A stretch of 64,000 nt of DNA, taken from positions 124,001-188,000 of the forward strand of contig NZ_JAKNSW010000002.1 of assembly GCF_023566355.1 (NCBI RefSeq). The letters are read 5' to 3'. Source of the DNA: Mesoplasma sp. JKS002658. Lineage in GTDB: Bacteria; Bacillota_I; Bacilli_A; Mycoplasmatales; Mycoplasmataceae. The notes beneath the pieces are model-generated. The model was not told where the DNA came from, searched no databases, and was given only the letters and a program-made list of their open reading frames with translations. This document shows positions 1 to 64,000 of the stretch, piece by piece. Position numbers and translations under genes: made by a program. Within the stretch, counting starts at the first letter, position 1. Each line of letters opens with the position of its first letter.

Positions 1-39
1 GTGCTTGAAGATCTCGTGATATCAAAAGAGGAAAATTAA
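1..39 (+). CDS. C-terminal end of an unidentified protein (partial)
   Basis: The first frame is open from base 1 and ends with TAA at 37-39, followed by a clear terminator at 68-94. Only 12 residues (VLEDLVISKEEN) are visible, too few to name the protein. The link to a gene upstream is inferred from the open frame and the terminator. Confidence 0.5.
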   Translation: MLEDLVISKEEN

Positions 40-67
40 CCCTTCCTCAAGCTTAATTTAATTATTT

Positions 68-94
68 AACCACGATAAATCGTGGTTATTTTTT
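68..94 (+). terminator. Rho-independent terminator
   Basis: A perfect 9-bp stem (AACCACGAT / ATCGTGGTT) with a 2-nt loop is followed by a T run at 89-94. It closes the gene ending at 39 and separates it from the lipoprotein cluster. Confidence 0.85.
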
Positions 95-137
95 GTCCCA
101 TTTTCTTTTTCACTAAACTTATAAATGTATTTTGATA

Positions 138-146
138 TGTTATAAT
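138..146 (+). promoter_or_regulatory. Extended -10 promoter of the lipoprotein cluster
   Basis: TGTTATAAT is an extended -10 element about 48 bases before the first surface-protein gene. No convincing -35 box is seen. A strong RBS (GGAGGG, 181-186) follows. Confidence 0.5.
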
Positions 147-193
147 TCCAAAAGATACAAGTCAGAAAAATGTGTTAATAGGAGGGTAATGAG

Positions 194-2836
194 GTGAAGA
201 AATTACTAGCAATTTTAGGTTCAATAACTTTGGTTACTACCTCAACTTCAACAGTACTTGCTTATGGGGGAGTGTTACAAGTTAAAAAAGCGCTCTCTAC
301 TGCTCTGGTTTATTTCAACAATAGTCAGAATAACTTAGTTGGTGCTAGTTTTCAAAAGGCAAAGTCAGTTATTCTTGATGACCAGTTTGGCATTGATCAA
401 ACCAAGACCTTAGAAATTTTAAACGGTTTTAGTGCTGAAGATAATATTGATAATTATGATGCCAACGATGGAGCTTTGACCACTACTAGTATTTTAAAAG
501 ATGTGATGGAGAAATATTTGGGCGCGAACGTGGTTGATAATAGTGCTGTTACAGGAAAAAACGTCCACCTTGGAGGTCATCTTGGTACCGAGTCTAGTCT
601 TGAGTCTTTACTTCCTGACCAGTTCAAACCTTACCTTCGTCAACTTTTGAGTTGAATTAAAAGCGGTAATTTAGTTAACTCTCCGTTTTGAAACATGAAG
701 GATTTAAACGCCACTTTAACTAATATTGATGATATTTTTAAATCTGGGGGTGAAGGAATTAATTTAATTCTTGAACAATTAATTAAGTTAATTAACGACC
801 AGTTTAATATTGATTTAAGTAGTATTTTAACCACCTGGTTGCCAAAAATTATTAACGTGATTGATAGTGTGATGAATGGTGATAAAATCAGTCAACTTCG
901 CACCTTTTTGCCAAACGCAAACGTTTTGTACCAACAAGCACTTAGTTCTGCAATTCAAGAAATAAGTGATGATAACCTAACTTTTAAAGATTTAAACCAA
1001 AAGTTATTCAGTTTGATTACCCAAATTTTAGAACAAGCAGTTGCTCTAACTCCTGATGCAAATTTAGCTGACCTTGGGGAAGGTATTGATGATCAAGAAA
1101 AATTCTTGATTACTTTTTTAAATCAAGTAATTAGTCAACAAGCTTTGACGATGGTCGATTTAAGTGATCCAACTGCTTTAGGGGGATTGTTAAAACCAGT
1201 GTTTGAGTTCATTATTATTAGTAATATTTATTTTCAACAGTTTGATACTTTGAAATCTTATCAAGTAGTTGATCATAACCATTTGTTTTCAGCAACTAAA
1301 GATAACTACACCTTTTTAAGTGAACTAAAGGATGTTAAGGTTAGTGATAGTGTGGTCTTCAAAGACCAAGGGTTGAATTTAAACTATTTTGTAGCCAACC
1401 TAGACTACTTCCTTGGTTCATTGCAAAATTTTAATCAAGCTAGTGAAGACCGCTTAGAACAACTCTTATTCCTTTTGTTTAACGATGCTTCTAACCCTAG
1501 TCAGAACGGGGATCCCTATTATTTTGATAAAGATTCAAGTTGGTTAGAACACCTTTTTAACGTGGGTTTAGGATTAGGATATTTAAATAATTTAGCTCCC
1601 CAAGCAATTCTAACTATTACTAAAACCCCAGCAATCAAAAGCACAATCTTTAATACTTTAAAACCGATTTTTTTAGGTTTTATTAATGGTGATGATGCTT
1701 CTGGTTTAATCAATTTGATAAACAATCTTCTTCCTTTGCTGCCAACCCTGATTCCTTCCTTAAACCAATTTCCTTGAAAACAAGTTTTAGCAGCGCTTCA
1801 AGAGGTGGTTAAAAATTTAGCTTATCATCCTGATGATAGTAAAAACATGTTTCACTTTCTTTTTAGTGGGAATGGCAATAGTTTGTTTCAAGGTGTCGAA
1901 CTACCAGATAACTTTCAAAAAGTACTTGGTGGGTTATTTGGTAGTGGTGAGAAAAATTTCTTAACATTACTCAACAAACCCTTATTCCAAATCTTTAACT
2001 GGTTAACCCAACAAGGACTTGACATTAAAGGATTTAGCCAGGGAATGATTAATCCTCTTGGTGATAATTACACTTTAAAGTCACTTCCTCAACTTATTAG
2101 CTTATTACATAATTATTTGAATCACCTTGACCCAAACAATTCTAAGAATGCAAATTTGTATATTGACAGTACCAATCCCAATAATTCTTTACAAATTTTT
2201 AATAAAAAAGACATTAAGTTGGAAGTTGATTTGCTTGAACGTTTAATTGGAAAAGATACAGGTGAAAACAACCTTATCTCCCAATTTTTAACCAAATTAT
2301 TTGGACTTGCACCTGATGGTAGTGGGACATTAACTTTAGATGTTCCTGATGCTTTAGAGTATTTAGGTTTTATGGGAAATAGTACTTATCAGCAAGATAG
2401 TTTTTTAGGAGATTTTGTCCAGTTAAGTCTCCCAAATTTAGTTAAAGCAATTACTAATATTGTTGCAAACGGACAAATTCAATTAAGTGATGCTAATGTT
2501 AGTAATTATGATCTTTATGGAGTTGATTTATACCAATTGTTTGCCAAAGATTTACTTGATGTCTTCAATAAATTGAGTAATCCTGCTGATTATTCAGTAC
2601 TGATTTACCAATTATTGACAACTAAGAATGCTTATGAATTGGTGTATGATCCCAAGAAAATTACTTATTTTAGTAAAACTGGGAAAATTTTAATTAAAGG
2701 GTTTAGCTATCAAGTTATTTTTACCAATCCGTTAAATAACTCTCAAACCACATACTGGTTTGAAATTTCACGAAATAGTAATACTGAAGTATTTCACTTT
2801 GATTCTATTATCAATGATAGGATTTTAAATAATTAA
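194..2836 (+). CDS. Large secreted surface protein, lipoprotein paralogue 1 (lipobox Cys replaced by Tyr)
   Basis: An 880-residue protein read through TGA (Trp) at 653 and 1775. The GTG start at 194 sits 7 nt after GGAGGG; the ATG at 189 is in another frame and stops at once. A signal peptide covers residues 1-24, but the lipobox reads V-L-A-Y, with Tyr where the three paralogues downstream have Cys (TAT instead of TGT). As written it cannot be lipidated and would be secreted or held by its signal anchor. Shared landmarks with the next three genes are a D-Q-F-G-I-D segment near residue 60, an H-L-F-S block followed by a YFL-R-LL pattern mid-protein, an LG(Y/F) motif and a beta-rich C-terminus. 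This resembles the mollicute paralogous lipoprotein family called MOLPALP; the family name is inferred from memory. Function unknown. First gene of a run of three with gaps of 21 and 15 nt. Confidence 0.8.
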
Positions 2837-2857
2837 TAAAAGAAAGAAGGTGAGAAG

Positions 2858-5224
2858 ATGCGCAAATTTCTTGTGATCTTTAGTGCTTTAGGTCTAACTA
2901 GCACAATGATTAGTAGTGTAATTGCTTGTGGAAGTAATTCTCACCAACCAGTTGTTGAGGGTAAGGAAAGTCAAACAGTTAAAGATATTCGCGCCGAATC
3001 TCTTCAACAAGTGCAGGGTTATGTTTTAGCTGATGCTTATGGTTTGGATTTAACTAAAACCACCACCACTTTGGATAATTATTATGCTGATAAAAACTAC
3101 TTTAATGCTAATACTTTGAGTCAAGCTAATTTAATTGATGTGCAGGTGAATGGGGTTAAAGGAAGCGATGGAGAATTATTTACTCAATTAGTTGAAATGA
3201 TTTTAAATCAGGGTGATAGCCAAATCAGTCCTATTTTAGCTTTTTTAGACAAATACAAAGCTTTAATTGCTTCGCTTCCTGGAGGTTTGAACACCTTCCC
3301 TTTAGAACAATATTTAGCTTCTTTACCAACAATTATTAATTTAATTGGTCAACAAAACTTGTTAATCGATCCTGCAACGAGTGCTGATAGTATTGCTACG
3401 ACTTTAACCACTTGATATGAAAGTCAACAACTTGATAATGGTTTAACTAATTTTAACCAAGCAACCGATTTAAGCGAACTTGCTGATTTGACTGTGGCAG
3501 AACTACAAAGTAGTTTTTTAGTTTCTTTGACTTCTTTAATCGGTTATGCAATGTATCCTGATAGTTTTACTTCACTAATCACTCCCACTACACTTCCTGA
3601 TAACACGACAGTTAATACTTATAATCCCCAAGCATTAATGAGTGATAATTATGATCAAGCAATGCAAAACTTTTTTAGTTTTGTTTTCAAAAAAGGCGTG
3701 GGGATAACACCACCAAGTGGTTATGCTGTTCAAAGTGGTGGAATGCTTTTTTATTTAGGAAAAACCTTAAAAATTTTAGAAGTATTGCTAAGTCTTTATG
3801 ATGAATGTTTAAATGATGATTTTGTCATTGTTGATGGTACCCACCTTTTTAGCACTACAATTACAAATGTTGATTATTTAGCAATAATTAAAACTAAAAA
3901 AGTTAGTGATCAAGCTATTAGTGAAAAAGGTTTACATTTAGAGTATTTATTAAGTAAGCTTGGTTATTTTTTTAATGATAAAAATGAAGAAGAAAACGGG
4001 TATCGAATTTTAAAACTCCTAAATATTTTCTTAGCATCTGGAGGCTATGAATTTAGTTATTTAAAACAAACTATTCTTGACCTTGTTAATGCCTATAACC
4101 CTACTATTGGGGCAATCCTTGCCTTAAATCCAGATTTATTTAATCCACTTTTTCAAAATTTTGTAACCTACTTATTAGTTCCATTATTTAACAATACTCC
4201 AGCAACCCCAAGTAAGATTCTTAGCGACGATCTTAAAGAACTGTTAAAGCCTTTTTTGTCATTGTTGCCTGACAATTGAAGAAACCTCATTAAATGATTA
4301 GATACCACTGCTGCTCAAAACTTCCTTAATGAACCTTGAACTCAACTTTATCAAGGAAATTGAAATGATTTGGTTGGGCTCTTTGGTGCTAATCTTGATC
4401 CTTTAAACTTTTTATTTGGTGTTGATCACTTAAACTTTCACTTAATTTTTAACCAGTTGTTAGTCCGGAATTTAATGCTTGTTTTTTTTAGTAGTAATCT
4501 TGATTTAGGAAGATTAAGTGATTTAACCTTTGATGGAATGATTAGTCGAATTGTTAGTGATTTAGCAATTCAAAATGAAAACATCAGTGATCAGATAGGA
4601 AACATTATTCCTGTTGATAATATTCAAACAATGATGAAACTCTTGTTTGAAAAGAACTTTATTACTGACACCACCACTAGTAGTGACCAATCCGTGGTTC
4701 ACCAAGTGGTTAGTCATTTAAATGATTTACCCGAAATTTTACCCTTCTTAGGTTATGATTTAAGTCAAAGTGAACCTTATGTTTATTCCCAATCATTGTT
4801 AGGTCAACTTGTTTATTGCTTTTCACCAACTCTCAAAGCTAATTCCACTCCCAGTGCAAATGATGGTAAGGGAGAGTTGCTTAATCTTAATACTTTAAGA
4901 AGTGCTGATCCCACTAACCATTGAGCCCTTAGTTCGGGAATTGGTCGAATACTAGGTGATTTATTAAATGGAACTGATTATCGTGATTTTGTTCTTAACC
5001 AGGTTCTTAACGCTAGTTGAGTTGTAGAAAAAGTGATCTCTAATTATGATCCCACCAATCCTGAGGTTTTATTAAACCAAACTTATAATTTAATTTACAC
5101 TGGTAATGATTATAATTTGGGAGCAATTGCGATTAAAGCAATTAATGCGCAATACCAAATAACTTTTGCTCGAGTGAACGCTAATGAAAAGTTTTCCTTT
5201 AAAAAGTTAGTCCGTTTAGTTTAG
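2858..5224 (+). CDS. Paralogous surface lipoprotein 2
   Basis: A 788-residue lipoprotein joined across several TGA (Trp) codons (3413, 4277, 4298, 4337, 4361, 4922, 5018). ATG start after GAAAGAAGGTGAGAAG. The signal peptide ends in the lipobox V-I-A-C (Cys 24), so it is expected to be diacylated and anchored outside the membrane. It has the family pattern of paralogue 1: a V-L-A-D-A-Y-G segment, T-H-L-F-S followed by LGYFFND and R-I-L-K-L-L, then F-L-G-Y-D and a C-terminal beta-rich tail. It starts 21 nt after paralogue 1 and ends 15 nt before paralogue 3, so the three are probably co-transcribed. No catalytic motif is visible. Confidence 0.85.
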
Positions 5225-5239
5225 AAAGGAGAAGAGTTG

Positions 5240-7756
5240 ATGAAAAAGTTATTATTGTTATTACAAGTGGTTGGTTTAACTCTGATTACAACAACTACGG
5301 TTGTTGCTTGTGGGGTTGGTGGTCAAATCAACCCCAACTACCAAGATGAAATCCAAGTTCCTTTAAGTGAACAAAAAATTGAAATTCAACAATCTATCCT
5401 AGCACGTATGCGGACTTTAATCTTGGATAACGAGTATAAAATTAGTGATTCTGCTTATAAAAGCTATTCTTTGTCACAAAATGCTCAAGATTTAACCAAG
5501 TTGAATCGTGATGCTAAGAAGACAATTGGCAATGTTTTTGAAACTTATTTTGGTTCAACTAATCTAAATGACGCCAGTTATAGTAGCAACATTACTTTAG
5601 ATGGTAGTTTGGGTGATCAGGGTGGAATTTTTAACTTGCTTTTAAGTGGGTTTAATAGTTTCTTACCAAGTGGATTATCAGGAATTCTTGATAAATTGTC
5701 TGGGTTAAGTGATATTCCTCTGCTTGGAGACCTCATAAGTACAATTAATGGTTTCTTGGGTAATTTTCCCCCAAACATGGTGAATAATAGTGGAAAATTA
5801 ATCCAAATTCTTCAAAGTTTAAACTTAACTACTATTGCTGATGGACTTCCTTTGGGAATCGATAAACTTGCTACTCTTGAAGTAAGTGATACCCAGTTAA
5901 GGTTAATCAATTTGTTGCGTCCACTTTTAAAGCAAACAACAATTGATGGTTTTTTTACCATTCTTGCTCAGGGAATTAACTTTGATTTTAGCACTTATCA
6001 AATTAGTGATTTGAGCAGCATTTTTTGAATTGAATTAGTTAATAGTATGGCTTTGTTCAAACAAAGCGATTACCAAATGCTCACTTATACAAATGAGAGC
6101 AGTACAATTCAAGCCCAATTGATTACTGCTGGACAAAGTTTTGGGACGATGTTGGGACAAACAAGTACAACTTCACCCTCTTTTGGTAGTATGATCCAAG
6201 GTGTTGCTTGTTTACTCAAAGCCTTTAGTGCTTTGGGATTAAAAATGACTTTGTTAAACAGCGAAACCAAGCTCTTTGCTCCAATTGATTCTGAACATCT
6301 ATTTAGTAGCGATGATAACACGACTTATTTAACTGCTAAATTAAATGCCACAATTGGAGAAAGTGATTTAGTTAATACTTATCCTACTCTAGCGAAGTAT
6401 TTCAACTTTGGGGAATTTTTTTCAAACTTAGTCTATTTCTTTGACAATGATGCAAGCATAACTCAAGAACGAAGAAGTGCTCGGGTGTTGAAGTTTATTA
6501 ACGTTTTGTTTGCTGACAAAATTACTAATAATAAAGTCAGTTCAAATTCACTTGCTTTTTTCACAGGAATTTTTAGTCAAACTAATCCTGATAGCGGTTT
6601 AAGTGATAATAACCAAATTAGTAGTGCTGCTAGTGAAATTGACCAGTTTTTAACCTCAAGTTTATTAAATAATCAAGCGATTAATTTGCCAAGTAGTAGT
6701 AGCACTACTTTTACAAGTAATGTTATTACTTGATTGCAAACTGATTCTGAATTCTTAGCAACTCCGTTTGCAACCCTTTATAGTGGTGATTTGACTTCAC
6801 TATTTACTTCGACTAATTTTTCTTTGGTGGTTGGCAAAACTTTTGCTGACAAAATTCAAGGAGCATTCCAACAAATCTTTGCTTACCAACGTGATGGCAA
6901 AATCAATCTTGAAAACTTTTTAAATTCAAAATTGCTCAACCTTTTGATTGGTTTTAAAGCTAAGGGATATAGTGCTGAGGATTTGGTTAAAAATAACGGG
7001 TTATTTCCCAATTATGGTGCTTATTATACAAATAAAACTCTAGTTGAATTAATGAATGAGTTTAAAAATGGTTTAAATTTAACTGGTAAAGAAACGATTA
7101 GTCAGCTGACTTACCGTTATTTTGATATTGGTTTATTTAATCAAGTTATTGATGAAGTTTTATATGATAGCGATGGAAAAACAAGTTTATTAACCAGAAT
7201 TCTTGAATATTTAAAAACTTCAGTCTCATCTCGAGCTAAACCAGAGGCAATTCTTAGTGCGCTTGGTTATGAGAATGATTCTGATAAAGGTTATGGTATT
7301 TTGGTGGATAGTTTAGCAGGAAGACTATTACAAGCTTTTGCTCCTGATTTAGTTAAAAACTATGCTAGCGCTGATGGAAGTTTTCTTAGTGTTAATGATT
7401 TGCGAAGACTAAATCCAAATTATACTGACAACTTCCAGTTTTTTGCAAAACAAAGTGCTGAAGTTCTAACCCAGTTAATCAAACCGACCCAATATCAACC
7501 GTGGTTAAACGCGGTTCTTAGTGCCAAACCCGCTGCTTTTGTGATTGATTCTAGTGCTACTAGGTGAACAACAAAGACCGACGGTCTTTATGGGGGTGTA
7601 GTCAAGATTAAGTTTAACCCAAAAGGAATTGTGGTTTTAACTAATCCCAATCCTAAAGTAGTTCTAACTCAGGATGCTTCGATTTATCAAGTGACCTTTA
7701 TGCGAACCAATTTAGGAAAAGTGTTTACAATTACTAATATTCAAAAATTAACTTAG
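5240..7756 (+). CDS. Paralogous surface lipoprotein 3
   Basis: An 838-residue lipoprotein read through TGA (Trp) at 6026, 6731 and 7565 to TAG at 7754. ATG 5240 is preferred (AGGAG 8 nt upstream); the TTG at 5237 directly before it is in frame and only 5 nt from the RBS. The signal peptide ends in V-V-A-C. Family landmarks are I-L-D-N-E-Y, E-H-L-F-S, L-V-Y-F-F-D-N-D with a following R, A-L-G-Y and L-L-Q-A-F-A-P-D-L (compare the C-P-F-S-P-T-L type ending of the same block in paralogue 2). Last gene of the closely spaced trio. Role unknown; surface exposure is inferred from the signal. Confidence 0.85.
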
Positions 7757-7860
7757 ATAAAACCAGAAACACTTTTTAGTGGAATTATGGTAATTATTTC
7801 ATTATAATCAAAGCAAATACAAGATGTTAGTCTGAAAGGATGAAGGAGAGTTGTGTTTTG

Positions 7861-10800
7861 ATGAAAAAATTTTTAGCCATTTTAGCAGCGCTCGGAATTA
7901 GTGGTACTGCTATTATGAGCGTGGTTGCTTGTGGAATAAATCCATATACTAATCCAATTGGAACCAAACCTAACGATCCAACCACTGGCGACCCTACTGA
8001 TTCTGATAATGGAAAAAATGATGATGAAGGCGGATGGAAAAATGGCGGTAATGATTCTGATTCTAACCGTGAAGAGCTACCCGTTCCTCCTATCACTCCT
8101 GATGATCCTGATCCTGCCCCTATAGAAATCAAAAACCTTTATGCTAATAATGATAATATTAAGGAAATTTTTGCCCAAGCAACCAAAAGAACTATTTATC
8201 AAGACCAATATGGTTTTGATCAACAGTATTTAGACCAGCAATTATTTGGGGGACAAACCGGCTTGACCCCAGAACAAGGCAGTTTAAGTTCAAATAGTAG
8301 TCAAGGTGATTTTATTAATTACTATTTGAACCAAATTACAGGAGATGTTAATTTAAATGGTGATAAAGGTTTGGCAAATGCGCTTCCTTTCTTTGATTTT
8401 TTACCTTCACCTGTACAAACAATTTTAACAACAGTCATTAATTTATTAGGAAAAGTAGACTTTGCGACCCCAACTACTTTATTAACTACGCTTTCTTTAG
8501 CAATTAATTCCTTGGGAATGGATAATAATCCGTTGGTTAATACGATTTTGGGTTATGAAAACGCTGCTCCCATTAAAACTTTGACTAGTCTGCTGGACAA
8601 TCCTAAATTAAAAGATTTAGTTTTAAATATTAATAAAAATAGTTGGTTAGATGAAACGCGTGCGAACTATACTTTGTTTGATGCTCAAAAGATTGTAATC
8701 ACAGGAGTAGCTTGAATTCTAGGAATTGGTAATGGAGATGGTGATAAGGCGAACGTACAAGCGTTTGGTGATCATTTAACTGACATTGATCAGTTTGATG
8801 CTTCAGCAGATTATTTTGCTACCTTAATTGGAAAGTTAACCCACAAAGAAGATATCATTGAAAATGAGAATTATGCTAATTACTTGTTCAGTGATCCTGA
8901 AACAAAAGAATTAAACCAAGACCACCTATTTAAGTTGATTAGTAATGGTTATATTATGTTGTCGTTATTTTCAACTTATCTTGGTGCTTTTAACGATTAT
9001 AAAGTGGCTAATCCCACTGATCCAGACCACGTTTTTTCTACCAGTCAATCTAACTGGGAAGTGATTAGTCAGGTCCGAAGTCAGAAATTAGGAGAATTAA
9101 ACCACCAAGGGTTACTAACTATTAATGTTCGTTCCTTAATTTCTAGTTTTGCTTATTATTTAGGTGATTTAGACAAAGAACAAGGACTTTATCGTTTACA
9201 AGCTTTATTGGCAATTTTTTTCTTGGATCGTAATTATGGTAATGGGTGAAAGAGTAATCTTAATAGTGGAACTACTAACTTGGTAATTGACTGGGATGAT
9301 AGTTCGACTAGAATGATTGATCCTAAAGTTAATACCCCCTTGATGACTGTGGTTTCAAAATTAATCATGAATGTCATTGATGTTGATGCTTTGATTCCAG
9401 GATGAATCAGTGGGTTATTGAACCTAATTGGAGTTCCGATTACGAATGCTTTTATTCAAAGTGCAATGTATCAATTATTGTTAAGTTTTTCTACCCAAAA
9501 GAAAATTGAATTATCTAGTTATTGATCTTTTAATCCTGTTAAAAAGTTTGAAGGAGGAACTAAATTTTTAGCTACGGCATTAACAGGAAATGGTGACTGA
9601 ATTAATACTTTTTTGGGTTGAGGAAGAGGTAGTGAAAACAACCCGCTTTATTTCTTATTTAACGAAGATATTCCGGGATGATTAGAACAACTTCCTGACT
9701 TAATGAGTAGTAAGGGTATGATTGGAGTTAGTGGTCAAGCAGATACGGTTCGTAAAGCAATTGCCCCAATCATTGCTAAAATGCGTGAATTGCAAGGAAA
9801 TAATGGTCAATTTAACTTAAGGGTTTTCTTTGGTTTACCGTTGTATCAAGTTTTACAAGTAATTAAACTTGATTCATTTGATCAAGACGCTAACCGTTTT
9901 GCTCCTGGGTTTGCTTCAGAATATACTGACCAATCTTTGTCAAATTTAATGGATTCACTTGCAGAAGTTGCTAATGTTACCAAGATGGATAATAATGCAA
10001 CTTTAAAGAATGGTGGAATTGATATTAACCAAATTCTTGGTCTTTTAGAAACAATGTGAGTTAAAGATGAACAAGGAAATGACACTAACATCATCACCCA
10101 ATTCTTTACTATTTTAAAAACAACCACTGGAAAAGAACGTGTTAATAAAGTCAATGATTTGTTAGGAATTGTTGGTAATAACAAGTATGACACTTCTAAA
10201 ATTTTAGGAAAATTATTAATCTTTTTAATTCCTGGAATTGATCAAAAACCTGCTAACACAGGAACGATTAAAACTAATGATGGAGAAATTCATTGGGTTA
10301 GTGGTGATTATCGTTTGGGTTCACCATTCTTGAATTCAACTAAAAATGTTTTCTTCAAGATTTGAAATGCTTTAAATGTTCCAACCAATTATGATGATGC
10401 CTTGCAAGCAGCTTGAGTAACTGATCAAAACAATCAAGCGTTCAAAGAAGAAGCTACTAGTTACCAATATTTGATTGACGGTGATGAAAGTTCTAGTTTA
10501 ATCGGAATTAACCAAACAATAACTTACCAATGAACTGGAAGTGCAGGAACAGTTCATACAACCAGATACACTTTTAGTTTAACTAGAAAAGATGATCAAA
10601 CTCCCTTTACACTGAACGTTCATCGTGAGGGTAAAGATATTGTAGTTAATCCAGGGTTGGTGAATGCAACTTATGATGATAGCACCAAAACTTTTACTGC
10701 TACTGCCCCAAGTGATGCTTATGCAGGTAAAGAAATTATGTTCTCTTTACCTGATTTAAGTCAGGCTGGTTTAACTGATGCCAACATTGTTGTTAGAGAT

Positions 10801-10971
10801 AGTGCAGGTAATATTGTTGAAAAATCAAGTAATCGTTGAAATGAATGGGTTGCTGGGGATGGAACTAGTGTTGTTTTTCAAGTTAATGATTCTAGTTTAA
10901 ATGGAGCAACTATTCAGATTACAAATCTTAAGGGTTATAACTCAGTTACTTTCAAGATTGTAATTAATTAA
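7861..10971 (+). CDS. Paralogous surface lipoprotein 4 with extended C-terminus
   Basis: A 1036-residue lipoprotein using many TGA (Trp) codons, ending TAA at 10969. Starts MKKFLAIL at ATG 7861; TTG 7858 and ATG 7840 are in frame, but 7840 overlaps the RBS (AAGGAG 7843-7848) and would spoil the signal peptide. Lipobox V-V-A-C. After Cys comes a long linker rich in N, D, G, P and S (to about residue 85), then the shared family body (Y-Q-D-Q-Y-G-F-D, D-H-V-F-S, F-A-Y-Y-L-G-D). The last ~180 residues are beta-rich and resemble an Ig-like module not present in the three paralogues upstream. A TATAAT at 7803-7808 suggests its own promoter. No convincing terminator is seen in 10972-11123. Confidence 0.85.
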
Positions 10972-11123
10972 TGACGATTAAGAAACTAAAAAGCATAGAA
11001 TATTATTAAGGAGAGTGTCAATAATTATTGGCGCTTTTTTGGTGCAACAATTTTTAGATTTTTCCTTATTCTTTAATGGGAGCGAAATAATAATTGTGAT
11101 TAATTAGAAAGTAGGTTCAAATA

Positions 11124-11852
11124 ATGAAAAATAAACCTTTAGTAGCAATTACAGGAGCGAGTGCAGGGATTGGTAAAGAGCTGGCTTTTATCTTTGCTAG
11201 CAATGGTTATCCAGTGTTATTGATGGCCAGAAGAAAGGAGATTTTAGATGGTTATGATGAAATCAGAGAAAAAGTTACTGCAAAAGTGGATGTGACTAAT
11301 TTTGATGAACTTCAAGAGGCAATAACTCTTGGTGAAGCAAAATATGGACCAATTGATTTGATGATTAATAATGCTGGAGTGATGCCATTAGGCGATTATG
11401 TGGCTCAACCACGAACAGAAAAGTACCAAACTCTTGATGTTAATATCAAAGGAGTAATTAACGGGATGGATGCGGTTTTGCCAACAATGATTAAAAACCA
11501 TCACGGTACGATTATTAACATTTCTTCTGTAGCAGGAAGATACTCTTCTTTAAATCATTCGGTCTATAATGGTTCAAAAGCAGCGATTAATCTGTTGACA
11601 GAAGAGGTACGCAAAGAGAATGCAAAAAATAACATCCGCTTTACTTTGGTTGAACCAGGATTGGTCAAAACCGAACTATCCAAAACCACAACCATTAGCG
11701 AGGCTATGGAAATTTATCAAGACCAAATTGATAGTTTAAACGGAGGTTTGGATCCAAAAATGGTAGCAGCAATGATTTTAAAAATTTATGAATTACCTCA
11801 AGAAGTTAACATTAAAGAAGTGATGTTAACTTTAACTGCGCAAATGGTTTAG
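11124..11852 (+). CDS. SDR-family NAD(P)-dependent oxidoreductase
   Basis: A 242-residue classical short-chain dehydrogenase/reductase, of usual family length. Seen: the dinucleotide-binding TGASAGIG at residues 10-17, NNAG at 82-85, a catalytic Ser near 135 and Y148-x3-K152. The subclass and substrate cannot be set; cytosolic alcohol/ketone redox is what the family does. It stands alone, followed by a small terminator. ATG is preceded by an AAAGTAGG-like RBS. Confidence 0.9.
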   Translation: MKNKPLVAITGASAGIGKELAFIFASNGYPVLLMARRKEILDGYDEIREKVTAKVDVTNFDELQEAITLGEAKYGPIDLMINNAGVMPLGDYVAQPRTEKYQTLDVNIKGVINGMDAVLPTMIKNHHGTIINISSVAGRYSSLNHSVYNGSKAAINLLTEEVRKENAKNNIRFTLVEPGLVKTELSKTTTISEAMEIYQDQIDSLNGGLDPKMVAAMILKIYELPQEVNIKEVMLTLTAQMV

Positions 11853-11898
11853 TCAACAATATAAATTAAAGTTTGGTTGGTGGGTTACTAACAAAAAT

Positions 11899-11918
11899 AG
11901 ACCATAAAGGTCTTTTTT
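11899..11918 (+). terminator. Short terminator after the SDR gene
   Basis: Stem AGACC / GGTCT with loop ATAAA and six T. The stem is only 5 bp, so confidence is moderate. Confidence 0.5.
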
Positions 11919-11968
11919 GGTAGAATAGGAATAGTTTCATCAAGAAGATTTCAAAAAATAAGGAAAGG

Positions 11969-13933
11969 ATGAGGATTATCAAACAAAACCAACCATCACT
12001 TCCTGCTTCTAGTACGGATAACTATGAATTAAAAATTAATTCTGAACATTGAGAACGTTTATTAAAAATTGAAGACGATATTAATCTTGATCGAAAAAAT
12101 ATTTTAAATAATTTCACCGCTTTAAAGGCGGTTGATAAACTGAAAAATCATCAAATTGCAGAGTTGAGATTTTTGCACCGACACAAGGTGATTGATAAAA
12201 AAGAGTATCTTTTTGAAAAAAAGTTTATTAACGATCAAGCACTTAGTGCAAAAAACGAGATTCTTGAAGAATTAAGTTACAATACTTCGTTTATTTTAGC
12301 GCGTTATAGGGAGTTAACTGAATTGCAAAAACACACAAGAATTCGGGAAATTAATAAAAGGTTGTCGAAAGCTCAACGGGAAACTAATCGAAAAATTAAG
12401 CTTGATAAAAAACGGGCTAAACGCGGATTGAAAGAAGTTATCACCACCTATAAACAAAATAATGTTAGTGATGAAAAAATTATTGCCTTAGAAAATGAGT
12501 ATATTAATCAGGTAGTTAAAAAAAATATTCACCAGAAGAATAAACAAAAGAAAATTAATGAAGGTTTAGTTAAATCAACAAAATCAACTTCTTATCAAAC
12601 TTTAGCAATTATTATTGCAATTGCTGTACCCACCTTATTATTGGTTAGTTTGTTAACAAATTTCTTAGTTTATATGCCGAAAATTAAAGGGGCTGTTATT
12701 GAAAGTGGTAAGAGTGCTTATCAATTTAATCATTTAACGACTCCAGGATTTATACTAGCGATGGTTTTAGTTTGTTTGACGTTGTTGGTTACTGCTTTTT
12801 TAATTTTTAATTCTACAAAGCGGATTGTAATTGATGCGAATCAAAAAACCACCAAATTAGCTTCAATTGGTTTTGTATCTTCATTTTTTGATATTTTAGG
12901 AATTGGTTCGTTTGCCACTAGTTTAGGAATGATTAAAGCGACTAAAACAATTACCAACGATAAATTGGTTCCAGGAACTTTGAACATCTCTTTTTGTGTA
13001 CCAATTACCATGGAAGCTACTTTTTTGGTGGGGGCAATTAATGTTGATATTGTGACATTGGTGGTCTTGGTGATTTGTGCTGTGATTGGGAGTTATCTTG
13101 GTGCTAGTTTAATTAATAAATTTGATGGAAGAATTGTTAAAATTGTAATTAGCGCAGCACTATTTATCGCTGCAATTATCATGATTTTGACCACTCCTCA
13201 AGTTCATCTTTTAGGTGCTGCTCAAGGAGCAAGAGCGTTAACTTCTTGATGAAAATGATTGATTGGAATTTTAGGTTTCTTGTTGGTAGGAATTTTAATG
13301 AGTTTTGGTGTCGGTAGTTATGCCCCAAGTATTGTTATTTTAAGTTTACTTGGTATGGGAATGATTTATATTGCTCCAATCATGACCTGCTCTAGTGCGT
13401 TTTTAATGCCTGTAACTTCTTATAGATTTTACAAAGATAATAATTATTTACCAAAAACTAGTTTAATTATGATGCTTGGTGGAATTTTTGGCGCAACTAC
13501 TGCTTTCTTGTTCTTTTATGTGGGAATTCAAGCAGGAGTAGGTTTGGATCGCAACGGAATTGTTTATCAATCATTGATTAAATGAATTACTGTTGTGGTA
13601 ATGCTTTACACTTCCTTAACAATGTTTCTTGAATTATTATCTACTCCTCGCACCAAACAAATTAGTGGTCGAAAAAAACACCCTCGTCGAATTCCCTTAT
13701 CAAAGATTGTAAACAAACAAGATTTAGATCAAGAAATTAAAAAGCAATATCAGGCAATGCTTTCTTATTATCACAATGATTTAGATACTAAGAAAATTGT
13801 TGAAGCAGAAAACATTCCGATTAATGAATGAATTAAAACTTCAAATGATAAAAAGACTCAAGATAAAGATAGTTCACCTTTCTCTGACTCACAAGAAAAT
13901 AAGACTACTTCAACTGTGAATAAAAAAACTTAA
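11969..13933 (+). CDS. TSUP (TauE/SafE-like) membrane protein with N-terminal charged coiled region
   Basis: 654 residues, joined across TGA (Trp) at 12050, 13247, 13583 and 13829. ATG 11969 follows AAGGAAAGG at short spacing, so the exact start is uncertain. The first ~190 residues are very charged (many K, R, E) and probably helical and cytoplasmic. Then about nine membrane segments carry two TSUP-like half repeats: S-I-G-F near the start, P-G-T-L-N-I, G-A-I-N-V-D, and in the second half G-V-G-S-Y-A-P-S. Ends with a polar tail. TSUP proteins export or import sulfur-containing or organic anions; the substrate here is unknown. A shorter paralogue follows 32 nt downstream, so the two may work together. 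Confidence 0.75.
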
Positions 13934-13965
13934 GAAATGAATTAAAATAAAATAAGGGAAAGAAT

Positions 13966-15174
13966 ATGAAGAAAAAGAGCAATCAACAAATTCACCAACC
14001 TGATGAATTTGCCAAATCTAATTTGATATCTAATCATGAAGGGTACGAATCGTTAAAGTTTAAAAAACTCAAAGCAATTTTGTTGATTGCTGCTCTTTTA
14101 TCTTCCTTAGCTACAGTATTAATCGGTTTATTGGTAGCCTACTTGGTCTACTATCCAAAAAGAAAAAATGAGGCCGGTGTTCTCAATGGTGCTTATCTAG
14201 TAAGTGATCATATTGGTTTATTTGTGGTAGCAATGGTTTTTTCAGCTACGATTGTTGCTTTCACTATTCTTATTGTTTTAACTTCAAAAAAACAGTTAAT
14301 CATTGATGATACTACAAACCTTGCTAAACTTACCAGCATTGGTTTTATCGCATCGTTTACTGATGCTATTTTTGTAGGTTCATATGTTACTACGATGGGA
14401 TTAAATAAAGCATTCAAAACCAAAATGGTTCCATCAAAAATGCCAGGAAACATGACCATTGGTTATGCTCCTGCCCAAATTTTAGAATCGACGATTTTTT
14501 CTGTTGTTTTTGATGTTGACATCGTTACTTTGGTAGTAATGATGGTTGCTTGCATTATTGGTGGTTTGGTTGGTTCTTGAGTTAGTAAGTATGTTAATAA
14601 CCAAATTTTTCGCTTGTTTAGTGGAATCTCTCTTTTTATTTTCGGAATTATTATGATTTTGGTCCACCCAAATATTGCTGTCATTGCTCAAGTGGCTTAT
14701 CCTACTGTCAAACTGGTTGGTTGACGTTTGGCAATTGGAATTATCGCTTATTTTATTTTAGGAATTTTTTCTGCTCTGGGACTAGGAATTTTTGCTCCAA
14801 GTTTAGCAATTCTTGCTTTATTGGGTTTAGAATTTGATGCTATCGCAGTGATTATGTCTGTAGGAGCAGCTGCAATGATGCCCCCAGCGGCAATTAAATT
14901 TATTAAGGATAAAAATTATGATCCCAAAACTGTCATTCTCTTTTTAACTGGAGGATTGTGAGGGTGTTTAATTTGTTTTCTGGTAATTTACTTAGGAATT
15001 CAAATTGGAGCTGGAATTGATTGAGATACTTTTAAAGATGTCTTAAAATGAATTGCAATCGTAGTAACTTTCTACTGTTCATTGATGATGCTTTTTGATT
15101 TTGTTAAGATTTATGGTCATCATGGTTGAAATGAAGAAGGTCCACCAAAATCAGAACAAAGAAACCAAAAATAA
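13966..15174 (+). CDS. TSUP (TauE/SafE-like) membrane protein, shorter paralogue
   Basis: 402 residues, read through TGA (Trp) at 14578, 14722, 14959 and others; TAA 15172. It aligns in pattern with the second part of the gene upstream: L-T-S-I-G-F-I-A-S-F-T-D near residue 125, F-D-V-D-I-V-T-L and later G-L-G-I-F-A-P-S-L. A short charged N-terminus precedes about eight to nine membrane segments. It lacks the long N-terminal charged region of its neighbour. Likely the same transcript. Substrate unknown. Confidence 0.75.
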
Positions 15175-15268
15175 TTATTCACCAAATTAACTTAATTAAT
15201 TAGCAAAAACTTTGCTAAAACTCTTGCATTCAAAGTGGGTTTTACTTAAAATAGTAATTGTTGTTTAT

Positions 15269-15345
15269 CGGAATATAGCTCAGCTGGTTAGAGCACTCCG
15301 CTGATAACGGAGAGGTCGTTGGTTCAAGTCCAATTATTCCGACCA
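15269..15345 (+). tRNA. tRNA-Ile (GAT anticodon)
   Basis: A full cloverleaf of 77 nt. The acceptor CGGAATA pairs with TATTCCG, followed by A and an encoded CCA. Anticodon stem CTCCG/CGGAG with loop CTGATAA gives GAT at 15303-15305. The T arm has GGTTCAAGTCC. It lies alone between a membrane-protein gene and leuS. Confidence 0.97.
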
Positions 15346-15362
15346 TTTAAGAAAATAATAAG

Positions 15363-15388
15363 CACCAAGAGAAATCCTGGTGTTTTTT
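15363..15388 (+). terminator. Terminator of tRNA-Ile
   Basis: CACCAAGA / TCCTGGTG stem with one mismatch, GAAA loop and six T. Confidence 0.75.
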
Positions 15389-15461
15389 CTTTGCTAGAAA
15401 AAAATCTTTGTAAAAGGTTGATAAAATAGTAAAATAGACAAAGATAATAAGGAGCAAGAGA

Positions 15462-17879
15462 ATGGACTTTTCCCACCGCGCGATTGAAAAAAAGTGGCGT
15501 TTGTATTGAGAGCAAAATAAAACTTACCAAACAACCAACACCCATGATAAAAAATCCTACATTTTAGATATGTTTCCTTATCCAAGTGGTTCTGGTTTAC
15601 ACGTGGGTCACGTTAAGGGTTATACAGCAACTGATATTATCGCTCGTTATAAACGAATGAATGGTTATGATGTTTTACACCCTATTGGTTATGATGCGTT
15701 TGGTTTACCAGCTGAACAGTACGCGCTAAAAACAGGAAATGATCCCCGAGAATTTACTTTAAAAAACATTGCTGTGTTTCGTGAACAATTGCAAAAGTTA
15801 GGCTTTTCTTATGATTATGAAAAAGAGGTTAATACTTCTCATCCTAATTTTTATAAAACTACCCAATGGATTTTTGAGCAGTTATATCAACAAGGTTTGG
15901 CTGAATTGCGTTATGCTGATGTCAATTGGTGTCCAGAATTAGGAACAGTGTTAGCAAACGAAGAAGTGATTGTAGTTGATAATAAAATGGTTAGTGAAGT
16001 TGGTGGTTTTCCTGTTGTTAAAAAACCGATGCGTCAATGAGTTTTGTTGATTACTAAGTATGCTGATAAATTATTAACTGGACTAGATGCTCTGGATTGA
16101 CCATCATCAGTGAAGGAATTGCAACGAAACTGAATTGGTAAATCAGAAGGGATGGAAATTAACTTTTTAACTACGTTTGGTGATGAATTAAAAGTTTTTA
16201 CTACTCGTCCTGATACGATTTATGGAGTAACTTATCTTGTTTTAGCTCCAGAAAATCCGATAATTTCTAAGTTAACTGCAGTTGAACAAAAAGCGTCGGT
16301 TGAAGCGTATCAAGAGTTGACTCAACAAAAAACTGAGTTAGAACGAAAAGATGATTCTCGTCCCAAAACTGGTGTTTTTTTAGGAAGTTATGCCTTGCAT
16401 CCTTTGACTGGTGAAAAACTTCCCATTTGAATTGCTGATTATGTTTTAAACGATTATGCTACAGGAGCTGTTATGGCAGTGCCAGCTCATGATACGCGTG
16501 ATTGAGAATTTGCCCAAAAGTTTAATTTACCAATTAAGTTTGTTTTAGAAAGTAAAAGTCAAATTAAACCTTTTATAGGTGATGCCAAACATATCAATTC
16601 TGAAACCCTGAATGGTTTAACAACCACCAAAGCTTTGAGTGTAAGTAAAAAAATATTGAGCGAGCAGAAAATTGGGGTTGTTAAAACTAACTATAAACTA
16701 CGTGATTGGTTGTTTTCTCGACAACGTTTTTATGGTGAACCCTTTCCGGTTCTATATAATGATCAAGATGAAATCATCTTGGTTGATCCTGCTCAATTAC
16801 CAGTAACTTTGCCATCAGGAGAATATATTAAACCAAGTGGAACTGGCGAATCACCATTAGCAAACTTTCCTGACTGAGTTAATATTGAGCAAAACAATCA
16901 ACATTACCGTCGTGAAACTAACACAATGCCCCAATGAGCTGGTTCAAGTTGGTATTTTTTAGCCTATATTTTAACTAATACTCCCAATGAATTAATTGAT
17001 ATTAATAGTCCTGAAGCCAGAGAACGTTTTAAAAAATGGTTACCTGTTGACCTTTATGTTGGAGGACAAGAGCATGCGGTGTTGCATTTGTTGTATGCAC
17101 GTTTTTGAAATCAAGTTTTGTTTGACCAAAAAATTGTTCCTTATGCTGAACCTTTTCAAAAATTAGTAAATCAAGGCATGATTTTAGGACCAAACGGAGA
17201 AAAAATGTCCAAGTCAAAGGGAAATGTAATTAATCCTGATGAGATTATTGAAACTCATGGGGCCGATGCTTTGAGGTTATATGAAATGTTTATGGGACCA
17301 ATTGATGCTTCCCTACCTTGGAGTTATGAAGGATTAGATGGGGCGATGAAATGATTAAACCGGGTATACCGGTTAGTATCAGGAAACCAGTTTAGTCATG
17401 AAAACAATCATCATTTAGATTTTGTTTACCATCAAGTGGTGAAAAATTACACGGAAATGATTACTGATTTAAAGTTTAATACTGCTATTTCACAATTGAT
17501 GGTTTTGGTTAATGCTATGTATAAAGAAGAGTCTGTCACTATCTATCAACCCTATGTGGAAGGATTAATTTTGATGTTAAGTGTTATTACTCCTTATTTA
17601 GGAGAAGAGATGTGATTTTTACTTGGTCATGAACCAAGCGTAATTCTTCAACCTTGACCAGTTTATGATGCTGAAAAACTGGTATTAACTACCACAACAG
17701 TTGTTTTTCAAGTTAATGGAAAAGTTCGGGGAAAAGCAGTGGTTAAAAAAGGTTTGAGTCAACAAGAGTTGATTGCACTGGCGAAAAAAGATCCTCACGT
17801 TGAAGCTTATTTGAGTGGCAAAGAAATTGTCAAAGAAATTGTAGTTTTGGATAAAATCGTGAACTTTGTCATCGAATAG
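15462..17879 (+). CDS. leuS: Leucyl-tRNA synthetase
   Basis: 805 residues, the usual length, ending TAG 17877 and read through many TGA (Trp) codons. Charges tRNA-Leu in the cytosol. Class I signatures are HVGH (47-50, the HIGH motif) and KMSKS (581-585). The CP1 editing domain is present and looks active: TTRPDT (247-252) and the A-H-D-T-R-D block near 341-346 are conserved. This contrasts with ThrRS in this window, whose editing site is lost. ATG 15462 follows AAGGAG. A likely promoter is TTGTAA (15408) with TAAAAT at 15430. Confidence 0.97.
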
Positions 17880-17911
17880 AACTCTGCATCTGGCTAAAAT
17901 TCTTTTTATTG

Positions 17912-17940
17912 TTGCAAAATGAAAAAATAATGATTACAAT
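17912..17940 (+). promoter_or_regulatory. Promoter of the 564-residue membrane protein
   Basis: TTGCAA (17912-17917), a 17-nt spacer and TACAAT (17935-17940), 37 nt before the ATG. Confidence 0.65.
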
Positions 17941-17977
17941 AATTTCAAACGTTTAGAGAAATTAGAAAGGTCAAAAG

Positions 17978-19672
17978 ATGCGAAAATTAACTCGACAATT
18001 AATCCTTCTAGTGGCTGTCTTTGTAGTTTATTTTGGTTATTCTGCTTGGATTGATAGTTTAGCTTTGTATAAATTGGCTGGAATTTATGTAACAACCAAT
18101 GGAGGTCAACCTGTATTGGCTTCTGGAGATGTTCTCATTCAAGCAATCCTGACTTTACAAACAAAAATGGGTACTTTGGGAGTTGGTGCTACTTCAGTTA
18201 ATGTTGGCGTGATGATTACTAATATCAACCGCTGGTTAATTGAGAATAAGAGTAGTGCTGATCTCTCTGCGCTTACTTTTACATCTGATGGAACCACTTA
18301 TAACATTTCTGAGCTCCAGGTTACTGGAGTTATGGCTCAAGATTCCCTACTTTATGCAGTCCTAGCACCATTTAAATTAGTTTTGGTCGGAGGAGTCTTT
18401 GGTTTATTAGTACCATTAACCAAACAGGTATTTTTTGGTACGGTTGTTGGGGTCAAACAATACATCAACGCTCGTCGCAACAATGTTTTATTCAATTACC
18501 AAAAAACCATTGCTTATGTCTCAAGTTTGAATTCAAACCTTCAATTGGGAGATTATGAACAAATTAAAGCTTCTTATGCTGGATATACTGGTTTAGTTTT
18601 TAAGCCAAAATTCTTGGATGTGATGATGGATGATATTGCCAACTCTTTAATTCGTGAACAAGACATGAGTGTCTATGTTAAACCCTCAGAAGTGGTTTTA
18701 AAATCAGTGAAGCAAATGTATGAAAGAGAACGGAAGTTGGCAATTTCGATGCGTCCTGATGAAATGTTTTTTGACCTAAAACGTGGATATGAAGCAACTT
18801 CAATTGGTTCGAAGTACGTAATCGCTTACTACAAAACTTTAGATACTAATACTAATGGTAAAAATAAGCTAGGTTGAAAACTCTTTTCTTTAGAAATGTT
18901 TAAAGCAATTATTGCGATGATTGCAGCAATTATTCCAACAGTGATTGTTGCTGTGATTGTGTTACCAATTCTTGCCAAGAATGGGATTGGGGCTGGTAAA
19001 GCAACTCCTGGGATAATTTTTGGGAGCTTGATGCTCTTTACAATTATCTTTCACGCCATTTCTGTTTTTAGCAAAACTCAATATCATTTGAATTGAAAAA
19101 CTTTAGTTTTACCATCACTTACTTATTACTTGCTTTTAGCTTTAGCTGCATTTAGTTTTGTTGTTGGTTTAAATGCGGTGATTAACCTAGGATCAATTGT
19201 TGCTCCTAATACTTCAACTACCAAGATGTGACCGTGATTTTCAGCTGTAGCTAACTTGGTATTGACGACTTCGCTAATGTTCTATGTTGTTGCAACGTTG
19301 ATGGATGGTAATGTTTCTCCACTTGGTTTAACTAATAAACTCTTTGTTGATGGAGTGGTTCTGCCAATTATTGCTTGGGTTTTAGGAGTTTGCTTCAACC
19401 TTTATGGAAACTTTGCTAATAATGGTGCTCACGCAGGAACTTATAATGGAATTGCTTTTGGAATTACTCTTGGTTTTTGAATCTATCTTTCAATTTCTAG
19501 TGTATTGTTAAATAACATTGTAATCCCTTCTCATAAAAGACGGGTAGCATTGAAAGCAGAATTAGCTCACGAAGGTCAAGAAGCTCTGGATAAACGCGCT
19601 CAAGCTGATGGTGGTAAAACAAAAAAAGCTGATGAAAAAACCAAAGAAAAAAAAGACCAAGACGGAAAATAA
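17978..19672 (+). CDS. Multi-pass membrane protein of unknown function
   Basis: 564 residues, joined over TGA (Trp) at 18875, 19094, 19478 and others, TAA 19670. One N-terminal membrane segment (about 8-25) is followed by an extracellular-looking stretch of ~90 residues, a second membrane segment near 130-150, a cytoplasmic region of ~130 residues, and about five closely spaced membrane segments. The tail is rich in K, E and D. No family recognised. It has its own promoter and a terminator shared with the convergent phosphomutase. Confidence 0.75.
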
Positions 19673-19689
19673 TCATTATGGTTAAGTTT

Positions 19690-19719
19690 AAAAAAAGTAG
19701 GATTAATCCTACTTTTTTT
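19690..19719. terminator. Bidirectional terminator
   Basis: A perfect 15-bp inverted repeat with A tract and T tract on opposite sides (core AGTAGGATT / AATCCTACT), between convergent genes. The phosphomutase stop codon (19709-19711) lies inside it. Confidence 0.85.
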
Positions 19720-21400
19720 GTGGAAGATTTAATAACTCCCGTAAAGCTTTTTCCAATTTCACTTGCGTACTTTTTGCCTTTCTTGCACTTGTGGCAATAA
19801 TATTGAAATAAATCTTTAGTTTCGGTTCGGTTCCTGATGGTCGTAGTGCAATTCAACTTCCATCTTGAAAATAAAACTTTAATAAGTTTTGGCCAGGCAT
19901 ATTATATAAACCTGGTAAGTAATCTTCGGTTTTTTCAATTTTACTATCTGCTAGTTGAACTAAACCTTTTGTCCGCAATTCTTGCATAATTGGATCAATC
20001 TTGGCAGTTTTTTCTTCTGGTTTGAAATTTAAGTTAATAGTGGTCGTGTCATAATAGCCATACTTTTTGTAAATATCATCTAAGACATCACTAAGAGTGC
20101 GAAAGTCAACCTTGGTCTTTCAAGCCAACTCTGCAATCATAACCGCCGCTTGAATGCCATCCTTATCTCTAGTGGAATCATCAAGGACATAACCAATTGA
20201 CTCTTCATAAGCAAAGACAAAGTTTAATCCTCGTTCTGGTTCTTGGTTCATTTCATGCCCCATTCATTTAAACCCAGTTAGAGTTTTAATTACTTTAACT
20301 TGGTATTCATCTTCAGCAATTCGGTCACCTAAATCAGCGGTGACAAAGGATGAATACATGACTGGGTTTGAAGGTAGAGTGTGCTTTAATTTCATTTGAC
20401 TAAGTTTTCAATTAATCAAAAGTGCCCCCACTTGGTTCCCAGTTAGAATTTCATAACCTTTTTTAGTTTTAATTCCTACTCCCAAGCGATCGGCATCGGG
20501 ATCATTAATTAAAATAAGATCAGCATCATGTTGTTTTGCATAAGCTAAAGGATACTTTCAGACAGGCGAGAATTCAGGATTGGGATTACCAACATAAGTG
20601 AAGTTCTCATCTGGTTGGCTGTGTTCTTTAACTTCAATCACTTCATAACCTTGATGTTTTAATAATTTAGGTGTGTACAACCCCCCTGTTCCATTCACGC
20701 TGCTATAGATAATTTTCAGATTAACTTTGCTAAGACTGCGGGGGTAAAATTGTAAATTGTTAATCATCTTCTTATAGGCACGAATTACCTTATGAGGTAC
20801 TTTACTGATTAATTTTTTTTGAGGTTGGAAATTTCAAATTAAAATATCATCAATTTTACTAATTTCTTGACTGATAATATCAGTATCTTGAGGCATCAAT
20901 TGACATCCTGTTGAATCATAAATTTTATAACCATTATATTCAGCAGGGTTGTGTGAAGCAGTAATAACAATTCCTCCCAATGCCTTTAATTTTCTAGTGG
21001 CAAAAGAAACTACGGGAGTGGGTTGCATCTGGTTTTTTTTAAATAAATAAACTTTAATTCCTTCACTTGTTAAAACTTCAGCAGTCAACTGGGCAAACTT
21101 TGTAGAATTGTGACGCGAATCATGACCAACGACCACTCCTTGACTAAGTTGATTGGGATATTTTTCTTTTAACAATTGCGCATAACCACGGGTAACTTTT
21201 TTAATGGTATAAACATTGAATCTTCCTGGTCCTGCTCCCATGATTCCTCGGATTCCTGCTGTTCCAAATTCTAACTCTAAATTAAAGGCATTACTCAATT
21301 CTGTTGGGGTAGCTGATGAAAGAATTTCTCTCATCTCTTCATCAAGTTCGGGATTGTTTTTCCATTCTTGATAAAGCAATTTTTTTTTATCAAAGCCCAT
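19709..21400 (-). CDS. Phosphoglucomutase/phosphomannomutase (alpha-D-phosphohexomutase)
   Basis: 563 residues, the length of the longer PGM/PMM type. Interconverts hexose 1- and 6-phosphates for sugar use and glycolipid or capsule precursors. Seen: the phosphoserine loop T-A-S-H-N-P with Ser 149, the Mg-binding D-P-D-A-D-R, F-G-T-A-G-I-R-G at 45-52 and the phosphate-binding R-P-S-G-T-E-P near the C-terminus. Joined across TGA (Trp) codons. ATG 21400 is preceded by AAGGAGG. Divergent from deoD, with ~74 nt between the starts. Confidence 0.93.
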
Positions 21401-21474
21401 CTTTTCCTCCTTATTTAACCTATATAATCTAATTGTAATTGATATTTATATCAAAAAGACACAGGGAGGAAAAA

Positions 21475-22224
21475 ATGACAGTACATATTGGTGCTAAAAA
21501 AGAAGAGGTAGCGAAAGTTGTCCTTTTAGCAGGTGATCCTTTACGAGCAAAAAAGATTGCCTTGACTTATCTTACTAATCCAAAATTGGTAAGTGAAGTC
21601 AGAAATATGCTCATGTACACAGGAACGTATCAAGGGATGCAGTTAACTATTGGTTCGCACGGGATGGGTGTGCCTAGCATGGGGATATATGCTTATGAGT
21701 TATTTAAATTTTATGATGTGGAAACAATTATTAGAATTGGAAGTGCTGGAAGTTATCAAGAAGATTTAAAAATCTTTGACGTTTTTAATATCAAAGAAAC
21801 TCATGGTGATAATGATTTTCTTAAATCAATTGGAGGGTCTAACAAAAGAGTTGTGCACCCTTCTCCATATATTTATGATGTGTTAAATCAAACTGCAGCA
21901 ACAATGGGAGTGAAGTTAAAAACTGGACTTGCTCATTGTTCTGATGTATTTTACAATCCTGAAGGGTTTGATGTTCTGGGAGTTGCAAAACAAAACAACT
22001 ACAGTGTGGTTGAAATGGAATCTTATGCTTTGTTTGCCACGGCTTTAATTACTAAAAAACAGGCCGGGGCTTTATTAACAATTAGTGATAGTTTTGTTAG
22101 TCATGAAGAACTTAGTGCTAGTGAGAGGGAAAACAGTTTTAATCAAATGGTTGAGATTGCCTTGCAAAGCGCTTTACATCTAAAAAATTATCCTGTTGAA
22201 GGAGGGAAAAATAATGTCAAATAG
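21475..22224 (+). CDS. deoD: Purine nucleoside phosphorylase, DeoD type
   Basis: 249 residues. Cleaves purine (deoxy)nucleosides with phosphate in salvage. Seen: G-D-P-L-R-A-K near residue 21, S-H-G-M-G-V-P-S-M-G, R-I-G-S-A-G, E-M-E-S-Y-A-L-F and the I-S-D-S segment with the catalytic Asp. ATG 21475 (GGAGGA 4 nt upstream) is preferred over the in-frame ATG 21439. The stop overlaps the pnuC start by 11 nt, so the two are translationally coupled. Family members also accept nicotinamide riboside, which fits the neighbour, but this is inference. Confidence 0.95.
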   Translation: MTVHIGAKKEEVAKVVLLAGDPLRAKKIALTYLTNPKLVSEVRNMLMYTGTYQGMQLTIGSHGMGVPSMGIYAYELFKFYDVETIIRIGSAGSYQEDLKIFDVFNIKETHGDNDFLKSIGGSNKRVVHPSPYIYDVLNQTAATMGVKLKTGLAHCSDVFYNPEGFDVLGVAKQNNYSVVEMESYALFATALITKKQAGALLTISDSFVSHEELSASERENSFNQMVEIALQSALHLKNYPVEGGKNNVK

Positions 22225-23146
22225 AACGATTGAACAAGAATTTATGAAAACTAAATTCAAGAATTTTTTAGGAGCAAGAGATGTTTTTAAAGATTTAAAA
22301 GAATTACCCAAGAAGTTCCAGTGATTTTTGGTACTGGGAATTGTAATCGTCTTGGTTTTTAACTTTGTTTCGGTCACTGCTAAAAGTGGTGAATCACGAT
22401 TTTTACCCTTACAACAATATGATAGAGTGTTGGTGGCTGGATCAGTATTTGGTCAAAATGAGAGTTCAGCAATTGCTGTTGCTGTCCTTTATTCGCTAAA
22501 TGGATTGGCCGCTTTTACGGGGGTGTTGGCTGTAGCAATGATTGCTTATAATCGCGCTTCACAATACTTTTGAGGATTAATCAATGCTGTTTTCTTTGGT
22601 TTGTTTGCTTTGTCAGTTGGTTATGTTGGAGACTTTTTCATGAACATTATCTTAATTGTCGGCGCTTCAGTCGGTTGATATCTGTTTGAAATTGTTGGTT
22701 TGGGAAACAAAAAACAAAAAACTCATTCTTTAAATTGAAACTTAGCCTTTTATTTATTAATTGTGCTGATTACCTTCTTTGTAATCATGATGTGATATTG
22801 AGCGCTTTCTCCAGCTGCTACTGATTTATTTGGTAAAAGTAATAATCAATATGTTCATGGTGGTACTGGGGTTAATGGACAGACTTTACAAGTTTTAGAT
22901 GGAATTTCAAGTGGGATGAATACAGTTGGGTACGTAATGCAGTTAACTAACATGAGTCAACAGTTCTACATCTGGTTTTTCTTAAACATTGTTAAAATTC
23001 TTAAATTTACTGGTTTAGCTGGTCGTGATACTTTGAATGTTAATATGTTAATTCAATTTGGAGTTTGATTTACAATTTCTTTAATCGGTTTATATAAACG
23101 TAATTTTGAGAGTTTGTTTGCTAAGTATTTTACTAAAAAGAAGTAA
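22214..23146 (+). CDS. pnuC: PnuC-like nicotinamide riboside/mononucleotide transporter
   Basis: 310 residues read through eight TGA (Trp) codons from ATG 22214 (GGAGGG upstream, inside the end of deoD) to TAA 23144. About seven membrane segments. The C-terminal half has the PnuC-like pattern Q-V-L-D-G-I, Q-F-Y-I-W-F-F-L-N-I-V-K. Imports nicotinamide riboside for NAD synthesis; nadK at 36970 acts further down the same pathway. The call rests on overall pattern and is good but not certain. Confidence 0.8.
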
Positions 23147-23254
23147 AAGCATAGTTCTTAATTTTAAACTTCGGGAAAAACGCTATAATTAGGGCGTAAT
23201 CTTACGTATAAAAGCATTAATTTTAATAATTGATTAACAAGAAAGGAATTTTAT

Positions 23255-24229
23255 ATGATTAAAAAAATTGGAGTTTTAACATCAGGAGGTGACGCACCTG
23301 GGATGAATGCTGCTATTTCGGGAGTGATTCGTCAAGCTTCGGTTCATGGAGTTGAAACCTATGTTGTTTTTGATGGTTATAAAGGATTGGTTGAAAATAA
23401 TTTTAAAAAAGTCACGCCTGAATTTGCTACTAGTATTTTAAATAAGGGAGGAACTGCGATTGGATCAGCACGTTTACCTGAATTTAAAGAAGAAAAAGTT
23501 CGCCAAGTTGCAGTTGAAAACTTGCATAAAGAAGGCATTGAAGCTCTGGTAGTTATCGGAGGTGATGGTAGTTACATGGGTGCTCAAAAATTGACTGAAA
23601 TGGGAATTAATTGTGTTGGTTTACCAGGAACAATTGATAATGATATTGTTTCATCTGATTATACAATTGGGTTTGATACTGCTTTAAACACAGTAATCGA
23701 ATCAATTGATAAGATTCGTGATACGATGGAATCTCATAACCGTGCTGCAGTGATAGAAATTATGGGTAATGGATGTGGTGATTTGCCCTTGTCTGCAGCA
23801 GTTGCTACTGGTGCTGATGTCTTTTCGATTCCAGAATCAAAATTATCTAAAGAAGAAATTTGTGCTCAAGTAAAGACTTTACACGATCAGGAAAAGCGTA
23901 GTGTTATTGTTTTGGTTAGTGAAAAAATGTATGACTTCAGTTCTGAACAATTAGCTAAGGATATTGAAGCTGCATCAGGATATGTAACTCGAGCAACTGT
24001 TCTTGGTCATGTCCAAAGAGGTGGGAAACCAAGTGCTGCTGACCGAATTTTGGGGGTTAATTGTGGCGTGTTTGCTGTTGAACAATTAGTAAGTGGACAT
24101 GGAGGTTTGTTTGTTGGGTTAGAAGATAATAAGTTGGTTGCCCGGGATATTAATTCTACTTTAAACATGCCAAGAAAAGACAAAACTAAGGAAATTGCAA
24201 GGGTTCGTGAATTGAACCGCTTTTTCTAA
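23255..24229 (+). CDS. pfkA: 6-phosphofructokinase (ATP)
   Basis: 324 residues, the standard bacterial length. Phosphorylates fructose 6-phosphate, the committed step of glycolysis. Seen: ATP-binding G-G-D-A-P-G-M-N-A at 11-19, catalytic P-G-T-I-D-N-D, G-G-D-G-S near 103 and the R-G-G substrate site near 250. A TATAAT at 23184-23189 is a probable -10. Pyruvate kinase follows 79 nt downstream, so the two key glycolytic kinases are paired. Confidence 0.97.
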
Positions 24230-24308
24230 GTTAATTATTTATGGGTATATTTATCTTTCTTTGATTTAAATATACAATTAGAGTTGGAAATGAAAAAAGG
24301 AGACAAAG

Positions 24309-25739
24309 ATGACTAAATCTGAATTATCAAAAAGAGTAAAAAGAACAAAAATTGTTACTACTATTGGTCCTGCTACTCATAATACTGAAGACATTCAAAA
24401 ACTTTATGAAAATGGAATGAATACTGTTCGTTTAAATTTTTCTCATGGTTCATATGATGAACATGGTGCAAGAATTGCTTCAACCAAAGAGATTCGCGAA
24501 AAATTGAATCAGCCGATTTCAATTATGCTTGATACAAAAGGACCAGAAATCCGGGTTGGTAAGTTTAAAGATGGAAAGCAAGAAGTGAGTGCTGGTCAAA
24601 AAATTACCATTTATACTGACCAAGATAGTTATTTAAATAAGGAATGTGGTCAAGGAGAAATGACTGTTGCTTATGACATGTCACAAGATCTTAAAGAAGG
24701 TGATGTTGTTTTAATTGATGATGGTAAGTTAGAAATGACTGTTGAAACAGTTAAACCAGGGGTTGTGGAATGTAAAGCTTTCAACCCTTATGTTGTTAAA
24801 ACTAATAAGCGAGTAAACTTGCCTGGAGTTGATTTTTCGATGCCGTTCTTAGCTGAAAAAGATAGAGCGGATTTAAAGTATGGTTGTGAACAAAAAGTAG
24901 ATTATGTGGCTGCTTCTTTTGTTAATAGTGCGGATAACATTAAAGAAATCCGTGATATTTTCAAAGAAAACAATCAGGAAGATATTCAAATTTTTGCCAA
25001 AATTGAATCACAAGTGGGAATCAATAATATCGATTCAATCATTGCTGCTGCTGATGGAATCATGGTTGCTCGTGGTGATTTAGGGTTAGAAATTCCTTAT
25101 TATGACGTACCTTATTGAGAAAAAGTGATTATTAGAAAATGCCGTGAAGTGGGAAAACCAGTAATTGTGGCTACCCAAATGTTAGATAGCATGACAAATA
25201 ACCCTGCCCCAACGCGTGCAGAAGTAACTGATGTTTATTGTGCTGTTGATTGAGGAGCTGATGCTACAATGCTTTCTGGAGAAACCGCTGCAGGAGACTA
25301 TCCTTTCATTACTGTTAACACAATGGCAACCATTGATCGTCGTGCTGAAGTCGAATTTTATGATAAGACCTATTATAAAAAGTTAATTGAACATGCCCGT
25401 AATACCACTAAAGGTCCGCGTGCAGATATTGCTGCTAAGTTATCAGAAATGGCTCATGATGGAAAATATGAATATGCGATTACTCTTTCAAAAACAGGAG
25501 AATTGTTAAAAACTGTTTCTAAATTTCGTCCTAATGTAGCTATTCTAGGAGTTTCAACTTCAGAAAGGTTATGGACCGCTTTTGGTGCTTGATCATCAAT
25601 TTTTATGAACAAGGTTGATGATTTAGACCAATTGAATGAAAAGGCATTATCATCAATTGCTAAAACTTGAGGAGCAAAACCAGGCAGCACGATTCTAGTT
25701 GTTCGAAACACTGATATTACCGAATTAGTTGTTGCTTAA
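24309..25739 (+). CDS. pyk: Pyruvate kinase
   Basis: 476 residues, read through TGA (Trp) at 25116, 25251, 25590 and 25668. Makes ATP and pyruvate from PEP. Seen: T-I-G-P-A at the start, [10 protein letters not shown] (the Glu suggests the K+-dependent type), [16 protein letters not shown] and [11 protein letters not shown]. It lacks the extra PEP-utiliser domain found in Bacillus pyruvate kinases. RBS AAAGGAG. Ends before a terminator. Confidence 0.97.
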
Positions 25740-25753
25740 TTTAATAAATTAGA

Positions 25754-25777
25754 AATCATCACTTGTGGTGATTTTTT
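25754..25777 (+). terminator. Terminator of pfkA-pyk
   Basis: A 9-bp stem (AATCATCAC / GTGGTGATT, one G-U pair) with a 2-nt loop and a T run. Confidence 0.8.
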
Positions 25778-25816
25778 ATTGTCTATTTCTTAATTTAATA
25801 AGTCAGTTTTCCTTAG

Positions 25817-25845
25817 TTAACAAGTACTGTTTTTTTGATTATAAT
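25817..25845 (+). promoter_or_regulatory. thrS promoter and leader
   Basis: TTAACA (25817-25822), 17-nt spacer, TATAAT (25840-25845). The leader to the ATG at 25971 is about 120 nt. It has an imperfect hairpin (arms around AAGT-GATT and AATC-ACTT, ~25883-25906) but no T-box core. Confidence 0.7.
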
Positions 25846-25970
25846 AATACTGATTAAGTTAAATAATCTCGGGTTTATAAGCAAGTGTTGATTTGAATAA
25901 TCACTTTTCTAGGGAGTAGAATTTAGTGAATTAATTTTTGAGATTTAGGTGAGTTTATTGGAGGAAAGAT

Positions 25971-27902
25971 ATGAAAATTACTTTATTAGATGAAAGTATT
26001 AGGGAGTTTGATAAACCTTTATCAGTAAAAGAAATTGCTGGTCAAATAGCTACTTCTTTGAAAAAAATTACTATTGGTGCCTTAATTAATAATCAACAAA
26101 AAGTTGCTAGTGATTTCATTGTTGAACAAGACTGCAAAATCGAGTTAATAACTACTAAAGATAGCAAAGAATCACTTCTTGATTTTTTTGTTTCCACTAC
26201 TGCTGCAGCAATTACTGCTTATAGTTTGGTTCAAAATTTTCCAGATATTAAAATTGCTGAGGAATTTTATAATCAAGATGAATATGAATTCAGTACAACT
26301 TTTTTAGACAAAGAAACCATTAAACGTGATCGATTACCATTCATTCAAAATAAGCTTGATGAATTAACCAATCAAAGGTTAGTCATTCAAAATAAAAAAA
26401 TTACTGTTTCAAGTGATTTGAATTTAAATACTTATCAACTTCATTTAGCAAATAAGGCAATTAGCGAAAGAGGTTATGCAATTTTAACTACAATTAATAA
26501 AGAAAACTTTATTTTTTCTGAACCAGTTTGTGTAGAGGAGAAATTAGTGAAAAAAATTAAGTTATTAGATCTTTCTGGTTCGTATTGACTAAACGATGCT
26601 AGTAATGTTATGCTACAAAGATTGCATGGATTGGCTGGAGTTTCTCTTGACCAATTGGAAAAGAAACAATTAATCCTTGAAGAACGTCGTTTATCAGACC
26701 ACCGTTCGATTAATAAACAGTTAGAAATTTTTCATTTTGACCAATTGATTGGTCAAGGTTTACCAATCTGATTACCAAATGGAGTTGCTCTAAAAGAACA
26801 AATTAAAACTTACCTTAAAGAAAAAGAATGAGAATATGACTATGTGCCAATTGAAACTCCCGTCATCGGAACATTAGATCTTTATAGAATTAGTGGACAT
26901 TTGAGTCATTATAATGAAGATATGTTTCAACCTTTTAAAGCGAGAAATGAAGAGTTTATTTTAAAACCGATGTCTTGTCCTCACCACATTGCTGTTTACC
27001 GCCAAAAACAACGTTCTTATCGTGAATTGCCTTTGCGTTATTCTGAACATGCCTTACAACATCGTTATGAATCTAGTGGTTCTTTAACGGGTTTAGAACG
27101 GGTTAGAGCAATGGAATTAACCGATTCTCACATTTTTGTTCGTCCCGATCAAATTGAGTCCGAATTTAAATCAATTTATAGGTTGATTGAGGAAGTTTTA
27201 AAAACTTTTAAGATTAAAATTGATTATTTAAGTTTTTCAGTTCGTGATCCAGAAGACAAGGAAAAATATTTCCAAGATGACCAAATGTGAAATAAAGCTG
27301 AAGCAGAGTTGGAAAAAGTTTTGAAAGACTTAAACTTGAATTATAAAAAAATGGTTGGTGAGGCAGCTTTTTATGGACCCAAATTGGATATCCAAGCTAA
27401 AACTGCACAAAGTCACGAAATTACGATTGCCACCATTCAATTAGACTTTTTGTTGCCACAAAAATTTGATTTAACTTATGTTGATGATAATGGTGGTTTG
27501 AGTCGCCCTATCATGATTCACCGTGGTTTGATTGGAACTTATGAGCGTTTCATTGCTACTTTATTAGAACAAACAAAAGGCAACCTACCACTTTGATTAG
27601 CGCCAATTCAAATCGAAATTATTCCTGTTGGTGACGAGGAAAGTGAAAAGTATGCTAAAAGAATTCAAAAGAATTTAAAAACTGATTATATTCGTACGCA
27701 TTTAGATAATCGTGATGAAAGATTAAGTTATAAAATTCGCGATGCTCAAATTCATAAAATTCCTTATCAATTAGTTTTAGGAAAAAAAGAGATTTCAGAT
27801 AATACTATCACTTATCGAAAATATAATAGTGAAGAGCAGATTACTGTTTCTTGTGACGAGTTTTATTTACTAATTAATCAAGAAATTAAAGAGAAAATGT
27901 AA
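25971..27902 (+). CDS. thrS: Threonyl-tRNA synthetase with degenerate editing site
   Basis: 643 residues, full length, joined over TGA (Trp) codons. N-terminal TGS domain (1-60), an N2 editing-type domain (~65-230), class II catalytic core with M-S-C-P-H-H (Zn-binding Cys), [11 protein letters not shown] and D-S-H-I-F, then the anticodon-binding domain. The editing residues are gone: the usual R-H-S-T-A-H reads V-S-T-T-A-A (74-79), and the usual C-R-G-P-H block reads F-S-E-P-V (182-186). Aminoacylation should work, but removal of Ser-tRNA-Thr should not. Editing loss in mollicute synthetases is established for other species. Own promoter; terminator shared with the recombinase. Confidence 0.96.
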
Positions 27903-27903
27903 G

Positions 27904-27934
27904 AAAAAAATCAGCAGTTGATGTTGATTTTTTT
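27904..27934. terminator. Bidirectional terminator between thrS and the recombinase
   Basis: A 13-bp stem (one G-U) with seven A on the left and seven T on the right and a 5-nt loop. It directly abuts the recombinase stop codon. Confidence 0.85.
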
Positions 27935-28666
27935 CTAGTCGAAGTGATTTTCTAATTCTTTAATGATATCACTGCTCGTAAAGTGTAAATATCGAGCTGT
28001 GGTTTCTATTTTTGAATGACCCATAATCATGCTTACAATCTTGATGTTTGCCCCCTTACGAATTAAATTAGTACAAAAAGATCTTCTGAAAGTATGAGGA
28101 GTTACTCAATTTGGTCAATAATCTTTAATTAGTTGATAAATCTGTTTCTTACTATATTTATTATATTTTTCAAAATTAATATTATTAATTGGTTTTAAAA
28201 TTGGTATTTCTCGATATTTCATTCCTTTACCAAAGATAATTAAAGAATTTTTATTCTTATTGTACTTTAATTGTTTTAATTCAGAAATTCTTATACCGGT
28301 ATAATAAAGAATTTTGAATAGATCTTTAACTTCTTGTTTTTTTACTGTTTCCACTATTGTCTCAAACATTTGATTATTGATTGTATTAAAGAAGACATTG
28401 CTTATTGAAGGTATTTTTATAGATTCAATTTCGTCTAAGAATTTACATTTACTATAACGTAAATAACTTAAAATAACATGCTTTTTAAATTGAACTGTTG
28501 CTGGTTTATATTTACTTACTTGTGATTTTAAATATTTTGATGTGTTGAATAAAGTGATCGTTTTTCCTCCTAAAAACTTAAAAAAATCGGTTAAAGCATA
28601 TCTGTAACTATAGATTGTGTTCTTTGAATAATTTTGTTTTTCTAAATATCTGATAAATTTTTCCAT
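27935..28666 (-). CDS. Tyrosine recombinase (Xer/integrase family), likely DNA invertase
   Basis: 243 residues, read through two TGA (Trp) codons near the C-terminus (reading TGA as stop cuts off half of the active site). A SAM-like N-terminal core-binding domain (1-90) precedes the catalytic domain. All catalytic residues are visible: R126 (T-G-I-R), K147 (F-G-K-G), H191-x2-R194 (P-H-T-F-R-R), H217 (M-G-H-S-K) and nucleophile Y226 (T-A-R-Y). The protein is short, like Xer-type and phase-variation invertases. It lies next to a methyltransferase segment bounded by inverted repeats with tyrosine-recombinase core-site form, so it is the obvious candidate to invert it (inference). Start GAGG-CGCC-ATG. 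Confidence 0.9.
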
Positions 28667-28759
28667 GGCGCCTCATCGATAGAATAGGAAAATTTATGCA
28701 TTTTTTCCCATCATCTTTTCTTAAAATAATTTTTTTAGCTTTTTAGGTAGAATATATTT

Positions 28760-29941
28760 CTAAAGAAATCTATAATGCATCTTATAGATTCAATTGATAT
28801 TTTTTAGTGAGATATTTGGCCTACCATTTTTATCTAAAACGCTGATAATTCCAGCGTTTGGATGCCGATCCTGCTTAGTGGTTAATGTAGCACTCAAAAT
28901 TGCGCAATTTTCTTTAAATTGACTTTTTTTGTTTTTATGTTTATAAATATCACGTTCTGTTTTACATTCGGAAAATAGTAGAGGATTGTTTTCATACATC
29001 TTTATTCTAGAACTTGTTCGACGAGGAATTGAATCGATAGCTTCGTGGTTATATTTCGAATTTTTATAGTTTGTTTTCAAAATTTTATTTAAATCTTTTT
29101 TAGGAAAATAAGTTAATCGGTCGTATTCTTCTTTTAGTGCTTTGGCTTCGGAAATAATTTTTTCTCTTAATTCGAGATTGCTTTTTTCTCGTTCTTTAAA
29201 GGTGTCAATAAAGTTAATTTTTGAACCTTCATAAACACTTAAAGCGATTACACGCTTTCTTTTTTGAGGAATTCCAAAATCTTCACTAGATAAAATATAA
29301 GTTTGTGTGCAATAGTTTAATTTTTTTAGTTCTTCTAATCATTTTTTATAGTTTTCAATATGTTCTGGGGAAAGAATATTTGTCACGTTTTCTAAGATTA
29401 AAAATTTGGGTTTAATATCTAAGGCATTTAATTCAATTAAGATTCTTTCAACTTCTCAAAGTAAACTTGATCTTGAACCCGATCCTTTGGTCATTCCTTG
29501 ACTCGGATGGTGCAAAGAACTAGCGGATGACAAATCTTGACATGGAAAAGAATAAGTTATTACATCAATATTTTCAGCGATGCCAATTAAATTTCTTCCT
29601 GTTATTTTGGTGATGTTACCTAGATTATTATTAGACACGTAACTTTCATATAAAAGCGAGACAAATCTATCACCTTTTTTAACTATTTTTTGAATATCAA
29701 TTGATTCTTTGGAATCTAATGAATGAATAAAATTCGATAAATAATCAATTTTCTCTTCTAATGATTTCTTGGACTTGTCTTTTTTATTTTTCATTGCATT
29801 GTATGAAATATTAGCAAAGCAATCTCATTCACTTGTTGCCACTATTTCAAAATCAAAATTTTCAATTAATTCAGAGAGCGTTTCAAGTGCTTTTCTTTGT
29901 GAACCAATTCCAGCAAATGCCTCAAAAACTTTAAATTTCAT
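28760..29941 (-). CDS. C5 cytosine DNA methyltransferase, truncated in this orientation (OFF state)
   Basis: 393 residues before TAG at 28762-28760, joined across TGA (Trp) codons. C5-MTase motifs seen: I (F-A-G-I-G, 9-13), E-W-D at 38-40, IV with catalytic Cys 134 (F-P-C-Q), VI (L-E-N-V, 183-186), VIII (G-I-P-Q-K-R-K-R, 223-230), then a target-recognition region. Motifs IX and X, needed for fold and activity, are missing: the frame runs through inverted repeat 28763-28790 (encoding I-Y-K-M-H-Y-R-F-L) and stops. They lie on the + strand beyond the other repeat (30151-30330), in the right frame. Inverting the segment would give 452 residues. ATG 29941 lacks a good RBS; in-frame ATG 29980 lies just after TAGAAAGGGA and is an alternative start. 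No restriction enzyme partner is seen. Confidence 0.9.
28763..28790 (-). repeat. Inverted repeat, left recombination site
   Basis: A perfect 28-bp reverse complement of 30123-30150. Inside lies a 24-bp core: 9-bp arms AATCTATAA / TTATAGATT around the spacer GATGCA (read on the - strand). The identity ends sharply at both sides. It is part of the methyltransferase coding frame. Confidence 0.95.
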
Positions 29942-30122
29942 AATAAAATTATTGACTGATTTCTTTTGGAGAACAATCATTCCCTTTCTACGAAAAACTT
30001 TTATTTTGTTTACTGGATAAATTAATTAGGTTAAAAAAGAATTATTTTTCGAATTGTAATGATATGAAATGAAGGTAGAAATTTTTGAAATTTATCTGTA
30101 AAATGATAATTAGTTTTTTAGT

Positions 30123-30150
30123 AATCTATAAGATGCATTATAGATTTCTT
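30123..30150 (+). repeat. Inverted repeat, right recombination site
   Basis: Left arm AATCTATAA (30123-30131), spacer GATGCA (30132-30137), right arm TTATAGATT (30138-30146), plus TCTT to 30150. Arms of 9 bp around an asymmetric 6-bp spacer are typical of tyrosine-recombinase crossover sites such as Xer sites; the opposite direction of the two spacers dictates inversion, not deletion. Confidence 0.95.
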
Positions 30151-30330
30151 ACTCCTAGGGAATGTTATTTATTGATGGGTTTTTCAGAAAAAGATTATGA
30201 ATGCATTAAAAGTACTGATTTAGTCTCTAAGCCCGTTATGTATCGTCAGGCGGGCAATTCAATTGTGGTTAATGTTTTGGTCGCTGTTTTTAATTACATT
30301 TATGTGTTAACACAAAAAAACCAGCTTTAA
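30151..30330 (+). pseudogene. Detached C-terminal module (motifs IX-X) of the C5 methyltransferase
   Basis: 59 codons and a stop. T-P-R-E-C-Y-L-L-M-G-F is motif IX (with the R-F-L before it supplied by the repeat) and Y-R-Q-A-G-N-S-I-V-V-N-V is motif X. It has no start or RBS of its own; upstream the frame meets TAG at 30076. It is intact, not decayed, which suggests it is kept under selection as a switchable exon-like cassette. The stop codon overlaps the stop of the convergent gene at 30327. Confidence 0.88.
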
Positions 30331-30348
30331 AAAGCTGGTGTTGTTTTT
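30321..30348. terminator. Terminator at overlapping convergent stops
   Basis: Stem CCAGCTT / AAGCTGG with a 4-nt loop, then a T-rich tail on the + strand and an A run (T on - strand) to the left. The loop region contains both the + strand TAA (30328-30330) and the - strand TAA (30329-30327). Confidence 0.8.
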
Positions 30349-31259
30349 AAGATTGGAAAATCAACAAATTCTTTAACACTATCAAGTTGAAATTTTTGAA
30401 GACTTTTCCTTAAGTGAGGATTAGGTGTAAGTTTGAATGATATATTTTCTTTCTCTTGATTAAGTTTGAAATTTGAAATGATGAATTCATTCACATCAAT
30501 TCTACTTATTTTACTTATTTCTCGAGTGAGTTGTGCTTCGTTAAGAGCAGATATCGGATTTTTATAATTTTCAAAAGGTTGTGCAATTGAACCTTGGTAA
30601 AAATCTAGTTGAAAAACTTTTTCTCAATTCAATGACGGATCTGAAATATTTTCATTTTTTAATCGCAATAATTGATTGTTTAAAATAACTCTAGTTGTGG
30701 GTCAATCACGTTCAAAATAATAACTAAGACCATTTGTTTCGGCAAAATCTTTTATTAACATGGAACAATAGTTAATTTTTTCTTCTGTAGACCAAGTGCT
30801 AATTTGTCAGCGTGAGAAAATTTTAGGTTGATTAATGAAGGGGTAATCCATTTCCTGTTTGAGAGAAAGTTCACGTTTAAAGACTGCGTTAACAACTCCT
30901 TTAAATTTCGAATTTTTTCCATTATTAGCGTTTAATTCTACAGTTAGTCAGTCTTTATCATATGAGAGTAAATTTACTGCAATCCCTTTTAAATCCGGAT
31001 AATGATAAAACATTAATTTTTCAAAAGCATTGCCAATTACTTCTTTGAAGTTGGATTCGTTGGCTTTCTTATATATTTGTCAATCAATTGGAAATAAGAT
31101 AACCGCTCCATTAGTTTGTAATGTATTCTTGAAATAAGTTTTTAATTCTATTCGATTATCCTTTTTTACTATTTGATTAGAAGTAAAACTAACTATATTT
31201 GTGAGTGAAGTGGTCATAATTGTTACAATTAGCAAGTTTTGTAAAAGTTTTCTAAACAT
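30327..31259 (-). CDS. Secreted protein of unknown function
   Basis: 310 residues, joined across TGA (Trp) codons, start ATG 31259 with AAAGGA ~8 nt upstream. An N-terminal signal peptide (F-R-K-L-L-Q-N-L-L-I-V-T-I-M) leads into S-L-T-N with no lipobox Cys, so the protein is probably secreted or anchored by the signal. The rest is mixed alpha/beta with no motif recognised; it shows no nuclease motif, so it is not a clear restriction partner of the methyltransferase. Part of the accessory island between thrS and ptsI. Confidence 0.75.
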
Positions 31260-31387
31260 GTTTGAATTCCTTTCTTTTATAAGAATCGGTGAGTTTTAAA
31301 AATTTGTTTCAATAAAAAATAAAAAAGTTTAAGGAAATATTTATATTATTGTAAAATCAAGATAATAAAAAGAGGAGGTTTATAATC

Positions 31388-33115
31388 TTGGCTAAAGTAT
31401 TAAAAGGGATTGGAGCAAGTCGCGGCATTGCTTTAGGAAAAGTTTTACTTTTAAAAGAAGAACAATTGGTTATTCCTAACGATAAAATCAAAGATGTTGA
31501 AGGAGAGGTTCAAAAATTTAAACAAGGCGTTCAAGCCAGTTTGAAAGATTTAGAAAACTTAGTAGAAATCACTACTACCAAATTAGGTGCTGAAAAAGCA
31601 GCAATTTTTGGTGCACATGAAGAAATTGTTCAAGATCCTGCAATTGCTCAGGATGTTGAAGAATTAATTAAAAATGAACAAAAAAATGCTATACAAGCTG
31701 TAAAACAGGTTTTTGATAAGTATCATCAATTGTTCTTGAAGATGGATGATCCCTACTTTAAAGAACGAGCAAGTGATGTGAACGATGTTGCTAATCGTTT
31801 AATTAAACACCTCTTAGGAGTTAATATTGTTGATCTTTCTACAATTAATGAGGAAGTCATCATTGTCAGTGATGACTTGACCCCTTCTCAAACTGCTCAA
31901 TTGGATAAAAAGTTTGTTAAAGGTTTTGTTACTAACATTGGAGGAAGAACTTCGCATGCAGCAATTATGGCGCGTAGTTTGGAACTTCCGGCTGTTTTGG
32001 GTTTAAAAAATATCACCGAAATTGTTACTGATGGAGCGATGATTAGTGCTAATGGAACCACTGGAGAGGTGATGATTGAATTAGATACTGATGATATTGC
32101 TGTTATCAAAAAAAACCAAGTTGAGTTTGAAAAAAACGAAGCTTTATTAAAAACTTATGTTAACCAACCAACCATCACTCGTGATCAACATAAAGTATTG
32201 GTGGAAGCGAATATTGGTAAGCCAGCTGATTGTGAGGCAGTTTTAAAAAACGGTGGAGAAGGTATTGGTTTATTCCGTTCTGAATTCTTGTATATGGAAA
32301 ATGATCACTTTCCTACTGAAGAAGAACAATTTCAAGCTTACAAGGAAGTTATCGACCAAATGCATGGAAATTTAGTGATAATTCGTACCCTGGATATTGG
32401 TGGTGATAAAAGACTATCTTATTATCAATTTCCTTCAGAGATGAATCCCTTTTTAGGTTATCGGGCAATTCGTTTTTGTTTAGATCATCCAGATATTTTT
32501 AAAACTCAATTGCGTGCATTATTACGGGCTTCAGCTTTTGGGTCGTTAGGAATTATGTTTCCAATGATTGCTACAATTGAAGAGTTTAACCAAGCCAAGG
32601 CTTTGGTTGAAGAATGTAAGGCAGAATTAATTGCAGCAAATATCAAGTTTGATCAACAAGTGCAAGTAGGAATGATGGTTGAAATTCCAGCCGCAGCAGT
32701 GAATGCAAAAAACTTTGCTAAAGTGGCGGATTTCTTTTCGATTGGTACTAATGACTTGATTCAATATTCAATGGCTGCTGATCGAATGAATCAATCGGTT
32801 GCCTATTTATATCAACCACTAAATCCTTCGCTTTTAAATTTGATTAAAATGACTATTGATGGTGCTCATACAGAAAATAAATGAGTAGGGATGTGTGGAG
32901 AAATGGCTGGTGATCAATTGGCGATTCCTTTATTACTAGGAATGGGATTGGATGCATTTTCAATGAGTGCTACTTCAATTTTAAAAACACGTTCAATTAT
33001 TAATAATCTAGATTATCAAACTGCTCAAACTTTGTCCAATCAAGCATTAATGCTTTCTACAAGTAAAGAAATTGAAAGTTTGGTTCAAGCCTTTCTAAAG
33101 AAAAATAATCTTTAA
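31388..33115 (+). CDS. ptsI: PTS enzyme I (phosphoenolpyruvate-protein phosphotransferase)
   Basis: 575 residues, standard length. Transfers phosphate from PEP to HPr to power sugar uptake. Seen: the active-site [10 protein letters not shown] with His 190, the PEP-binding [23 protein letters not shown] and the active-site Cys in [11 protein letters not shown] start at 31388, 7 nt after AGGAGGT; one TGA (Trp) at 32882. ptsH is not next to it. Confidence 0.97.
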
Positions 33116-33122
33116 GAAAGTT

Positions 33123-33151
33123 TTGCAATTTAAATTGAGATTAGTTATAAT
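33123..33151 (+). promoter_or_regulatory. infC operon promoter
   Basis: TTGCAA (33123-33128), 17-nt spacer, TATAAT (33146-33151). Confidence 0.8.
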
Positions 33152-33156
33152 CTTAG

Positions 33157-33285
33157 AGTTAGAAAAGAAGCACAAAGCTCACCGCCAGTGAATAAACAAA
33201 ACGGTTAAATACTTAAGATTGAAAATGTATTTAAAGATGTGCTGATTGTTTTTTAACGGCACATTTTTTATTTCAGGAGGAATTG
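33157..33285 (+). promoter_or_regulatory. infC-rpmI-rplT leader with attenuator-like hairpin
   Basis: About 130 nt of leader. A hairpin ATGTGC / GCACAT (33237-33242 and 33259-33264) is followed by five T, then AGGAGG and the infC start. This is the position where Firmicutes carry the L20 leader, through which L20 shuts off its own operon. That it is L20-regulated here is inferred from position and shape. Confidence 0.65.
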
Positions 33286-33828
33286 ATGAATCAAAATAGA
33301 TCGCAACAAAAAAGACAACCAGAGGATGCTATTAACCATGATATTCGGGCAAAAGAAATTTTAATTATTACTGAAGATGGTCGAAGAATTGGACCAATTT
33401 CAAAAAAAGCAGCTATTGAAATGGCAGAAAGTGCTAACCTTGATTTATTGCAAGTTGGCCAACAAGAAAGTGTTGCTATTGCCAAAATTGTCGACTATGG
33501 AAAATATAAGTATGAGCAACAAAAAAGGGCAAAAGAGGTTAAAAAGCATCAAGTTGAAACTCAAAATAAAGAAATACGTTTGACAGTGAAAATTGGTGAA
33601 CACGATTTGGATACAAAAGCTCGTAAAGCTCGTGAGTTTATTCAAAATGGTGATCGAGTGAAGGTTTCTTTGAAGTTCAAGGGAAGAGAAATTGTTTATT
33701 TGAATCAAGGTCAAGACACTTTAATGCGATTTTATGAGAAATTAGCTGATATTGCTCAAATTGAGAAAGAACCAAAATTAAATACTAGGTTTTTAGATAT
33801 GTACATTGTGCCTAAAAAGAAAAATTAG
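33286..33828 (+). CDS. infC: Translation initiation factor IF-3
   Basis: 180 residues. Controls start-codon choice on the 30S subunit. N-domain with I-R-A-K-E-I-L-I-I and G-P-I-S-K-K-A-A-I, lysine-rich linker, and C-domain with R-L-T-V-K-I-G-E-H-D and F-K-G-R-E. ATG 33286 is 5 nt after AGGAGG; an in-frame TTG sits directly before it. First gene of infC-rpmI-rplT. Confidence 0.97.
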   Translation: MNQNRSQQKRQPEDAINHDIRAKEILIITEDGRRIGPISKKAAIEMAESANLDLLQVGQQESVAIAKIVDYGKYKYEQQKRAKEVKKHQVETQNKEIRLTVKIGEHDLDTKARKAREFIQNGDRVKVSLKFKGREIVYLNQGQDTLMRFYEKLADIAQIEKEPKLNTRFLDMYIVPKKKN

Positions 33829-33854
33829 TCAAAAATAGGGAAGGGAAATAAATT

Positions 33855-34049
33855 ATGCCAAAAATGAAAACCAAAAAAGCATTAGCAAAAAGAGTTAACA
33901 AAAATGCTAGTGGAAAACTAAAAAGAGCCCATGCTTATCGTTCTCACCGTGCTACTGGGAAGACTACTAAGCAAAAAAGACATTTAAAGAAAGCAACTTA
34001 CATTAAAAAAGTAGATGCTAAACGTTTAGAAAGTTTGTTGCAAGATTAA
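33855..34049 (+). CDS. rpmI: Ribosomal protein bL35
   Basis: 64 residues: [24 protein letters not shown]. Standard size and the usual place between infC and rplT. RBS AGGGAAGGGA. Confidence 0.97.
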
Positions 34050-34079
34050 AACTTGTAGGATAGAAAGAGGTATAAAAAA

Positions 34080-34439
34080 ATGGCTAGAGTAAAATATGGT
34101 AAAACTACCAGAGCAAGAAGAAAACGTTGAATTAAGCGTGCAAAGGGATATTACGGAACTAAAAGCACAAACTTTAAAAAGGCTCGTGAACAAGTGATTC
34201 GTTCAATGGCATATGCTTTTGTTGGTCGTAAGCAAAAGAAGCGTGACTTTAGAAAATTATGAATTATGCGAATTAATGCTGCTGTTCGTCCTTATGGGTT
34301 AAATTATTCACAATTTATGAACGGAATAAAATTAACTGGTTTAGATTTAAACCGCAAAATGCTTTCTGAATTAGCAATTAATCAACCCCAAGAATTTGCC
34401 AAGGTAGTTGAAGCAGTAAAAAAAACTTTAAGTAAATAA
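34080..34439 (+). CDS. rplT: Ribosomal protein bL20
   Basis: 119 residues, with TGA (Trp) in K-R-W-I-K-R and K-L-W-I-M-R. Begins [13 protein letters not shown], typical L20. Organises 23S rRNA and is the likely autoregulator of this operon. RBS AGAAAGAGG. Followed by a terminator. Confidence 0.97.
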
Positions 34440-34451
34440 TCATTAACAAAG

Positions 34452-34474
34452 CTAGGTTTTACCTAGTTTCTTTT
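34452..34474 (+). terminator. Terminator of infC-rpmI-rplT
   Basis: CTAGGT / ACCTAG stem, 3-nt loop, T-rich tail. Confidence 0.7.
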
Positions 34475-34512
34475 ATATTAATTATTTTAAGAACGAAAGA
34501 GGGGAGAAGAAA

Positions 34513-34860
34513 ATGGCTTATTTAAATGAACAAACTAATGAAATTATTTTTAATAAAACCGATCTGATTAATGCTTGAGCAAATGCACCTAAGATTAGTG
34601 ATGCTAATCCTGATGAGTTTCGAGTATGTATGTACTGCCAATTTCCGATGAAGAAAAAGCATTATGTTGCTAACCATCGCTTGAAACATCCTACCGATGC
34701 TTGAGCAATTGATTTAATTAATTTAAAGAAACCAAAATTGGTTGGGAAAAATCTTTTCGCTATTCATGCTGGGTGTTTTGGTTTACGTCGACAAGAAAAT
34801 CAAACTCGGAGATTGAAACGCTATAATCGCACAAAATGATTGATGCCCAAGAATGAGTAA
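34513..34860 (+). CDS. Small Cys/His protein, possible zinc-binding
   Basis: 115 residues from ATG 34513 (RBS AGAGGGGAGA) to TAA 34858, with TGA (Trp) codons at 34576, 34702 and 34840. It has C-M-Y-C near residue 39-42 followed by H-Y-V-A-N-H and K-H, a spacing like a C2H2 zinc finger, and a later H-A-G-C. The C-terminus is basic (R-R-L-K-R-Y-N-R). No family recognised; a nucleic-acid-binding or ribosome-linked role is only suggested by the basic tail and its neighbours. Confidence 0.75.
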
Positions 34861-34952
34861 TTACTTCTTTTAGAGCAGAGAAATTTCTTTGATTTTAGTA
34901 CAATATAAAAAGTTAGACAAAAAGCTCTAACAAGTAGAAAGGAGGAGAAGAT

Positions 34953-35783
34953 ATGTCGTGAGGATTTCAAGACGTGGGCAGTACCACATCTTATATTGGG
35001 TGAATCTTTCTTTCAGAAATGTTAGGAAGTATGCTTTTAGTCATGCTGGGAAACGGAGTCGTTGCTGCTGTTAATTTAAAAACAAGTAAAGCAAGGGGTG
35101 CTGGTTGGTCAGCAATTGCAATTGGTTGAGGATTAGCGGTTTTTGTAGGAGCGATTACTTCTCAATATTCAGGAGCCCATTTAAACTTTGCGGTTACCTT
35201 AAGTGTATTAATTCAATCAGCTAGTAATAATGCTGGTAATAATCCTTTTGCAAATGGTCACCAATGGTTGATTGTGATTTATTTGGTAGCTCAATTTACA
35301 GGGATGATTATTGGTCAATTATTGTTAGATTTAGTTTATTGGTTACAGATTGAAAAATCTGATGCTGGTGAAGTTTTAGGTTTTCATTGTACGGCTCCAG
35401 CTCAAAAAGAACGTAGCAAAAAAACCTATGCTTTTAATACATTTGCCGAATTTATGGCAACTTTTGTATTAGTGCTTGGTCTTGGTGCCGCTAGTTTGTA
35501 TACTGGTACTGGTCATAACTTTGGAAGTTTTAATCTTCCTGCATCAAGTTTAATTGGTGTAGGAATTGCGATGGCAGTAGTTGCGGGAGTTGGTTATGGC
35601 TTAGGTGGTCCTACTGGGTTTGCCATTAACCCTACTCGTGATTTGGCTCCAAGAATCGTTCACCATTTTCTTCCTTTGCCTAATAAGGGTTCATCTGATT
35701 GGGCATATAGCTGAGTTCCAGTAGTTGGTCCAGTTTTAGGTGGAATTGTTGGTGGCGCACTTATTTTAGCAATGATGCATTAA
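34953..35783 (+). CDS. glpF: Glycerol uptake facilitator (MIP/aquaporin family)
   Basis: 276 residues, six membrane segments plus two re-entrant loops. Passive glycerol channel. The two selectivity motifs are unusual: the first NPA reads N78-F79-A80 ([10 protein letters not shown]) and the second reads N226-P227-T228 before R229 (N-P-T-R-D-L-A-P). The rest fits GlpF. An extra-long C-terminal loop contains [21 protein letters not shown]. Shares a bidirectional terminator with trpS. Confidence 0.92.
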
Positions 35784-35802
35784 TACTCCACAATAGTCTA
35801 AG

Positions 35803-35832
35803 AAAAAAGTTAGGAATATTCCTAACTTTTTT
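35803..35832. terminator. Bidirectional terminator between glpF and trpS
   Basis: A perfect 15-bp inverted repeat, A tract on the left and T tract on the right, core GTTAGGAAT / ATTCCTAAC. Confidence 0.88.
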
Positions 35833-35836
35833 GTTT

Positions 35837-36850
35837 TTATTTACGCTTATAATTTAATCCCATTGTATTTTGAACTTTCTGCAGTTTTTTATAGGCAATT
35901 TTTTGAGCTTTTAATGCACCTTCTTTTAATCATTGATCCAAATCATCACCACTTTTTAAAAGTTGGTAACGTTCCTGAATTGGGGATAATTCCTTAATTA
36001 GAACATCACTAACTGCAGTTTTAAATTCTTGGTAGTTTTTATTTAAGAATTGCTGTTCGATTTCGGGATGAGTCAAACCAGTAATAGCAGAATAAATTGT
36101 CATTAAATTAGAAATTCCTGGTTTAGTTTTCAGATTGTAATAGACCTTATCCTCACTATCAGTTAAAGCGCTGTTGATTTTCTTCCGAATAAGATCAGGT
36201 TGATCAAGAATTCGAATGAAGGCTTTTTCATTAGTGCTTGATTTCGACATTTTCTTTGTTGGATCTTGTAAATCCATAATTTTAGGAGTTTTAGTTGGTA
36301 TCAAGGCTTCTGGTAAAACAAAGAGATCTTGTTGATAAGTTTTATTCATTCGTTCGGCTAAAGTTCTAGTTAATTCCACGTGTTGTACTTGATCGATTCC
36401 TACTGGAACATAATTAGCATCATATAAAAGAATGTCAGCGGCCATTAGGGTTGGATAGGTCAATAAACCACTAGGGATATAACTGGTTTTGTTCCCTGCT
36501 TTTAAAGATTTATCTTTATATTGAGTCATTCTTTCTAATTCACCCATGTTAGTTTGAGTGTTTAAAATTCATCCCAACTGCGCGTGCTCTAAAACATCAG
36601 ATTGAATAAAGACTGTGGTTAGTTGTGGGTCGATTCCACAAGCAATATAAAGAGTTGCCATCGTTTTAATATTTTCTTTTAACTTGGTTTTGTCTTGAGG
36701 AGTGGTGATTGCGTGGAGGTTGGCAATAAAAAGAAATAAATCATAGTCTTGTTGGTAACTAACAATTTGTTTAATCACGCCAAAATAGTTACCAATTGTC
36801 ATGTTTCCACTAGAAGCTATTGCAGTTACCATGCGCTTTTTTTCGCTCAT
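35837..36850 (-). CDS. trpS: Tryptophanyl-tRNA synthetase
   Basis: 337 residues. Charges tRNA-Trp, which in this genome must serve UGA as well as UGG. Class I signatures: the T-I-G-N form of HIGH (18-21) and K-K-M-S-K-S. Also D-Q-V-Q-H-V-E. Joined over TGA (Trp) codons. Divergent from nadK. Confidence 0.97.
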
Positions 36851-36969
36851 TTTCGAACCTCATCTCTGGATTGATAATATTTTTATTGTACCTTTATTTA
36901 AAACTAAACAACATAAAAGCTAAAAAACATTATAATGAGAGTAATATTTTCTTTTAAGGAGCAATGTGT

Positions 36970-37761
36970 GTGAAGTATAGTATTGTCAAAAATGATTATC
37001 CTGAAAGTTTAGATTTAGCTAATCAATTAACTGAGCAACTAACATCAGATCAAGCGTGAGTGGTTGATGATGAAAATCCTGATTATGTTTTTGTAATTGG
37101 TGGTGATGGTACTTTTTTAAAAGCAGTTAAGCAGTTTAATCATTTATTAGCACAAATTAAATTCTATCCGATTAAAAAAGGCGGTATTGGTTTTTATACT
37201 AATCGTAACCTTTTTGATCCTAAGGAATTGAAAACTAACCTTAATTTAAATGAATGTCAAATTAATAAATATCCCCTTTTGGAGGTAAAAATTGATGAGA
37301 AAACGTTTTTTGTCATTAACGAACTGAAAGTTTTAAATGATGTGGTGCCTCAGCAATTTAGTATTTTTGTCAATGATGAAAAATTAGAAAATTTCAAGGG
37401 GACAGGAGTGGTTTTTGCTACTCCGAGTGGATCGACAGGATATTTAAAGTCAATCAATGGAGCCATTATCTATCCAACCAGTCAAGAATTATTTGAGATG
37501 CAAGAAGTGGCTCCAGTTTCTACGGTGTTGTTTCATACAATCAATGCTCCAATTATCTTCTGTCATGAAGAAACTATTAGATTAACTCAGATTAACTCAC
37601 TTAAAGTAAATGATGCTTTAACCGTAGTTGGCGATGCTAGAATTATTGCTACAACTTTTGCTACCATTGAGGTTAAAATTAGTGCGATTAAGTTAAAAAT
37701 TATTACCACCAATAAAATTAATCACGCCGCTTTACTAAAAGATATCTTTGTTGGTAACTAA
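36970..37761 (+). CDS. nadK: NAD kinase
   Basis: 263 residues. Makes NADP from NAD. Seen: G-G-D-G-T-F-L-K-A-V (~41-50) and the G-S-T-G-Y catalytic loop. The GTG at 36970 lies 8 nt after AAGGAG and is preferred to the ATG at 36964, which is only 2 nt away. One TGA (Trp). TATAAT at 36931-36936 is a probable -10. The 226 bases that follow (37762-37987) hold no gene or clear hairpin. Confidence 0.95.
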
Positions 37762-37987
37762 ACCCTTTTCTTGTTAAATTTAACTTATTATTTTATAGTA
37801 AAGATCCATCTACTTTTAAACCGTCTATTTTGGTTGCTAAACGTTAACAAAACCAGTAAAATATAGTTAATTAATTCCTTTTAAAAATCATTATATACTC
37901 TTTGCTAAGAATGAATAATTTGTTTTTTTATGAGGAAAATAGTGTTTTTAACAGTAAAAATAAGAGGAAAAAGATTGGAGTTAAAAA

Positions 37988-39832
37988 ATGGCTGAAATAA
38001 AGTTTATGGCCTTAGGGGGTCAAGATGAACGGGGGAAAAACCTTTTTGTCGTTCAAGTTGACGAGGATTTGTTTGTCTTTGATTGTGGGATTAAGTACCC
38101 TGAAAAAGGAATTCTAGGTGTTGATGTTGTAATTCCAAACTTTGATTTTTTAATTAACAATGCCCAACATGTTAAAGGAATTTTCTTATCCAATTCTGCT
38201 TCTTATAATGCTGGAGCAGTACAATTTTTATTAAAAGATTTAGATGTTCCTATTTATTGTAATGAAATCACCCAAACAATTCTAAGAATTAAATTAGAAC
38301 GTTCTGTGTTAAAAAACAAAACCGCTAATTTTAAAATTATTGATGATAAGCAAATTATTGATTTTGGTAAAAACAAACTTGAAACCTTTCGTTTAACTGC
38401 TTCTTCACCAAAATCTCTTGGGTTTGCACTGCACACTAGTGAAGGGGTAATTGTTTATGCTGGAGATTACATCATTGATGGGCAAGAGACTTCTTACTTT
38501 TCAACTGATTTTAATCACTTAAACAAAATTGCTGATCAAAAAGTTTTAGCTTTAATTGCTGATACTGAGTTTGCTTCAAGAATGTCTTACACAGTGCCAA
38601 ATCATAAGATTGAGCGTTATATTGCCAGTTCGTTTAAAGAAAAGAAAATCCGGATTGCTATTGGTATTTTTGAAGAAGATATTTTTAAACTTGGTGAAAT
38701 TGTCAGTCAAGCCAAGCTAAATAACCGAAAAATTGCTATTTATGGTCGAACAATGGCAACAATTTTACAAAATGATATGATTCATGATGATTTTAAAATC
38801 ACTAATGATGACTTAATGAGTGTTGAAGATTATATGAATTCTGATGATGGTGTTTTAATCATTTCAGGAACTGGTGATGTTCTTTATTCAAAGTTAGCTA
38901 AAATTGCGATGGGCAATGATAGTGTAATTGAACTTAGTGAGAAAGATTTAGTCATTCTAGCCACTCCTCCAGCAGCAGGAGTCGAAAAGCGTCACGCTGA
39001 AATTTTAGATGAATTAGCAAGAACTGATGCAAAATTAATTGCGTTGAGTGATAAGAATATTTGATCAATGCATGCTAGTTATGAAGATGTGAAGATGTTA
39101 AATAACTTGTTTCATCCAAAATACTTTATTCCTGTTAAAGGATTATACAAAGAGTTTTTAAAAGGCGAAGCAGCAGCAGTTGAGGCTGGGATTAAGCCTG
39201 AAAATGTGGGAATTATTGACAATGGTCAAGTTTTAAAAATTAGTAGTAAACATTTAGCAATTATGGATAAAACAATTCCTTGTGGCGATAGTTATGTTGA
39301 TGGATCAGGAATTGGTGATATTGGTAATGTCGTTTTAAATGAACGAAAATTACTTGCTGGGGATGGTGTAGTGATTATTGGGGCCACAATTGATAGCAAG
39401 AGCAAAGCTTCGGTTTCTTTAGTTGATATTCAGATGCGCGGAGTGCTTTATATTAGTGAAGATAATCCAGTTACAAAAATCATGCAAAAAGAAGTTAATC
39501 AAATTCTTGATCAATCAACAGAGTTGTTTAGAAAGAATCCTAATAAATATAGTTTAGATGATGTTAAACGTGAGATTGTTAATAAAGTAAAGGCGTTGGT
39601 TAAACAAGAATCTGGGAAAAATCCGATGATTTTGTGTATTGTTAATGAAATTAATGGTAATTTCAACTTGAAAGCAGTCTTGGCACGTTCACAGAAGTCT
39701 CGAAATTATGTCCATAAAGCAACAATTCCACCAGGAAAAGATGCTAAAAAGCACCAAATTAAATCAGGAAAGAATCGTCATCAATCTTCTAAAAATAATC
39801 CTAAAACAAAAATTGAGTCAAAAAATAAGTAA
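37988..39832 (+). CDS. RNase J-like protein without catalytic residues
   Basis: 614 residues, the length of RNase J, with one TGA (Trp) at 39062. Overall layout is RNase J: metallo-beta-lactamase fold, beta-CASP insert, G-D-Y near 160 and the P-K-Y-F-I-P-V segment. The metal ligands are lost: the H-x-H-x-D-H motif reads S-N-S-A-S-Y-N (68-74), H-x-S-G-H-G reads H-A-S-Y (362-365), and the P-V-H-G-E-Y site reads P-V-K-G-L-Y (382-387). It should not cleave or digest RNA. By analogy with RNase J2 of Bacillus it may be the structural partner of an active RNase J encoded elsewhere (inference). Confidence 0.88.
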
Positions 39833-39857
39833 AATATTGGTTTTCAACCAATATTTT
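39831..39857 (+). terminator. Terminator of the RNase J-like gene
   Basis: A 12-bp stem AAAATATTGGTT / AACCAATATTTT, loop TTC and T run; it overlaps the stop codon. Confidence 0.85.
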
Positions 39858-39928
39858 TTTTCTTAAAATTTATCGTTAAATAATAAAATTGTCTTATAAT
39901 AAAACTAAAAAAGTAAGGATGGTTAAAT

Positions 39929-40720
39929 ATTAAAAAAATATTGAGTATTTTAGCTACTTTAGGAATGGATTCAACTGCTATTGGTATCATAATCGCTTGT
40001 GGAAAATTAAGTCAAGATGAAGTTGGTCATCAACCTCCTAAAGTGCCTTTAACTTCTTCAAGAATCAAAATTATCAAAAAGGAAGCTTTCGACCTAAGTA
40101 ATTATATCGATCTTGATCCTGGTTATAAACGAGTTAGTATTCTACCTCTCGATCCCCACCAATTTGTTTATTCGCTTGTTCATGATCAAAAAAATAATGC
40201 CACCGCCCAGTACTGAACCGATCCAAAAACTGGTGCAGAGTATTCTTTAATTAATGGACAATGAGGTTTTTCTACTATTAGTGCTACAACTAGTTTTTCT
40301 ATCACCTTAATGGTTTCTGTAACGGGATATGAAAGTAGTTATTTAACGATTAATTATCTCGCTCATCCTGATGAAGAGGTGTTGGTCAACGTTGAGTTAC
40401 GAGATTATGTGATTCCTCAAACAATGATTGACCAATGATATGCTGACCTTGGTTCTGATACTGATACTTTACTTGTTCATGCCTGAGCAAAAATTGGTGA
40501 CCAGACTGTTGTTTTTGGTCCTAATTATGGAGCTGAACCAGGAACTGATTTAATTGCCACTTGGTTTCAAGAAGACGAACAATTACGTTTTAGTCTTGAT
40601 CAAATTGAAAATGTTACTATTCATTTTGAAGTTTTAGATCAAAAACCTGGTCAAAAAAGACAGAAAATTATAACTTTTACCCAGGTGGTTTCAAATTTAG
40701 ATATTGCCACAATTGAATAA
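39929..40720 (+). CDS. Lipoprotein with apparent AUU start
   Basis: 263 residues if started at ATT 39929, giving the usual lipoprotein opening (M)KKILSILATLG and lipobox I-I-A-C. AAGGA lies 9 nt before this ATT. The nearest NTG in frame is TTG 39941, 21 nt from the RBS, and would shorten the signal peptide. The ATG at 39919 is out of frame and stops after four codons. Joined over five TGA (Trp) codons. The body is beta-rich and looks like two Ig-like repeats. TATAAT at 39895. It may be a gene weakened by an ATG-to-ATT change, or a true AUU start. Confidence 0.6.
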
Positions 40721-40740
40721 TTTTTCTTCTGTTTTTTATC

Positions 40741-40925
40741 TTTGAAGGTCCTCTGATTACTTGGGGAAGCAATGGAGCAGAAACCGATCTTTGAACCAAT
40801 AGTAAAATTGGTGTTAGTCTTAGCAAAACTGCCATCTCATTCATAATTAAATTAATAGTTAAAGCTCCTGATTATATCCCTGGAATCCTCACTATTTCTT
40901 ATCAACCTACAAAATTAAATATCAA
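40741..40925 (+). pseudogene. Remnant of a second copy of the lipoprotein's Ig-like domain
   Basis: No start or RBS, but the frame from 40741 reads F-E-G-P-L, W-G-S-N-G-A-E-T-D-L and then I-S-F-I-I-K-L-I-V-K-A-P-D-Y. This matches in pattern V-F-G-P-N-Y-G-A-E-P-G-T-D-L and F-S-I-T-L-M-V-S-V-T-G-Y in the gene just upstream. It is best read as a decayed duplicate. Confidence 0.55.
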
Positions 40926-40951
40926 AAAACTAGGATTTATCCTAGTTTTTT
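40924..40951. terminator. Bidirectional terminator
   Basis: A 13-bp inverted repeat AAAAAACTAGGAT / ATCCTAGTTTTTT with a 2-nt loop, between the remnant and the convergent membrane-protein gene. Confidence 0.8.
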
Positions 40952-41463
40952 TAGGGTTGAAAAACCACATTGGTCACAATTACAGTAATACTTAAAAGCA
41001 CAATTGCCAGGAAAATAATTTTTAAAACCAATAATTGCTTGGCTTCGACAAACGAAAGTATGCGTTGATATCTTCTTCGTTTATCATGAAAATACTTTTC
41101 TGCATTACGATTTTTGTTATAGTTAATTACCATAAATAAAAGGATTAATAAAAAAACAAAACCTAAACTAGCCCACCCTGCAGCTTGATAGTCAGGAGCT
41201 TTGTTACTATTTTTAGTTAAATACCCAATTAAAAAACTAATCCCAGTAAAAAAAAACGCTACACCAAAACTAATTAAATAGTGTCATCATTGCATTTTTT
41301 TTGCTTGATTATAGGTTACAAGTCGGTGATAAGCTTCGTTTTCTTCATAAGTTTGTTGAATAATTTCATCAACTTCTTGATTGAAATAATCATTTTTTGC
41401 TTGATCGAGATTTTTTAACTGTTGTTGTCACTTCTCAGGATGTTGACCTTTTTTTTTACTCAT
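40951..41463 (-). CDS. Small membrane protein of unknown function
   Basis: 170 residues from ATG 41463 to TAA 40953-40951, with several TGA (Trp) codons. The first ~65 residues are polar and probably helical (many Q, E, K, Y), followed by two membrane segments, a basic loop (D-K-R-R-R-Y-Q-R) and a third membrane segment at the C-terminus. No family recognised. RBS weak. Confidence 0.7.
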
Positions 41464-41598
41464 CAATTTTTAGTTACCCTTTTTCTAATTATAATTTGGT
41501 TTTAATGTGATTACAAACAAAGTTGAAGGGAGAAAAAAGGAGTTGATTTTTATTTATTTTGTATAATAATTTTTTAAAAGAAATGGGAGATTAAACTT

Positions 41599-43827
41599 GT
41601 GTTAAAAAAACTACTTATCATGATTTTAAGTTTAATCGTGCTTATCACCATTCCGATTAACGTGCTTGCTTGTGGGCCTGTTACTACCCAAAAATTATTA
41701 AATCGCAAGGTTGACACCAATATCTTTAAAACCTATTATTCTGCTTCTCCTACTACGTGAAATCCAGTAGCTACAATGCAAACTAATGATATTCTTTTAC
41801 TTGCCAACCTTCACGACACTTTATTAGAAAACAATCGGGATGGTGATTTAATTCCTGATTTGTTAACTGATATAGGAAGTTTAAGTGATGATAGTACCAC
41901 TTATTCTTTTACCTTTCGTGATGATGCGGCATTCTTTGACGAGTTAGGAACAAAAGTTAAGGCTATTGATGGTAAAGATTTTTTAAATACGGCAATGTAT
42001 GTATTGAACCCAATGAATGTTTCTCAAGTGATAAGTACGTGAACCTCTGTGGTTCTTAATGCTCAAACAGTGAGTGATATTTATCAACTTGACCACGAAC
42101 AAAACCAAAATAAAAGTGCTTATGATGTAAGTAATAATCCGCAAGCTTTAATGTTGTTGGAGGAAGCGATTATTATTGATGAAGATAATCCTAAAACTGT
42201 TAGTTTAAAATTAGCGCAACCAACCCCCTACTTTCGCTCTTATTTAACTTCGTTTGCTTTTTCGCCCACGCCAACCAAAGCATTATTTGCAAGTTATAAT
42301 TATGGAATTAAAGCTAAAGAAGTTTGAACGACTGGACCTTATTTAATTAAAAGTTATCAAACATCTTATTTATTGAAACTGGTGAAAAATCCTGCTTATT
42401 TTGCTGTTAATCAAGTTTTTATTAATCAAATATGATTTCAGTTCTTAGCAAACCTTGATATTGCTCGTCCGCGTTTATTGTTTGAAACTGGTGATTATAG
42501 TGAAGTGTGGTTACAACCAAGTGATCATTATGGGTGAAAGAAGTATGTGGGAACAGATTTTAATCATCCTAAATTTAGTGGTTTGACCAACATCTTAAAC
42601 CCAACTTTAGGAACTAGATACTTGTCGTTTAACTTTTTTAACACCGAAACCGCGCTTGATAACGAGAAATATCAAGGAAGAAATAACATTAAATACCAAC
42701 AAGGAGTGGAATCGAATTTTGCTTTGAGTTTGGATTCGGTACGGACTTTAATTGCTTTTGCGATGAACCGTAGTCTTTTTGTTCGTTATTTTTCAGAACC
42801 TTTTGATAATGGATTACCTTATTCAAAATTTTTAAGAAACACTTTTAATCCCGGGGGTCATTTAAAAGGAAATGATGGACTAGATTATCAAGATTATTTA
42901 CAAGATGCATACAACCAGTTGTTTAACAGCACCGCGGTTTCTTTAGTTGATGGTCAAGAAATTTTTTATCAAAACTCACAATTATTATCGCCAAGTGGTA
43001 ATGAAATCATCACTGATGTTACTGCTAGAAGTCTTTTAGCACAAGCAAAACCCTTTGAAGCGTTGATTCAACAAGTACGAAGTGATTTGACTGGGTCTGG
43101 TTATGAGAAAGGAGTTAGTTTAACGATGTTGATGAGTGGAGTTTACAACTCGACTTGAAATATTTATCTTCAAGATATGATTGATACTTTTAACGTTATC
43201 ACAAACAATCTAGTTAAAATTAATGCCAAAAGAACAATGAATGATTCTGATTATCAAGCAAGTCAATTGCAGGGAAACTTTAGTATGTTTCTAACAGGAT
43301 GAGGACCAGGTTTTCTTGATCCGTTAGCTTTTTTAAGAACTTATATAATTCAAGGTGATATGGCGAACTATTTTGGTTTGAGTCGAATTATTAATCAAGT
43401 TAATTTTAATAAGCAAAACCAAACCAGTCTTGACCAATTGGTGATTAATTCTAATTATTTAAATAGTTTTTTCGATCAAAGTTATGCTTATAAACTATTA
43501 GCACATTTTGTAGATTACACCAATCAGGTTAATGCTGCTGATCAAATTGCTGATTCTGCGCAAAAAACCATAAGATATCAACAGTTTGCCACAGCAGAAG
43601 CCAATCTTTTATACAGTTATAAATTATTGATGCCTTTTTATGTTCCTGATGGAACTACAAAAACTCTGCTAACTTATATTGACGAATCTACCCGTAGTCA
43701 TGTTGGTTTTGGCAATAGTGATAAACGTTATGTCGGGGTAAAAATGTTGCATAGTCTAAAAGAAGTGAAGATAAATTTGTTGTCAGTTATTGAAGTCAAT
43801 ATTGTTTTAAATAATAAAGAAAATTAA
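41599..43827 (+). CDS. oppA: Oligopeptide ABC transporter substrate-binding lipoprotein
   Basis: 742 residues, GTG start 41599, joined over TGA (Trp) codons. Lipobox V-L-A-C. SBP family 5 pattern: Y-Y-S-A-S-P-T-T-W-N-P, D-T-L-L-E-N, a fold covering oligopeptides. It is a paralogue of the gene at 50035, at the other end of the opp cluster; the segments after Cys match closely (R-x-V-D-T-x-x-x-K-T-Y-Y). -10 TATAAT at 41562-41567. Separated from oppB by 255 nt holding a candidate RNA. Confidence 0.88.
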
Positions 43828-43869
43828 ATTCAATTTGGGTTGATGAAAGTTAATTTTGCACTTATAACC

Positions 43870-43898
43870 TTGTTTTTATTGGTGTTTTTTGGTATGAT
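43870..43898 (+). promoter_or_regulatory. Promoter of the RNA/leader before oppB
   Basis: TTGTTT (43870-43875), 17-nt spacer, TATGAT (43893-43898). Confidence 0.65.
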
Positions 43899-43904
43899 AA
43901 GTGT

Positions 43905-44007
43905 CAACGCAGAAAAGAGTTAGCGTGTGATTGAAGACACCAGAAACTAACTTTTCCTCTGTTGTAATGCTAATGCAGGAGCGATTCTTAGTTTTGGCAT
44001 TATAATT
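43905..44007 (+). ncRNA. Candidate structured RNA or opp leader
   Basis: Starts ~7 nt after a good promoter. Two domains fold by eye: an outer stem 43910-43923 with 43947-43961 (AGTTAG / CTAACT and CAGA / TCTG, internal mismatches) capped by GTGT / ACAC (43925-43928, 43937-43940), and a second stem TAATGC / GCATTA (43965-43970 with 43997-44002). It codes for no protein and is GC-richer than the flanks. No known family is recognised. A TATAAT-like box at its end (44001-44006) may be a second promoter for oppB. Confidence 0.45.
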
Positions 44008-44082
44008 TAATTTATACATTAAGTTAAGGTAATAGTTAACAACAATTCAATTGATGCTTAAAGGGAAAGGAATACCAGAGTT

Positions 44083-45345
44083 ATGGCTAAAAAAACACCA
44101 ATCGATGCCGAGCAGCAGTACCATGATGTTTCTAACCCGATTAGTTTAGAAGATTTAAATTCTCCCCAATTTAGTTTAAATGATGAGTTAATCTTTGCTC
44201 ATGACAGTTGATATACTATTTTGCGTCATAAGTGAGCAGATTTCAGTGCTAATGTTTATAAATTTTATATTAATCACCCCTTGTTAAATTATTCATTGCG
44301 TCGAATTATTTATGGTTTAGCAACTTTATTAATAGCCATTATTGTTGTTTTTCTCTTGGTGCGTTATGTCACTGATGATAACCAGTATTTACCAAGTAAT
44401 ATTAGTAACTTGCACTTAACTGAGGAACAAACCCAAGCCTTATTGATTAACCGGATGAAAGTGTTTGGAGTTTATGGACCTTTAGGACAACAATTAGCAA
44501 ACTATTTAAAGAACATCTTTCCTTTAATTCCCAAAACAGTTGTCATTGACCAGTTGTGAGAAAGTGGTGCTAATGGAGCTATATTGATAAGTGAAACCAC
44601 GAAGGAAGTTTATGTTTTTCTTGGTTTAGTTTCTTCAGAAGCAATTGCTAGTCCTGGAACTCCGGTAATGGATATTTTCAACAGAGCCATTCCTTACTCA
44701 TTTGGATTTGGATCAGTGGCAGTGGTGATTTCTTATTTGGTGGCTCTACCATTAGGAATTCATGCAGCAAAGAAAAAAGAGAAGGTTTCTGATCAGACGA
44801 TTAACGGAATAAGTGTCTTTTTAACTGCTGTACCAGCAGTGGTAATTGTTTTAGGTTTATATCTTTTAGCGATTGCTGGTTTAGGAACTTCGGGATTGTT
44901 TACTTCGGGATCATTTTGAACTAAGTTTTGACCAGTTGTTACCTTGATTGTGATGATTATGCCTACCAACATTATTATGACCAGAAGATATGTCATTGAC
45001 GAGATGACTAACGATTATACTCGTTTTGCTTATTCGCAAGGGCTAAGTACTAATCGTGTCTTCTATATTCAAATCTTTAGGAATGCAGGGATTCGAATTA
45101 TTCGTCAGTTCCCTGTTGATATTGCAGCGACGCTATTTGGTTCATCAATGTTAGTCGAGCAACAATGATCCATTCCAGGAATGAGTCGTTATATCGTCTC
45201 AGCAATTGGAGGCCAAAAAGATAGTTTTGTTATTCTTGGGTTTGTCTCATTTGCTGCTTTTATCCAAATTTTTGCTTCTTTGCTTTCAGACTTAATGATT
45301 GTGTGAACTGATCCTCGAACTAGTTTAGGGCAAAGAACTAACTAA
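44083..45345 (+). CDS. oppB: Oligopeptide ABC transporter permease
   Basis: 420 residues, joined across TGA (Trp) codons. Usual OppB is ~310 residues; here ~65 polar residues precede the first membrane segment and there is an added external loop. The EAA-type cytoplasmic loop is seen in Y-S-Q-G-L-S-T-N-R-V-F-Y-I. Pairs with OppC to form the channel. AAAGGAA RBS 10 nt upstream. Confidence 0.92.
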
Positions 45346-45371
45346 TATTTTTTTAGAAAGGAAATTACAAA

Positions 45372-46367
45372 ATGTCAAAATTAGATCAACAACAGATTAA
45401 AAACTTTGATGATAATCATGATGTCAAATACCACGATCTTGACAAAGATTTGTTTGTTGTTGCGGGTGAAGAAACTGCTGAAAACGAACGTTTGTCTTCA
45501 AAACCATATAGTTATTGAAAATCTGTGGCTAAACTTTTGTTTAAGTCAAAAGTTTTTCTTGTCTGCTTAGTATTGTTGATTACTTTTATTGTTTTGATGT
45601 TTGTTGTTCCTGCAGGAAAAATTGTTAATCCAATTGTTTCTGATGCTCCTGGTCATGGAAGTCCAGCAGCCCCCAGCACCCGTTATGTTTTTGGTTTAGG
45701 GTTACAAGGTGAAGATTATTGAATCCAAATTTGAGCAGGAATGAAAACAACTCTGTTATTTGCTTTCTTGATTACTGTAATTCAGTTGGTTTTAGGAATT
45801 GTGCTTGGTTCAATTTGGGGTTACTACCGTAAATCCGACCTATTCTTTATTCAAATTACCAATTTATTATCAATTGTTCCTTCTTTGATTATGCTTTTGT
45901 TTGTAATCTTCTTATTAAAGCCTGGTTATTGACCAGTGATTTTAGGAGTCAGCATTCAAGCTTGAATTACAATGGCTTCAACGATTCGAGTACAGATTAT
46001 CTTGGTTAAAAATACTGATTATAATACTGCTTCAATGGCGTTAGGAAGTAGTTCACAAAAGATTATTCGCCGCAACATTTTACCAAAAATCTTACCAGTA
46101 ATCGTTCAAACTGGAACTTTTGCTATTCCTAACGCAATTAGTTTAGATGCGACACTGTCTTTCTTAGGATTTGGTTATATTAATTTAGCTGACCGGAAAA
46201 AAACTAGTTTAGGAACAATTATTAATAATGTGATGGCAGGATCACAATGACAAGAATATCCGCATTTAATCATTTTACCAGTAGTTTTAATTACTGCAGT
46301 TTCAGTAATCTTCTTCTTGGTGGGTAAAGTTTTTGCCGACTCTTTGGATCCAAAGAATCATCGCTAG
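45372..46367 (+). CDS. oppC: Oligopeptide ABC transporter permease
   Basis: 331 residues. About six membrane segments after a ~50-residue polar start; the EAA-type loop reads A-S-M-A-L-G-S-S-S-Q-K-I-I with R-R-N-I-L-P-K. Also S-L-D-A-T-L-S-F-L-G-F-G, a hallmark of OppC/DppC. Follows oppB by 26 nt, RBS AAAGGAA. Confidence 0.94.
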
Positions 46368-46388
46368 AAAGTAATTGAGGGAAAAAAT

Positions 46389-48107
46389 ATGCCAAAAAAA
46401 CAAAGAGTTGTTCTTTCAATTCAAGATTTAGTTGTTAAGTTTCGGGTACGAGGAAGAAGTTTGACTGCGATTCGAAACATTAGTTTTGATATTTATGAGG
46501 GTGAGACTGTAGCGATTGTAGGAGAATCAGGATCAGGAAAGTCTGTGTTAACTAAAACTTTAACTGATATGTTAGAAGCAAATGGTTATATTGCTCAAGG
46601 CAGTATTGGGTATTATCCATCGATGGCAACTAAACAAGATTTGAACGCAGAAATTCGCCAAGATGTCGATTTAGTTCAATATCATCGCAACGCTTTAGAT
46701 AGTGTTAGTCGAACAATTATCCGTCGAGCAAATAAAAGAAATATCCGCGACTTAAAAAAACAATTAGCAACTTTAATGAAACGAAATCCTCGTAGTGAAC
46801 TTTTAAAACTTCAAGTGGTTGATAATCGAAAAAAACTTGTCTTTCAATCTCAAGAAGAAAATAAAGGGTTGGTTGAACCTGAAGAAGGTACTTTTGAAGC
46901 TTTAGAAGAACTTGAATTACAAGTTAATCAGGTTGATCCTCAAAAAATGTTTCAAATTCAAACCCTAGAAAAACAAATTCAAACTTTAGAGCAAGAAAGT
47001 TATAATTTTGAACCTTTGAAACCAAAAAAACATCACTTCATTCAACAAGGAGTTGATTTGTTGGTCGAAGCTTTTAGTGAACAAAGCGAGAATAAACTTT
47101 CTTCATCAACCCGAGATTTAATTCAAGATTATTATGAAAAACTTATAAATTTGAAGCTGTTAAAAACTACTGAAGTCTACTTAAAACGTGCTTTTGAGAA
47201 AATTTTAGCAACCAAAAAAGCTAAATTAAGCGTTGAAGAAGTTGACTTTATTTCTGAAACTTGAAGTTTAGAAAAACGACGTTTATGAACCAAGAAAATT
47301 AAATCAGAAGGTGATTTAAAACGATTAAGAGGAGGAACAATCGCTACAGTCTTTCAAGACCCGATGACAAGTCTAAACCCTTTATTAACAATTGGATATC
47401 AATTGATCGAAGCGATTCTTGCTCATCAAGATGTGTCTCATCAACAAGCAAAACTCCAAGCGATTTCTTTATTAGAAAAAGTCGGAATTCCTAATGCTGA
47501 AAAACGGATGAAAGATATTCCTGGGCAATATTCTGGAGGAATGCGTCAACGGGTGGTAATTGCCATTGCTTTGGCATGTAAACCAAAAATTCTAATTTGT
47601 GATGAACCAACCACTGCTCTGGATGTAACTATTCAAGCGCAAATTTTAAATCTGATTAAAGATTTAAAAAAAGAATACGGTTTCACAGTTCTTTTCATTA
47701 CTCACGATTTAGGAGTTGTTGCCAACATTGCTGATCGCGTAGCAGTTGTGTATGCAGGACAAATTATTGAGTATGGTTTAACTAAAGAGATTTTTGAAGA
47801 TCCAAAACACCCTTATACTTGAGCCTTACTTTCTTCTTTGCCACAGTTGGGAAAAGCTGGTGAAGATTTATTTGCAATTGATGGAACCCCACCCTCTTTA
47901 TTTAATAAAATTCATGGCGATGCGTTTGCACCAAGAAATAAATATGCTTTAAGTATTGATTATTTATATGAACCACCATTTTTCAAAGTGAGTTCGACCC
48001 ACTTTGCTAAAACTTGATTATTAGATTCTCGGGCTCCTGAAATTAACAAGCCTGTGGAGCTAAACCGGTTAAAAGAAGCAATTCAAGCACAGAAGGTAGG
48101 TGATTAG
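46389..48107 (+). CDS. oppD: Oligopeptide ABC transporter ATPase with large insertion
   Basis: 572 residues against ~350 for usual OppD. Walker A G-E-S-G-S-G-K-S near 45-52; Q loop F-Q-D-P near 320; signature S-G-G-M-R-Q-R near 382; Walker B I-C-D-E-P near 402; switch His in T-H-D. Between Walker A and the Q loop lies a charged, helical insertion of about 210 residues. The C-terminal OppD/F extension is present. TGA (Trp) at 47262, 47286, 47820 and 48015. It ends 1 nt before oppF. Confidence 0.95.
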
Positions 48108-48108
48108 G

Positions 48109-50019
48109 ATGGAATCAAAAAAACAAAAATCATCTACTCAGAGTAAAAAAACCACTTCTAAGCTGAAGAGTAAAAAAAACCAAGAACCATTGATTCGAGT
48201 TCGTAATGTAGCAATTCAATTTGGGACTGGTCGAAAAGTAAATAAGGCTGTTCGTGATGTTACTTTTGATGTTTACAAGGGTGAAACTTTTGGTTTGGTT
48301 GGCGAATCAGGATCAGGAAAAACCACTATTGGTCGAGCAATCATGGGAATTCAACCAATTCACGAAGGAACAATTTATTTCAAAAATCGCGTTGCTCGCG
48401 GGAGTGTTTTAAAACTTGACCAAGCAACTTTGAAGATTGAACATAATATTGAAGTTATGCTTAATAATCAAAATGCAGCAACAATCAAGATTAATAATTA
48501 CTTAGAAGAGTATAAACGGGTTTATCACAAGTACTTGTATTCAAAGTATTATGATTTTAAAACCCAAACTTTATCTGATTATCCTGATGGTGTTGACCGC
48601 TCAATCGCTGAAGGGGTTAACATTAAAGACACGAAGTTAGTAAAAGTTAAAAAAGAAGCAAACATTAAGTTTATCACTACAACAATTAAGGATAACTTAA
48701 AGCGTTTAATTACTACGATTCGTTTATTACAAAAGACCTTAAAATTTGTTGATAATTTAGATGCTTATGTGCCTATTAAGCATGAATTAGTAGCAACATT
48801 AACCAGCGAGTTAAAAACGATTGAAACTAAGATTTTAGCAATTAAGGATTTGGAGAATGAAATTTACTACCGTTTAGAAGCGATGAATAAAATTCGTAGT
48901 GATGCTGTCAATGGTAAGTATACTAGTATTTCTCGGTTCATGAATGAGTTGGGTGCTCAACTAAAAGAAATTATTTCAACTCATAAGTCAATCTCCGCTT
49001 TAATCGTTACGATGATTGGTGATGCTAAAATCATTAGTGCGCTTTGTGCTCGTTCTCAACATAAACAAAAATATCTTCGTTATGTTAGTGGACAAATTAA
49101 AAAAAATGAAGAAATTGACAATAAATTACTGGTTGAAAAGTTCACTAAGATTAAAAAACTTTTAAAAGAACCATCAATTACTCAAATAGTAGAACAAACT
49201 CCAATTTTTAAAGATCCTATTCGAAAAGAAACTAGAAACTTAAAAAAATCAATGCAAATGATTTTTCAAGACCCAGCATCTAGTTTAAATGATCATTTAC
49301 CAGTTGAACAAATTATTGGTGAGGGATTGGCTAACTTTCCCGAATTATATAAAAATCAGGAGGTTAAAGATGCTTATCTTAAGTGATACAATCACGATAA
49401 GCCAGAAGAATCCCAACTAAGTGCTGATCAAGTCAAGAGTAGTGATTTAAAACACTTTTTAGTCAAACAAACCTTAACTTCAGTGGGAATGCTTCCTGAA
49501 CACTTGTCACGTTATCCTCACGAGTTTTCTGGGGGTCAACGTCAACGGATTGGGATTGCTCGGGCTTTAGTGATGCGTCCTGAATTTATTGTTGCTGATG
49601 AACCAATTTCAGCTTTGGATGCTTCAATCAGAGCTCAAGTGATTAACTTGTTAACACGTTTTCAAAAAGAATACGATTTAACTTATATTTTTATCGCTCA
49701 CGATTTGAGTATTGTTCACTTCATTGCCGACCGGATTGCGGTCTTATATCATGGTGATATTGTTGAGCTTGCTCCTGCTGATACATTGTTTGATCATCCT
49801 TTGCATCCTTATACTAAGAGTTTGCTAAGTGCGGTTCCTTTACCAGATCCAGAACAAGAAAAAAAGAAAGTTCATTTTGTTTATAATCCACAAAAAGAAC
49901 ACCACGATTACCTGGTTGATTTTCCAGTTTGACAAGAAGTTCAACCAAACCACTTTGTTTTTGCCAATAATCGCGAATTCAAAGCGATGCAAAAACAATT
50001 AAAGAAAAGAAAAAAATAA
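48109..50019 (+). CDS. oppF: Oligopeptide ABC transporter ATPase with large insertion
   Basis: 636 residues against ~310 usual. A basic N-terminal tail ([11 protein letters not shown]), Walker A G-E-S-G-S-G-K-T near 64-71, Q loop F-Q-D-P near 385, signature S-G-G-Q-R-Q-R near 474, Walker B near 495 and T/A-H-D. A helical insertion of ~270 residues lies between Walker A and the Q loop, larger than in OppD. ATG 48109 (AGGTAGG 8 nt upstream) is preferred to GTG 48100. Confidence 0.95.
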
Positions 50020-50034
50020 AAGGAGGGCAGAATA

Positions 50035-52452
50035 ATGTTAAAAAGAAGTTTATCAGTTTTAAGTGCACTTGGTTTAACTACAATGACAACTGCAACCGTT
50101 GTTAGTTGTGGACCGATGACTTTTGGCAAGTTAATGAATCGAGCAGTTGACACTTCTGTTTACAAGACATATTATGCTGCACCAATGTCTTCGTGATCAA
50201 CAGGAGTGACGATGCAAAACGAAGATTTAAAAATCCTTGCTAATTTACAAGAAACACTTTTAAAAGCTAATGTTAATAAAGAGGTTGAGGGAAATTTAGC
50301 AACTGAATTTGATGGAAGTGATGCTGACAAGACTTGAACCTTGACTTTGAAAAATGATGCTCATTGGTTTGATTATAAGGGGAATGTTGCAGAGCAGAAA
50401 TGAATTAAGGCAAGCGATGTTGCCAATACGTTACGTTATATTTATAATCCTTCAACCACTTCACAAATTAACGGGTTATGAGGAGTGGTTATGAGTCGTG
50501 CTGATGAGTTGTCTAACGCAATTACAACTGCAACAGGAGCTGATTATCAGTATGAAAATGAGGCGAGTCAGAACTTTGCTTTGGATGAGATTATCAAACA
50601 TTACATTCAAATTACTAAAAATGGTTCAACAGTTGATATGCCCGGGTTTTGAACCGAAGGTAAGGCTGGAACTAGTGAAGCATTACCATCAATCAGTGAC
50701 AAAACTGCCACTTATCCAGATTCACCAATGTTAACTGTTGAGGATGGAGTTAATGATGAGGGTGAAGTGGCAGGAGGAACAGTTATTTTTCATTTAGCTT
50801 CAACTGCACCTTACTTTCCAACCATGTTAACTTATTTAGCTTTTTCACCCTTACCAGATATAGCAGTTGACTATACAAAATCAATGACTGCTGGGTATAG
50901 TTATGGAAATGCTGCGAATAACTCTAGAGGATATGATCACGTTTATTATTCTGGTGCTTATGTTCCTAGAGATGTCAATATTTCTGTAGGAATGAAGTTA
51001 GTGGCTAATAAAAACTATTTTGATTATGATCAAACTTCAATTAAAGAAATTATTTATAATTACCCAAAAAATCAGAGTCCTTCTAATTTAGTCTTCTTGT
51101 TTGAAACTGGTGATCTTTCTGAAACGCCAATTTCACCAACTGATGCTCGAAGTTGAAGTAAGTATGTTGGAAGCGACCTGACAAATCCTAAATTTAAAGG
51201 GTTAAAAGATGTTTATGCAGGAACTCCAGCCACTTGAATGATTACTTATAATTTTGGTTATCGTCCCGAAGGCACTAGTTCAGGAGCTGATATTTCTGGT
51301 TTAGATGAAAATAAACTTTTAGCCCAAAATTCAACCCGGGCATTGATTTCTTATGCAATTAACCGAAGTACAGCAGCACACTATTATTCAAGTGCCTTGG
51401 ACCCTCAAGGTGCGGTCAAATCTTCATTGTTAAGAAACATTTATACTGCTAATGACTTGGCTTTAGATGTTAATGAAAAAGATTATACTGATTATATTAA
51501 AACAAGTTATGGTGCTAAAGTGCAAGATGTTGCTACTCAAATGGGTCAAACTTTGACAGATGATGAACTTGCTGAGCAAGAAGCGTTGACTGATAATGGT
51601 CAAGACTTGTACTTGCAAAATGATTACTTAGCTTATTCTGCTCTAACTGATGAGAGTTTAAAACAAGAATTTATCAACGATCAAAGTGTGGAAGCAAAAA
51701 TTCAGACTTTAATTAAGCAAGTTAATCTGGATCGGGATGCCAACGAGATTAAAAATAACGTTAAGTTTCGGTTCTTAGAAAACGGAGCGTTAAAAACTAC
51801 TTTCCTCCCTTGACTTAATAGTATGATTGATGAATTTGATCAAATTCCTAACCTTCCATTTAGTATTACTTATAACGATTCTCAGAGTATTGACCAAGCT
51901 GATTTTGCACAAAAACAACGTCAAAGTGCTTATAGTATGAACATTACGGGATGAAGTCCTGACTATGCTGATCCTTCAACTTATTTAAATACTATTAGAT
52001 ATAAGGGTGATTATGATGCATATAACAACTTTAGTAAAGTTATTGATAGTACCACCAGTGATGGACAAGAAACTTTAAAAGGAAAAAATAGTAGTTATGA
52101 TGATTTAGCAACTAAGCTAAGTGCTTATGGTAAACTGCTTGATGAAGCCAGTCAACAAGCAGATACCATTTCTCGTTATCAACAATTTTCTCAAGCAGAA
52201 ATGAGTGCTTTGTATGAGACGCAAGTGATTTTACCACTTTACACCAGAACTCCTGAAACTCTACCTACCTTAACTTACTTGGATCACAGTACTGTTCCGT
52301 CGGTTGCTTATGGAACAAGTAACTACCGTTTTACTGGTGTTAAGATGATTAAGAAGTTAAGCGATGGTGTTGTTGAAACACAATCTTGACAAGAGCAATT
52401 AGTTAATAAGTTAATTAACATAAATTTTAAAGAGAAAGTTACAGATAGTTAG
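50035..52452 (+). CDS. oppA: Second oligopeptide-binding lipoprotein of the opp cluster
   Basis: 805 residues, AGGAGGG RBS, lipobox V-V-S-C. SBP family 5 pattern as in the first OppA (K-T-Y-Y-A-A-P-M-S-S-W, N-L-Q-E-T-L-L). Joined over TGA (Trp) codons. Lies 15 nt after oppF, so it is in the operon, while the first OppA is upstream of it. Two binding proteins could widen the peptide range (inference). Confidence 0.88.
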
Positions 52453-52848
52453 GTGTTTGGAATAAATTCCAAAATAAAACATAAAAAACAGAACTTTTTA
52501 TTATTAATAGTTTTTTATCAAAACTTTTTCAAAATGAGAATATTATGTAAATGTGGTTGTTAATCACATGTTAATTTATTTCATAATTTTATACTAAATG
52601 TTGGGCGATAATTATATTTAAAATAATATTTTTGTCTTTGTGATATAAAACTCATTTTATAACTTGTTAACTATTTCCCTTAAAATTAAACGATTAAATC
52701 GTTCTTATCCATGTCCAATATTTAGTACCAAAGAACAGTTCTTTTCCCGACTGTTCTTTTTTTGTAAATTTTTAGTTTTAATATGAAACATGAAAATTAG
52801 TTAAAATAAGGTAGAATATAAAAAATAGTCTTGAAGAAGAGAGAAGCT
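52453..52848. other. Intergenic region after opp, no gene
   Basis: 396 AT-rich bases without a plausible gene. Seen: a perfect hairpin TTTGGAAT / ATTCCAAA just after the oppA stop (52456-52473, no T run), ATGTG / CACAT around 52545-52568, a small AACGAT / ATCGTT hairpin at ~52690, and a strong terminator at 52730-52763. A TAGAAT at 52812-52817 may be the -10 of the next gene. Confidence 0.6.
52730..52763 (+). terminator. Strong terminator before the FtsK-like gene
   Basis: A perfect 10-bp stem AAAGAACAGT / ACTGTTCTTT, 10-nt loop and a run of T. It lies ~280 nt after the oppA stop, so it may end a long 3' UTR or a small RNA. Confidence 0.85.
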
Positions 52849-54294
52849 ATGAACAAAAAAATTAAAGAGTTTGTTAGTGACACTGATCAGAGCACAGTGT
52901 TATCAACCAAAAACTACAACGAAAACCGGACGATTATTTTTGAAACTAATAAAAAGGTTCACAAGAGCGATTCAATTGCTTGAGTGGTCGGGTCAGTGAC
53001 CTTTTTCTTATTTTTAATTCTATCTGCAGGAAGGTTTTTAACCATCGGTGCTTTTTTTGACGATGTATTTTTCAACTTTATTTTCGGTTGATTAAAATAT
53101 CCTATCTATTTAGTCTTAATGTTTATTGACCTTTCGATTTTATTTGGTTTACAACTTAAGGCTAAAAAACGATTTTTAGGAATGCTACTAGCGCTTGGTT
53201 TAGCAGTTGCCTGAATTTGTTCTGCGGCTTTATTAATTGGTTTAAAAGTTCACCACTTAGATGGGATTAAGTTATGACAAAAAAACATTTTTGTTAAATC
53301 AATGACGATTTATACTAGTAACTGGTTAGAAAACAGTCTTTTTAGTAGTAAGTTTAATAATGTCAGCGGTCACGCCAAGTTCTTAATTTACCCATTATTT
53401 GGTTATCTTAACTTATATCAAGGTGGTGGCTTTCTTGGTAATTTCTTTGCAGGAATTTTTGCTTATACTTCACTTCCGATTAGTTTAGTCTTGGGTGTTG
53501 TTGCTTTGTTTTTAAGTATTATCTGGACTTTAACTGGAAATCCACTTTTCTTATTCTTGCCTAAAGCAAAAAGAAAAGGAAAAAAAGTGAGGGTGCTTGC
53601 TTTAAGAAGTAATAACAATCCTCACGATCAAAAAAAACCGTTGTTTAATTTAACTAACCATAAAGACTCATCTACTAAAGTGTTATCTTGAGCAGAAGAA
53701 TCAGAAGCGCCTTTACTAGATGTTGTTTCGCCTCCTGCTCAAGAATCACCATTGGTAATTAAAAAGGATTTTAGTGAAATTAATTGAAATGAACCAGAAG
53801 ATGAGTACGAGACTTTTACGATGTTTGATGAGGAACAAGATATTGATCTAAAATATCATCAAGTTGAACCAACACAAACCTTAATAGACACTGGTGTAAA
53901 AATTGATCCTCAGCTTGGGGTCTATGGTTTTAAACCATTAAGAGAACCAAGCATGGAAACTTTTATAAACAATGATGGTCAAGAAGTTGATGATTCTTTA
54001 TTCTTTGAAGAAATTTTAAAACCATCTCTTGATGGAAAAACTCAAACAGATGGGATGGTTAAATCATTGGTTTCTCTTCCTGATTCTGTAAATTTAAACC
54101 AAAAAGATTTGTTGTACAAACAAGCATTAGCAGAAGTTTTAAAAACCAGAAAGGCTAGTGCCTCATTTTTAAAACGTCAGTTAAAGATTTCTTTTAGTGA
54201 AGCAAGTGAAATTATTAACCGAATGGAAGCAGAGGGTCTAATTGGTCCTGATAACGGTTGAAAAACCCGAGAAATCTACTATAAACCAAAATAA
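52849..54294 (+). CDS. FtsK/SpoIIIE-like protein lacking the ATPase motor
   Basis: 481 residues, joined across TGA (Trp) codons, ATG 52849 after AGAGAAG. The N-terminus has four membrane segments with the FtsK layout, ending G-G-G-F-L-G-N-F-F-A-G-I and a last segment near 215-235. An acidic linker (~240-415) follows. The C-terminus (419-481) is a good FtsK gamma domain: L-L-Y-K-Q-A, K-A-S-A-S-F-L-K-R-Q, M-E-A-E-G-L-I-G-P. In FtsK the ~400-residue RecA-like motor lies between linker and gamma domain; here it is absent and no Walker A is found. Usual length is 750-1000. The gene is otherwise undamaged. It could tether DNA at the membrane or division site (inference). Confidence 0.85.
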
Positions 54295-54300
54295 AGTCGA

Positions 54301-54337
54301 AAAAAAATCAAACCAAAAGTAAAGGTTTGATTTTTTT
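54301..54337 (+). terminator. Terminator of the FtsK-like gene
   Basis: A perfect 14-bp stem with A tract and T tract (core ATCAAACC / GGTTTGAT), 9-nt loop. Confidence 0.88.
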
Positions 54338-54382
54338 AAATTTATAGCATATATTTTATTTAAAATAAAGCGGGTAAAGAAT

Positions 54383-54973
54383 ATGCAAATGGAACAAATT
54401 AGCTTAACTTGATCAGTGATAAACGATGAAAAAGCTGCTTTGACTTTTTTTAAGGAATTGGATCAAAAAGAAAAGAGTTTTAACCTTAATTTTCAAAAAT
54501 CAGATGGGTTTGAAGCGGGTTTCAAAGAAAGTTTTACTAACTTTAAAAATGATTCTGATTTAAAATGAGATCAAGTCCAACCTTTAGTAATTTGCTGATC
54601 ATTACGCTTAAACTTGAATAAACCAATCAAAGATATTTTAATTGATAAAACTGATAGTATTAGTGCAAGTTACGAACAATATATGAAAGAAGAAGATCAC
54701 TTTGATTATTCTTTGGTTGATGAAATTGTTAACCGTTTAAAAGAACTAATTATTGAAGTTTATGAAACTCATATCCCCTTTAATTTCAACGAATTGTTTG
54801 AAACTTTTTTTGATCAAGAAGAAAGCTTTGGTTTTGACTTATACCAACTTAATGCTACTAATACAAGTGAAGATGAAATTTTTATTATTGATGTTGATTC
54901 AGCACAAAGTAATGGGGTCTTTCCATTAATTATTGATGAAGTGGTTAAACGAATCAAACTTCGTCGACGTTAA
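54383..54973 (+). CDS. Conserved-looking acidic protein, unknown function
   Basis: 196 residues from ATG 54383 (TAA 54971), with TGA (Trp) at 54410, 54566 and 54596; ATG 54389 is an alternative start. Soluble, acidic, helical. The end is basic (V-K-R-I-K-L-R-R-R). No family recognised. The membrane-protein gene downstream begins 7 nt after its stop, so the two are likely co-transcribed. Confidence 0.7.
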
Positions 54974-54980
54974 GGTGTTT

Positions 54981-55715
54981 ATGAACAAAAGTGATTTAAA
55001 GAGTTATTTACATATCCAATCCAAGAAGTTTTCCAATACGCTTTTAATTAACCTAGTTTTTTTCTTGGGTTTAATGATTTTTTGAGCAATTAACCTTTAT
55101 TCTTCAATTAAAAATGTTAATAATTCCCGACCAAATCAGATTTTAATTTATGATGGTTTAGTTTTTTTTACAGTTTGAGTGCTTTACACAATAGTTAAAA
55201 ACTATCTTGGTTATTCCAAACTGCAACAATTGATTAAAATAGTTTCTCAAGATTATAATCTTGAAGTTTTGAGGTTGATTAATTTTCCCTTATATTGAAC
55301 CTTTTATGGTGGTTATTATCATTTAATCGAACAGGAGTTGAGTGGTTTAGTTCCTCCCCAATATCTGTTTCATCAATTGAAGGTAAAATCAAACTTGAAG
55401 CATTTAAATTGAAAATCAGTAGTTTTAATGCTTGCTCTTTTATTGAGTGGTTTGGGGTTTTTTCTTTCAATGGTAATTTATTTTCCGACCCTTAACTTCA
55501 AGAGTCATTGACAACTGGTTTTTACTCTTTGCCTTCTTCTTGTTTTTTGTTTAGGAGTTTTTTGTTTTCTTCTTCCTCGTCAAGTTATTTTAAATTTGAA
55601 GGTAAAATTAAACCAAACAGCCCAAATTAGTCAAGATGCCTATTTTAATAATAATCGTTATTTTGGTTTAACCAATACTTTAACTAAACTTTGAATTCCG
55701 CCTCTAAAACACTAA
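54981..55715 (+). CDS. Membrane protein, unknown function
   Basis: 244 residues (TAA 55713), with eight or so TGA (Trp) codons. Four membrane segments in two pairs (about 22-42, 55-72, 150-170, 180-200) separated by a soluble loop. No family recognised. It starts 7 nt after the gene before (RBS AAGGTG) and ends 17 nt before uvrC. Confidence 0.7.
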
Positions 55716-55732
55716 CTTGTCAGGAGAAACTC

Positions 55733-57523
55733 ATGGATAAAACTTATTTTAATAACCAAACCCTAGAAGATAAAGTTAAAAACCTCCCTCATAAACCTGG
55801 ATGTTATCTTTATTATAACAATGAAGGAAAGGTCATTTATGTTGGAAAAGCTAAAGATTTACGTAAACGGGTAATTTCGTATTTTAATCGTGCTCACAAC
55901 ATTAAAACTACTCGATTAGTTCGTGACATTCAGGATTTAGACTTTTTTGTGGTTAGTAATGAAGCAGAATCATTTCTATTAGAACAAAACCTGATTAAAA
56001 AATACCACCCTCGCTACAACATCATCTTAAATGATGATAAAGCTTATCCTTATATTATTATTACCAATGAAAGGGACCCCCAGTATAAATACGTTCGCAA
56101 GTATAACAAAAAAGCGCTTCGCAATTACGGTCCTTTACCACAAGGAAGTAATGCTCGAAACCTTTTAAGGGTGATGGAACGTTTATTTCCTTTGCGTCGG
56201 TGCAAGGGATATCAAGGAAAACCGTGTATTTACTACCACCTTCACCAGTGTTCTGGTGCTTGTTTTAAAGTAGTTGACCCCCAATATTACCAAGAACAAA
56301 TTCGTCATGTTGACCGCTTTTTTAAGGGAAAAACTACCGAGGTTCGGACTGATTTATTAGAAAAAATGGATTATGCTGCTTCTAATTTACAGTTTGAAGA
56401 AGCAGGAAGGTTGAAAGAGTTGTTAGAATCACTTGATTATGCGCTTTCACGCCAAGAAGTAACCATTGATGATGAGGCTAATCGCGATGTGATTGCTTAT
56501 GAAGTTGATGATGAACATCTTGTTTTTGTGACCTTGTTTTATCGGGCAGGAAGATTGTTGTATAAAGACCAGTTAGTCAGTGTTTATCATGATCAGGATT
56601 TAGAAGAATTAGTAATTAATTATGTGAGTCAAATCTATGAAAAAAACATCTTACCAGACCAAATCATTCTTCCTAAAGACATTGATTTATTTCAATTAGA
56701 AGATAAAGTTAAACCTTTGGCAACCCACCCGTTAAATCCTCAAGAACAGGCACTTTATCAATTAGCCCAAGAAAATGCAATTGAGGCTTTAAACCAAGTT
56801 AATCTTCAAAGTCAAAGTGTTAATGATAAAGAGAGTGAAGTTTTAAAGCAACTCCAAATTCTTTTGAACTTGCCAACCTTTCCAGAACATATTGAAATGT
56901 TTGATATTTCCAATTTGGGTGATGAGTTTGTTACTGGAAGTTGTGTCGTTTATTATAATGGTAAGCCTTCCCGGAATGATTTTCGGAAATATAACATTGA
57001 AATCGAAGCTCGTGATGATGCGAGTCGGTTAGAAAATTTGGTTTACCGTCGGTACCAAAAGAGTTTAGTCGAGCATCGTCCGCTCCCTGATCTTGTGATT
57101 ATGGATGGAGGCTTAAAACAAGTTCACGCCGCTAAAAAGGTGCTTTCAGCCTTAGGTTTAGAACAAATTCCTGTGATTGGTTTGATTAAAAATAGCCATC
57201 ATAATACAGAAAAAATTCTTGATTTAACCCAAAGCGAACAAGTTTTAGATAAACATTCAGGGTTGTATAACTTTTTAGCGAGCATGCAGTTAAGGGTTGA
57301 TAGTTATGCTAAATCTGGTTTTAGACAAAAACAAAATCGTGCCTTTCTAACTAACGAGTTGTTGACAATTAAAGGGTTAGGATTAAAAAAGATTCAGGAG
57401 TTAAATAAGCATTACCAAACTAAAGGTGATTTAAAAAGAGCTAGTTTTGAAGAACTGGACCTGATTATTAAAAATCGGCAAACGACAATGAAACTTTATC
57501 ATTATCTTCATGATGATGATTAA
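55733..57523 (+). CDS. uvrC: Excinuclease ABC subunit C
   Basis: 596 residues, standard length. Makes both incisions in nucleotide excision repair. N-terminal GIY-YIG nuclease (P-G-C-Y-L-Y-Y, V-I-Y-V-G-K-A-K-D-L-R-K-R-V), a Cys-rich bend, the UVR motif (D-Y-A-A-S-N-L-Q-F-E-E-A), the RNase H-like nuclease (M-F-D-I-S, V-I-M-D-G-G) and a C-terminal helix-hairpin-helix (I-K-G-L-G-L-K-K). The block that usually reads D-E-x-H-R-F-A reads V-D-S-Y-A-K-S, so the second nuclease may lack its His. ATG 55733 with AGGAG 6 nt upstream. Confidence 0.95.
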   Translation: MDKTYFNNQTLEDKVKNLPHKPGCYLYYNNEGKVIYVGKAKDLRKRVISYFNRAHNIKTTRLVRDIQDLDFFVVSNEAESFLLEQNLIKKYHPRYNIILNDDKAYPYIIITNERDPQYKYVRKYNKKALRNYGPLPQGSNARNLLRVMERLFPLRRCKGYQGKPCIYYHLHQCSGACFKVVDPQYYQEQIRHVDRFFKGKTTEVRTDLLEKMDYAASNLQFEEAGRLKELLESLDYALSRQEVTIDDEANRDVIAYEVDDEHLVFVTLFYRAGRLLYKDQLVSVYHDQDLEELVINYVSQIYEKNILPDQIILPKDIDLFQLEDKVKPLATHPLNPQEQALYQLAQENAIEALNQVNLQSQSVNDKESEVLKQLQILLNLPTFPEHIEMFDISNLGDEFVTGSCVVYYNGKPSRNDFRKYNIEIEARDDASRLENLVYRRYQKSLVEHRPLPDLVIMDGGLKQVHAAKKVLSALGLEQIPVIGLIKNSHHNTEKILDLTQSEQVLDKHSGLYNFLASMQLRVDSYAKSGFRQKQNRAFLTNELLTIKGLGLKKIQELNKHYQTKGDLKRASFEELDLIIKNRQTTMKLYHYLHDDD

Positions 57524-57600
57524 AATTTCGTAGTTTTGTGCTAAAATGGCAGAAAAATTAAGTTATAATGTAAAAATCAAAACGGAGGTAGTGAAAACTG

Positions 57601-58068
57601 ATGGCAGAAGAGATTATTTTAACTAAAGAGGGGTTAGAAGAAAAAAGAAAGGAACTACGACATTTAATCGATGTAATTCGTCCCCAAGTAATTGATGAAT
57701 TGGTAGAAGCAAGAAACCAAGGTGACTTGTCTGAAAATGCTGATTATGATGCAGCAAGAAACAAACAAGCAGAAATTGAAAGTCGGATTAAAGAATTAGA
57801 ATCAGTAATTTCCAAAGCAAAAGTAATTAATACTGGTGGTAAAAAAGGGGAAGTGAAGATTGGTTCTCAAGTTGAATATCAAGATTTGAAAACTCAAAAA
57901 ATTCATACGGTTAAAATTGTTGGTGCGATTGAAGCTGATCCGTTTGCAGGGTTAATCTCAAACGAGTCTCCCCTTGCTAAAGCAATGCTTGGTCACAAGA
58001 GCGAAGAGGTTTTAGAAGTTAGAGAAGTTAATGTTCCTTACAAAGTAAAAGTTGTCAGTGTTAAATAG
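57601..58068 (+). CDS. greA: Transcription elongation factor GreA
   Basis: 155 residues. Rescues stalled RNA polymerase by stimulating transcript cleavage. Coiled coil with the tip D-L-S-E-N-A-D-Y-D-A-A, then the FKBP-like domain (V-K-I-G-S-Q-V, D-P-F-A-G-L-I-S-N-E-S-P-L-A-K-A). TATAAT at 57564-57569; GGAGG 12 nt before ATG. Followed by a terminator. Confidence 0.97.
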   Translation: MAEEIILTKEGLEEKRKELRHLIDVIRPQVIDELVEARNQGDLSENADYDAARNKQAEIESRIKELESVISKAKVINTGGKKGEVKIGSQVEYQDLKTQKIHTVKIVGAIEADPFAGLISNESPLAKAMLGHKSEEVLEVREVNVPYKVKVVSVK

Positions 58069-58074
58069 TTTATT

Positions 58075-58107
58075 AAACCCAAAAACAAGTTTTGTTTTTG
58101 GGTTTTT
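58075..58107 (+). terminator. Terminator of greA
   Basis: A 13-bp stem (AAACCCAAAAACA / TGTTTTTGGGTTT), 5-nt loop, T run. Confidence 0.88.
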
Positions 58108-58126
58108 CTAAGATAGAAAGGTTAAG

Positions 58127-59023
58127 ATGTGAGTTCAACAAACGTTTAAAAACAGTTTACCAACCATTTATGTGGTCGGAACACCGATTGGTAACTTAAA
58201 CGATTTTAGTCTTCGAGCGATTGAAACGTTAAAAGCAGTAGATTATATTCTTTGTGAAGATACCAGAACTAGTCAAATCCTTTTGCAGCACTTTCAGATT
58301 AATAAACCCTTAATTTCCTTGCATAAATACAACGAATTAGAACGTAGTAAGCGAGTTAAAGAATATTTAAATCAAGGTTGTGATTTGGCAATTATTAGTG
58401 ATGCTGGAATCCCGACCATTAGCGATCCAGGGTCATGATTACTAGCGTCTTTGGTAAATGAAGAAATGCTGAAGTTCAATCTTAGCGGACTTAACTGTGG
58501 TCCTGCTTATATTCATGCTTTGGTTGCTAGTGCTTTGGTAGCGAAAAGCAATTACTTTCACGGTTTTTTAACTAGTAAAAATCAAGTAGCAAAGGTTCAT
58601 GAATTGACAAAGATTGTGCACAATTATTCTGATACTTTAATTTGTTTTTATGAATCAGTACACCGAATAAAAGAAACTATCTTAGCTTTGGACCAAGTAT
58701 TAATTAACCAACCCCAAACACTTGTAGTCATTGCTCGAGAATTAACTAAGATGAATGAAGAAATTATTCGGGGAACGATTCGCGAAGTTGCTGAGTTTAT
58801 TCAGAGTCCTGAATTTGTTTTCAAGGGTGAATTTGTAATTTGCTTTGCTAATTCTTCTTTTAAGTTAGTTTTGTCAAAACAAGAACAAATTGCTTTAATT
58901 CAAGAACAAATTAATCAAGGATTAAAATTAAAAGCTGCTTGTCGAGTGGTCAGTGTTCAAACTGGTTTACCAATCAACGAACTTTATGCAGTATTTTTAA
59001 AAGAAAGTGGTAAAAAAACCTAA
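58127..59023 (+). CDS. rsmI: 16S rRNA 2'-O-methyltransferase (C1402)
   Basis: 298 residues, TGA (Trp) at 58130 and 58436. Methylates 16S rRNA near the P site. Seen: V-G-T-P-I-G-N-L-N-D, C-E-D-T-R-T-S, I-S-D-A-G-I-P-T-I-S-D-P-G, C-F-Y-E-S-V-H-R and A-R-E-L-T-K. The usual S-A-x-x-x-A-L-x-x-S-G segment has diverged (V-A-S-A-L-V-A). ATG 58127, AGAAAGG upstream. Confidence 0.93.
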
Positions 59024-59054
59024 AACCTTCCTTATTCTTTAGGGGAGGAAGAAA

Positions 59055-59432
59055 ATGAAAAAATTAACAATTCAAGCAAAAAAACAAATTAAGGCAGGAA
59101 AGGGTGTCAGTGGGAGTTTTCTTAGTGGTCTTGGTAGTATTTTTAAAGCAATCGGAGGGTTTATTACTGATACAATTTCAACGATTGCAACAACAGTTTT
59201 TATGTTTAATGATCATCAACACCACGATAAGGTCACTTATAAGTTAGGAAACAATCAAATCAGTATTGATGATAGCAAAAGTAATAGTTTAAACCATGAT
59301 AATCACTCTGATGATGATCATCAAGTTAAACTTGCCCACACCACTCCGACTACTCAATTGCACTTAGAAGACCCTTACCAATTGGGTCAGGAAATAACAG
59401 GAGGAGATTATGGTGGTCCTGATTTTACCTAG
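59055..59432 (+). CDS. Small Gly-rich and His-rich protein, unknown function
   Basis: 125 residues with a strong RBS (AGGGGAGGAAG). A basic start (K-K-L-T-I-Q-A-K-K-Q-I-K) leads to a Gly/Ser-rich amphipathic or membrane-inserting stretch (~21-52: S-G-S-F-L-S-G-L-G-S-I-F-K-A-I-G-G-F), then a polar tail with H-Q-H-H-D and D-N-H-S-D-D-D-H, and a Gly-rich end. The His/Asp cluster could bind metal. No family recognised. Lies between rsmI and the rplU promoter. Confidence 0.7.
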   Translation: MKKLTIQAKKQIKAGKGVSGSFLSGLGSIFKAIGGFITDTISTIATTVFMFNDHQHHDKVTYKLGNNQISIDDSKSNSLNHDNHSDDDHQVKLAHTTPTTQLHLEDPYQLGQEITGGDYGGPDFT

Positions 59433-59469
59433 ATTTATTTAGGTGTAGAATTCTTGGTAATCTTTTTTA

Positions 59470-59498
59470 TTGAATCAGATGGTGAAATTAGTTATAAT
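59470..59498 (+). promoter_or_regulatory. rplU operon promoter
   Basis: TTGAAT (59470-59475), 17-nt spacer, TATAAT (59493-59498). Confidence 0.82.
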
Positions 59499-59504
59499 AA
59501 CTAA

Positions 59505-59594
59505 CGTTGAAATGAGTTTCAACCGCTCTTTTTTGTGTCAAAAAGTTGGTGAAAACCCACGCAATAAGGCGAGTCTAGACTGGAGGAAATAGAA
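59505..59594 (+). promoter_or_regulatory. rplU leader
   Basis: About 90 nt of GC-richer, structured-looking leader with GTTGAAA / TTTCAAC (59505-59524) near its start and CGAGTCTAGACTGGAGG before the RBS. Its place matches the L21 leader of Firmicutes; the regulator is unknown. Confidence 0.55.
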
Positions 59595-59975
59595 ATGTTT
59601 GCGATTATTAGAACTGGTGGAAAACAAGTTAAAGTTGAAATCGGATCAGAAATTTATGTGGAAAAAATTTCTGGAGAAGCAAATGACAAAGTAACTTTTG
59701 AAGAAGTCTTGATGATTGATGGTCACTTAGGGAACCCAATTGTTAAAGATGGAGTTGTCAAAGGAACGGTGATTAAACAAGGTAAAGGAAAGAAACTTCG
59801 CGTTGTTCGTTATCATCCCAAAAAAAACATTCGAAAGGTTTATGGGCACCGTCAACCTTATACCAAAGTGCGAATTGATGAAATTTCGATTGCTAAAAAT
59901 AAGGTGGTTAAAGAAATTCCTGCCGCAACTAAAACTGCTAAAAGTAAACCAGCAGTTAAAAGTGAAGGGAAATAA
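59595..59975 (+). CDS. rplU: Ribosomal protein bL21
   Basis: 126 residues, ~20 longer than usual through a K/A/P-rich C-terminal tail. Starts M-F-A-I-I-R-T-G-G-K-Q. First gene of rplU-prp-rpmA; the next gene starts 3 nt after its stop. Confidence 0.97.
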   Translation: MFAIIRTGGKQVKVEIGSEIYVEKISGEANDKVTFEEVLMIDGHLGNPIVKDGVVKGTVIKQGKGKKLRVVRYHPKKNIRKVYGHRQPYTKVRIDEISIAKNKVVKEIPAATKTAKSKPAVKSEGK

Positions 59976-59977
59976 GA

Positions 59978-60292
59978 ATGGTTAAGGTGGAATTAACCAA
60001 ACAAAATGGTCAGTTTTTAGAGTTAAAGATGAGCGGACATGCTAATGGTGGTGATTATGGTCATGATTTAGTTTGTGCAGCTTTAACAGGAATCATGAGC
60101 GGCGCTTTAAATGCTTATGATGCTGAATATCGTGATGATGTAATCTTGATGGTGAAAGATAACTCTATCAGTATTAAGGTGAAAAACTTGGCGAACAAGG
60201 ATGTACAAAAAACTTTTGGGTTTCTTGTTTACCAAATCAAAACCATTTTGGTGCAATATCCACAAAATGTTACTTTAAAGGAGGTCGGATAA
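59978..60292 (+). CDS. prp: Ribosomal-processing cysteine protease Prp
   Basis: 104 residues. Removes the N-terminal extension of bL27. Active-site residues His 21 and Cys 33 are seen in [16 protein letters not shown]. Sits between rplU and rpmA, and the rpmA product carries the matching cleavage site. Confidence 0.95.
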
Positions 60293-60293
60293 A

Positions 60294-60584
60294 ATGCGTT
60301 TTTTATTAGGATTACAATTTTTTGCTTCTAAAAAAGGAGTTGGATCAACTAAAAATGGTCGTGACTCAGAATCAAAACGTTTAGGAGCAAAAAAAGCAGA
60401 CGGTCAATTTGCTAATGCTGGTTCAATCATTTTTCGTCAACGAGGAACTAAAATTCACCCTGGTGAAAATGTTGGTCGTGGAGGCGATGATACTTTATTT
60501 GCGTTAGTGAGTGGTGTTGTTAAATACGAAAAGTTCGGGAAGAACCGTACAAGAGTAAGAGTAATTGCTCAAGAAGCTAAATAA
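60294..60584 (+). CDS. rpmA: Ribosomal protein bL27, made as a precursor
   Basis: 96 residues. The start [15 protein letters not shown] carries the Firmicutes-type extension; Prp is known to cut between F-F and A in this motif, which would free the A-S-K-K-G end that reaches toward the peptidyl transferase centre. RBS GGAGG lies inside the end of prp. Confidence 0.97.
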
Positions 60585-60622
60585 AAAATTAAAAAGCGCT
60601 TAATTGGCGCTTTTTAATTTTT
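60584..60622. terminator. Bidirectional terminator between rpmA and the HAD gene
   Basis: A 16-bp stem (core TTAAAAAGCGC / GCGCTTTTTAA), 7-nt loop, A and T tracts on opposite sides. It overlaps both stop codons. Confidence 0.88.
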
Positions 60623-61298
60623 CTAAATAATCACTAATTCCCTGATAGTTATCAGTGGTACTATCATTAGCTAGTGTTTTTACTTCATCAATAGCATTTT
60701 TCATGGCTATACAATAAACTTCAGGATCACTGAAAACAAGAAGATCGTTAAGATTATCACCAAAGTAAATAATGTTTTTCTTTGCCAATGAAACTTGATC
60801 AAAATGATTAATTAAGAGCAAACAACTTTCTAGACCTAAAATTTTGTTATTGTTCTTTTCTAAAGAAAGATAAATTTCAAAAACTAACTTATATCAAGTC
60901 TCAAAATTATGAACAATAAAGTGAAGAAAACTTCGGTTTTGAAGGTTAATGATTTCATAATTTTTAAAGTTCAATTTTTCAAAAACTTCCTTAATTTTGG
61001 TTTTATTTTGAGTATTTATTTGGAAATAACTATCGTTGGTCAAAAAATTATAGATAACTATTCCGTTTAACCCAATAAACCATTTTGTATAATTATCAAT
61101 ACCAATACTTGTGTTAGTCAGGATGTTATATCCATCTTTTGGTAATGCACCAGTATTCATCACAAGATAAATTTTTTGTTCACTCAAACCACTAAGAGTT
61201 TTTTGGTTAGCTTCACTCATATTGTGGTAGTTATCTAATAAAGTACCATCAACATCAACCATTATCATTCTGATGGTTTCTTTGATTTTTTTTATCAT
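60600..61298 (-). CDS. Cof-type HAD hydrolase
   Basis: 232 residues with one TGA (Trp). Catalytic D-V-D-G-T near residue 14-18 and the metal-binding G-D-N-L-N-D near the C-terminus. Somewhat short (usual ~270), with a reduced cap domain. Family members dephosphorylate sugar phosphates, nucleotides or flavins; the substrate here is unknown. Confidence 0.85.
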
Positions 61299-61425
61299 GA
61301 TTCAAGTCTCACTTTACTTAGATTTTAGCATTGAAACAGTTGAGAAACGACAAGAAAATTTTTGTTAGCTTTCTTCTTAAATATAAAGCGATAAGATACA
61401 ATAAAAGTAAGGCAGGTTGAAAAAA

Positions 61426-62469
61426 ATGAAAACAACAGGGGTTATTATCACAATCGTCGTCATCGTTGCTTTACTAATCTTCGGGTTTTTAATTCAAAGT
61501 GTTCGACATAAAAAAAGTCAGAAAAAACGTGAAAAAGAGTTCAACCAAAAACATAATAATGCTTCAAGTTCAACTAAGAATCAATCCAGAAATTATTCTG
61601 CTTATAATCAACACTTGCGTGATCAGTTTTCAGCAAAACGAAAGATATGATTTACTAACATCCACCATCAAGTAGAAATTCCAGGACTTAATTATCAAGA
61701 GTTTATTCAAGTTTTCCCATTTTTTTCTAATTTAGAAGCTACTAAAAAGTATTTAGAAACTCGAAATTTAAGTAGTGAAAAACTTCGTGAAACCATGTTT
61801 TTTTTAGAAAAAGCACAAATAAAATTTAATAAAGTATGTCTTAGTGCTGATGATCGTTTATTAGGTCAATTTCAAAACTTAGTTACTTATCTTGATGCTA
61901 ATGCGATTGAATTTTTTAGTAAATATTATCTTGAATTTTTAGGTTTTAACGCCTATTCATTGGTAAGTTTTTGATACGAAGAAGTTCTTGCTCATACTGT
62001 TAATTTAGCTGTAAGTAATCAAACTCCTGATCATAATTATCTAAAAGCAGGTTTGAAAAGTTATGAAAAGAGTTTAAATAGTTCTATTGACCAATTAGTG
62101 CAAAGAATGCGCTCAGATTTATATCAACAAACCAGAACTTCTTATGAAGAATTTATCAGCGAGTTCTTAAACCAGTTTTTCCACCAAGGTTCAAACTATA
62201 ATCGCACTAAATTCAATTCTGGAGGTTATAATGGTTATCAAGGTGAGGAAAGTGAATATTTTTCTCATCAGGATAAGGTTGCTTTAAACGCTGCTTATAA
62301 AGAATTGGGTGTTGAATTGGATGCAAGTGATGAGCAGGTGAAAAGTGCTTATCGTCAATTGGCAAAAACTTATCATCCTGACAAAAACCCTTCCGTGCAA
62401 GCTCGAGAAAAGATGAGTCAAATTAACGCTGCTTACTCGCTGATTAAAGAACAAAGAAATATTAAATAA
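61426..62469 (+). CDS. Membrane-anchored J-domain protein
   Basis: 347 residues, TGA (Trp) at 61648 and 61972. One N-terminal membrane segment (~5-25), a basic linker, a helical middle of ~220 residues, and a C-terminal J domain (~290-345) with Y-R-Q-L-A-K-T-Y-H-P-D-K-N-P. The HPD motif should stimulate DnaK. There is no G/F or Cys-rich domain, so it is not DnaJ itself. ATG 61426 is preferred to the in-frame TTG 61417, which abuts the RBS. Confidence 0.88.
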
Positions 62470-62488
62470 AATAAGGAGAAGACAGATT

Positions 62489-63322
62489 ATGGAAAAATTT
62501 TTAAACAAAAATGTCAAACTAAATAATGGAGTAGAAATGCCTATGGTTGGTTTTGGTACTTATAAAATTACTGATCCAGTTCAAGGAGAAGAAGCAATTG
62601 TTGAAGCAATTAATTTTGGATATCGAATGATTGACACAGCTGATATTTATCAAAACCATGCAATTGTAAAAAAAGCAATTGCCAAATCAACTAAAACTCG
62701 TCAGGATCTTTTTATTACTTCAAAGATCTGAAACACTGACCAAAGTCGTGATAAAACCCTTGCATCATTTAACCGCATTTTAACCGAATTAGATACTGAT
62801 TATTTGGATCTTGTTTTAGTACATTGACCAGCAAAAAGTGGAAACGAATGTTATCATGCTTTAGAAGAACTATATAAAGAGGGAAAAGTTCGTGCGATTG
62901 GAGTTTCGAACTACTTAGTTGATGATTTAAAAGGTTTAATTGCTGAAAGCGAAATTAAACCAATGGTTGACCAAGTGGAAATGCACCCAATGTATCCTGT
63001 TTTAGACTTACAAGTTTTTGCTAAAGAAAATGACATCCAAATTGAAAGTTGAAGAACAATGATGGGTGGTCAGTTTGATGATGCGTCTTACATCGTGGAA
63101 TTGAGTGAAAAATATCATGTGCAACCTTCATCAATTGCTTTGCGTTGAGCATTACAAAGTGGAGTTGTAATTATTCCTAAATCAGTTCATGTTGACCGTA
63201 TTAAAACTAATGCTTCGCAAATTGATGAGTTCGTGTTAACTGATGAAGAGATGGAAAAAATCAACGTCCTGGAACCTTCTAAACGTCTTGGACCAGACCC
63301 TTTAGTTTATGATCGTAAATAA
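62489..63322 (+). CDS. Aldo/keto reductase
   Basis: 277 residues, joined over TGA (Trp) at 62729, 62825, 63050 and 63146. Catalytic tetrad D49, Y54, K79 and H112 in D-T-A-D-I-Y, T-S-K-I-W and V-H-W-P. NADPH-binding end I-P-K-S-V-H-V-D-R-I. Reduces aldehydes or ketones; substrate unknown. RBS AAGGAGA. Confidence 0.93.
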
Positions 63323-63399
63323 TTTGCTTTAAAATTGTTTGTAATCTAGACTAAATGCTTTGCAGTTTTGATTAAAAAATAACAAATTGAATGATGGTT

Positions 63400-63424
63400 A
63401 ACTTGTCTTAGTAGGCAAGTTTTC
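63400..63424 (+). terminator. Terminator of the aldo/keto reductase gene
   Basis: Stem AACTTGTC / GGCAAGTT (one G-U), 6-nt loop, T-rich tail. Confidence 0.75.
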
Positions 63425-63440
63425 TTTTCTGGTTTCTTGG

Positions 63441-63469
63441 TTGAAATTAAGGCATTTCTTCTTTAAAAT
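63441..63469 (+). promoter_or_regulatory. rpsB promoter and leader
   Basis: TTGAAA (63441-63446), 17-nt spacer, TAAAAT (63464-63469). The leader to the ATG at 63611 is ~135 nt and GC-richer than its surroundings; a CGAACCTTCTGGAAG segment may pair. Regulation by S2 is known in other bacteria and only inferred here. Confidence 0.75.
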
Positions 63470-63610
63470 AAAAGAGTTATATGATCGTTAAAGAGAAATA
63501 ACAAGACACATTAGGGAATGACATACCACGTGCTCAAGCTTTTAATATTTGAGTGGAACTGTTTCGAACCTTCTGGAAGTTTAACAAATAAATTAGAAAA
63601 GGGAAAAATA

Positions 63611-64000
63611 ATGGCAAAAGAATTAACACGCGAAGAGTTATGAGATGCAGGAGTTCAATACGGACACCAAACCAAAAGATGAAATCCAAAGATGAAGTCT
63701 TATATTTATGGGGTTAAAAATAAAAACCATATCATTGATTTACAACAAACAATGAAGGCATTGGATGATGCAAAAAAAATTGTTGAAGAAATCGGAAAAA
63801 ACGAAGGGAAAATTCTTTTTGTAGGAACAAAGAGAAATGCTAAGTTAGCGGTTAAAGAAGCTGCTTTAAGAAGTCAAAACTTCTATGTTAACACTCGTTG
63901 ATTGGGTGGAACATTGACTAACATGAAAACGATTTCTTTAAGAATTCGTGCTTTATGAAACATTGAACAAGAAGAAAAATCTGGACAATTGGCTTTAAGA
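63611..64000 (+). CDS. rpsB: Ribosomal protein uS2 (partial, cut by window end)
   Basis: 130 residues to the window edge. Starts A-K-E-L-T-R-E-E-L-W-D-A-G-V-Q-Y-G-H-Q, with R-W-N-P-K-M and R-W-L-G-G-T-L-T-N; Trp at several TGA codons. RBS GAAAAGGG. Confidence 0.96.

Follow-up and report, generated by a model that had tools for sequence, protein, structure and literature searches.

Inversion of hsdS genes is established for HvsR of Mycoplasma pulmonis and PsrA of Streptococcus pneumoniae, and in the pneumococcal case the recombinase gene lies within the locus itself (PMC4948785). Features of these systems that recur, or would recur, at the locus described here are a tyrosine recombinase, inverted repeats inside DNA-modification genes, and methylation that differs from cell to cell (PMC4948785). 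In hsdS systems, inversion mainly swaps the recognition domains of HsdS, which serves a multi-subunit enzyme. In contrast, at the present C5 methyltransferase locus the catalytic core would be joined to, or parted from, motifs IX-X of one polypeptide, and there is no alternative module, so that the outcome would be ON/OFF. Random ON/OFF switching is also known for type II and type III methyltransferases of M. agalactiae, where it proceeds via repeat tracts (PMC9465063). Such simple-repeat phasevarions of mycoplasmas likewise give clonal ON/OFF states of a methyltransferase, but the mechanism is a frameshift that follows tract length rather than site-specific inversion. Also related are intragenic invertons, which were reportedly described by Chanin et al. 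in 2024 as invertible segments with a site in coding sequence. Compared with these, the gene (a C5 methyltransferase), the adjacent recombinase, and conservation in two species are defined here. An initial annotation of this DNA had considered a C5 methyltransferase split by its own inversion site to be undescribed, and a non-exhaustive search of the open-access literature, with most subscription papers outside its range, likewise returned no report of a C5 methyltransferase switched by intragenic inversion.

The window, i.e., the whole 64-kb stretch that was analysed, comes from Mesoplasma sp. JKS002658 (767,909 bp in 4 contigs, GC 32.7%) and is Mollicute DNA in which UGA encodes tryptophan (code 4). 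The locus is flanked by thrS (ending at 27902) on one side and a ptsI-like gene (starting at 31388) on the other, both names having been assigned from translated sequence. From thrS to the ptsI-like gene, the order is recombinase (-), left repeat, methyltransferase N part (-), right repeat, C module (+), a hairpin, and a 310-aa protein that has no Pfam match (Table 1). It is very probable that these parts make up a dedicated switch that turns a single-polypeptide C5 DNA methyltransferase ON or OFF by inversion.

Table 1. Features of the methyltransferase locus, in positions of the window
Feature	Position	Strand	Basis
Tyrosine recombinase, 243 aa, presumed invertase	27935..28666	-	Code-4 ORF; Phage_integrase; R-K-H-R-H-Y; M. 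lactucae homologue
Left recombination site, 28-nt repeat	28763..28790	-	Dyad AATCTATAA-GATGCA-TTATAGATT (9-6-9) at 28767-28790
Putative invertible segment, 1,388 bp counting both repeats	28763..30150		Inverted-repeat bounds and in-silico inversion
C5 methyltransferase N part, 393 aa, OFF form	28760..29941	-	Motifs I-VIII and recognition region; ORF and Pfam
Right recombination site, 28-nt repeat	30123..30150	+	Dyad at 30123-30146
Detached C-terminal module, motifs IX-X, 59 codons plus stop	30151..30330	+	In-frame joining upon inversion; Pfam; homologue alignment
Terminator-like hairpin, end of C module	30320..30339		Pattern fits either strand

The initial annotation had placed a complete tyrosine recombinase next to a 1388-bp segment with perfect 28-bp inverted repeats. 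Both were reproduced, the former in its ORF, Pfam profile and catalytic residues, and the latter in its coordinates and in the 100% complementarity of the two inverted repeats. Exactly two copies of the 28-nt repeat exist in the genome, even if 3 mismatches are allowed. The runner-up perfect inverted repeats in the window measure 16 nt, the longest inverted repeat in 30 shuffles of the window was 19 nt, and the chance expectation for one of 28 nt is ~2e-7. Within the site, 9-nt arms (AATCTATAA and TTATAGATT) flank a non-palindromic 6-nt spacer, GATGCA, and two arms around an asymmetric spacer are the anatomy expected of a tyrosine-recombinase core site, as known for the Xer family. The arrangement as a whole, with inverted core sites bounding a segment and a recombinase nearby, is that of an invertible element.

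A TATAAT is also present in each site, on the strand reading into the segment. When a promoter was sought inside the site, where the TATAAT falls in the dyad, no convincing -35 element was found, and a promoter scan did not rise above shuffles. A comparison of the 18-nt site core with viral contigs gave 20 single matches and 0 paired ones.

As had been claimed for the methyltransferase, motifs I-VIII are found in the N part, together with the recognition region. It runs from an ATG at 29941 (-) for 1179 nt until the left repeat ends, and meets a stop codon right after it. Motifs IX-X lie intact on the + strand outside the right repeat, and the proposed reading phase (1179 nt, then 60 codons, namely 59 plus a stop) was recovered by in-silico inversion, which yields a single 452-aa ORF at 28972-30330. 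An alternative in-frame ATG upstream, at 29980, is possible, in which case the joined protein would be 465 aa. Against the Pfam DNA_methylase profile (PF00145), the N part covers positions 30-252 and the C module positions 273-322 of 324, with scores of 129.5 and 36.6 bits, whereas the joined protein gives one continuous match over positions 30-322 with a score of 172.8 bits (E=1.7e-50). Motifs I-X are represented in the in-silico ON protein, where FAGIGS, PCQ, ENV, QKRKR, TPREC, and QAGNSI are visible, and the OFF protein is without motifs IX-X. The claim that the split lies inside motif IX held as to the motif and was refined as to the place, which is its N-terminal edge (KMHYRFL / TPREC).

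The closest solved structures for both halves are enzymes of the M.MpeI/M.SssI type. Since the C part of the joined protein matches M.MpeI (8c56, 4dkj) over residues 333-389 out of 395, the cut separates the recognition domain from motif IX. In 15 aligned homologues, one uninterrupted gene runs across the cut point. The initial annotation had named as a refutation an alignment that shows the 30151-30330 module not to be a continuation of this methyltransferase; the module instead aligns with the corresponding part of these 15 intact homologues and supplies the missing end of the Pfam profile.

Several other assignments were considered. A CG specificity, as the match to M.MpeI might imply, is not supported, because the recognition region (query about 297-387) fails to align with that enzyme. 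A shufflon with two alternative C-terminal modules was dropped, as no second motif IX-X exists beyond the left site; it is also disfavoured by the OFF tail, which is absent in JKS002658 and unconserved in M. lactucae. Finally, an invertible type I restriction-modification (RM) system of the hsdS kind does not fit, since the switched gene belongs to PF00145 rather than HsdS (PF01420) and no hsd genes adjoin the locus.

The recombinase matches Pfam Phage_integrase (PF00589) with E=3e-20, and the catalytic residues of a tyrosine recombinase are all there (R126, K147/K150, H191, R194, H217, and Y226). It shares 63% identity with the recombinase at the corresponding position in Mesoplasma lactucae, which is also 243 aa long. 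Among 320 genomes of the order, a relative this close occurs only in JKS002658 and M. lactucae, and the next full-length relatives are 34-41% identical. In the tree, the two proteins are sisters (support 100/99) and form a two-member clade of their own. The hsdS-associated recombinases of the same family, which sit between opposed hsdS genes, share just 32-38% identity with it. From these comparisons, it appears that a C5 enzyme recruited a recombinase of the broad hsdS-associated type.

The initial annotation had also proposed a search for the locus in related genomes, and this turned up a diverged second case, also OFF, in M. lactucae ATCC 49193 (NZ_CP023668.1), the only other Mesoplasma genome compared. 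There, the same system is located at another chromosomal place, beside an aquaporin-like gene. The methyltransferase N part is 50% identical to that of JKS002658 and is cut at the same residue, while the C module lies on the opposite strand 3.9 kb off, for a segment of 3.9 kb versus 1,388 bp. In-silico inversion produces 437 aa in frame. The site core has exactly two matches in each of the two genomes, and its other matches carry 2-3 mismatches, which is the level of a reversed-pattern control. The M. lactucae sites have an identical core of only 15 nt, with flanks that match partly, and this counts against the switch reading. The anatomy of the switch is nonetheless kept despite a differing place, a differing segment length, and the change of half of the methyltransferase residues.

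The M. lactucae segment additionally holds a 230-aa gene and a gene for a 680-aa GmrSD-type protein (GmrSD_N 3.8e-28, GmrSD_C 1.6e-15), which together occupy 8310-11034 of the M. lactucae stretch (L023). The start of the GmrSD ORF overlaps the right site, with a TATAAT seven bases upstream, and could be a leaderless start. Immediately outside the right site (11343-13605 of the same stretch), there is a 265-aa gene of unknown function as well as an Eco57I-like methyltransferase, and the two might form a type II RM pair.

To place the split in a wider context, N parts and C modules among the matches listed in the 320 genomes were paired if they were ≤5 kb apart. On this basis, in 108 of 110 paired loci (95 genomes; among the matches listed) the two halves shared a strand and their matched stretches were ≤631 bp apart. 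Opposite-strand halves were found, among the matches listed, at just the two remaining loci, those of JKS002658 and M. lactucae, both of which lie beside the recombinase. The two split methyltransferases are sisters in the tree (support 99/96), and the sequences are consistent with one origin of the recombinase-methyltransferase pairing. A scan of genome contigs with the methyltransferase pair detected nothing besides M. lactucae, and phage and plasmid searches retrieved distant relatives only. That the split locus is carried by only two species among those surveyed counts against the switch reading.

The locus could alternatively be a frozen relic, in which one past inversion broke the gene and left a non-switching pseudogene beside an idle recombinase. 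The OFF state of both assemblies, in neither of which an ON junction was seen, favours such a relic and counts against a switch. However, dN/dS comes to 0.28 in the C module, 0.26 in the N part, and 0.24 in the recombinase at dS values greater than 1, and even as rough values (dS is near saturation and the C module is short) these ratios indicate purifying selection on all three parts, the 59-codon module included, which argues that the module is not a relic. Decay is also no greater than in intact homologues: the identity of the C module between the two species falls on the line set by 105 intact-homologue pairs (z +0.94). The detached module is not decaying; a useless fragment would lose its frame and motifs over such a distance. 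Furthermore, the repeats of JKS002658 are still identical at 28/28 positions, and the architecture of the state is alike in both species. A relic is therefore improbable. The earlier reading of an ON/OFF switch is supported by the second species, by a split that occurs only beside this recombinase, and by the conservation of the detached module.

In the switch as envisaged, the recombinase would act on the two inverted 9-6-9 dyad sites and flip the intervening segment. In the ON orientation, the catalytic and recognition part would be fused in frame to motifs IX-X, giving the full 452-aa enzyme. In the OFF orientation, as assembled, translation would end directly behind the site, leaving a protein that lacks motifs IX-X. 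We infer that inversion takes place and is performed by this recombinase, and that the OFF form is inactive and the ON form active. Clone-mates would then differ in cytosine methylation across the genome.

Whether the OFF form could work as one of two subunits is informed by related enzymes. M.AquI is a natural case of a split C5 enzyme, with motifs I-VIII and part of the variable region on one chain and the rest with motifs IX-X on the other (PMC3404938). By analogy, separate chains might assemble at the present locus so that the assembled orientation is active too, and translation of the C module could begin from a TTG (30085) or from an ATG inside the repeat. In M.SssI, however, fragment 1-304 is inactive alone and the pair [1-304]+[304-386] does not complement, although other split points do (PMC3404938). 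Judging from the M.MpeI alignment, the present split would fall in the same distal region as the M.SssI split at 304. The C module also has no convincing promoter, promoter-like sites being fewer than in shuffles, and a two-subunit enzyme would leave the recombinase, the inverted sites, and the exact restoration of frame unexplained. It is thus very unlikely. That the recombinase and sites serve the integration and excision of a mobile cassette with the methyltransferase as cargo is hardly credible, even though the module occupies differing chromosomal places in the two species and phages also have tyrosine recombinases of such size, because the sites are inverted rather than direct, the recombinase is outside the bounded segment, the site falls within coding sequence and the frame is preserved to either side of it in each species, and no other element genes are present.

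Under the switch reading, transcription in the ON orientation would run toward the terminator at 30320-30339, and in the OFF orientation toward the recombinase. The recombinase is co-directional with the OFF gene and lies 93 nt downstream of it (63 nt in M. lactucae, with the same polarity). As no terminator was detected between the two, this layout suggests a higher level of recombinase in the OFF state. Speculatively, read-through in the OFF orientation, absent in ON, may feed the recombinase.

If the switch reading is true, it would be the first known case of a single-polypeptide C5 methyltransferase switched by inversion within its own gene, by means of a small system of one gene, one recombinase, and two sites. 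A further proposal, which is put forward tentatively and is rather doubtful as a whole, is that of a distinct class of epigenetic switch. In it, a C5 methyltransferase would have co-evolved with its own invertase, the site would double as coding sequence at the boundary of the recognition domain and motif IX, read-through would supply more recombinase in OFF, and the GmrSD-type nuclease gene in the M. lactucae segment would physically link methylation state and restriction. Transcription factors are few in Mollicutes, and for a clone, random switching of DNA methylation is one means of holding several states. M. lactucae is culturable and plant-associated, and locked-ON and locked-OFF cells could be used to test the role of 5-methylcytosine.

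Recombinase control of methylation would here reach a second class of enzyme in a genome that already has an hsdS locus of invertible layout. That hsd locus of JKS002658 (C2:63000-76000, at 167-7962 therein) comprises hsdR-like and hsdM genes, a tyrosine recombinase, and, to either side of the latter, two hsdS genes in opposed orientation; its inverted repeats are perfect over 29 nt within 46 nt, and the layout is a known invertible one. Another region (C1:286000-300000, at 5289-10110 therein) contains two intact C5 methyltransferases arranged head to head and an Eco47II-type endonuclease gene, followed by a 616-aa gene whose product resembles an ATPase that ends in a TIR-like part, and represents a further RM island. 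In the window itself, a small CxxC/HNH-like protein is encoded at 34513-34860, with rplT on one side and an aquaporin-like gene on the other; a small HNH-like gene also lies ~3 kb upstream of the aquaporin-like gene in M. lactucae.

Follow-up and report, generated by a model that had tools for sequence, protein, structure and literature searches.

FtsK couples cell division to the pumping of DNA, and the locus described here raises the question of what such a protein does once its pump is gone. The window, that is, the whole 64,000-nucleotide stretch analysed, comes from a wall-less bacterium that reads TGA as Trp, and its ftsK gene (52849..54294, plus strand) encodes a protein of 481 residues (P0001) that joins an FtsK membrane domain to an FtsK gamma domain with no motor in between. 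Read with code 4, the gene is a single frame ending with TAA at 54292-54294, while seven TGA codons interrupt it under table 11; an alternative upstream TTG start at 52831 would lengthen the protein by six residues. Between the lipoprotein gene and ftsK there is a terminator-like hairpin, recognized as a pattern only (52730..52759, plus strand), and directly 3' of the ftsK stop codon lies a hairpin with perfect 14-nt arms and a T run (54301..54337, plus strand), which was absent from the terminator-scan output and was found as an inverted-repeat pair (I5).

The N-terminal membrane domain (residues 1-262; 52849..53634, plus strand) contains four membrane segments, located on the Kyte-Doolittle scale at residues 43-61, 85-103, 112-130 and 211-229. 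It is 32-60% identical to FtsK proteins of the family and retains all of the 18 columns that are invariant among 19 family sequences. An acidic linker follows (residues 263-401; 53635..54051, plus strand), with 31 D/E and 11 K/R, sharing 33% identity with the linker of the same-genus sister. The gamma winged helix (residues 418-478; 54100..54282, plus strand) matches the Pfam FtsK_gamma profile PF09397 at positions 2-62 of 63 with 65.8 bits (cut-off 30.6, E 2.9e-18), and a phmmer search with the 481-residue protein matched FtsK gamma chains in the PDB, with a best E of 4e-6. In a single-sequence structure model of residues 409-481 (mean pLDDT 79.6, the wing being poorly modelled), the top structural matches are FtsK gamma domains (Foldseek E 0.025; VIA Z 7.9 and 7.7), although non-FtsK winged helices score nearly as high; the matches to Zalpha, PadR and Lrp domains (VIA, Foldseek) are ascribed to the common winged-helix fold. 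The core of the gamma fold is predicted to be retained. A model of the full protein, made from three sequences, is too poor for use (mean pLDDT 37.5).

The motor was searched for in the protein and throughout the genome. The 481-residue protein has no Walker A pattern and matches no Pfam model of the FtsK motor or of the alpha domain (PF17854). Genome-wide, FtsK_alpha PF17854 gives zero matches at E values up to 10, and neither profile searches nor tblastn found a second FtsK/SpoIIIE motor in the 4-contig assembly. A hidden second motor was considered and rejected, as the sole PF01580 match in the genome (18.7 bits, under the cut-off of 24) sits in the ATPase of an ABC transporter. When the sister's whole FtsK was compared with the genome by tblastn, only the ftsK locus was returned, with residues 3-397 and 831-900. 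A search for the alpha domain and for the motor found neither, so function as a DNA translocase is impossible. The original prediction, made from the letters of the DNA, had described an intact frame, a four-segment membrane domain, a C-terminal gamma domain and, between them, a missing RecA-like motor without a Walker A. All four points are borne out, by the 481 stop-free codons under table 4, by the Kyte-Doolittle profile together with the family alignment, by the PF09397 search, and by the Pfam and pattern searches, respectively.

Comparison with the sister genome (G001) identifies what is missing. There, a full FtsK of 902 residues (L022:7948-10656) lies between the same neighbours and comprises FtsK_alpha (432-534), FtsK_SpoIIIE with its Walker A (542-732) and gamma (834-894). 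The common gene order runs from ABC ATPases and a solute-binding protein through ftsK and two unnamed genes to uvrC, greA, TP_methylase and L21, the sister's neighbour genes having been paired by eye. Both proteins share this gene order, a membrane domain that is 59% identical (261 codons), linker motifs and a terminal gamma; in contrast, the sister has kept FtsK_alpha and FtsK_SpoIIIE with Walker A, and the two gamma domains are 33% identical. Gene order and sequence together make the two genes orthologous, and the 481-residue protein is an FtsK by descent. It aligns to the sister across residues 3-401 and 404-480. What it lacks is roughly the sister's residues 398-819, which hold the alpha and beta domains and the stretch leading into them. 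The scar of the deletion falls at residues about 398-414 (54040..54090, plus strand), where the sister has about 420 residues, starting from YQLPSLDLL. Repeats at the junction are limited to short, chance-like pairs, and no direct repeat brackets the scar.

The motor is otherwise almost universal in the family: PF01580 exceeds its cut-off in 59/60 family genomes, the sole exception being this Mesoplasma genome. Since the sister protein is full-length, 59/60 family genomes carry the motor and there is no second motor here, the motor was lost in this species, in frame; the loss is derived, not ancestral. The claim that this is a membrane protein with gamma and no DNA pump, by loss of the motor, is upheld by Pfam, by the sister and by tblastn. 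Among 298 genomes sampled evenly across the order, gamma exceeds its cut-off in 67 and PF01580 in 139. A comparison of the lists shows the motor in 65 of the 67 gamma genomes, the exceptions being this genome and G050, and only one of the 67, the present one, joins membrane domain and gamma in a short motorless open frame. The ftsK of G050 is broken, because its N-terminal piece carries an in-frame TAA and its gamma lies far off, split into two overlapping pieces in two frames. These remnants of G050, a member of another family of the order, are found at G050:C1, 142261-142444 and 1004561-1004815. The opposite arrangement also occurs. In genus g3, the FtsK of G013, G003 and G026 (L023, L024 and L025) stops just past the motor and is without gamma, and the fourth and last genome of the genus, G020, has kept gamma; this gamma loss is the reverse of the motor loss in the window.

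Serratia symbiotica and this code-4 bacterium belong to different phyla. In Serratia symbiotica SCc and STs, ftsK is cut to a small N-terminal portion, which the authors deem enough for division (PMC5013485). That case resembles ours as a natural loss of the motor, in a reduced, host-bound genome, and differs in that only an N-terminal bit survives, whereas here an internal deletion leaves linker and gamma in a code-4 host (PMC5013485). In E. coli, the N-terminal domain of FtsK assembles into hexamers at midcell by itself, in the absence of the translocase, but the cells form filaments and are less viable (PMC3870252). The FtsK-deltaC/FtsKN alleles of E. coli are likewise a translocase-free, hexameric membrane domain at midcell, but they are engineered, lack gamma and have reduced viability (PMC3870252). 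Bacillus subtilis SftA is another FtsK-family variant with one domain missing and is the mirror case, in which the membrane domain is absent and motor and gamma are kept (PMC4744071, PMC11790237). A naturally pump-less FtsK is thus known from Serratia symbiotica, and what is new is that an altered gamma domain is retained. Among the matches listed from literature other than subscription papers, none describes a mollicute FtsK that lacks the motor but has gamma.

The gamma domain itself has changed at the residues that matter for DNA reading. Residues S450, E451, E454 and N457 of the recognition helix (54196..54219, plus strand) are altered and, in an ungapped alignment to E. coli gamma, are equivalent to N1296, R1297, R1300 and E1303; the peptide RQFRIGYNR, residues 1289-1297 of E. 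coli FtsK (PMC5052618), anchors the numbering. Joint alanine replacement of N1296, R1300 and E1303 abolishes KOPS recognition (PMC2533119), and all three KOPS-reading residues are replaced here (N1296S, R1300E, E1303N). Among 56 motor-bearing relatives, which do not include the gamma-less G003, G013 and G026 or, from other families, G037, G039, G044, G050 and G055, the combination of N, R/K and D/E at 1296, 1300 and 1303 is found in 40, and nine have none of the three KOPS residues. At 1297, 55 of them have Arg and one has Lys. No acidic residue occurs at 1297 or 1300 in any of the 56, but this protein is acidic at both positions. Reading of the terminus via KOPS is therefore unlikely, to judge from the residues at these positions. 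R1289, the residue of the XerD salt bridge (PMC5052618), is kept as R443 and lost in nine relatives, so a XerD-type contact could still be made as far as sequence alone can tell.

Considering these data together, we propose that the protein is probably, though by no means surely, a septal membrane scaffold that works at the division site without a pump. A single in-frame internal deletion would have taken the alpha and beta motor after the split from the sister, and the shortened protein would still be made and inserted in the membrane. Its N-terminal domain may do the division-site job alone, through self-assembly at midcell and contact with the divisome, as in E. coli; FtsZ is encoded in the genome, so a ring should be available to join. 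DNA would no longer be pumped, and gamma would neither read KOPS nor serve XerCD, being either a relaxed remnant or the seat of a new, non-motor contact. Clearing of the chromosome from the division plane and its unlinking would rest on other factors. RecA is also encoded, so dimers and tangles can presumably arise and be handled by other means; its presence led us to reject loss of RecA as the cause of the motor loss. A clean internal deletion of the motor, with the membrane part kept, suggests that the latter is useful without the pump. The loss of the pump only, beside a motor-bearing sister, offers a ready test of the membrane domain alone in wall-less bacteria, in a setting in which FtsK is kept family-wide although XerCD is mostly absent.

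The same deletion might instead be a recent step towards the complete disappearance of ftsK, with a frame that is open for lack of time and a product that has no role, a reading to which we give a minor share of the probability. The loss is confined to one species, gamma has diverged, and FtsK is dispensable in the order, as indicated by the order-wide count of PF01580 and by the interrupted pieces of the gene in G050. The membrane domain, however, speaks against this reading. It differs from the sister's at 41% of positions, with codon position 2 changed least and position 3 most (0.18 and 0.57), and, averaged over 58 outgroups, it carries 17.8 unique changes, compared with 15.8 for the sister's domain. 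The distance to the common node is 0.364 here and 0.287 in the sister, a ratio of 1.27, against 1.57 for UvrC, 2.6 for GreA and 1.9 for RsmI, in control trees limited to genomes with the gene in the retrieved stretch (39, 9 and 8 taxa, respectively); the trees exclude G037, G039 and G050. Both members of the genus rank first and second of 62 in root-to-tip distance, so the speed of this domain is a trait of the genus and does not stem from the loss of the motor. The membrane domain is accordingly not accelerated relative to the motor-bearing sister or to UvrC, GreA and RsmI.

The history of gamma is different and bears on the same alternative. It has 21.0 unique changes here and 7.0 in the sister (other-family genomes being outside these counts), its codon positions 1 and 3 are altered alike relative to the sister (0.54 and 0.52), and its terminal branch is the longest of 58 (2.49), that of the motor-bearing G005 measuring 2.35. 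In the gamma tree, the protein does not cluster with the sister, which may reflect a long-branch error or a gamma from another source. Two counts of conserved columns come from different alignments: of 17 conserved columns, five are altered here and two in the sister, and of 23 conserved columns, 11 are altered here, five of these being gaps from the deleted motor end. If gamma drifted after the loss, 481 stop-free codons are unlikely by chance: in a substitution-only simulation with 14 neutral gamma changes after the loss, the frame stayed free of stops in 6/500 trials, and some 52 changes would fall in the membrane domain. Gamma also drifts with the motor present, as seen in the G005 branch and in the 9/56 relatives without the KOPS residues, so its changes here may predate the deletion; G031, G005, G002 and G023, motor-bearing members of the same family, score below this protein on PF09397. 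If gamma did drift first, the motor may have been deleted only recently, and the open frame would then be uninformative.

Rather doubtful, to our mind, is a passive tether from the septum to the chromosome or to another protein, in which the membrane domain would cluster at the division site and the charge-reversed helix of gamma would have a new target. If true, it would mean that the division and segregation jobs of FtsK are separable in nature and that its DNA-reading head has been reused.

It is improbable that the motor exists in the organism and was dropped from the contig by an assembly error. We have one draft assembly in 4 contigs, of one strain, and two genomes in the genus, but the junction lies within a 215-kb contig with the frame kept, there is no flanking direct repeat that could collapse, and an error would not create the acidic pair at 1297 and 1300, which is foreign to all 56 motor-bearing relatives. 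The assembly is 95.4% complete; the closed genome of the sister is rated only 94%, so a value of this size does not point to a gap. The absence of any other FtsK/SpoIIIE motor, and the retention of the motor by the sister and the rest of the family, agree with deletion in this species, as the comparison with relatives had been meant to decide.

Very improbable is an anchor at the septum for Xer or for the terminus, as the original prediction had suggested, with gamma still contacting XerD or KOPS DNA from the membrane: the gamma fold and R443 (R1289, the XerD salt bridge of PMC5052618) are kept and the genome has two tyrosine recombinases, but the KOPS residues are now S, E and N with charge reversed, both recombinases are far under the XerC, XerD and XerS equivalog cut-offs and lie beside methylation and restriction genes, and 50/60 family genomes are without a tyrosine recombinase match. 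No XerC/XerD or XerS was recognized in the genome at these cut-offs, and recombinase matches of any kind occur in 10/60 family genomes. Gamma, in contrast, is present in 57/60 (absent from G003, G013 and G026) and is therefore kept for a reason other than Xer; by this comparison, the usual reason of the family to keep FtsK is the pump.

One of the recombinase genes adjoins a cytosine methyltransferase gene in the window (27935-29980, both on the minus strand). The second (L038) directly adjoins a type I restriction specificity gene, an arrangement that hints at specificity switching. Two genes behind ftsK lies a membrane protein without a Pfam match over the cut-off, of 260 residues here (54933-55715) and 465 in the sister (L022:11400-12797), where it has a long Lys/Glu-rich tail.
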